From positions 1 through 40,392 of the forward strand of contig CAKZPS010000046.1 in assembly GCA_937139415.1 (NCBI GenBank): 40,392 nt of DNA, given 5' to 3'. Of this stretch, positions 1-40,392 are shown one piece after another; positions within the stretch are counted from its first letter, which is position 1, and the number at the start of each line of letters is the position of its first letter. The position numbers and the translations under genes are program-made. A model generated the notes under the pieces. The model saw nothing but the letters and a program-made list of their open reading frames with translations, searched no databases and was not told the origin of the DNA. This DNA is from an uncultured bacterium. Lineage in GTDB: Bacteria > Atribacterota > Atribacteria > Atribacterales > Caldatribacteriaceae.

Positions 1-30
1 ACGAGGATACAAGACGAAAATTACCTCTCT

Positions 31-675
31 TCATCGCCTTTCTTCACCATCACTAACAACCGAAAAACTCCCACTCCTATTTCCTGGTTTACCAACGAAT
101 TTTCTCAAAATAAACTCTGCCTCGCCATGCAGTCTCTCCAATGAATTTTGATTGCCGAGAATGAGGTTCGCTCTCCGCCGCAGGCAGGGGAGAAACCTCT
201 GTGCCAAGAGGAGATCCCGTGTGTCTTTTTCTGTCCAACCTTTTGCTTGTAAACGCTGGGTACAAACTTCGCTATCGGCGTCCACAAAAATAACCCAGTC
301 GATGAGGTTTAAAAACCCCCCCTCAAAGAGGACTGCCCCTTCGATACCTACCAGTGCTTCGTTTTTCTTCCTTTGTAACCACTTTTTTGCTTCCTGGAGA
401 AGGAGGGGATGACTGACTTCGTTCAAAACAAAGAGGATTTTCCAGTTACGAAAGGCGACTCTTCCCAACTTCTTTCGATTCAGATATCCATCACGATCCA
501 AAAAAGAACGACCAAAAACTTTCACTACTTGTTTCCACAGTGGGCCACCTTTTTGAGCAAGCGTTCTCGCCAACTCGTCCAACTCCAAAACTGCAATACC
601 CTTCTCCCGGAGAAAAGAAGCCAAAGTGGTTTTACCAACTCCTGCTCCCCCACCGATGCCCAATACTTTGGTCAT
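31..675 (-). CDS. coaE: Dephospho-CoA kinase (CoaE)
   Basis: This 214-residue protein fits the length of dephospho-CoA kinase, the cytoplasmic enzyme that phosphorylates the 3'-hydroxyl of dephospho-CoA with ATP in the last step of CoA synthesis. A P-loop GGGAGVGKTT lies at residues 8-17. It is followed by LELDELAR, the acidic residue region, then DRDGYLNRKKLGRVAF and the conserved HPLLLQE segment, all characteristic of CoaE. The ATG lies 3 bases after the glgA stop, with an AGGTGA ribosome-binding sequence inside the end of glgA, so it is the third gene of a polA-like/glgA/coaE unit. After its TAA only 30 bases remain. They hold a possible TTG start (10-12 on the complement) of a further gene that cannot be judged here. 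The basic, Ser-rich last 20 residues look like a non-conserved tail. Confidence 0.93.
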   Translation of the reverse strand: MTKVLGIGGGAGVGKTTLASFLREKGIAVLELDELARTLAQKGGPLWKQVVKVFGRSFLDRDGYLNRKKLGRVAFRNWKILFVLNEVSHPLLLQEAKKWLQRKKNEALVGIEGAVLFEGGFLNLIDWVIFVDADSEVCTQRLQAKGWTEKDTRDLLLAQRFLPCLRRRANLILGNQNSLERLHGEAEFILRKFVGKPGNRSGSFSVVSDGEERR

Positions 676-678
676 TGT

Positions 679-2106
679 TTAGAAATCACCTCGGTACACT
701 TCGAGGTATTTTTCTACCGACCGCTCCCAAGAGAAATCACTACCCATCGCATTTCTCACCATTGCTTTCCAAAGTGGCTGATCTTGAGTATACACACGAA
801 TAGCCCTCTTCAGGGCGTACAATAATTCTCCGGCAGAAAAGTTTTCGAAGTGAAAGCCATTACTGAGCCGAGGATGGAAAGGATAATCAATAACCGTGTC
901 AACCAGTCCTCCTACCCTTCGTACTATTGGTAAAGCTCCGTAGCGCATACTAATGAGCTGACTGATACCACAAGGTTCAAAGAGGGAGGGCAGAAGGAGG
1001 AGATCTGCTGCCCCGTACACTAAATGGGCTAAGTCCTCATCGAAACGGAGTTCCACTGCTACTCGAGAATAGCGCTTACTCATTTCTCGGAGAGCCTTCT
1101 CGTATCCACTCTCTCCGGTTCCTAAAAAGAACCACGAGATGGGAAGAGAGAACACTTCTTCGGCTCTTTCCAATAATAATTCAATTCCTTTTTGCCGTAC
1201 CAATCGTGAGACGAAAGCAACAAGCGGCCACGAAAGTTCAAGCTTTTCCGGGGAGAAAAAGCGCTGCAGCAACGCTTCTTTGTTTCTCATCTTGTGATCC
1301 AGCGTATCAAAAGTATAGTTTTGTGCTAAAAGAGGATCGGTTGCGGGATCATATACTTCAGTGTCTATACCATTCACGATACCGACAAGCGGTTTTTTTC
1401 TGGCCAATGCCCTTATGAGGCCATCGAGGCCTTCACCAAATTCGGGAGAACGTATCTCTCGAGCATAAGTAGGGCTCACCGTGGTAATACAATGAGAAAA
1501 AAGTAGTCCTGCTTTCATCAAATTGATGTTTCCATAAAATTCCAGGTATTCATGGGTGAAAAACTGCCCTGGAAGGTTGACCAAGCGAAAGAGTTCACCA
1601 CGAGCGATCCCCTGATAGGCCAGATTATGAACGGTGAAAATGGTTCTCCGAGGATTGGGACGGTACGAAGGCCAGTAGCGATCAATATAAGCGCACAGGA
1701 GAGCACTTTGCCAATCGTGACAATGGAGAACAAAGGAATTTTCTTGCCATCTTACCAGGTATTCAAAAACAGCCCGCGAGAAAAAAATAAATCGTTCTAC
1801 ATCGTCAGGATAATCATAAATCTTTTCCCGCCGGAAGAAATGGTCATGGCAAACTACTACAAGCTCTTGGTTCCCATTTCTCAGCTCTAAAAAAAGAGCT
1901 TTCTCTTGGGTATTGCCAAATAAGAAACTGAGTTCTCTCTGGCCGGTAAAAGAACAATTGTCAAGCACTGACGGATATCCAGGTAAAAAAAGTTTTGCTT
2001 TTAAGCCGTAACGGGGTAAATACTTAAACAGCGCACCAACTACATCTCCCATGCCACCACTTTTCACATAAGGATATGCCTCCGAGGCAACCAAAAGAAC
2101 TTCCAC
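679..2106 (-). CDS. glgA: Glycogen synthase, GT5 family (ADP-glucose type)
   Basis: The protein extends the alpha-1,4-glucan chain of glycogen from ADP-glucose. The N-terminal Rossmann lobe begins EVLLVASEAYPYVKSGGMGD, with the KxGG substrate loop (Lys15). HCHDWQ and TVHNLAYQG follow. The C-terminal lobe shows NGIDTEVYDP, FVSRLVRQKG and the EPCGISQLISMRYG motif before VGGLVDTV, as in bacterial and plant GT5 synthases. The open frame runs further upstream (to 2187), but those residues are the last codons of polA in another frame. I place the start at the GTG at 2106, because AAGGGG sits 9 bases upstream and the protein then begins exactly where the family does (475 residues). It begins 8 bases after the polA-like stop and precedes coaE by 3 bases. 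No glgC, glgB or phosphorylase is near, so the rest of the glycogen pathway must lie elsewhere. Confidence 0.93.
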   Translation of the reverse strand: MEVLLVASEAYPYVKSGGMGDVVGALFKYLPRYGLKAKLFLPGYPSVLDNCSFTGQRELSFLFGNTQEKALFLELRNGNQELVVVCHDHFFRREKIYDYPDDVERFIFFSRAVFEYLVRWQENSFVLHCHDWQSALLCAYIDRYWPSYRPNPRRTIFTVHNLAYQGIARGELFRLVNLPGQFFTHEYLEFYGNINLMKAGLLFSHCITTVSPTYAREIRSPEFGEGLDGLIRALARKKPLVGIVNGIDTEVYDPATDPLLAQNYTFDTLDHKMRNKEALLQRFFSPEKLELSWPLVAFVSRLVRQKGIELLLERAEEVFSLPISWFFLGTGESGYEKALREMSKRYSRVAVELRFDEDLAHLVYGAADLLLLPSLFEPCGISQLISMRYGALPIVRRVGGLVDTVIDYPFHPRLSNGFHFENFSAGELLYALKRAIRVYTQDQPLWKAMVRNAMGSDFSWERSVEKYLEVYRGDF

Positions 2107-2114
2107 TTCGTTTT

Positions 2115-3833
2115 TCACCCCTTCTTTCGTGAAACGAGAAGCGAATGACGGCACAATGCTCGATCTTCTAAAAAGGTGATTCCCCACGTTTCCCCAAGAT
2201 AGAAGTTTAACCTCTTTTGGAAATGCTCAAAAAAGACACCGTGATTCTCTTTCCAGCGTCTTACTTGGAGGATCTTCCCTCGTAAATTCACTTCAAGCCC
2301 CATTTCCCCTCTTAAAATCCACAAACTGAGACGGATTAATTCGTCGAGAAGGGTATTTAGGTAACGTTTATGGAGCTCTTCTTTCGGCAATAGCTCATTC
2401 GCCAAGAAACGCCATCCATAGAAAGTATGCAGAATCCAAGGCTCGAAAAGAAAATGCTTTACCTGTTTGCGAGTTTCCTCTTCGATGAACTCTCGGAGCA
2501 AGGGATGATCGAAGGATAGCGCACAATCATGTTGTTCGCCGAAAAGAGGGAGGTCATGATAGAGATCCGAGGAGTCTTTCCATAAAGAAGGATAGAGCCC
2601 CATGTTCTTCAGAGAAAACTCCTCCTCTAAGAAGAGTTTGAGGAGTTCTAACTCTACATTCTCATAAAAAAAGCGCAAACGAGGTTGTTGCATAATCCAT
2701 TCTCGACTTCGATAAAGATATGGTAACCATAAATCTTCCTGCACGGGAGATTGTTGCTCCGAAGGAAAACTGGTAAGAGCAGCCCAATCGAGGAAGGGAT
2801 ACACCACGAAAAGAAGTGCCGGAGCGCACCACTTTTCCTTTCCCTCTCCCTCCACCTTCTTGTGTTTCTCTCTGCAGTGAGGAGAGGGAAAACAAAAGGG
2901 GGTAACGAGGTCATTTTTGGTATTCACTTCGCTCGGTGAAGGTTTTCCTTGGGTTGTACATCCTTTTCCAAAGAGCTCGATCATTCTCTTCCTCAAATTT
3001 TTGAGCTCTAACTCTTCCAGTTTACGGAGAAAAGCATCCCATTGGATTTTTTGGGTATCCCATTCGTGGAGGGATACTTCGATGGGAACATCGGTACGTA
3101 TCTTAAGAAGTACTAAATTCTCCTCAATGCGGGCACGGTATGTTTTTAAGGCTTGAGCAAGGCTCGGATTCAGGGAACTTTGATGAGAGAGGATTTCTTC
3201 CACGCTGCCAAACCTTTGAATTAACTTCGCGGCCGTCTTTTCTCCTATTCCTGGAACCCCCGGAATATTATCTGACGGATCTCCTGCCAATGCCAAAACA
3301 TCAACAATTTGGGCAGGGGAAAGACCCCATTCCTTGAAAAATACTTCTTCATCAATCTTCTTTAACTGCGTGACCCCCTTCACCGGTTGGAGGAGTACCA
3401 CCTGTCCACTAACTAACTGTAATAAATCTAAGTCGGCAGTGACCACGATGATGGAATGGTCAACTTTCAACTGTTCCACGGCACTTCCAATCAAGTCGTC
3501 GCCTTCAAATCCTGCCCTCTCTATAACGGGGAACCCCATCGATCCTAAAAGAACTTCGATATCTTCAAGTTGTGGTTTCAAGTCTTCGGGCATAGGTTTT
3601 CGCTGCGCTTTGTATGCTCGATGGAGTTCATGGCGAAAGGTCTTTTGAGGATGATCAAAAGCGACAATCACAATGAAGGGGCGATAAGTACAAAGTAACT
3701 TTGTTACCATGTTCAAAAAACCGAGGGTTGCCCCGGTCGGTTTTCCTTGGGATGTGGTAAACTTCGGTAAAGCGTAGTAAGCTCGGTATACTAAAGAGCT
3801 TCCATCGAGGATGAGTATCGGTCTCTCCATCAT
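2115..3833 (-). CDS. polA: PolA-type 5'-3' exonuclease lacking the polymerase domain
   Basis: Residues 1 to about 290 are a complete 5'-nuclease domain of DNA polymerase I: Asp10 in LDGSSLVYRAYY, Asp60 in VAFD, the TFRHELHRAYKAQR arch, Glu110/Asp112/Asp113 in FEGDDLIG, Asp134/Asp136 in TADLDLLQL, and the helix-hairpin-helix GDPSDNIPGVPGIG. This domain removes RNA primers and 5' flaps. Residues from about 350 to 510 resemble a degenerate 3'-5' exonuclease region with no recognisable catalytic acidic set. Residues around 510-555 (LWILRGEMGLEVN onward) match the first helices of the polymerase domain. The protein then stops at 572 residues, against about 850-930 for a full PolA, so motifs A, B and C are absent. 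The glgA start follows 8 bases later, leaving no room for a frameshifted remainder. I chose the ATG at 3833; a second ATG follows directly and a GTG lies at 3851. Confidence 0.85.
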   Translation of the reverse strand: MMERPILILDGSSLVYRAYYALPKFTTSQGKPTGATLGFLNMVTKLLCTYRPFIVIVAFDHPQKTFRHELHRAYKAQRKPMPEDLKPQLEDIEVLLGSMGFPVIERAGFEGDDLIGSAVEQLKVDHSIIVVTADLDLLQLVSGQVVLLQPVKGVTQLKKIDEEVFFKEWGLSPAQIVDVLALAGDPSDNIPGVPGIGEKTAAKLIQRFGSVEEILSHQSSLNPSLAQALKTYRARIEENLVLLKIRTDVPIEVSLHEWDTQKIQWDAFLRKLEELELKNLRKRMIELFGKGCTTQGKPSPSEVNTKNDLVTPFCFPSPHCREKHKKVEGEGKEKWCAPALLFVVYPFLDWAALTSFPSEQQSPVQEDLWLPYLYRSREWIMQQPRLRFFYENVELELLKLFLEEEFSLKNMGLYPSLWKDSSDLYHDLPLFGEQHDCALSFDHPLLREFIEEETRKQVKHFLFEPWILHTFYGWRFLANELLPKEELHKRYLNTLLDELIRLSLWILRGEMGLEVNLRGKILQVRRWKENHGVFFEHFQKRLNFYLGETWGITFLEDRALCRHSLLVSRKKG

Positions 3834-3855
3834 CGAATTCTTGTATTCCACACCG

Positions 3856-3883
3856 TTGACAAATCAGGGCCCTTTATTATAAT
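3856..3883 (+). promoter_or_regulatory. Sigma70-type promoter of tRNA-Leu
   Basis: A perfect -35 TTGACA (3856-3861) and a perfect -10 TATAAT (3878-3883) are separated by 16 bases. Initiation near 3890 would leave about 5 bases of leader before the tRNA 5' end. The AT-rich -10 also reads TATAAT on the other strand, but no -35 accompanies it there, so a divergent promoter for the polA-like gene is not supported. Confidence 0.85.
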
Positions 3884-3894
3884 TACAAACGAGT

Positions 3895-3981
3895 GCCGAA
3901 GTGGCGGAATGGCAGACGCACTAGACTCAAAATCTAGCGAGCCTCGGGCTCGTGCGGGTTCAACTCCCGCCTTCGGCACCA
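3895..3981 (+). tRNA. tRNA-Leu (anticodon CAA)
   Basis: The 7-bp acceptor stem GCCGAAG/CTTCGGC (3895-3901 with 3971-3977) is followed by discriminator A and an encoded CCA (3979-3981). The anticodon stem CTAGA/TCTAG encloses loop CTCAAAA with anticodon CAA at 3928-3930, which reads the UUG codon. A long class II variable arm (GAGC-CTCG-GGCTC region) and the T arm GCGGG-TTCAACT-CCCGC confirm a leucine tRNA. It is the only RNA gene I recognise here. It lies on the opposite strand to its neighbours, and its last 22 bases overlap the 3' end of the TPR gene in antisense. No intrinsic terminator is visible downstream. Confidence 0.97.
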
Positions 3982-4838
3982 TGATCTCTGAGGTAAAACT
4001 CCATATCGGGTTCAGAAAGTGAATCCTCCAGAGAGGCGCGCGTCTCACGTTCTACCCGGTCCTCATAAATGCGAAACTCGACTACTTGTGTGCTTGGTCC
4101 CATGTCTTGGGAAATTTGTGCCTCGGCGACAAAAATGGTCTCCAATACTTCGGTGACAAGATTATTCATCTCTTGGTCATCTCCAAAACGTGATAAACAA
4201 TCATTGAGAAAATCATAAACGAGCTTTCGGTCTTCCTCAGAGAAACGGCTCTTCAGTAATTGCAAAGCCTTCTTGTAACTCAATCTTTCATAGCTGTAAA
4301 GAAGTACACTCACGTTTTTTCCTGCCCATCTCAGGATGTTTCCTGCCAAATAGAGGGAATCAAGAGTGTTTGTTTCCATTAATCCGAAAGCATAGGGGAT
4401 AATCTGTGACCAAGCCTCTTTTACGCCTATGTTGATTGAGGAGTCTCCTGCGCGAAAAATTTTTTCCAATCGTGCTTTCTCTCCCTTATTCACTTTCTTC
4501 GTCGCGTACGCTCTCCACTTTTGAAACGCTTCACGATGAGTCGGTTGAATTACCAAAGCTGTCTTCCACGCTTCTACAGCCTCGGGGATCCTTTCCAGCC
4601 GTTCGTACGTTTTCCCTAACCAATAGTATGCCTCGGTAAACTGAGGGTTAATGTCAATTGCGCTCTGATAAGCCTCTAAGGCCCGCTCATATTGACCTTG
4701 CGAAAAGTAAATATATCCATTTTTATAGTGTTCTTCTGCATTTTGTGCGAAGAGAAAAGAATTCCCTAACCATCCTAAAATGAACAAAACCACCGAGAAG
4801 AGACTCTTTTTCCACACTTCTTTTGCCCCCTCAAGCAA
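3960..4838 (-). CDS. Exported tetratricopeptide-repeat protein
   Basis: The product is 292 residues. An N-terminal hydrophobic stretch (about residues 13-30, SLFSVVLFILGWLGNSF, then LFAQ-NAEE) looks like a cleavable signal peptide or anchor. At least two TPR motifs follow: HYKNGYIYFSQGQYERALEA and its sequel AIDINPQF, then AYYWLGKTYERLERIPEAVE. These normally form protein-binding helical pairs. The rest is helical and charged, with no family I can name. The TTG start at 4838 overlaps the dnaE stop by 8 bases and has AAGGAG 9 bases upstream. A GTG at 4817 with GAGGGG upstream would give a tidier signal peptide and is a real alternative. It is the last gene of the long guaB3-to-dnaE unit. The last codons are read from the complement of the tRNA-Leu gene. 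Confidence 0.75.
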   Translation of the reverse strand: MLEGAKEVWKKSLFSVVLFILGWLGNSFLFAQNAEEHYKNGYIYFSQGQYERALEAYQSAIDINPQFTEAYYWLGKTYERLERIPEAVEAWKTALVIQPTHREAFQKWRAYATKKVNKGEKARLEKIFRAGDSSINIGVKEAWSQIIPYAFGLMETNTLDSLYLAGNILRWAGKNVSVLLYSYERLSYKKALQLLKSRFSEEDRKLVYDFLNDCLSRFGDDQEMNNLVTEVLETIFVAEAQISQDMGPSTQVVEFRIYEDRVERETRASLEDSLSEPDMEFYLRDHGAEGGS

Positions 4839-7800
4839 GCCATATTTCTCCTTCGCTCTGAATAATCTCCTTAAGGGCTAATTCGGTTTCCCGCCCCCAA
4901 GAAATGCGAAAAGATTCTCCTAATTCTACCCACCACTCTTCTTTATCTTCCCGAACACGGAGCACTACCGGTATTTCACCAGGAAAACGACGTAGACAAT
5001 CCTTCAAGCAATACACCGAACGAAGGACGTCGGAACTTCCCCTCAAATCGATGTTGACCACTCGGGCAGATTCCTGATCCGCCTTTTGAGGATCAAGAAT
5101 AACCTCGGCAATCACTTTACTCTCCCCGCTATCGAGTAAATCCAAACGGCCGATCACTCCTAAAACATTTCCCGGAACTAAATAAGGTTGTAACGCTTCT
5201 TTCAAAGTAGGAAAGAAAATGACCTCTACCATACCGGTTTCGTCCTCCAATGAGACAAAATACATTTCTCCTCCGGTTTTGGTAATAATTTTTCGGAATT
5301 CACTGACCACCCCCAAAACTTTGACACGAACTTCTTGTTTGATAGTTCTGAGTCGCGCGATCGGTACCGCTACAACGTTGGGATACCTGAGTGCAATTTC
5401 TCGCAAGGGATGATCGCTCACATAGAAACCCAACATTTCCTTCTCCATCCTTAGGAGTTCCTGTCGCGGAAGATCTTCAGATTCTTTCAGAGTGGGGTAA
5501 GACTCATTCAGGGAATGGTCCTCGCCGAAGAGAGAAATTTGGTTTCCTTTATTCTTCTTCCGTTTAGAAAAAGTGGCGAGAATATCCTCAAGCGAAACCA
5601 AAAGCTGAGCTCGATGAGGATGAATGCTATCAAAGGCTCCGGCTTTAATAAGGCTTTCTAAAACACGTTTATTGATCGCTCTTGAGTCTACTCGCTCGAC
5701 AAAATCAAAAATATTGCGAAATTTGCCTTCTCGCCGACGGATAAGAATTTCTTCCACTGCACTTTCTCCTACATTTTTGATGGCTGCCAATCCAAAGCGT
5801 ATTTTACCCTCTCCCACCACAGTAAAATTGGCCAAACTTTCGTTAATGTCGGGGGGCAAAATTTGAATTCCCAATCGCTTGCATTCGCTGATGAACTTCG
5901 CCACCTTATCGCTGTCAGAAGCAATACTTGTAAGACAAGCGGCAAGATACTCGGTAGGATGATGAGCTTTCAGGTAGGCAGTTTGGTAAGAAATGATAGC
6001 ATAGGCAGCGCTATGAGACTTGTTAAAACCGTAACCAGCAAAATATTCGATAAGATCGAAAATTTCTTCAGCCGTTTGCCGATCGTGCCCTTTCTCCAGC
6101 GCTCCCTGAATAAATTTCTCTCTCTGTTCTTTCATAACTTCTGGTTTTTTCTTTCCCATCGCGCGACGGAGAATATCCGCTTGTCCCAAAGTGAAGCCAG
6201 CGAACTCGTTAGCGATTTTCATCACTTGTTCTTGATAAACGATGACCCCATAAGTTTCACGTAAAATGGGTTCTAAACTCGGATGGGGATAGGTTACCTT
6301 AACTCGTCCGTGTTTTCTTTCAATGAAGTCATCAATCATGCCACTCCCTAACGGTCCCGGACGATACAGAGCTAAAATGGCGATGAGATCCTCGATACCT
6401 TCCGGTTTCAAGCGTTTGAGGAGTTCCTTCATCCCTGCACTTTCCACCTGAAACACCCCTACCGTTTCTCCCTTCGCAAGGAGGCGATAGGTTTCTGGAT
6501 CGTCGAGAGGAACTTCGTCTAAGTTCAGTTCTACTTGCCTCGTGTTTTTGATAATCCGCAGAGCCCTTTCAATCACGGTGAGGGTCCGCAAGCCCAAAAA
6601 ATCCATCTTCAAAAGCCCTAAATCTTGCAGGGCATCCATATCGAATTGGGTAACGATTTCTCCCTCGTTCATCTTTTGCAGGGGAACATAATTCATAAGG
6701 GGTTGGTGAGAGATGACTACTCCAGCAGCATGAACTGAAGCATGCCGGCACATTCCTTCGATGCGCCGTGCAAAGCTGAGCAGAGCATGAATCTCTTTAT
6801 TTTGTTGAGCTAAATTTTCAAGTTGAGGGTTCGCCTGTAAGGCTTTTTCTAAGGTTACTCCTGGAGTAGCAGGGATGAGCTTGGCGATCTTGTCCACTTC
6901 TCCATAGCTCCATCCCAAAGCCCTTCCTACATCTCGCACTGCTTGTCGCGCCATCATTCTTCCAAAAGTAATAATTTGAGCAACATGATTTTTCCCATAC
7001 TTTGTGGTAACATATTCGATAACTTCATTACGCCGCTCAAAGCAAAAGTCGATATCTATGTCCGGCATGCTTACCCGTTCCGGATTCAGGAAGCGCTCAA
7101 AAAGTAATCCATACCTGAGAGGATCAATATTGGTAATTCCCAGAGTGTATGACACCAGGCTTCCGGCTGCTGAACCTCTTCCTGGTCCGACCATAATACC
7201 TTGTTGGCGCGCATAATTCACGAAATCCCACACGATGAGAAAATAGGCTGCATACCCCATATCATTGATGACCTGAAGTTCGTAATCTAACTGTTCTCTT
7301 ATTTTGGCAGGAACTGGATCTCCGTATTTTCTCTTTAATCCTTCCTCGCAAAGATGCACAAGATAGGTGAAACTGGTAAAGCCTTGAGGAACGGTAAATT
7401 CAGGAAGTAAGATTTTCCCCAGTTCTAAATCTACATGACACCGTTCCGCAATCCACAAAGTGTTTTCCACAGCCTGAGGAAGAGGAGCAAAACTTTTCTC
7501 CATCTCTTCCGGAGATTTGAGATAGAATTCTTGGGTTGGAAAACGGAGTCGTTTGGGGTCATCTAAGGTGGTAGCGGTTTGAATGGCTAAAATAACATCG
7601 TGAACCGAGGCATCCGTTTTTTCTAAGTAATGAGCATCGTTGGTAGCAACTAAGGGCAGATGGTGTTTACGGGCAAGATCGACCAAGGCTTGATTAACAA
7701 CATTTTGCTCGGGAATACCGTTATCCTGAATTTCTAAGAAAAAGGAATCCTTACCAAAAATATCCCGATACCCTAAAATAATGCGTTCTGCCTCTTCACG

Positions 7801-8253
7801 ATTCCCGGCGAGGATTGCTCGAGGGACCTCTCCCGCTAAACACGCAGAAAGTGCGATGAGCCCCTCGTGGTAGGTCTGCAACAATTCTCGGTCTACTCGA
7901 GGTTTGTAGTAAAAACCTTCCAAGAAGGCTCGACTCACAAGTTCGACCAGGTTACGGTATCCTTCTTGATTCTCGGCAAGAAGCACCAAGTGATGGGCCG
8001 GCTCACTCCCTTTTACGGCGATCTTTTCGAAACGGCTACCGGGCGCAACGTATACCTCGCAACCGATAATCGGTTTTATACCCATCTCCTTCGCCTTCTT
8101 GTAAAAATCTATTACTCCATACATAACTCCGTGGTCGGTAATGGCAATTGCTTCCATACCGTACTCCTGAGCCTTGGAGAGGAGGTCATCAATACGAATA
8201 GCTCCATCCAGCAAACTATATTCAGTATGCACATGGAGATGAACAAATTTCAT
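4831..8253 (-). CDS. dnaE: DNA polymerase III alpha subunit (DnaE)
   Basis: This 1140-residue protein is the C-family replicative polymerase. An N-terminal PHP domain begins with HLHVHTEYSLLDG and continues with AITDHGVMYG and a TNDAHYLE segment. The catalytic palm has MPDIDIDF, with two aspartates near residues 399-401, and the third at Asp551 in GLLKMDFLGLRTL. The fingers region VGPGRGSAAGSLVSY (about 355-369) is intact. Tandem helix-hairpin-helix and OB-fold regions follow (VRVKVLGVVSEFRKI, then YFVSLEDETGMVEVIFF). The C-terminus is short. The architecture is DnaE1 rather than PolC, as no 3'-5' exonuclease is inserted. ATG at 8253 has GGAG 7 bases upstream and lies 2 bases after gatB. The beta clamp, tau and epsilon genes are not in the window. 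Confidence 0.96.
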   Translation of the reverse strand: MKFVHLHVHTEYSLLDGAIRIDDLLSKAQEYGMEAIAITDHGVMYGVIDFYKKAKEMGIKPIIGCEVYVAPGSRFEKIAVKGSEPAHHLVLLAENQEGYRNLVELVSRAFLEGFYYKPRVDRELLQTYHEGLIALSACLAGEVPRAILAGNREEAERIILGYRDIFGKDSFFLEIQDNGIPEQNVVNQALVDLARKHHLPLVATNDAHYLEKTDASVHDVILAIQTATTLDDPKRLRFPTQEFYLKSPEEMEKSFAPLPQAVENTLWIAERCHVDLELGKILLPEFTVPQGFTSFTYLVHLCEEGLKRKYGDPVPAKIREQLDYELQVINDMGYAAYFLIVWDFVNYARQQGIMVGPGRGSAAGSLVSYTLGITNIDPLRYGLLFERFLNPERVSMPDIDIDFCFERRNEVIEYVTTKYGKNHVAQIITFGRMMARQAVRDVGRALGWSYGEVDKIAKLIPATPGVTLEKALQANPQLENLAQQNKEIHALLSFARRIEGMCRHASVHAAGVVISHQPLMNYVPLQKMNEGEIVTQFDMDALQDLGLLKMDFLGLRTLTVIERALRIIKNTRQVELNLDEVPLDDPETYRLLAKGETVGVFQVESAGMKELLKRLKPEGIEDLIAILALYRPGPLGSGMIDDFIERKHGRVKVTYPHPSLEPILRETYGVIVYQEQVMKIANEFAGFTLGQADILRRAMGKKKPEVMKEQREKFIQGALEKGHDRQTAEEIFDLIEYFAGYGFNKSHSAAYAIISYQTAYLKAHHPTEYLAACLTSIASDSDKVAKFISECKRLGIQILPPDINESLANFTVVGEGKIRFGLAAIKNVGESAVEEILIRRREGKFRNIFDFVERVDSRAINKRVLESLIKAGAFDSIHPHRAQLLVSLEDILATFSKRKKNKGNQISLFGEDHSLNESYPTLKESEDLPRQELLRMEKEMLGFYVSDHPLREIALRYPNVVAVPIARLRTIKQEVRVKVLGVVSEFRKIITKTGGEMYFVSLEDETGMVEVIFFPTLKEALQPYLVPGNVLGVIGRLDLLDSGESKVIAEVILDPQKADQESARVVNIDLRGSSDVLRSVYCLKDCLRRFPGEIPVVLRVREDKEEWWVELGESFRISWGRETELALKEIIQSEGEIWLA

Positions 8254-8255
8254 CT

Positions 8256-9704
8256 TTATTCTCCACTATTTAATTCCTTCAAGAGGAGATTTTTCGCCAA
8301 CTCGGGATCAGCCTGTCCTCTCGTTACTTTCATAACCTGACCAATGAGAAAATGTAAGGCCTTTTCTTTCCCACTCAAATAATCAGCCACGCTCTGCGGA
8401 TTTTTCTCAATAGTTTCGCGGACAATTTTTTCCAATTCTCTTTCGTTAGTAATAAAAGAGATTCCTTTGCGAGCAATGATTTCTTTAACTCTACCACCGG
8501 TTTTAAACATCTCTTCTAAGATTCCCTTAGCAATGGTACCACTAATTTCCCGTTTGTCCACTAATTTCAAGAGTTCTGCTAAATTGGAAGGAGAAATCTT
8601 GCTTTCGGTGATATTGATTTCCAATTCGTTAAGGTTCTTCAAAACCTCAGTGAGCATCCAATTACAAAGCATGCGGGGCTTATGGAACTCTTTGAGGCAT
8701 TCTTCAAAAAAATCAGCAACCTCTTTTTCCTGTACCAATACTCCTGCTTCTCCTTCAGGAAGTTCATATTCCACCATAAATCGCTCTTTCCTTTCCAACG
8801 GCAACTCAGGAATAGTTTTGGCTATTTCCTCAAGGTCCTTCGGCTCAATAGAAAAAGGGAGGAGATCAGGGTCGGGAAAATACCTATAGTCCTCGGCTTC
8901 TTCTTTCCCGCGTGCGGCAACCGTGATATCCCGAGTCTCATCCCAATGACGAGTTTCTTGGAGAATCGGCAATTCTTTCTCCAAAAGCGCTTTTTGGCGG
9001 TCAATCTCATACTGCAACGCCCGAAAAACTGAACGGAAAGAATTCATATTTTTTACTTCCACCTTCGTTCCTAAGGTCTCTACATCCCGAGAGACAGAAA
9101 CGTTGGCGTCACAACGGAGAGAGCCTTCTTCCATGTTGCCGTCACTTGCTCCAATATACCGGACAATACTCCGTAACATTATGAGATAATCACGAGCCTC
9201 TTCAGGAGAACGAAGGTCTGGCTCAGTGACAATCTCTACCAAGGGAATGCCGCAACGATTGAAATCGACTCCCGAAGAATTCCAAGGGAGTGATGGTCCT
9301 TCATGGATGAGTTTTCCCGCATCTTCTTCAACATGAACTCTTTTGATGCGCACCCTCTTTTTACTTCCTCCACTTACAAACTCAACTATGCCACGCACAC
9401 CGATGGGAAAATCGTATTGAGAAATCTGGTACCCCTTAGGAAGATCGGGATAGAAATAATTCTTTCGATGGAAGACCACTTGGGGAAGAATTTCGCAGCG
9501 TAGAGCTAAGGCAGTCCGAATGGCCAATTCTAAAACTCTGCGATTCAAAACCGGCAAAGCTCCAGGTAATCCCGTACATACCGGACAAATGAGAGTATTC
9601 GGTTCTTTGCCAATGTAATCAGTGCTGCATCGACAAAACATCTTTGCTTGGGTTAATAGTTGACAATGCACTTCAAGTCCGATGGTCACGTAAAAATCTT
9701 TCAT
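8256..9704 (-). CDS. gatB: Asp/Glu-tRNA amidotransferase subunit B (GatB)
   Basis: GatB is the kinase/amidase-cradle subunit of GatCAB. It activates the side chain of mischarged Glu-tRNA(Gln) or Asp-tRNA(Asn) with ATP and receives ammonia from GatA. The 482-residue product begins with [13 protein letters not shown]. It has a zinc-binding pair FCRC and CPVC near residues 23-43, the [12 protein letters not shown] core, and a C-terminal YqeY-like tail domain for tRNA binding. The frame extends upstream to 9794, but the true ATG is at 9704: it overlaps the gatA stop as ATGA, has AAAGGGG 8 bases before it, and the upstream residues match nothing. Adjacency to gatA and gatC confirms the assignment and implies that Gln-tRNA, Asn-tRNA or both are made indirectly. 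Confidence 0.96.
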
Positions 9705-11191
9705 TGCTCGGACCCCTTTCGTGACTCGAGATGAGGAAGAGGAGAAGGGAGAGATAAGAGTTTCTCTATGAGAAGAGCTAATCCAAAAATCCATCCCTCT
9801 TCAAAAGGTTTACCAAGAATCTGTAATCCTATGGGGAGGTGATCGTGGTATCCACAATTGATGGAGATACCGGGAATACCCGCCATAGCAGAAGGAATGG
9901 TGAAAACATCTGCTAAATACATTTGGTAGGGATCCATGGTTCTTTCCCCTAAAAGGAAGGGGAAGCACGGAGATACGGGGGTAAGGAGAAGCTGACAAGT
10001 TTGGAAAGCTTCTTCAAAATCCTTACGTACCAAAGTTCTTACTTTCATTCCCTTCAGGTAATATTCGTCATAATATCCCGAACTCAGAGCATAGGTCCCC
10101 AGAATGATTCTCCGCTTGACCTCACGACCGAATCCGTTAGTACGGGTATGCGAATACATCTCCTGGAGGGTATCTCCCTCACTCCGCAAACCATAGAACA
10201 CACCATCGTAGCGAGCGAGATTCGAACTTGCCTCCGCAGGAGCAACGATATAATAGGCCTCAAGGGCACATTCGGTATGGGGGAGAGAGACCTCCACACA
10301 CTCAATGCCCCTCTTTCGCAGAAGATGGAAAACCTCCTCGATGCTTTTTACTATGGAACGGTCGACTCCGGAAGAGAAGTATTCCTTGGGGATACCCACT
10401 TTGATTCGGGTTATCTCTTCTTCGGGGGGAATTTCCCGACGCGAGAAAGGGGGATACGGGGCGCAGGTCGAATCCCGATCGTCACTCCCGCTTAAAACTT
10501 CAAACAGGGTAATACAGTCTTCTACCTTACGAGACATGGATCCAATTTGATCGAGGGAGGAGGCAAAACTCACTAAACCATAGCGTGAGACTCTCCCATA
10601 GGTAGGACGTAAACCGACCACACCACAGAAGGCCGCAGGCTGACGTACCGATCCACCGGTATCGGAGCCCAAAGCTAAAGGCGCTTCAAGTGCAGAAAGA
10701 GCAGCAGCCGATCCACCGCTCGATCCTCCGGGCACCCGCGCGAGATCCAAAGGGTTTCGGGTAGGACCGAAAGCGCTATTCTCGGTGGACGAACCCATGG
10801 CAAATTCGTCCATGTTCGTTTTTCCTATGATCAGCGCCCCGGCGGCCTTTAATCTCTCCATCACGGTAGCATCATAAGGGGCAATAAAGTTATGCAACAT
10901 CTTTGAACCACACGTAGTGGGTAAATCCTTCACGCAAATGTTGTCTTTAATGGCGATAGGGATACCCCATAAGGGTGGTAGCTCTCCCTGGGGTTTCTTT
11001 TCTTGAAGTTCTCGAGCTCTCTTCTCTACTCTTTCGGAGTCGAGAGAAAGAAAAGCATGAATCAGACCATCAACGCGCTCAATTCTCTCCAAAAACATTT
11101 TCACCAATTCTTCAACCGAGAACTCTCCCTTTTGCAACCTTCCATGGTAATCCTTAATGGTAAAATCCCGAAACGAAACCAAATCACCCAT
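9701..11191 (-). CDS. gatA: Asp/Glu-tRNA amidotransferase subunit A (GatA)
   Basis: This is the glutamine-hydrolysing subunit of GatCAB, an amidase-signature enzyme of 496 residues. The Ser-cisSer-Lys triad is visible as Lys82 in IPIAIKDN, a serine in [11 protein letters not shown] (about 157) and Ser181 in [12 protein letters not shown]. The strand with [17 protein letters not shown] follows, as in all GatA. ATG at 11191 is preceded by AGGAG at 8 bases and lies 2 bases after gatC. The 3' end overlaps gatB by 4 bases, so A and B are probably made in equal amounts by translational coupling. Confidence 0.96.
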
Positions 11192-11193
11192 CT

Positions 11194-11499
11194 CTATTTC
11201 TCCTCTTTCTCGACAACCTTAGGAACGATGAAATAACGGGCAATAACTTGCGGCGCATACTGAAAGATGGACTCTTTTTCCTGCCATTCAAGAACCTCGT
11301 CACCGTGGGTAGGAGGCTGGCTCCAAGAGATGTGAGACGTTGGCGACACCTCTTCAAGGTTCAATCGATCTAACTTTTCGAAATGGGCAATGATGCCATT
11401 AACATCCTGTAAGAATTGGAGGAGCTCTCTCTCCTCAAAGTGGAGTTTCGCCAATTGAGCCACTTTTTTCATTTCTTCAAGCGAAAGCTTTTTACTCAC
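11194..11499 (-). CDS. gatC: Asp/Glu-tRNA amidotransferase subunit C (GatC)
   Basis: The 101-residue protein belongs to the GatC family. GatC wraps around GatA and GatB and stabilises the complex. The family pattern is clear: an N-terminal EEMKKVAQLAKLHFEERE helix, then FLQDVNGIIAHFEKLDRLNLEEVSPTSH. Near the C-terminus GDEVLEW is followed by hydrophobic YFIVPKVVE, the usual terminal strand. It starts with GTG at 11499, 6 bases after a GGGG run at the end of the ligA intergenic gap, and is 2 bases from gatA. The order gatC-gatA-gatB is the common bacterial one. Confidence 0.95.
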   Translation of the reverse strand: MSKKLSLEEMKKVAQLAKLHFEERELLQFLQDVNGIIAHFEKLDRLNLEEVSPTSHISWSQPPTHGDEVLEWQEKESIFQYAPQVIARYFIVPKVVEKEEK

Positions 11500-11512
11500 T
11501 CACAACCCCCCT

Positions 11513-14837
<3,325 letters not shown>

Positions 14838-14855
14838 GGTAATCTCCTAAATTTT

Positions 14856-16391
14856 TTATTCCCATTCGATAGTAGCGGGAGGTTTAGAAGTAATATCGAA
14901 CACCATACGCCCAATACCTGCTACCTCATTCACGACTCGACGGGCAATGATATCCAAGGTTTCATAAGAAAGCCGGGCCCAATCGGCAGTCATTCCATCC
15001 TCACTAATGACTGCTCGAAGAACACCCACGTACTTATAGGTCCTCTCATCCCCCATAACCCCTACACTCCGCACCGGCACTAACACTCCGAAGGATTGCC
15101 AAAGTTTCTTGTAAATAGGGGACTTACGAAGTTCTTGATCAATAATATAATCCATGTCTCGCAAAATCTCTAATCGGTCTTCGGTAACTTCGCCAATAAT
15201 ACGCACTGCTAAACCCGGACCGGGGAAGGGCTGACGCCATACAATTTCTTCAGGTACCCCCAATTCAAGGGCTAACTTCCTTACTTCATCTTTGAACAGA
15301 AATTTCAAAGGTTCCATGAGGGCGAGCTTCATGTGTTCCGGAAGCCCACCTACATTGTGATGGGTTTTAATTCGTGCCGAAGGGCCCCAGACTGATACAC
15401 TCTCTATGACATCGGGATATGTGGTACCCTGCAAAAGGTAACGTACCTCTCCCAATCTCTTTGCTTCTTCTTCAAAAACCTCTACAAAAACACGTCCAAT
15501 GATTTTTCTTTTCTCTTCAGGATCCAAAACACTCTGCAAAGCGGTGAGGAAACGCTCTCTCGCGTCAACGTATATAATTCGCTCTTTGCCAAGCAGTGCC
15601 CGCATATTGGAAAGAACCTGATCTGCTTCACCTTTTCGCAAAAGACCGTTATTGACAAAAATGCAATTCAGTTTATCGCCAATAGCTCGGTAAGTGAGCA
15701 CCGCTGCGGTAACAGAATCCACTCCTCCGCTTAAGGCACAAACCGCCTCTCCAGACTGGACTTCATTGCGGATCCACTGGATTTGTTGTTTCAAAATAGA
15801 TTCAGGAGTCCATTGAGCACTGCACCCACAAATGCTAAACACAAAGTTTGCCAATATCTCCTTCCCCAACGGCGTATGTGACACTTCAGGATGAAATTGA
15901 ATCCCCCATATTCTCCCCTTTTTATCTCGAATGGCAGCATACTCGCAGGTATCGGTTCGAGCCAGGCAAACGAAATCTTCGGGTAACTCTTTGACACTAT
16001 CGCCATGGCTCATCCAGCATACCATTTCACTTCCCAGATTCTCGAAGAGACCCTTTTTTTCGTGAATGTATAAAAGCGATTTGCCATATTCTCGGCTCTG
16101 CGAGCGAACTACTTTACCTCCCAAAGTATCTACAAGAAGCTGCATACCATAGCATATCCCGAGAATGGGTTTATTAATGGCGAACACCTCTTGAACCAGA
16201 CGAGGCGCATGGTCATCGGTAACACTATAAGGACTTCCAGAAATAATGATCCCTTTAATTTCGGAATCATGGATATCGTAATTGACTAAATGATAAGGCC
16301 ATATCTCACAATACACTTGGAGTTCACGTATCCGACGCGCAATGAGTTGAGTATATTGAGAGCCGTAATCGAGAACGATGATCTTGTCCAT
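14856..16391 (-). CDS. guaA: GMP synthase, glutamine-hydrolysing (GuaA)
   Basis: GuaA converts XMP to GMP with ATP and glutamine-derived ammonia. At 511 residues it is a full two-domain enzyme. The class I glutamine amidotransferase domain has Cys80 in GICYGMQLL, MSHGDSV and the catalytic His/Glu in FHPEV. The ATP-pyrophosphatase domain has ALSGGVDS and VFVEVFEEEAK. The dimerisation domain has RQPFPGPGLAVRIIGEV and ends in DITSKPPATIEWE, the universal GuaA C-terminus. The ATG is 3 bases from the guaB3 stop, with a modest GGGAAG sequence as ribosome-binding site. It works directly after the IMP dehydrogenase-like protein encoded before it. Confidence 0.97.
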   Translation of the reverse strand: MDKIIVLDYGSQYTQLIARRIRELQVYCEIWPYHLVNYDIHDSEIKGIIISGSPYSVTDDHAPRLVQEVFAINKPILGICYGMQLLVDTLGGKVVRSQSREYGKSLLYIHEKKGLFENLGSEMVCWMSHGDSVKELPEDFVCLARTDTCEYAAIRDKKGRIWGIQFHPEVSHTPLGKEILANFVFSICGCSAQWTPESILKQQIQWIRNEVQSGEAVCALSGGVDSVTAAVLTYRAIGDKLNCIFVNNGLLRKGEADQVLSNMRALLGKERIIYVDARERFLTALQSVLDPEEKRKIIGRVFVEVFEEEAKRLGEVRYLLQGTTYPDVIESVSVWGPSARIKTHHNVGGLPEHMKLALMEPLKFLFKDEVRKLALELGVPEEIVWRQPFPGPGLAVRIIGEVTEDRLEILRDMDYIIDQELRKSPIYKKLWQSFGVLVPVRSVGVMGDERTYKYVGVLRAVISEDGMTADWARLSYETLDIIARRVVNEVAGIGRMVFDITSKPPATIEWE

Positions 16392-16394
16392 GTT

Positions 16395-17558
16395 CTATCT
16401 TCCCATTCCTACTCCCTGTACTTTTTGCCAAAACTTACCTTCATTCCAGATGCTGGGAGAAATAGCAATTTCTACCATGTGCATTTCTTTGATATTCCTT
16501 ACTCCTAAGGACCCCATAGAAGTCCGCAAGGCACCCACAAAATTCATCGTTCCATCGGTAAGGTGGCTCGGACCAAAGAGAACTTCCTTGAGTGTCCCCT
16601 TCACCCCGACTTTGACCAGAGTTCCTCGAGGAAGATTGGGATCAGGAGTAGCCATTCCCCAGTGATGCCCTCTCCCCGGTGCCTCTTCAGCGCAAGCCAA
16701 AGGGGCCCCCATCATCACTGCATCTGCTCCACTCGCTATGGCTTTTGCCACATCTCCACCAACGCGCATGCCTCCATCGGTGATCACTGCCACATATCGA
16801 CCTGTAGTTTTCCAGTATTCATCTCGAGCTTGGGCAACATCAACGGTAGCAGTAACCTGCGGTACACCAATACCTAAAACTGCTCGGGTAGTGCATGCTG
16901 CTCCTGGACCTATCCCTACCAGAATTCCCGAGGCACCAATTTTCATCAATTCCAAAGCTGCACCATAAGTGGCACAATTACCAATGATCACTGGAACCCC
17001 TGCGTTTTTACAGAATGCTTCAAGGTCAAGCTCTCGAGTGGTAGAAGAATAGTATCGTAGTGTGGTAACCGTAGATTGAATAACAAAAACATCGATTCCT
17101 GCCTCTAAGGCCACTCTCCCTAAACTCTCCACCTTAGGGGGAGTTACTGAACCAGCAGCGAAAACACCCCGCGCTTTAATTTCTTGTATCCTCTTTGCGA
17201 CTAATTCCTCCTTAATCGGTTCTCCATAAACCTTTTGCAAAAACGAGGCCACGTTTTCCTTCGGTTGGGCAATGAGTTCGGCAATGACAGGATAGGGGTT
17301 TTCGTATCGAGTAAATAAGCCCTCTAAATTGAGCACCCCTAAACCACCGAGTAAACCAAGCTCTTGCGCCATCTTCGTATCGATCACCCCATCCATTGCC
17401 GATCCTAATATCGGTATCTCGAGATGAAAGTCCCCTATACAAGTTGATATATCCACATCCCTGGGATCAATGGTCACATCGCTCGGTATGAGGGAAACGT
17501 CGTCAAAGCCGAAGGCCATTCGGGCCAAGCGGCCTTTACCTATAAACCAACTCTCCAT
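16395..17558 (-). CDS. guaB3: GuaB3-type IMP dehydrogenase
   Basis: The 387-residue TIM-barrel protein belongs to the IMPDH/GMPR superfamily but has no CBS pair between strands. Its opening (IGKGRLARMAFGFDDVSLIPS), the LGGLGVLNLEGLFTRYENP segment, and the late APGRGHHWGMATPDPNLPRG and EVLFGPSHLTDGTMNFVGAL motifs are those of the GuaB3 group known from actinobacteria and cyanobacteria. The loop GIGPGAACTTR keeps the catalytic cysteine (Cys222), which some actinobacterial members lack, so IMP to XMP oxidation is plausible. It is first in an operon with guaA and purA, which supports that role. I place the start at the ATG at 17558 (AGGTG 6 bases upstream). Whether a classical guaB also exists in this genome cannot be seen here. 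Confidence 0.88.
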   Translation of the reverse strand: MESWFIGKGRLARMAFGFDDVSLIPSDVTIDPRDVDISTCIGDFHLEIPILGSAMDGVIDTKMAQELGLLGGLGVLNLEGLFTRYENPYPVIAELIAQPKENVASFLQKVYGEPIKEELVAKRIQEIKARGVFAAGSVTPPKVESLGRVALEAGIDVFVIQSTVTTLRYYSSTTRELDLEAFCKNAGVPVIIGNCATYGAALELMKIGASGILVGIGPGAACTTRAVLGIGVPQVTATVDVAQARDEYWKTTGRYVAVITDGGMRVGGDVAKAIASGADAVMMGAPLACAEEAPGRGHHWGMATPDPNLPRGTLVKVGVKGTLKEVLFGPSHLTDGTMNFVGALRTSMGSLGVRNIKEMHMVEIAISPSIWNEGKFWQKVQGVGMGR

Positions 17559-17591
17559 CCTACTCACCTTTCAGCCAAAGAATTTCTTAGA

Positions 17592-17620
17592 ATTATACTA
17601 TGCTGCCTATCGAATCTCAA
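17592..17620 (-). promoter_or_regulatory. Promoter of the guaB3 operon
   Basis: On the minus strand a -35 TTGAGA (17615-17620) and a perfect -10 TATAAT (17592-17597) are 17 bases apart. Initiation near 17585 gives a leader of about 27 bases before the guaB3 ATG. That is too short for a purine riboswitch. This promoter probably drives guaB3 through the TPR gene (about 13.6 kb), since no internal gap exceeds 18 bases. Confidence 0.8.
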
Positions 17621-17630
17621 ACTCGATTAG

Positions 17631-19269
<1,639 letters not shown>

Positions 19270-19312
19270 CTATCCTCAAAGTGATAAATTACCTCTTGAA
19301 ACACGATTTTAA

Positions 19313-19342
19313 ATCATAACATAAAGCCGCATGATAAATCAA
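19313..19342 (-). promoter_or_regulatory. Probable groEL promoter
   Basis: On the minus strand TTGATT (19337-19342) and TATGAT (19313-19318) are 18 bases apart in the 100-base gap between tsaD and groEL. The expected start near 19306 would leave a leader of about 55 bases. The elements are moderate matches, and no CIRCE-type inverted repeat is present, so HrcA control is not supported by sequence. Confidence 0.55.
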
Positions 19343-19351
19343 ACCACTCGG

Positions 19352-20359
19352 TCATAAAGAGAAATGTGGATCGGGTTCCACATGGAGAGAATCGCGACGT
19401 CCTTGGAGAAAATGGAATAAACCACAAATAGCGATCATGGCCGCATTATCAGTGCACAGAGATGGAGAAGGGAAAAATACCTGAAAGCCCCTTTGCTCTC
19501 CTCCTTCTTTCATTTTCTTTCTCAGACATCGATTCGCCGCTACCCCACCCCCCAGAACAACACGACGATATCCGGTGATCTTTAAAGCGGTAATTGTTTT
19601 TTTGAGGAGAATGCGTACCACGCTTTCTTGAAAAGAAGCAACAAGATCAACAATGCTCTGAAAGTTCTGTTTTTCCTCTTTGGAAAATCGAGAAAAAGTG
19701 CGCACGACTGCAGTTTTCAATCCGCTAAAACTGAAATCGAGAGTATCTTCGGTCTCTAATCCCCCGACAAAGAAAAATCGCTGTGGATTTCCCTGTTCAC
19801 TCAAGCGATCAATGATTGCCCCTCCTGGATACCCCAAGCCTAAAAACTTTGCCACCTTGTCGTATGCTTCACCGGCGGCATCGTCTCTTGTTCCTCCAAG
19901 AACTTGGTACCTACCCCACTCTGCAACATCTACGAGTTCGGTGTGTCCCCCCGAAACAATCAAAGCGATAAAAGGTGGTTCTAATGTTGGGTAGTCCAAA
20001 CGAATAGCAAAAAGGTGTCCTTCTAAATGATTCACTCCCAATAATGGCTTGGATTTAGCCAGGGCGAGGGTCTTAGCAAAACACATCCCCATGAGGAGTG
20101 ACCCTAAAAGTCCTGGACCTCGGGTAACCGTTATAAGATCAATCGCATCCAAGGTTATTTGAGCGCCGGAAAGAGCACTGTGCAGAACAAAGGGGAGAAG
20201 TTCCAAATGTTTTCGTGAGGCTACCTCAGGAACCACCCCCCCAAACTGGCGATGAATATCAACCTGACTAGAAACCACGTTGGCAAGAATCTTGCCCGTT
20301 CCGTCAACAAGCGCAATACAACTATCATCGCAGCTTGTTTCTATACCTAAAACTAACAC
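19352..20359 (-). CDS. tsaD: tRNA t6A threonylcarbamoyltransferase TsaD
   Basis: TsaD transfers the threonylcarbamoyl group to adenosine 37 of ANN-decoding tRNAs, in complex with TsaB and TsaE. The protein opens with VLGIETSCDDS. The metal ligands are His111 and His115 in NHLEGH. VSGGHTEL, GEAYDKVAKFLGLGYPGG, FSFSGLKTAV and GGGVAANRCLR all match the ASKHA-fold family. The frame is open far upstream, but that part is the rimI gene read in another frame. GTG at 20359 overlaps the rimI stop, is preceded by AAAGGGG, and yields 335 residues, the family norm. TsaB, TsaE and RimI are encoded immediately before it. Confidence 0.95.
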   Translation of the reverse strand: MLVLGIETSCDDSCIALVDGTGKILANVVSSQVDIHRQFGGVVPEVASRKHLELLPFVLHSALSGAQITLDAIDLITVTRGPGLLGSLLMGMCFAKTLALAKSKPLLGVNHLEGHLFAIRLDYPTLEPPFIALIVSGGHTELVDVAEWGRYQVLGGTRDDAAGEAYDKVAKFLGLGYPGGAIIDRLSEQGNPQRFFFVGGLETEDTLDFSFSGLKTAVVRTFSRFSKEEKQNFQSIVDLVASFQESVVRILLKKTITALKITGYRRVVLGGGVAANRCLRKKMKEGGEQRGFQVFFPSPSLCTDNAAMIAICGLFHFLQGRRDSLHVEPDPHFSL

Positions 20360-20856
20360 CCACCCATACCCCTTTCTCGTAAATCCTTCTTCATCACTAT
20401 GGCATCTTCGCCATCGGTGTAGTATCCTCTCCGTCTTCCCACCGCTCGAAATCCTAACTTTCGGTACAGGTGTTGGGCCACAAAATTGGACACTCGAACC
20501 TCGAGGAGAACCTCTTTGCACCCCTGCGAGAGAGCATAACTCAAGGCGTAGGTGAAGAGTTTTTCGCCGAACCCCTTGCGACGGTAAGCTGGATGTATAG
20601 CAAAAGTGGTGATATGAGCCTCTTCCCATACGATCCACATTCCTATGTATCCGATGACTTTTCCCTGCCATAGAGCTACGAAGTATGTTGCCATACGATT
20701 GGAAAGCTCGCTCAAAAAGAGCGAATAGGACCAAGGCTGGGGAAAAGACTTTCGCTCAATAGCAATAATGAAAGGAATATGTTGACTGCGCATCTTCACA
20801 ATTTCGAACTCGTTTTCTCCAAGCGATTCTTCACGTTTCAAAGAGTTTCGAACCAT
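20353..20856 (-). CDS. rimI: RimI-type N-acetyltransferase
   Basis: This is a GNAT-fold acetyltransferase of the RimI type, the family that acetylates the N-terminal alanine of ribosomal protein S18. The acetyl-CoA pyrophosphate loop is visible as RRKGFGEKLF, preceded by ITTFAIHPAYR. IERKSFPQPWS near the N-terminus and LEVRVSNFVAQHLYRKLGF with RRRGYYTDGEDAIVMKKDL near the end are typical. Lying between tsaB and tsaD is a common bacterial order. The open frame extends to 20907, inside tsaB. I choose the ATG at 20856, but no strong ribosome-binding site precedes it and the real start may be a few codons further in. It overlaps tsaB by 26 bases. Confidence 0.85.
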   Translation of the reverse strand: MVRNSLKREESLGENEFEIVKMRSQHIPFIIAIERKSFPQPWSYSLFLSELSNRMATYFVALWQGKVIGYIGMWIVWEEAHITTFAIHPAYRRKGFGEKLFTYALSYALSQGCKEVLLEVRVSNFVAQHLYRKLGFRAVGRRRGYYTDGEDAIVMKKDLRERGMGGC

Positions 20857-21502
20857 AAAAAGGCACCAACCGAAAGAGATCCTCCCACTCAAGGGAGAGA
20901 GAATCACGACGGAGAAAGTATAATCCTGCTAAATGACGGGCTTCAGGAAGAGCATGCGAGGGGTGAGCACAGGCAAAACCTTGGCTTGTGAAATACTCTT
21001 TTAACTCTTTCCACGGGGTAACGAAGAGAATTCTCCTTTGAGAAAGAGTCCGGAAAAGCTCTTCGCAAGAACCCACATGAATATGGTAAGGAACATTGAA
21101 GGAAGAGAAATTCGGTGGTAAGGTCATCCAAAATAATTCCTGCTTTTTATGGAGAATAACCGGAACTAAGAACTCGTAATGGACCGCCTCTTGTTCAGGT
21201 ACACTCTTTGCCAGAACCTCCAAAGTAGAAAAGCCGTATAAGGGCTTTTCCCATGCATAAGCTATTCCCTTCCCAATGATACTGGCAATCTTCACCCCGG
21301 TAAAGAACCCCGGACCTAAGCCGACAACCACCGCTTCAAGATGGGAATGGAAATGGAATTCTCTGAGGAGAACTTCTAAATATTGGAAAATAGATTGAGA
21401 ATGACCCATTTTCGTATAATGGGTAACCTGAAAGAGTACTTTTTGTTCTTCAAAGAGCCCCATACTCAGCCAGGGAGTACTGCTCTCCAAAGCCAAAATC
21501 AT
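20831..21502 (-). CDS. tsaB: t6A synthesis protein TsaB
   Basis: TsaB is the non-catalytic partner that dimerises with TsaD in the threonylcarbamoyl transferase complex. The N-terminal MILALESSTPWLSMGLF strand and the GPGFFTGVKIASIIGKGIAYA motif are diagnostic of this ASKHA-fold family; the latter corresponds to the usual GPGSFTGLRIG. The C-terminal half is divergent and has EARHLAGLYF. The ATG at 21502 overlaps the tsaE stop as ATGA and gives 223 residues. Another ATG at 21511 has a ribosome-binding sequence too close to use well. Confidence 0.9.
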   Translation of the reverse strand: MILALESSTPWLSMGLFEEQKVLFQVTHYTKMGHSQSIFQYLEVLLREFHFHSHLEAVVVGLGPGFFTGVKIASIIGKGIAYAWEKPLYGFSTLEVLAKSVPEQEAVHYEFLVPVILHKKQELFWMTLPPNFSSFNVPYHIHVGSCEELFRTLSQRRILFVTPWKELKEYFTSQGFACAHPSHALPEARHLAGLYFLRRDSLSLEWEDLFRLVPFYGSKLFET

Positions 21503-21939
21503 TCCGACCATCGCTCCACGGTAATTTTGCGTTCTTTCTCTCCCCCAATGAGGATGGAAACGAACAGAAAGGGAGGAGGAAATAGGGAAAGGAACTTATC
21601 TCCCCACTCGACGGCGACAATACCTTCTCTTTCCACATACTCAAAAAATTGGAGGTCAATAACTTCACTCCAGTTTTCCAATCGGTAAAAATCCATATGA
21701 TACAAAGGAACAGTACCACAAGTGTACTCATTGATTAAGTTGAAGGTTGGACTTCTCACCTCTTGAGGATTGATACGGAGAGCTTTGGCAATTCCCTTTA
21801 CCATTACGGTTTTCCCTGCTCCTAAGCCTCCTTCGAGTAAAACGAGACCCTTGGGAAAGAGGAGCCTTGCCAACTCTTCCCCGACCTCTTCCGTCTCTTC
21901 TTCAGCACAGCTCTCTCGTTGCAACACGATCTCTCTCAT
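21499..21939 (-). CDS. tsaE: t6A synthesis ATPase TsaE
   Basis: TsaE is the P-loop ATPase that drives turnover of the TsaB-TsaD complex. The 146-residue product has Walker A EGGLGAGKT (Lys43), SPTFNLINEY, HMDFYRL and AVEWGDKF, the four blocks that define the family. The start at 21939 overlaps the 3' end of alr by 38 bases; the ribosome-binding site is weak, so translation may depend on coupling. The tsaE-tsaB-rimI-tsaD order makes a t6A block. TsaC/Sua5, which makes the threonylcarbamoyl-AMP, is not in the window. Confidence 0.93.
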   Translation of the reverse strand: MREIVLQRESCAEEETEEVGEELARLLFPKGLVLLEGGLGAGKTVMVKGIAKALRINPQEVRSPTFNLINEYTCGTVPLYHMDFYRLENWSEVIDLQFFEYVEREGIVAVEWGDKFLSLFPPPFLFVSILIGGEKERKITVERWSE

Positions 21940-23059
21940 AGAGAACGACTCGGTGTGGGACTTTCTTCAAACTACACAATATTTCGTGGGGGATGGTATT
22001 CGCCAGGCGGGCGAGCTCTTCCGCTTCGATCCGCTCGGCTCCGTCTTCTCCAATAATGGTCACTACATCCCCTTCTTGCGCCTCTTGAATCTCAGTCACG
22101 TCTATTGCCAACTGATCCATAGAGATATTCCCGATTACCCTAGCTCTTTTCCCTCTCACCAATACCTCCATTTTGTTGGAGAGATTACGAAACACTCCTT
22201 GGGCATACCCTAAGGCGACTATCGCCACCTGAGTTTCCCTCGAAGTCGTAAATGTGCCACCATATCCCACCCGAAAGGCTGAGGGAAGACATTTTATGTA
22301 CTTTATTCGTGTTTTCAATTGGGCGACTGGCTCAAGCCCGCTCTCTCGGGTGAGTTTGGAATGGATGGTTGGAGATACTCCTAGAAGAGCGATCCCCACA
22401 CGGGACATATGGAGATGCATCTCGGGAAATTGCAAGAAGGCCGCACTATTACAGCAATGATACACCAGATTTTTTGAAGATAAGCGATGACGCTCGAGGA
22501 ATTCTCGAAAAAGAGCAAATTGTCCTCGAGTATACTCTGCATCCGACTCAGCACTACTGAAGTGAGTGAGCACACCCCCCATTTGCACCAAGGAATCACC
22601 CAAATACTCCTCCAAAATTGAGGGAGGGAATTCTGAAGGGAGAAAACCGAGTCTCCCCATACCAGTATCAATTTTGAGATGAAAAAAAACCCGCTTCGCC
22701 AATTTTTTTGCTGCCGACCGTAGACTCTCTAAATCCCGACGAGAACTCACTATGGGAATGAACTCTTCTTGTACCACCACTTCTGCTTCCCAAGGGAGAA
22801 AGCCACCCAGAATGTAAATGTTCCCCCTCACCCCCACCTTCTTTAGCTCACATCCTTCCTCTACGGAAGAAACACCGAAATCCCGTAACCCAAAGGAATA
22901 GAGCAACTTGGCGATCTCTAAGCCGTGCCCGTAACAGAAAGCTTTGACCACTGCCATAATTCGAGCCTCCTTATGGGCGAGGGTTTGTAAAACACGTAGA
23001 TTGTGTTGTAAATGGTCAGCATGGATCTCTAACCAAGAATGGTATGGTATATTCTCCAT
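21902..23059 (-). CDS. alr: Alanine racemase (Alr)
   Basis: This fold-type III PLP enzyme interconverts L- and D-alanine for peptidoglycan. The PLP lysine is Lys39 in AVVKAFCYGHG. HLKIDTGMGRLGF, CCNSAAFLQ, RVGIALLGVSP, the catalytic tyrosine region VGYGGTF and IGNISMDQLAIDVT follow in order. The open frame begins at 23311, but the first 84 codons overlap nnrDE and match no family. ATG at 23059 gives 385 residues, the usual length, and overlaps the nnrDE end by 44 bases. It lies directly upstream of tsaE. A second fold-type III racemase-like gene sits further up the same unit. Confidence 0.94.
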   Translation of the reverse strand: MENIPYHSWLEIHADHLQHNLRVLQTLAHKEARIMAVVKAFCYGHGLEIAKLLYSFGLRDFGVSSVEEGCELKKVGVRGNIYILGGFLPWEAEVVVQEEFIPIVSSRRDLESLRSAAKKLAKRVFFHLKIDTGMGRLGFLPSEFPPSILEEYLGDSLVQMGGVLTHFSSAESDAEYTRGQFALFREFLERHRLSSKNLVYHCCNSAAFLQFPEMHLHMSRVGIALLGVSPTIHSKLTRESGLEPVAQLKTRIKYIKCLPSAFRVGYGGTFTTSRETQVAIVALGYAQGVFRNLSNKMEVLVRGKRARVIGNISMDQLAIDVTEIQEAQEGDVVTIIGEDGAERIEAEELARLANTIPHEILCSLKKVPHRVVLYERDRVATRELC

Positions 23060-24599
23060 TTTCCACCATCCTTCTCGCTTCGGGTAATTTTTCCACAATA
23101 TCACGAGCGATAATACTCTTCTTCCCTTCTCTCCCCCACAAATCTCCTGCCAATCCGTGAAGGAACACGCCACATAGAGCACTCTCCCATCCTCCCAGTC
23201 CTTGAGCCATGAAACCGGCAATGATCCCTGAAAGGACGTCTCCACTTCCAGCAGTGGCAAGAATTGGTCCTCCGGTGGGATTGATGACCACTTCTCCTTG
23301 TGGAGAAGCAATAACTGTCGCTGCCCCTTTTAACACCGTAATGCTCCCGAAGTAACGTGCGCCTTCTTGACAAGCGCTGACTCGATCCTGGTTCACTTCT
23401 TCAAGAGAAGTACCGAGGAGCCTTGCCATTTCTCCCGCATGCGGAGTACACACCCAACCGGAGAGTTTCGACTTCCAATACACTCGATTTGTAGCCACAA
23501 CATTGAGTGCGTCGGCGTCGAGTACCCCCCTCTGCGGAACACTCTCAAGGAGTCGTTCCACGAAGAAGCCGGTACCCCGATGCATTCCTAAACCGGGACC
23601 GATGACCAACGACTGGCATTTCCTCGCCTGTATCCCTTCTTGGATACTCTTAAAATCAGCAAAAGAGTAATGCCAGCCATCGAGAACACTCCGTCGAGGA
23701 AGAACGATGTTCACCATTTCAGGTACTGCCCCTTTGACGAGAAGCGCTAAGTCCTCAGGAAGAGGCCAAACTACCATACCCGCTCCTACAGCGTAGCTAC
23801 CCCAAGTAGCCAAAATCCCTGCTCCCAGCATGGCTCCCGAGCCAGCTATAATTCCTACCACCCCTGCCGAAATCTTGTGCGCATCCCAAGTTCTCCGGGG
23901 AAGGAATTTTCGTACATCCTCCGGCTCAAGGAGATGAGAGGAAAAACAGCCAAAAAGAGGGATACCAATATCTACTAATTTCAAACACCCTACATACTCA
24001 CGAGCGGGAAATTGTACCAAACCTTGCTTTACTTTCCCCAGAGTGACAGTGAGATTGGCTCGAACCGCCCTCCCCAAAACTTGACCACAGGTTGCGTCTA
24101 CTCCAGAAGGAACATCAATAGCCACCACAAAGGCACCACTCTGGTTGATGCGCTCGATGACTTGGGCATAAATACCCTCCGGAGGTTTTTTGAGACCCGT
24201 ACCAAAGAGGGCATCGACAACAAGAGCATCCTTGTCGAGATACAAGTCATCTTCACGGTAGACTTCTCGAAGCTCGATATCCAAGGAACGTACGACTGCC
24301 CAGTTAAAACTGGTATCCTTAGTCATTTTTTTTCTCTCTCCTACCAAATAGACTACAATGGTAAGAGAGGCAAATTGGCTCCGGAGCTGCCGTGCTACTA
24401 CAAGCCCATCCCCTCCGTTGTTGCCTACCCCACAAACCACGAAGACTTTGTGAACTTTCAAATGGGCAATAATTCTTTCTATCTCTTGTGCTATTTTTGC
24501 TCCCGCATTTTCCATGAGGAGGAGCGTTTCCATTCCCCATGATTCGCACCGTTCCTTTTCTACTCTCCGCATGGCATCAGCACTCAAGAGTTCAATCAT
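23016..24599 (-). CDS. nnr: Bifunctional NAD(P)HX epimerase/dehydratase (NnrE-NnrD)
   Basis: This enzyme repairs hydrated NADH and NADPH. Residues 1 to about 215 are the YjeF-N epimerase domain, with MENAGAKIAQEI, VCGVGNNGGDGLVVARQLR and DALFGTGLKK. Residues from about 225 form the ADP-dependent dehydratase domain of the ribokinase-like fold, with GIIAGSGAMLGAGILA, VIGPGLGM, LDADALN, CTPHAGEMARLLG, VLKGAATVIASP and the catalytic region ATAGSGDVLSGIIAG. The fusion has the length expected for the E. coli YjeF type (527 residues). The ATG overlaps the acpS stop by 8 bases. The acpS-nnr-alr neighbourhood is common in bacteria. Confidence 0.95.
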   Translation of the reverse strand: MIELLSADAMRRVEKERCESWGMETLLLMENAGAKIAQEIERIIAHLKVHKVFVVCGVGNNGGDGLVVARQLRSQFASLTIVVYLVGERKKMTKDTSFNWAVVRSLDIELREVYREDDLYLDKDALVVDALFGTGLKKPPEGIYAQVIERINQSGAFVVAIDVPSGVDATCGQVLGRAVRANLTVTLGKVKQGLVQFPAREYVGCLKLVDIGIPLFGCFSSHLLEPEDVRKFLPRRTWDAHKISAGVVGIIAGSGAMLGAGILATWGSYAVGAGMVVWPLPEDLALLVKGAVPEMVNIVLPRRSVLDGWHYSFADFKSIQEGIQARKCQSLVIGPGLGMHRGTGFFVERLLESVPQRGVLDADALNVVATNRVYWKSKLSGWVCTPHAGEMARLLGTSLEEVNQDRVSACQEGARYFGSITVLKGAATVIASPQGEVVINPTGGPILATAGSGDVLSGIIAGFMAQGLGGWESALCGVFLHGLAGDLWGREGKKSIIARDIVEKLPEARRMVENGEYTIPFLVRDPC

Positions 24600-24978
24600 G
24601 ATCGACCACCCAACCTATGGCAACGGCAACCACATGGCGATCAGAATGGGAAAAAGAGAGCGATACCGACTGAAAGCAGTGATCAAAGGGATAGGCAAAC
24701 TGCACCACCGGTTCACCCGATGGTGCGTGAAGAATGAGAATGTCTTTCCACCGAGGATGCATCCCTCGGCGAAGAAAGAGTTTCTTGATCGCTTCTTTAC
24801 TCGCAAACAAGGCAGAAATTCCTTCCAAGAAACGTCTTGTACCCCTTTTTCGATAAAATTCGAGCTCTTCATGAACAAACAACTTCCCCAGAAAAACGTG
24901 ATTGAACCGCTCGAGAACGGTTCGCACTCTTTCAATCTCTATGATGTCAACACCAGTAAAAATCTGAATGTTACTCAC
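24592..24978 (-). CDS. acpS: Holo-ACP synthase (AcpS)
   Basis: AcpS moves 4'-phosphopantetheine from CoA to the serine of acyl carrier protein. GVDIIEIERV near the N-terminus supplies the Mg-binding aspartate. FASKEAIKKLF carries the catalytic lysine/glutamate motif of the family. LSFSHSDRHVVAVAI near the end is the third conserved block. The 128-residue length is normal. GTG at 24978 overlaps the EF-G paralogue stop as GTGA. The substrate of its own substrate chain, CoA, is finished by coaE elsewhere in this window. Confidence 0.93.
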   Translation of the reverse strand: MSNIQIFTGVDIIEIERVRTVLERFNHVFLGKLFVHEELEFYRKRGTRRFLEGISALFASKEAIKKLFLRRGMHPRWKDILILHAPSGEPVVQFAYPFDHCFQSVSLSFSHSDRHVVAVAIGWVVDHD

Positions 24979-27056
24979 TCGGAGGCTTCTTTTTCCTTCT
25001 TTGCTTTTTCTATAATCCCTTCGGCAATTTGCGACGGAACTTCTTCATAATGAGAAAATTTCATGGAAAAGTACCCTCGCCCCTGAGTAATAGAGCGGAG
25101 GTCTACCGAGTAACGGAATAATTCGGCCAAAGGTACTAATGCCTTGACCTTCTGGTAGCCATCCTGCGGTTCCATTCCCAAAATTCTTCCTCTTCGGCTA
25201 TTGAGATCTCCAATGACGTCTCCCATGTTTTCATCGGGAACTATAACCTCAACGTTCATAATCGGCTCTAAAAGAACCGGATTGGCCTCCGAAGCTCCTT
25301 TACGGAAAGCCATAGAACCGGCAATCTTAAAAGCCATATCCGAGGAATCGACCGGATGGTAAGAACCATCATACACTGTAACTCGGACATCGATCACCGG
25401 ATATCCGGCCAGAATGCCTTCTTGCATTGCTTCTTGAACACCTTTTTCTACCGCGGGGATGTAGTTACGTGGAATCACTCCACCCACAATTTTATCTACA
25501 AACTCGAACCCCTGTCCTCGTGGGAGAGGTTCAATTTCAAGCCACGCATGACCATACTGCCCGCGACCACCGGATTGTCTCTTGTATTTACCCTCGGCTT
25601 TGGCAGTTTTTTTGATCGTTTCCTTGTAAGGAACTTGAGGAATGGATAGCGCTATTTCCACGCCAAATTTTCGCTTCATTTTATCCGCTAAGACATCGAG
25701 ATGAATGTCACCGAGACCATAGAGAATGTCTTCCTTGGTATCGGGATCGCGCTGCAGCTTTAAAGTCGGATCCTCCTCAAGCATTCTACTCAACGCTTGG
25801 CTGATTTTTTCTTCATCACCTTTTCCTAAGGGACGGACTGCAGCAAGGTAATTAGGTTCAGGATAACTCAAGGGAGGAAATAGAATAGGATGTTCTCTAT
25901 CGGCCAGAGTGTCCCCCAGATAAATTTCGCTGATCTTAGCTACTGCGGCAATGTCGCCTGGACTTACCTCTTTGGTTGACTCTTGGTTTTTACCTCGCAA
26001 GAAGACTAACTGCCCCACCTTTTCTTCGGTACCTCGGGTAACATTATACAGTTTGCCATCGGAGGAAAGTTTCCCCGAAAAAACTCGAAAAAACGCAATT
26101 TTCCCTACATAAGGATCACTGATGAGCTTAAAGACAAACGCTGAAAAAGGTTCGTTTTCAAGACACTTTCGTTCTTCGTCTCCCTGAGTTTGAGGGTTTC
26201 CTCCCCGAACTGTACCCCTTTCCAGGGGAGAAGGAGCAAAATTGACTAAGAAATCACTCACGAGATTGACCCCCTTATTGTTGAAACCGGAAGCACAAAG
26301 AATCGGGAATAATTTTCGCTCCAAAATTGCTTGTTTGAGAGCCTTGTGAAGAGTCTGCAAATCAATCCCTTGTCCTTCTAAGTACATATTGAGTAATTCA
26401 TCATTGGTTTCCGCAACGTTTTCGATCAAGTTTTCCCTCATCGCAACAATTGTATCTTGCAGCTCTTCGGGAATTGGTCCTTCTTTCACTTTCCCCTCAT
26501 TCTCAAAATAGAAGGCCCGCAAAGAAAGAAGATCCACAACTCCCCGAAAGTCTGCTTCTTTTCCAATGGGAAGATATATCGGAGTAGCCTTAGGAACGAT
26601 TTCTTGGATTTCCTGAAAGGCTTTCTCAAAGTTAGCTCCTTCACGATCCATTTTGTTGACCAAGAAAAAGACAGGAAGGTTTTCTTGGGAAAGATAATTC
26701 CAGACCTTTTCTGTGCCCACCTCTACTCCTGAAACGGCACATACTACAATGATCCCACTATCTACTGATCGGAGAGCACCGATTACGTTTCCAACAAAAT
26801 CTGCATACCCCGGTGTATCGATAAGGTTAATTTTACATTCCTGCCATTCAAAAGGTAATACTGAAAGGTCGATAGATATTTTTCTCTTTATCTCTTCAGG
26901 TTGCCAATCGGAAGTTGTGTTTCCCTCTTCTACTTTCCCTCGACGGGTGATTACCCCGGCATTGAATAACATTGCTTCAGAGAGAGTCGTTTTGCCAGCA
27001 CCGGCATGAGAAAAAAGACCAACATTTCTAATATTTTCGCTCGCAAAATTCTTCAA
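24975..27056 (-). CDS. fusA: Elongation factor G paralogue (FusA2-like GTPase)
   Basis: The 693-residue protein has the EF-G domain set: a GTPase domain, beta-barrel domain II (PFSAFVFKLISDPYVGKIAF), III, IV (SGGRGQYGHAWLEIEPLP) and V (PLAELFRYSVDLRSITQGRG). The P-loop is SHAGAGKTT rather than the AHIDAGKTT of housekeeping EF-G. Switch II reads DTPGYADF, with Tyr84 where the catalytic histidine normally lies. The NKMD motif is present. These are signs of the FusA2-type paralogue, whose exact role is unclear. TTG at 27056 is preferred because AGGGAGGAG lies upstream at good distance; the frame itself opens at 27083, directly after the small membrane-peptide gene. It lies outside a str operon, with no rpsL, rpsG or tuf near. 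Confidence 0.9.
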   Translation of the reverse strand: MKNFASENIRNVGLFSHAGAGKTTLSEAMLFNAGVITRRGKVEEGNTTSDWQPEEIKRKISIDLSVLPFEWQECKINLIDTPGYADFVGNVIGALRSVDSGIIVVCAVSGVEVGTEKVWNYLSQENLPVFFLVNKMDREGANFEKAFQEIQEIVPKATPIYLPIGKEADFRGVVDLLSLRAFYFENEGKVKEGPIPEELQDTIVAMRENLIENVAETNDELLNMYLEGQGIDLQTLHKALKQAILERKLFPILCASGFNNKGVNLVSDFLVNFAPSPLERGTVRGGNPQTQGDEERKCLENEPFSAFVFKLISDPYVGKIAFFRVFSGKLSSDGKLYNVTRGTEEKVGQLVFLRGKNQESTKEVSPGDIAAVAKISEIYLGDTLADREHPILFPPLSYPEPNYLAAVRPLGKGDEEKISQALSRMLEEDPTLKLQRDPDTKEDILYGLGDIHLDVLADKMKRKFGVEIALSIPQVPYKETIKKTAKAEGKYKRQSGGRGQYGHAWLEIEPLPRGQGFEFVDKIVGGVIPRNYIPAVEKGVQEAMQEGILAGYPVIDVRVTVYDGSYHPVDSSDMAFKIAGSMAFRKGASEANPVLLEPIMNVEVIVPDENMGDVIGDLNSRRGRILGMEPQDGYQKVKALVPLAELFRYSVDLRSITQGRGYFSMKFSHYEEVPSQIAEGIIEKAKKEKEASE

Positions 27057-27083
27057 GAAACACTCCTCCCTTCGGTTAATCAA

Positions 27084-27224
27084 CTATCTATAGCGTTCAC
27101 TCCATAAGAAAAACCACAAGCTAAGAGTGAAAAGCAAAGCCCACAATTTTGTTTTCCAATCATGCTTCCAAAAATGTCGCCATCGTTCGTACCACTTACG
27201 CCATTTCAGAGATACAGCGAGCAT
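27084..27224 (-). CDS. 46-residue Trp-rich membrane peptide in the cdaR position (CdaR remnant or mini-CdaR)
   Basis: The 46-codon frame begins with ATG at 27224, one base after the cdaA stop, with GGAGAGTAGG just upstream, and ends with TAG abutting the frame of the EF-G paralogue. The first 26 residues are basic and aromatic, with Trp at 8, 11, 15, 19 and 23. That spacing places them on one face of a helix. Residues 27-41 (LWALLFTLSLWFFLW) form a membrane helix, followed by only SERYR. Eight of 46 residues are Trp. In most bacteria cdaA is followed by cdaR, whose N-terminus has a WxxKxxALLFALxLW-like helix before three or four YbbR domains outside the cell. Here only the helix-like part exists. 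Homology to CdaR is inferred from position and this short match. Confidence 0.65.
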   Translation of the reverse strand: MLAVSLKWRKWYERWRHFWKHDWKTKLWALLFTLSLWFFLWSERYR

Positions 27225-27225
27225 C

Positions 27226-27987
27226 CTACTCTCCATATCGTTTATAGAGTATTTTTAACATCTTTTTCAAGGCACCCATCTCGACATCCCAAGCCATTTT
27301 ACCATGGACTGCGAGAGAAACCTTTCCGGTGGTTCCTGAAACTACGATTGCTAAAGCATCTGTTTGTTCAGTAATTCCAATCCCTGCCCGGTGGCGAGTA
27401 CCTACCAATTTCTCTACTCGAGTTGTTTCGGCTAAGGGAAGAATGCAACCAGCCGCTACTATTCTATCATTTCTTACCACAAGAGCCCCATCATGAAGAG
27501 GAGAATCAGGTAAAAAGAGGGCAAAAACAAGCTCTGAGGAGAGAAACGCATCTACTGGAATACCGGTTTGAATGAAGTCCCGCAAATTGTTGTTTCTTTC
27601 TAAAACGAGGAGTGCACCGATTTTTTTTCGCGAAAGAGCTTGGCAAGCCAAAATAACTTCTTCGATGAGCTTCGATCTCCCCCCTTCTCCAAAGGACTCA
27701 TAATTGACGACGAGCCCCCGGCGAAAGTAACCATGTCCGAAGTATATCCTTCGAATCTCTGGTTGAAAGGCCACAATCACTGTACCAACATACCCAAAAA
27801 AGAGCAATCTCCAGAATAACCGAAGTTCCACCAAGCCCAAAAAATTGCTCACCCCGCCCACAAGGAGGAGTACGATCATGATCTTGAGGGGGAGAAACAA
27901 TAGGGTTTCTCGGATGCGATAGATGAAACGATAAGAAAAATAATAAATAATTAAAAGTTCTGCAATGATGACCAGTGCAGTTACCAA
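27226..27987 (-). CDS. cdaA: Diadenylate cyclase CdaA (c-di-AMP synthase)
   Basis: CdaA makes the second messenger c-di-AMP from two ATP. Three membrane helices lie in residues 1-75 (VTALVIIAELLIIYYF, LFLPLKIMIVLLLVGGV and the segment ending GTVIVAFQPEIRR). The cytosolic DAC domain follows, with the catalytic DGA at 166-168 (PLHDGALVV) and GTRHRAGIG at 196-204. At 253 residues it is close to the usual 270. The start is TTG at 27987, with AGGGGA 9 bases upstream inside the argF-cdaA junction. The usual partner gene cdaR is reduced to the 46-codon frame that follows, and glmM is not in the window. Confidence 0.94.
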   Translation of the reverse strand: MVTALVIIAELLIIYYFSYRFIYRIRETLLFLPLKIMIVLLLVGGVSNFLGLVELRLFWRLLFFGYVGTVIVAFQPEIRRIYFGHGYFRRGLVVNYESFGEGGRSKLIEEVILACQALSRKKIGALLVLERNNNLRDFIQTGIPVDAFLSSELVFALFLPDSPLHDGALVVRNDRIVAAGCILPLAETTRVEKLVGTRHRAGIGITEQTDALAIVVSGTTGKVSLAVHGKMAWDVEMGALKKMLKILYKRYGE

Positions 27988-28000
27988 GAGAAAAATTCCC

Positions 28001-28936
28001 CTATGAACTCAAAAGCAACGCCAAGAGAGCTTTTTGGGCATGCAGACGGTTTTCCGCTTCATCTAAAACCACCGAACGGACCCCATCAATAACGTCGTCA
28101 GTGATTTCCTGACCTCGATGGGCAGGCATGCAATGCATGACCATCACTTGGGGAGAAGCCTTCTGTAAAAGCAATTCATTCACCTGATAAGGAAGAAAGA
28201 CGGGAATTCTCGCCTCAGTCTCGGCTTCCTTACCCATACTGGCCCAAACGTCGGTATAAACCACATCAGCCCCTTTCACCGCTCGGTGAGGATCCGGATC
28301 ATAGATGAGAGTTGCTCCACTTTGCACTCCGTTTTCTTGTGCCCATTGCCATATTTTCTCTTGAGGACGATACTGGGGGGGAGTACTCACGACCAAATGC
28401 AACCCCAAAACGGCTGCAGCAACAATCCAAGAGTGACAGATGTTATTTCCATCTCCTACAAAACAAATCTTTACTTCCAAAGTCCCTTTTTTCTCCTGAA
28501 CGGTTAACAGATCACCCAACACTTGACAAGGGTGATGGAGATCCGAAAGGCCGTTGATCACAGGTACACCAGCATATTGAGCCATTTCTAACACATTTTC
28601 GTGGGCAAAAGTGCGCAGAACAATACCGTCTACCATCCGACCTAATACCTGAGCAACATCTTTTACCGCCTCTCGCTTTCCCAAACCCACTTCCTGTGGA
28701 CCCAGATAGAAACTCTCTCCCCCCAGCTGTCGCATAGCCATCTCAAAAGAAACCCGCGTCCGCAGAGAAGGTTTCTCAAAAAGGAGAGCTAATTTCTTTC
28801 CTTTAAGAATTGCCGGTTGATCCCCCACGAGCCACCTCTGTTTCAAATCCTGCGCCAAATGTAGAAGAAACATGATTTCCTGTGCAGAAAAATCGGCTAA
28901 ATCCAAAAAATGTTGCTTTTGCCATTGCCCTTTCAT
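28001..28936 (-). CDS. argF: Ornithine carbamoyltransferase (ArgF)
   Basis: This enzyme joins carbamoyl phosphate and L-ornithine to citrulline. The 311-residue protein has the carbamoyl-phosphate motif EKPSLRTRVSFE (residues 54-65), LGKREAVKDVAQVLGRMVDG, HPCQVLGDLLTV, FVGDGNNICHSW, DVWASMG and HCMPAHRG, which mark the ornithine- rather than aspartate-specific branch. ATG at 28936 has AAAGGAG upstream. It lies between the ornithine racemase-like gene (13 bases) and cdaA. No other arginine gene is in the window, so it may serve biosynthesis, or ornithine turnover with its neighbour. Confidence 0.94.
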   Translation of the reverse strand: MKGQWQKQHFLDLADFSAQEIMFLLHLAQDLKQRWLVGDQPAILKGKKLALLFEKPSLRTRVSFEMAMRQLGGESFYLGPQEVGLGKREAVKDVAQVLGRMVDGIVLRTFAHENVLEMAQYAGVPVINGLSDLHHPCQVLGDLLTVQEKKGTLEVKICFVGDGNNICHSWIVAAAVLGLHLVVSTPPQYRPQEKIWQWAQENGVQSGATLIYDPDPHRAVKGADVVYTDVWASMGKEAETEARIPVFLPYQVNELLLQKASPQVMVMHCMPAHRGQEITDDVIDGVRSVVLDEAENRLHAQKALLALLLSS

Positions 28937-28949
28937 GGCCTAACTCCTT

Positions 28950-30023
28950 TCATGACACGTACACTTTCTCCACATAGGGAGAAAGAAAGGCTCGCAATAC
29001 CGCTCCATATCCAGGATAAAAACACACTATATCTCCTACCTTGTACCCTTTATCGCTCTCTTCAACGTCGAGCACCAAGTAATTACTGGTTGCTCCTATT
29101 ATTGTAACATTTCCATCCCAAAAATATAACTGACTTTCGTCGATGTCTTGCTTTCCTAACGCGACTAAAGCTCTCCTTCGTGGTGCGGAAGGAAAGAGAG
29201 ACAATGATCTTCCAAAAGCATCGAAACCTCTTTCAACCTCTTCAGTCACCTTTTTAGAGCGTACCTCCACAATCTCTGCATAGAGCAAAAAAGCCCCCTG
29301 GCTCAACCACTCAATAGTCTTTTTTCGACTGATATCACTTCCAAAGAGGAACGCTTCTCCGAAACGGATTTCATCGATGTCCATCCAGGTTTCGTTCTCT
29401 CTCCAAAGCTCAAAGAAAGTAGTCCCTCCTACGGAAAGAATGAAGTGGTCTTTCCCTAACTTCTGCCGTAGTTCTTTTTTCAAAGTCGTCAGCCGCTTCA
29501 CCACTCCTCGATCAGGTAAAACTCCACTGAGACATGCCAGCGTAGTAGCAATTCCTTCGACAGAGAGCCACGATAAATCTCTTACTCTCCCCTCAATCCC
29601 TTCAAATTCCTCTGGTAAAAACCCCTCCCGTGCATCACCTCCCTCAACGGCAAGCATGACCCGCTGTCTTTTCTTCGCTTTCCGTGCCGTAGTATGCAAG
29701 GCTTCTAAAACTTCCCAGTGCGAGATCAAGGGAACAATGTCGTTCTGACAAACAAGTTCCAATTCCTCTTGCATAGGTAAACGAATGAGGAAAAGTTCGA
29801 CCTCTTTGCCAAACATAGCTCGCATACGGAGAAGGTTGATCATATTCGAATCGGCAAACCTTCTTACCCCTCCTTTGTAGAGGGTGGTAAGGAGCGGAAA
29901 ATCAGCCAGGAATCCCTTAGTAACAAAGGTGGGCATAAGCGAATGTTTATCGCATTTTTCTAAGATAGTGGTTACATTCTTACGAATGATTTCGAGGCGA
30001 ATTTCTAAACGGGGATAATGCAC
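28950..30023 (-). CDS. orr: Alanine racemase-fold amino acid racemase, ornithine racemase-like
   Basis: A 357-residue fold-type III PLP enzyme. Lys36 in PTFVTKGFLAD is the expected PLP lysine; RFADSNMINLLRM, LPMQEELELV, GDAREGFLPEEF, LSVGGTTFFELW, IRFGEAFLFG, ALGKQDID and IIGATSNYLVLDV follow. This pattern matches clostridial ornithine racemase and the YhfX-like group better than true Alr, which is encoded separately at 21902-23059. It probably supplies a D-amino acid (D-ornithine, D-lysine or another); the substrate cannot be read from sequence. GTG at 30023 has AGAGG 8 bases upstream. It is the first gene after the rpsI terminator, but I find no convincing promoter in the short gap. Confidence 0.75.
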   Translation of the reverse strand: MHYPRLEIRLEIIRKNVTTILEKCDKHSLMPTFVTKGFLADFPLLTTLYKGGVRRFADSNMINLLRMRAMFGKEVELFLIRLPMQEELELVCQNDIVPLISHWEVLEALHTTARKAKKRQRVMLAVEGGDAREGFLPEEFEGIEGRVRDLSWLSVEGIATTLACLSGVLPDRGVVKRLTTLKKELRQKLGKDHFILSVGGTTFFELWRENETWMDIDEIRFGEAFLFGSDISRKKTIEWLSQGAFLLYAEIVEVRSKKVTEEVERGFDAFGRSLSLFPSAPRRRALVALGKQDIDESQLYFWDGNVTIIGATSNYLVLDVEESDKGYKVGDIVCFYPGYGAVLRAFLSPYVEKVYVS

Positions 30024-30048
30024 TCCTTATACCTCTTGAAGTTGCGAC

Positions 30049-30082
30049 AAAAAGAACCATGCTCCCTCACACGAGGGAGCAT
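30049..30082 (-). terminator. Intrinsic terminator of rplM-rpsI
   Basis: A 10-bp perfect stem, ATGCTCCCTC with its complement (30059-30068 and 30073-30082), closes a 4-base loop 8 bases after the rpsI stop. On the minus strand it is followed by GGTTCTTTTTG, a usable U-tract. It separates the ribosomal protein unit from the racemase-argF-cdaA unit. Confidence 0.85.
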
Positions 30083-30090
30083 AAAAATTC

Positions 30091-30486
30091 CTAACGTTTC
30101 GAGAATTGGAACCGAGCTCGGGCGGATCTTTGACCGTACTTTTTCCGTTCTTTCATCCGTGGATCCCGAGTCAATAAACCGGCCTTCTTAAGCGGTTGGC
30201 GTAAGCCTTCATCAACTAGCAGAAGGGCTCGAGCAATACCGTGCGCGACTGCACCAGCTTGACCGCTTAGTCCTCCCCCTTCCACCCGAACCTCGGCATC
30301 AAGCCTCGATTCACGCCCGGTAACCACGAGGGGTTTGACAACCAATATCTGCCAAGAAGGACAAGGAAAATAGTCTTCTACGTCTCTCCCGTTTACGGTA
30401 ATTTTTCCACTTCCCAAGGTTAGCCAAACCTTGGCAACCGCATGCTTTCGCCTACCCGTAGCGTAGTATTTTACTGCCACACCCAC
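30091..30486 (-). CDS. rpsI: Small-subunit ribosomal protein S9 (RpsI)
   Basis: S9 contacts the P-site tRNA with its C-terminal tail. The product shows YYATGRRKHAVAKVWL, GSGKITVNGRDVEDYF, GGLSGQAGAVAHGIARALL, LLTRDPRMKERKKYG and the universal end RARFQFSKR. The frame opens with GTG at 30495, too near the AAGGAG. The GTG at 30486 lies 8 bases from AAGGAG, one base after the rplM stop, and gives 131 residues, so I use it. Confidence 0.97.
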   Translation of the reverse strand: MGVAVKYYATGRRKHAVAKVWLTLGSGKITVNGRDVEDYFPCPSWQILVVKPLVVTGRESRLDAEVRVEGGGLSGQAGAVAHGIARALLLVDEGLRQPLKKAGLLTRDPRMKERKKYGQRSARARFQFSKR

Positions 30487-30487
30487 T

Positions 30488-30931
30488 TTATTCACTCCTT
30501 ATCTCCAAGGGAATCGGATTCTGAGCCACATGAGGATGAGAAGAACCGGGATAGATTTTAAGCTTTCGAATGAGTTTTCTCCCTAAACGATGGTGAGGTA
30601 GCATACCCCAAACCGCTCTACGCAGAACTTCTTCTGGCTTCCTGGCCAGTAAAGACTTTAACGGCTCCTCTCGAAAACCTCCAGGATAACCGGTATGCCA
30701 ACGATACAACTTTTGCTCTGCCTTCTTCCCGGTAACTCGAACTGATCGAGCATTAATGACAATGACAAAATCACCGGTGTCCATAGAAGGGGTATAGAAG
30801 GCTTTGTGCTTACCCAACAAAATCTTGGCAATCTGTGAAGATACCCTCCCCAACACTTGTCCTTTTGCATCAATGATATACCATTTTTTCTCTATTTCTT
30901 TCGCCGATGGAACATAGGTTTTACTTTGCAT
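30488..30931 (-). CDS. rplM: Large-subunit ribosomal protein L13 (RplM)
   Basis: L13 is an early-assembly protein of the 50S subunit. The product carries WYIIDAKGQVLGRVSSQIAKILLGKHK, DTGDFVIVINA, YRWHTGYPGGFRE, VWGMLPHHRLGR and KLKIYPGSSHPHVAQNP, the whole family pattern. ATG at 30931, with GGAGGAG 7 bases upstream, is preferred to the frame opening at 30958. It gives 147 residues. It is always paired with rpsI, as here. Confidence 0.97.
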   Translation of the reverse strand: MQSKTYVPSAKEIEKKWYIIDAKGQVLGRVSSQIAKILLGKHKAFYTPSMDTGDFVIVINARSVRVTGKKAEQKLYRWHTGYPGGFREEPLKSLLARKPEEVLRRAVWGMLPHHRLGRKLIRKLKIYPGSSHPHVAQNPIPLEIRSE

Positions 30932-30997
30932 GCCTTTTCTCCTCCGACTCACACCCACCGTACCAAAGGGTTAAATTGGAACATAAAGACAAATTGA

Positions 30998-31026
30998 ATT
31001 GTAAATAAGGAATAGTGAATTGTCAA
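30998..31026 (-). promoter_or_regulatory. rplM-rpsI promoter
   Basis: On the minus strand, a perfect -35 TTGACA (31021-31026) and -10 TACAAT (30998-31003) are 17 bases apart. Initiation near 30991 gives a leader of about 60 bases before the rplM ATG. That leader could contain an L13 autoregulatory structure, but I cannot demonstrate one. Confidence 0.85.
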
Positions 31027-31089
31027 GGAAATCTTTTAATATTTCGGTTAATGAACTTCGTTCTACGTATCTCTTCATCAAACTTATGA

Positions 31090-31119
31090 AAAGATTGTCA
31101 AAGATTATCAAAGATTATA
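31090..31119. repeat. Three tandem 10-base repeats upstream of the rplM promoter
   Basis: Three head-to-tail units read aaagattgtc, aaagattatc and aaagattata on the plus strand, without gaps. A 10-base period puts each unit on the same face of the helix. The array starts 63 bases upstream of the rplM -35 element. It may be a binding site for a regulator, an AT-rich UP-like element, or chance. Confidence 0.7.
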
Positions 31120-31208
31120 TCTCGGGAAAAGGAATCTGTCTCAGGATGAGGCAAATAACCCACGTTTTCGATAACCCTAAGGTATTCCCCAAGCGTTGCT
31201 TTTCCACG

Positions 31209-31258
31209 AAAAAGCTTCCCTTGAAGCAAAGAAAACTCTTAGCACCTCTTCAGAGGAG
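31209..31258 (-). terminator. Two terminator-like hairpins after the FGGY kinase gene
   Basis: On the minus strand the first element is GCTCCTCTGAAGAGGTGC, an imperfect stem with CCTC/GAGG core, followed by AAGAGTTTTCTTTG. Directly after it, GCTTCAAGGGAAGC (31214-31227) forms a 5-bp stem with a 4-base loop followed by TTTTT (31209-31213). Each is weak alone, but together they fit a tandem terminator about 90-130 bases after the kinase stop. Confidence 0.5.
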
Positions 31259-31345
31259 CACCGAATTGTATTTTTCACTCTCTTTGGTATTCACCAATCG
31301 TGTCTTGCCCCCTCCAGAGTTTCTCAAAGCACTCTACGCATTTTC

Positions 31346-32899
31346 CTAAAAGCTACTCGTGTGCGTCGAAATCTCATGCATAATATCTTTCAACTGGAAG
31401 TAACAACGCAGATACTTATCATAATAGAAACGATACGTTTCATGATGATTTCGGTTGGGATAAATCTGGCCTGAAATTTGCACCATTTTGAGAGTGGCTT
31501 CGGGAACACTGTCATAAAATCCCACCCCCACCGCGGCATAGATAGCAGTTCCCAAAGTACTTGCTTCTTCAACTGTAGTTAAGTAAATAGGAATATTGGT
31601 AACGTCAGCGTGGATTTGTAACCACAGCTTACTCCGCGTTCCGATACCACTCACATACATCTCTTGAACTTCGAAACCGCTTTTGGCTAAAGTTTCCAAA
31701 ATGTGGTAGGTTCCATACGCAGCACTTTCATAAATTGCCCGGAGAATGTGAGCTTTGGTGTGACTGAGTGATAAACCTAAAACCGTCCCCCGAGCTAAAG
31801 GGTCCTGGTAGGGACTCCGATTCCCTTGAAAATAATCGAGCACAATAAGTCCTTCAGAACCAGGGGGAATTTGAGCTACAATCCGATCTAAAACATCAAA
31901 AACGCTCTCCTTGAGTTCACAAGCACCTCCACACTCTTCTTGGGCAAAATGGTCCACAAACCACTTCACCACCGATCCGGTAGCGCTTTGGCCTCCTTCA
32001 AGAATCCACATATTGGGTAAAACCGCTTGATAATACGGCCCCCATATTCCTGGACTGAAAATGGGATGTTCAGAAACTGCAAGATGACATGTAGAAGGAC
32101 CGATGACCATGGCTAACCTCTGGGGATGTACGACATCTAATCCTACCATTGCAGCATACGCATCAATACCACCTTGAATAACCGGAATTCCGGGCACAAG
32201 ACCTAAGTCATAGGCCGCCCTTTTCGTCAACTCTCCCACCTTACCTGCTACAGGAACGAGTTCTCTTGGCCACTTTTGCAAAAGCTCTTCAAAGTTGAGT
32301 TCCCGCAAGAGAGAAATTGGCCATCCCTCCTCCGTAGGACAGTAATTCCACTTACAAATAGCGTTATTCAGCGAGGTAACCCATCGATCAGTTAACTTAA
32401 AAACAATCCAATTTTGCGACTCTACGAAATAATCAGCATTAGCGAAAACATCAGGGAGGTTTTCTCGGAACCATAGCGCCTTGGGAATCATCCATTCCGG
32501 TGATTCGTTTCCTCCGGCGTATTTGAGGATGGAATTGTTCGTGGCATTAATGCGCTCCGCCTGATCAAAAGCTCGAACATCCATCCACAAAATCGCCCGA
32601 TATTTGGGGTTGCCAAATCGATCCACCGGCAAAACCGTACAAGAACTGGCACTCACGCTTATTCCTGCAATGTCTTCCGGTCGAATTTCCCCCTCAAAGA
32701 TGCAACGCCTTACCGTATCCTGCGTTGCTCTCCACCAATCATTCGGATCTTGTTCCGCCCACCCTGGGCGAGGATGATATTCAGGATAAGAATAAAAAGA
32801 AAGAGCAACGACATTTCCCCGAGCATCAAAAATCCCACTGCGCAGACCCTGAGTACCAACGTCGATACCCAAAAAATAAGGTGGTTTATTATTAGCCAT
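31346..32899 (-). CDS. FGGY-family carbohydrate kinase, D-ribulokinase-like
   Basis: This 517-residue protein phosphorylates a sugar or polyol with ATP. The N-terminal FLGIDVGTQGLRSGIFDARG is the phosphate-1 motif, and the general base is likely the Asp in GGIDAYAAMVGL. ILWMDVRAFDQAERIN, the ESPEWMIPKALWF segment, GPSTCHLAVSEHPIF and the stretch GIWGPYYQAVLP...EGGQSATGSVVKWF resemble the D-ribulose kinase group rather than xylulokinase (XylB) or glycerol kinase. The substrate is not certain. ATG at 32899 follows an excellent AGGAGGAGGAG. The gene stands alone, divergent from the Mut7-C gene by 37 bases, with no transporter or isomerase beside it. Confidence 0.85.
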   Translation of the reverse strand: MANNKPPYFLGIDVGTQGLRSGIFDARGNVVALSFYSYPEYHPRPGWAEQDPNDWWRATQDTVRRCIFEGEIRPEDIAGISVSASSCTVLPVDRFGNPKYRAILWMDVRAFDQAERINATNNSILKYAGGNESPEWMIPKALWFRENLPDVFANADYFVESQNWIVFKLTDRWVTSLNNAICKWNYCPTEEGWPISLLRELNFEELLQKWPRELVPVAGKVGELTKRAAYDLGLVPGIPVIQGGIDAYAAMVGLDVVHPQRLAMVIGPSTCHLAVSEHPIFSPGIWGPYYQAVLPNMWILEGGQSATGSVVKWFVDHFAQEECGGACELKESVFDVLDRIVAQIPPGSEGLIVLDYFQGNRSPYQDPLARGTVLGLSLSHTKAHILRAIYESAAYGTYHILETLAKSGFEVQEMYVSGIGTRSKLWLQIHADVTNIPIYLTTVEEASTLGTAIYAAVGVGFYDSVPEATLKMVQISGQIYPNRNHHETYRFYYDKYLRCYFQLKDIMHEISTHTSSF

Positions 32900-32936
32900 A
32901 TACTCCTCCTCCTACCTCGTGGTACAATACCATTGA

Positions 32937-33482
32937 ATGGAAACGCCAAGGTTTATTGTTGATTGCATGTTAGGAAAGTTAGCTCGTTGGCTTCGTATTA
33001 TCGGATATGACACTAAATACTTTTCTCGTCTTGAAGACCACAAATTCATTGCTATTGCCCGTTTCGAGAATAGAACCTTGCTGACTAGGGATCGAGGCCT
33101 TTTTGAGCGGGCCAAGGAAATTACGTATTTTGTGCACACTGAAGGCATCGAACCACAACTCCAGGAAGTTATAACCCACTTCAAACTTTCTCCTCGTTTT
33201 TCTTCTTCTCGTTGCCCTTCTTGCAACGAAATACTTTTCACCATCTCCTCCCAAGAAGCAAAAACTCGAATCCCCCTCTTTGTATATCTCAGTTTTCAGG
33301 AATTCAAACAGTGTCCCCGGTGCCACAAAATTTACTGGCCAGGAACCCACTGGCAAAAGATTGTCCAATTCTGCCAGGAATTCCTGGCACCACACCATCA
33401 ACAGTCCAACAACACCGCTACTCCCGGCAATTCCCTACCTTCCACAAATTCTAAGGATGCTCCTCCTCCTGTAGAAATATGA
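32937..33482 (+). CDS. Mut7-C RNase-like PIN-fold protein with zinc ribbon
   Basis: The only plus-strand protein gene in the window (181 residues). Residues 1-85 match the Mut7-C domain: [21 protein letters not shown] with an acidic Asp9, [12 protein letters not shown] with Asp52 and YFVHTEG. This part is PIN-like and presumed to be a nuclease fold. Two CxxC pairs, CPSC at 93-96 and CPRC at 126-129, form a zinc ribbon, as in the family. The last 28 residues are Ser/Asn/Pro-rich and lie antisense to the pgk 3' end over 85 bases. That tail is probably not functional. ATG at 32937 has no ribosome-binding site, but a TACAAT (32923-32928) would put the transcript start close to the ATG, so it may be leaderless. 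The biological role is unknown. Confidence 0.8.
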
Positions 33483-34609
33483 GTAATGCGTTTTTCCACC
33501 CCTGCTTTTTTGACCGCTGCAATGGTATCTCCCCCACCAATCACCACTATCGCACCACTTTCAGCTACCTTTTTGGCAATTTCTACCGTTCCTCTGGCGA
33601 AGGTTTCCACCTCGAAAAGTCCAAGAGGACCGTTCCAAAAGATGGTTTTTGCAGTAGTAATTTCTTTTCCAAACTTTTCCATCGTTTTCGGTCCGATATC
33701 AAAACCACCCATGTCGTGCGGGATTTGATTCCACGCTACCACTTTTGTTTCTACATTTTCTTTTCCTTCCCGAGCAACCACAAAGTCATCGGGAAAAACA
33801 ATGTTAACCCCTTTCTTTTGCGCTGCCTCTAAAATGACTTTGGCCTCTTCAATCATGCCCTCCTCAAGAAGAGAAAGACCGACTTCATATCCCATTGCTT
33901 TAATAAACGTATAGGACATACCACCGCCGATGAGTAAAGCATCCACTTTTTCGAGGAGTTTTTTGATGACTCCAATTTTGCTCGAGATCTTTGCTCCGCC
34001 CAAAATGGCCAAAAATGGTCTCACGGGATTATTCAAACGTTCGCCTAGGGCTTCCAATTCCTTTTCCATGAGAAAACCAGCGTAAGCGGGAAGGAAACGA
34101 GCAACCCCAGCAGTAGAAGCGTGAGCACGGTGAGCTGTACCAAAAGCGTCATTCACGTAAATATCAGCGAGGCGAGCCAAAGCACGTGCAAAATTTTCAT
34201 CGTTTGCTTCTTCTTCGGCATAGAAACGAACATTTTCTAAAAGTAATACCTCTCCCTCGGCAAGATTCTTAACCATTCCCTCAACTGCCTCACCAACGCA
34301 ATCATTGGCTTTATAAACTTTCCTTCCCAAAAGCTTTTCTAACCTCTCTGCTACCGGGTCCATGCGGAATTCATCCTTAGGTTTTCCCTTAGGACGTCCG
34401 AGATGCGAGACCAAAATCACCTTGGTACCTCGTTCGAGGAGATAGGTTATGGTTGGCAAGCTCTCCACGATCCTCGTGTCATCGGTAATACGCCGTTCTT
34501 CATCTAAGGGAACATTAAAATCAACCCGAACCAAAACCCTCTTGCCTTTGAGTTCACTTACTGGAATATCTCTGACCGTCTTTTTATTCAATTCCCTCAC
34601 CTCCGTCAT
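33398..34609 (-). CDS. pgk: Phosphoglycerate kinase (Pgk)
   Basis: Pgk makes ATP from 1,3-bisphosphoglycerate in glycolysis, or runs in reverse in gluconeogenesis. The 403-residue protein shows [92 protein letters not shown] and [11 protein letters not shown], and ends with [18 protein letters not shown] at 34609 overlaps the CBS gene as ATGA. It is the last gene of the murJ-lepA-hemW-rhomboid-CBS-pgk unit, and its 3' end overlaps the convergent Mut7-C gene by 85 bases. Gap and tpi are not adjacent. Confidence 0.97.
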
Positions 34610-35040
34610 TTATTTTCCATAAGAATTTGCAGGAATTTTCCCCTACTTATCGTACCGACCACCTTATTCTCCTTAATCACCGGTACAAGTTCTAACTTGG
34701 TCCGAAGGAGAAGATCCAGGACATCCTCCAAACTTTCATCTGCTTCCAAATAATCGAAATCCTTTTCCAAAAATTCGGAAACTTCTCGATGAGCGTACTC
34801 TTTGAGTTTCTCGCGAATGGTAACAAAAACATTTCCCGATAAGGCAACTTCTCGTTGAGATTCCTCAATCAACTGTTGAAAGAAATTTCGTAGCAAAAAA
34901 TAACCTATCGGTCTCTGTTCTAAATCAACGACCACCACTTCGTGGATTTTTCTTCGGGACAAAAACTGCAAAACGTCGCTAATGGAATCAAAATCATTCA
35001 CTGAGAAAATCTCTGAAGACATAATTTCTTCAGCTAACAC
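34606..35040 (-). CDS. Small CBS-pair protein coupled to pgk
   Basis: The 144-residue protein is a pair of CBS motifs. The first runs from [20 protein letters not shown] to [20 protein letters not shown] (about residues 5-50). The second is in [19 protein letters not shown] and [17 protein letters not shown] (about 95-140). A charged helix separates them. CBS pairs bind adenine nucleotides and often gate enzymes, but free-standing proteins such as this have varied roles. GTG at 35040 has AAGGGGGAG upstream. The stop overlaps the pgk start by 4 bases, which suggests linked translation and perhaps a nucleotide-sensing role near glycolysis; this is inference. Confidence 0.8.
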
Positions 35041-35074
35041 TCTAACTCCCCCTTATTGCTTCGAATTTCTCCCT

Positions 35075-35758
35075 TTACCAATATATTCGACGATAAAAGA
35101 AAGCCGAAACAATTTTACTCCATAATACCCCTACAATAAACCCGCCTAAATGGGCAAACCATGCCACCCCACCATAGGTGGGTGCTGCCAAAGAGAAAAG
35201 CGCGTAAACAACTTGCAAAAAGACCCAGAAACCAAGTAAGGTGACCGCCGAAACTCGAACAAATTGTACAAAAAATCCCCAAAAAACCATCACAATGACA
35301 CGAGCATAAGGAAAGAGAATGAGATACCCCCCCATTACTCCCGCAATCGCTCCGCTTGCACCTACCGTCGGTGTTAAAGAATCGAGAAAAATTCCCGCAT
35401 GGAGTAAACCAGCTACAAGACCACACACGAGATAGAAGAAGAGGAAATGAACATGGCCTAAAAAGTCTTCTACGTTATTCCCAAAGATCCATAAGTACAA
35501 CATGTTGAAGAAGAGATGAGGAAAATTGCCATGGACAAACTGGGAAGTAAAAAGAGTGAGAAAAGGAGGGAAACTTCCTTGAAGGGGATGTACTTTTCCC
35601 CATAGAAAAGCCGGCACCAAACCCACGCGAAAGAAGAAAGCTTCTGAAGAAAGACCCCCCAAAATTTGATAGAAAAAGATAATCCCATTGAGCCCGATCA
35701 GGGCAACAGTAACTATCGGAAACCGACGCGTTGGTAATTCATCTCGTACCGGAATCAT
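35075..35758 (-). CDS. Rhomboid-family intramembrane serine protease
   Basis: This 227-residue membrane protein cleaves substrates within the bilayer. The N-terminus IPVRDELPTRRFPIVTVALI matches the common bacterial rhomboid start. TFTSQFVHGNFPHLFFNMLYLWIFG includes the HxxxN motif (typical tail of TM2). The catalytic Ser135 sits in PTVGASGAIAG and His203 in WFAHLGGFIVG. About six transmembrane helices are visible. There is no strong ribosome-binding site before the ATG at 35758, 22 bases after hemW. Substrates cannot be predicted. Confidence 0.9.
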   Translation of the reverse strand: MIPVRDELPTRRFPIVTVALIGLNGIIFFYQILGGLSSEAFFFRVGLVPAFLWGKVHPLQGSFPPFLTLFTSQFVHGNFPHLFFNMLYLWIFGNNVEDFLGHVHFLFFYLVCGLVAGLLHAGIFLDSLTPTVGASGAIAGVMGGYLILFPYARVIVMVFWGFFVQFVRVSAVTLLGFWVFLQVVYALFSLAAPTYGGVAWFAHLGGFIVGVLWSKIVSAFFYRRIYW

Positions 35759-35780
35759 GGATTAAAAATACCATAAACCG

Positions 35781-36926
35781 TTACGCTGAATCAATAAGCT
35801 CGGCACATACTTGGTTAGCCAGTAAAAATCCTTTTGGAGAGAGACGAAGGTATCCATCCACCTCTACAAGCCAACCTTCCTGTATTAACCTCTCGATAAT
35901 GCGGTGCTTCTCTTTTCTCTCAATTTTTCCCCATGCATACAGGAACTCCCGAGGGATTCCCTCGTTTTTGCGTAAACTCAATACAATTTTCTCTCCTAAC
36001 TTTCGTGAAGGAGAGAGGGATTCCTCAAAAACGATCGGCAATTCCCCTTTGGCAAGGCGTTGGCGATAATTCTTCAAAGAGGAGGTATTTTTTCGTCTCT
36101 TCCCTGAAATATACGACCAAGCCGAAACACCTAAACCAAGATATTCATCGTTGTTCCAATAGCGGAGATTGTGATGACACTCGAAGCCCGGCCGAGCAAA
36201 ATTCGAGACCTCATAATGGTGATAACCTTCCTTCTTTAATCTCCGCACGATCCACTCCCATACCAGCGCTTCGAATTCTGGGGAAGGAAAGAGGCGTGGA
36301 TGTTTCTTCCAAAAGGCGTACAAGGGGACCGAAGGATGGAGAGTGAGATTGTAAATGGAAAGATGAGGAGGGTCGAATTCAAGCGCTTGTTCCAATTCCC
36401 TTTGCCAAAGGTCAAGACTTTCACCGGGCAATCCATACATCAAGTCGATACTCCAAGAGCTAAAGGTCTTTCGAACTTCGGCAAATAAATCGGTCAAGAA
36501 ATGAAGGGAAACCCATCTTCCCAATATATTCAATCTCCAGTGATCGAACGATTGTACTCCCACGCTCACTCGGTTGATTCCTATCTTCTTGAATGCCGTG
36601 AGCTTTTCGATATCGAATCCTTCCGGGTTTATTTCTATGGTAATTTCAGGTAAATCACGGAAGGGAAAAAACTTTTTCGCTTCCTCAAGGAAAAGAGCAA
36701 AATCACCTGCTTCAAAGAGTGACGGCGTACCTCCCCCAAAATAGACTGTGAGAAGCTCTCGTCCCTGAAGAACATTTTTTTCCATCTGCAAAGAGAGCTC
36801 TCTCTGTAAGAGAGCTAAGTACGCCTGGTGTTCGGTGCGGGAGGTGAGAGGGTAAGAGACAAAATCACAATAGCGGCAACGTTTCTGACAAAATGGAAAA
36901 TGAACATAGAGAGAAATCGAAATCAT
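35781..36926 (-). CDS. hemW: Radical SAM heme chaperone HemW
   Basis: HemW (formerly called coproporphyrinogen III oxidase-like HemN) inserts heme into membrane proteins. The 381-residue protein has the radical-SAM cysteines Cys13, Cys17 and Cys20 in [14 protein letters not shown], followed by [64 protein letters not shown] and [19 protein letters not shown]. Four-iron cluster binding is assured by the motif. ATG at 36926 overlaps the lepA stop as ATGA; the lepA-hemW order is widespread. Annotation as HemN would be wrong, since HemN has an extra N-terminal segment and a fourth cysteine. Confidence 0.93.
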
Positions 36927-38728
36927 GGTTCACTCTTCAAAACGGCCAAAAAAGCCTCCTGAGGGATGCGAACTTTCCCAATGGCTTTCATACGTTTTTT
37001 ACCCTCTTTTTGTTTTTCCAGCAATTTCCGCTTGCGGGTAATGTCCCCCCCGTAACATTTCTGCAAGACGTCTTTCCGGAGAGCGGGGATATCCTCACGG
37101 GCAATAATTTTGCCCCCAATGGCTGCCTGGATTGAAACCACAAAGAGTTGACGAGGAATAAGGTTTTTGAGTTTACCGACTAAGTAGCGGGCGCGATAAT
37201 AGGCATTATCCTGCGCGGAAATAAAAGAGAGCCCATCAACACGTTCCCGATTCACGAAAATATCTACCCGGACCAAGCGAGCAGGACGATACCCTACAAA
37301 TTCGTAATCTAAACTGGCATATCCCCGACTTAAAGCCTTGAGTCGATCATAAAAGTCAAGAAGAATTTCTGCGAGAGGCAACTCATAGGTCAAAAGAACA
37401 CTATTTTCTTCCAAAAAAATCATATCTTTAAAGGTACCTCGTCTCCCTTGGCAGAGCTCCATAATTCCCCCTAAATATGCCGAAGGAACGATAATTTTTA
37501 CCTCCACGTAAGGCTCTTCGGCTTCTTCTATTTCCCCTGGGGAAGGAAAATCCCGAGGAGACTTTATCTCCAGTACCTCTCCGCGTTTATCCAAAACGCG
37601 ATATACGACATGAGGAGCAGTGGCCACTACCTCTACAGAAAATTCTCGCTCGATCCTCTCCTGAATAATCTCCATGTGGAGTAAACCCAGAAATCCGCAG
37701 CGAAATCCAAAACCTAATGCCTCTGAAAAATCGGCCTCAAAATGCAAAGAGGCGTCGTTCAACTGTAATTTCTCCAATGCTTCCTTTAAATCTTCATAAC
37801 GTTCACTATCCACAGGATAGAAACCACAGAAAACCATAGATTTAGCCTTACGATAGCCAGGAATAGGCTGCGAAATTGGATGATCAGCTGAGGTAATGGT
37901 GTCTCCTACCCGACTATCTTGGATATTTTTCATGTTACACACAATGTATCCAACTTCACCTGGTCCTAAGCATTCAACTTCCTGCATCTCCGGAGTAAAA
38001 ACACCAACGCCCAACACCTCAAACTCTCTCTTGGTAGAAAAAAACAGGATGCGCATTCCTCTGCGAATCTCTCCATCTACAACTCGGATGAAAGGCAAAA
38101 CACCACGATATGGATCATAAAGAGAATCGAAGATCAAAGCTTTGAGATGAGGAGTTTTCTCTCCTTGAGGAGGAGGAATATATTCAATAATTCGTTCTAG
38201 GAGTTCTTCTACTCCAGTGCCATGTTTCGCGCTTACTAAGGTTATCGGAAGATGGTTACTCCCTAAAATGGTTTCTATCTCCTTCTCCACCCGTTCTACG
38301 TTGGCGGCCGGAAGATCAATCTTGTTGATTGCCGGGAGGATGACCAGTCCTTGAGCGAGAGCAACCTGGGCATGGGCTAAAGTTTGTGCTTCCGCTCCTT
38401 GAGAAGCATCAACTAAAAGCAACGCTCCCTCACAGGCAGCTAAACTTCGAGAAACTTCGTAGCTAAAGTCAACATGTCCAGGAGTGTCTATGAGATTGAA
38501 GAGAAACTCTCGTTTTTGTCCGGGAGAAAAATACTGCAAGCGTACTGCTTTCGCCTTAATGGTAATTCCTCTTTCGCGCTCAAGATCCATACGATCCAAA
38601 AATTGTTCCCGCATTTTCCCTTTTGGAATGGCATGGCAAATCTCAAGAATCCGATCTGCCAAAGTTGATTTTCCATGATCGATGTGAGCAATAATGGCGA
38701 AGTTTCTGATCCAGTTCATGGATGACAT
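36923..38728 (-). CDS. lepA: Elongation factor 4 (LepA)
   Basis: EF4 is a ribosome-binding GTPase that acts in subunit biogenesis and on stalled or back-translocated ribosomes. The 601-residue protein has [13 protein letters not shown] at 11-23, DTPGHVDF with the canonical histidine, NKIDLPAA, and the EF4-specific C-terminal domain ending [27 protein letters not shown], the [14 protein letters not shown] region and QGRRG are also seen. The ATG at 38728 has GGAGG 10 bases upstream and lies at the murJ stop. The next ATG, 3 codons in, is an alternative. Confidence 0.96.
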
Positions 38729-40315
38729 CTATATCGAACCTCCGTGATCCCTCCGCAGTTTCATCTTTACATCCTGAAAAATATTATGGAATATCTCTCT
38801 TTCTCCTGTCCCAATGAGTATACCCACCAGGAGATAGAAAACGAAAATCAAAATGGTAAAACCAAGAAAATAAACGATAGGAAATCGTTCGGCACGAACA
38901 TACCACGTTTCCGCCACAATTTTGCAGAGTACGGTAAACACGATACTTTGGAGAAAAATTTTTTTCAGCCACTTCTTTTTGGCAACATCAAACCGAATTT
39001 CACCATACTTCTTACCCATAAAAATCCATAACACCACAAAATTAAACACCGCGGTGAGTGAGGTAGCCAAGGCCAATCCTTGGAAACCAAAAGGACGCAC
39101 AAAGAGTAAATCTAAACCGATGTTAATAAATACTGCTACCGTCCCAATAATAACTGGGGTTTTTGAATCTTTGAGGGAATAAAAGGCACGGGTCAAGAGG
39201 TGGGTTAAAGAAAAAAACACTAATCCCGGAGCATAGAAAAGGAGGGCGGAAGCGGTCATAGTGGTAGCAACATTACTAAAGAGCCCTCTCTGATACACCG
39301 CTTGTACCGTATGGGAACTGAAAACTATCAAAAATATACTCATTGGTATCATTAAAAAAACAATCCATCGCACTCCTTGCCAAAAAACTTCCTGCCACCC
39401 CTCGAGGTTTTCCTGAAGAGCCTTACGAGAAAGAGCAGGTAAAATTGCCGTGGAAAGAGCTATTCCGAAAACACCGAAGGGGAGTTCGAGCAATCGATCG
39501 GCAAAGTACAGGGCGGAAATAGCCCCTTCTTCGCACATGGAAGCAATAATCCGATCGGCAAGGGTGTTGAGTTGAGAAACGGCGAGAGAAAAACTCACCG
39601 GAAGCATGAGACCAACTACTTGTTTAAAGCCTCGGTCTCTCCAAAAATGCACATATATTCCTAATCGAAGACCCTTACGATAGAGAGGTGGAATCTGAAA
39701 AGCAAATTGGAGTATTCCTCCTATAATTACTCCCCATGCTAAGACGTAGAAATTGAGATAAGGACGTAAAAAGAGCAGAGCAAAGATCGTGCCCAAATTG
39801 AAAAAAACCGGGGCTAAGGCAGACCAACTGAATACACCAACGGTGTTTAAAACACCCATGAGCAGAGCCGACCAAGAAATGAGGAGGAGAAAAGGAAACA
39901 TAATACGGGTAAAATCGGTGACCACCATCAATCTTTCCCAATTTCCCCGAAAACCTACCCCAACCGCCCGAATGATCCAGGAAGAACAAACAATGCCTAA
40001 GAGACAAATCGAACCCACTACTACTGTAAATCCAGTGAATACCGAGGCAACGAAGGTATTTGAGCGTGAGCTGTCTCTCCCCTCGGTGGAATATTCAGAA
40101 AACACTGGTACAATGGAAGTGCTGAGTGCCCCCTCGGCAAACAATCGACGGAGGAGATTAGGGATAGTATAAGCTAAAAGGAAGGCATCGGTCACCCAGG
40201 TTGCCCCAAAGAGCGAGGAAATTAAGATCTCTCGCAATAACCCTGAGACACGAGAAAGAAGGGTACCGATTCCCACCACTATTGTATTTTTGAGTAAACT
40301 CTTCTCTTCGCTCAT
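38729..40315 (-). CDS. murJ: Lipid II flippase MurJ
   Basis: MurJ moves lipid II across the cytoplasmic membrane for cell-wall synthesis. The 528-residue protein is almost all membrane helices, roughly 14, as in the MOP-superfamily flippases. The N-terminal block TLLSRVSGLLREILISSLFGAT carries the arginines of the family, and AFLLAYTIPNLLRRLFAEGALSTSIVPVF is the typical second block. ATG at 40315 has GGAG then TAAGGA upstream. It is the first gene of its unit here, preceded within 20 bases by an intrinsic terminator of an unseen upstream gene. Confidence 0.94.
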   Translation of the reverse strand: MSEEKSLLKNTIVVGIGTLLSRVSGLLREILISSLFGATWVTDAFLLAYTIPNLLRRLFAEGALSTSIVPVFSEYSTEGRDSSRSNTFVASVFTGFTVVVGSICLLGIVCSSWIIRAVGVGFRGNWERLMVVTDFTRIMFPFLLLISWSALLMGVLNTVGVFSWSALAPVFFNLGTIFALLFLRPYLNFYVLAWGVIIGGILQFAFQIPPLYRKGLRLGIYVHFWRDRGFKQVVGLMLPVSFSLAVSQLNTLADRIIASMCEEGAISALYFADRLLELPFGVFGIALSTAILPALSRKALQENLEGWQEVFWQGVRWIVFLMIPMSIFLIVFSSHTVQAVYQRGLFSNVATTMTASALLFYAPGLVFFSLTHLLTRAFYSLKDSKTPVIIGTVAVFINIGLDLLFVRPFGFQGLALATSLTAVFNFVVLWIFMGKKYGEIRFDVAKKKWLKKIFLQSIVFTVLCKIVAETWYVRAERFPIVYFLGFTILIFVFYLLVGILIGTGEREIFHNIFQDVKMKLRRDHGGSI

Positions 40316-40331
40316 TCCTTACTCCAGATAC

Positions 40332-40362
40332 AAAAAAAGCTGGAGATTTCTCTCCAGCTTTT
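40332..40362 (-). terminator. Intrinsic terminator just upstream of murJ
   Basis: An 11-bp stem, AAAAGCTGGAG with its complement (40335-40345 and 40352-40362), closes a 6-base loop. On the minus strand it is followed by a run of seven T, a strong terminator for a gene beyond the right edge. Only about 17 bases separate the T-run from the murJ ATG, so murJ must rely on read-through or a start very near the ATG. Confidence 0.8.
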
Positions 40363-40392
40363 CTCTCTTTCTTTTTCCTCCCGGCAGCGTCC

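Follow-up and report, generated by a model that had tools for sequence, protein, structure and literature searches.

A single-helix form of CdaR, kept beside cdaA across an order of Atribacterota, as a likely partner of the membrane diadenylate cyclase

Results

The window analysed here, a stretch of DNA of 40,392 nucleotides taken as a whole, belongs to an Atribacterota MAG of 2.3 Mb that is 96% complete, its lineage being assigned from the nearest named cdaA loci, all of them from 'Candidatus Atribacteria'. On its minus strand the genes follow one another in the order argF (28001-28936), cdaA, a frame of 46 codons, an EF-G-like GTPase gene, acpS and nnrD. The product of cdaA (27226..27987, minus strand) is a membrane diadenylate cyclase, which produces the signalling nucleotide c-di-AMP; it was recognised through its DAC domain at E 7e-41 and is the only DAC-domain protein found in the genome. 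The short frame, here referred to as mini-CdaR (27084..27224, minus strand; MLAVSLKWRKWYERWRHFWKHDWKTKLWALLFTLSLWFFLWSERYR, 46 codons and a TAG), starts with an ATG 1 nt past the TAG of cdaA and is preceded, across a spacer of 6 nt, by a GGAG ribosome-binding site recognised by sequence within the 3' end of cdaA (27231..27234, minus strand). An alternative in-frame ATG at 27236 would yield 50 residues, but lacks a ribosome-binding site. Coordinates, gap and GGAG motif bear out an earlier note on this DNA, which had described a tightly coupled 46-residue frame with a good ribosome-binding site in the slot of cdaR.

The predicted protein consists of a short, presumably cytoplasmic, positively charged segment rich in Trp, Lys and Arg (27150..27224, minus strand), one CdaR-like transmembrane helix (KLWALLFTLSLWFFLWSE, 27096..27149, minus strand) and a presumed outer tail of three residues. 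A Pfam scan of the 46 residues gave no match, and a PDB search with the mini-CdaR profile returned nothing relevant. The EF-G-like gene is listed by the ORF caller at 24975..27083 (minus strand); its true start is probably the TTG at 27056, after GGGAGGAG. At 27054-27086 it shares a reading frame with mini-CdaR, the two being separated by the TAG and a short spacer, an arrangement that is different in the relative L002.

Two sister families, f5 and f7, have in the slot after cdaA a CdaR of ~400 residues with three to four YbbR repeats, and several comparisons connect the mini-CdaR helix with the N-terminus of that protein. Profile A1, built from the mini-CdaR frames of the order to which the window's genome belongs, returned from each whole sister genome either nothing or one match, which was the N-terminal helix of the CdaR encoded after cdaA (E down to 2e-6), while HHalign paired the minis with sister CdaR N-termini at 90% over 32 columns. 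An independent profile of 25 CdaR N-termini from outside Atribacterota was run against all 760 frames of at least 30 residues in the window and found mini-CdaR at E 9.5e-5 as its sole low-E match, the next standing at 0.79. A gap-free comparison revealed a signature common to the mini and CdaR helices (K at position 0, a small residue at 3, A7, L10, W11, F/Y13, S/G16 and E17). When the corresponding gap-free PSSM was applied to 31,562 hydrophobic segments, 12 scored as high as the helix of the window or above it, and the 12 best-scoring segments listed, judged by eye, all resemble CdaR N-termini of other loci that had slipped past the filter. The divergent minis L016, L020 and L021 have lower PSSM scores, and their place in the family rests on gene position and A1. 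The CdaR-like membrane helix first noticed in the letters alone is recovered in agreement by A1, the foreign CdaR profile, HHalign and the gap-free PSSM.

Gene neighbourhood adds to this picture. The order rplM-rpsI-(Ala racemase-like)-argF-cdaA is common to the order and to two of three sister regions examined; in the third, G025, the racemase-argF pair is absent before cdaA. Among the outgroup loci inspected in other phyla there was no evident mini form, and most have a CdaR-type protein of at least ~200 residues after cdaA. Of the features that define CdaR, mini-CdaR carries the N-terminal helix signature and lies directly downstream of cdaA; the YbbR domain (PF07949) is missing. Judged from its sequence, it belongs to CdaR through descent and position, without the defining domain.

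PF07949 was absent from all 25 genomes of the order, including that of the window, and was detected in nearly all f5 and f7 genomes and in B. subtilis as a control. A second profile, A5, made from the CdaR ectodomains of the sister families, had no match in the genomes of the order and scored at E 1e-138 or lower in the four sister genomes that served as positive control. No full cdaR or separate YbbR domain turned up elsewhere in the genome by either search, an outcome that, by the terms of the earlier note, speaks for its reading. YbbR domains diverge fast, and G059 encodes after cdaA a CdaR-like protein of ~200 residues that escaped both Pfam and A5, so a distant YbbR domain could be overlooked by these searches. 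The downstream neighbour differs as well: glmM follows cdaR in the sister regions, and the EF-G-like gene follows the mini in the order. Canonical GlmM, above the TIGR01455 cut-off, adjoins cdaR in the sister families only; genomes of the order encode elsewhere weaker full-length GlmM relatives, scoring ~263-287 bits where the cut-off is 448. In family f6, the genome G026 (locus L131) shows no YbbR match and no strong GlmM; its contig stops right after cdaA, so that the loss could be older than the order or specific to it.

Among the 25 sampled genomes of the order, 20, from families f1-f4, have DNA downstream of cdaA, and in every one of these 20 a homologous frame follows cdaA immediately; 19 of the frames are complete, L014 being cut by a contig end. 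Their length ranges from about 38 to 103 codons, with 38-47 residues in most genera, ~100 in g8 and ~103 in g9, and their starts mostly overlap the cdaA stop or sit a few bases away. Searched against the genomes of the order, A1 gave a single hit for each genome, in the position anticipated; the genomes in which it found none have no cdaA hit or have cdaA at a contig end. Start codons vary in a few members. L005 and L006 (genus g3) have GTA or TTA at the usual start, where relatives have GTG/TTG, and no ATG, GTG or TTG there; an in-frame ATG or GTG lies ~22 codons upstream, within cdaA. In L017 and L018 (family f4) the sole start of the mini is a TTG 37 nt past the cdaA stop, and an ATGATG at that stop belongs to another frame, which terminates early.

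Selection was estimated from six independent sister pairs over a core of 34 codons, by simple counting without saturation correction, so that the exact ratios are rough. The core has accumulated 57 synonymous and 47 nonsynonymous changes, a dN/dS-like ratio of 0.19 (P 1.6e-16); the other two frames of the same DNA gave 0.93 and 1.18, with P values for synonymous excess of 0.41 and 0.79. Purifying selection on mini-CdaR is strong throughout the order, and this, with the 20 of 20 genomes that keep the frame, confirms the conservation in relatives that the earlier note had named as a check. With the overlap with cdaA left out, the ratio was ~0.07 in the helix, the most constrained part, 0.12 in the juxtamembrane stretch and 0.50 in the weakly constrained N-terminal segment (helix versus N-terminal segment, Fisher P 1.1e-5).

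In genus g8 (L011-L015) a 54-residue outer tail extends beyond the helix and is near neutral, with a ratio of 0.6-1.2 (core versus tail, Fisher P 0.04 on small counts). The tail may represent what is left of the YbbR region; a profile comparison in search of a YbbR remnant aligned the helix alone. The low ratio of the helix and the near-neutral tail of g8 indicate that selection keeps the membrane part of CdaR and has released the outer part.

The N-terminal segment had been singled out from the start as amphipathic and Trp-periodic. Tryptophans occupy residues 8, 11, 15, 19, 23, 28, 37 and 41 of the mini-CdaR of the window, with a period of 3-4 residues in the N-terminal segment, and both the window and its nearest relative genuinely show this periodicity. 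It is not conserved across the order, where Trp positions are poorly kept and the aromatic and basic character of the segment is kept more widely. A shuffle test of amphipathicity gave P values around 0.02-0.08 for roughly half the sequences, and the net charge on the N-side runs from 0 to +8, being positive in all but one. The observation about the segment thus holds for this genome, and the weight once placed on it passes to the helix (0.07 versus 0.50).

The Trp-rich, amphipathic nature of the segment in the window and in some relatives, together with the departure of glmM from the operon, could point to a CdaR-derived protein that has taken up a new job and no longer serves CdaA, for example sensing the state of the membrane through its Trp/Lys/Arg-rich cytoplasmic segment or acting with another membrane partner. 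We regard this as unlikely, because within the core conservation is lowest in the N-terminal segment, constraint is concentrated in the CdaR-like helix, and the coupling of the gene to cdaA persists. That the frame is a decayed remnant, the non-functional stump of a cdaR on its way out, is very improbable: a mini far shorter than CdaR and the decay-like, near-neutral tail of g8 would suit it, but the frame is kept in every genome of the order with sequence, across four families, and its low ratio, both overall and in the helix, comes with a signal confined to the reading frame. This pattern of selection and order-wide retention led us to reject decay. Between the two options originally offered, a minimal regulator or a remnant, the former is favoured; its further description as an activator finds no support.

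An unrelated small membrane protein whose helix came to resemble that of CdaR by chance is suggested by the general similarity of hydrophobic helices and the lack of a Pfam match; two independent profiles, the profile-profile comparison, the gap-free PSSM against 31,562 segments and the identical gene position largely refute this reading, which we consider extremely improbable. Equally hard to credit is a leader or coupling frame that chiefly regulates translation of the EF-G-like gene, suggested by the tight spacing between cdaA and that gene, given that the helix is selected at the amino-acid level and that CdaR proteins without an EF-G-like gene downstream have the same helix.

Discussion

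We consider it probable that mini-CdaR descends vertically from CdaR, has been drastically shortened and serves as a CdaA-binding subunit without an outer domain. The comparisons above show the homology with CdaR, the place of the gene, the missing ectodomain and the constraint on the helix; topology, contact with CdaA and any effect on its activity are inferred in the scheme that follows. In an ancestor of the order, the YbbR domains outside the membrane and the canonical glmM next to cdaR would have disappeared, with the N-terminal transmembrane helix of CdaR staying in place, translationally coupled to cdaA. The basic N-terminus of the protein would most likely face the cytoplasm, and the helix would pack against those of CdaA in the membrane, as reported for full CdaR, whose interaction with CdaA runs via the transmembrane domains of both proteins (PMC10243994, PMC8573169, PMC6368335). 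The mini could then serve constitutively as a subunit, lending CdaA stability or determining its oligomeric state or activity, free of input from an outer sensor. An AlphaFold model of a relative's CdaA joined to its mini (stop read as Gln) had a pTM of 0.57, did not show docking and was uninformative about contacts; the mini was helical in this model, with pLDDT mostly 76-88, and a fold search with the model retrieved only DAC domains among the matches listed.

Published accounts conflict as to whether CdaA activity is increased or decreased by CdaR (PMC8573169, PMC5207132), and for this reason we assign neither an activating nor an inhibiting sign to mini-CdaR. In S. aureus, deletion of ybbR leaves c-di-AMP unchanged under standard conditions (PMC5207132), which indicates that even a full CdaR can act subtly.

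The removal of the ectodomain and the retention of the helix under strong selection suggest that the helix is the indispensable part of CdaR at CdaA. A bolder proposal, on which we are evenly divided, is that, within CdaR, the transmembrane helix is by itself both necessary and sufficient to control CdaA, and that it became fixed across the order once the envelope-sensing domain and the adjacent GlmM had been lost. The order thus offers a natural deletion experiment on CdaR, the mode of action of which on CdaA is still debated, and a protein of ~40 residues amenable to reconstitution and structure work. Annotation based on the YbbR domain overlooks CdaA partners of this type. Our literature search found no paper on a shortened CdaR, nor any on how Atribacterota regulate c-di-AMP; as far as we searched, a single-helix CdaR maintained by purifying selection across an entire order is undescribed.

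Among known systems the closest is CdaR itself (YbbR), which is found in Bacillota, many other phyla and the sister Atribacterota. CdaR and the mini alike occupy the slot directly after cdaA and share, without gaps, a helix of the form K-x-x-(A/S)-L-x-x-A-x-x-L-W-(F)-(F/Y) with a trailing S/G-E; unlike CdaR, the mini has no YbbR or other large ectodomain, and measures about 38-103 residues rather than about 200-470. CdaM/DacM and other structurally solved cyclases have a DAC domain related to that of CdaA. These enzymes are membrane cyclases not known to have a CdaR partner, whereas the CdaA of the order would retain a partner helix. The natural CdaA-CdaR fusions of some streptococci (PMC10243994) resemble the arrangement proposed here in that a CdaR helix works beside the helices of CdaA; in the fusions CdaR is joined to CdaA, whereas the mini keeps the CdaR helix and little else, as a separate small protein.
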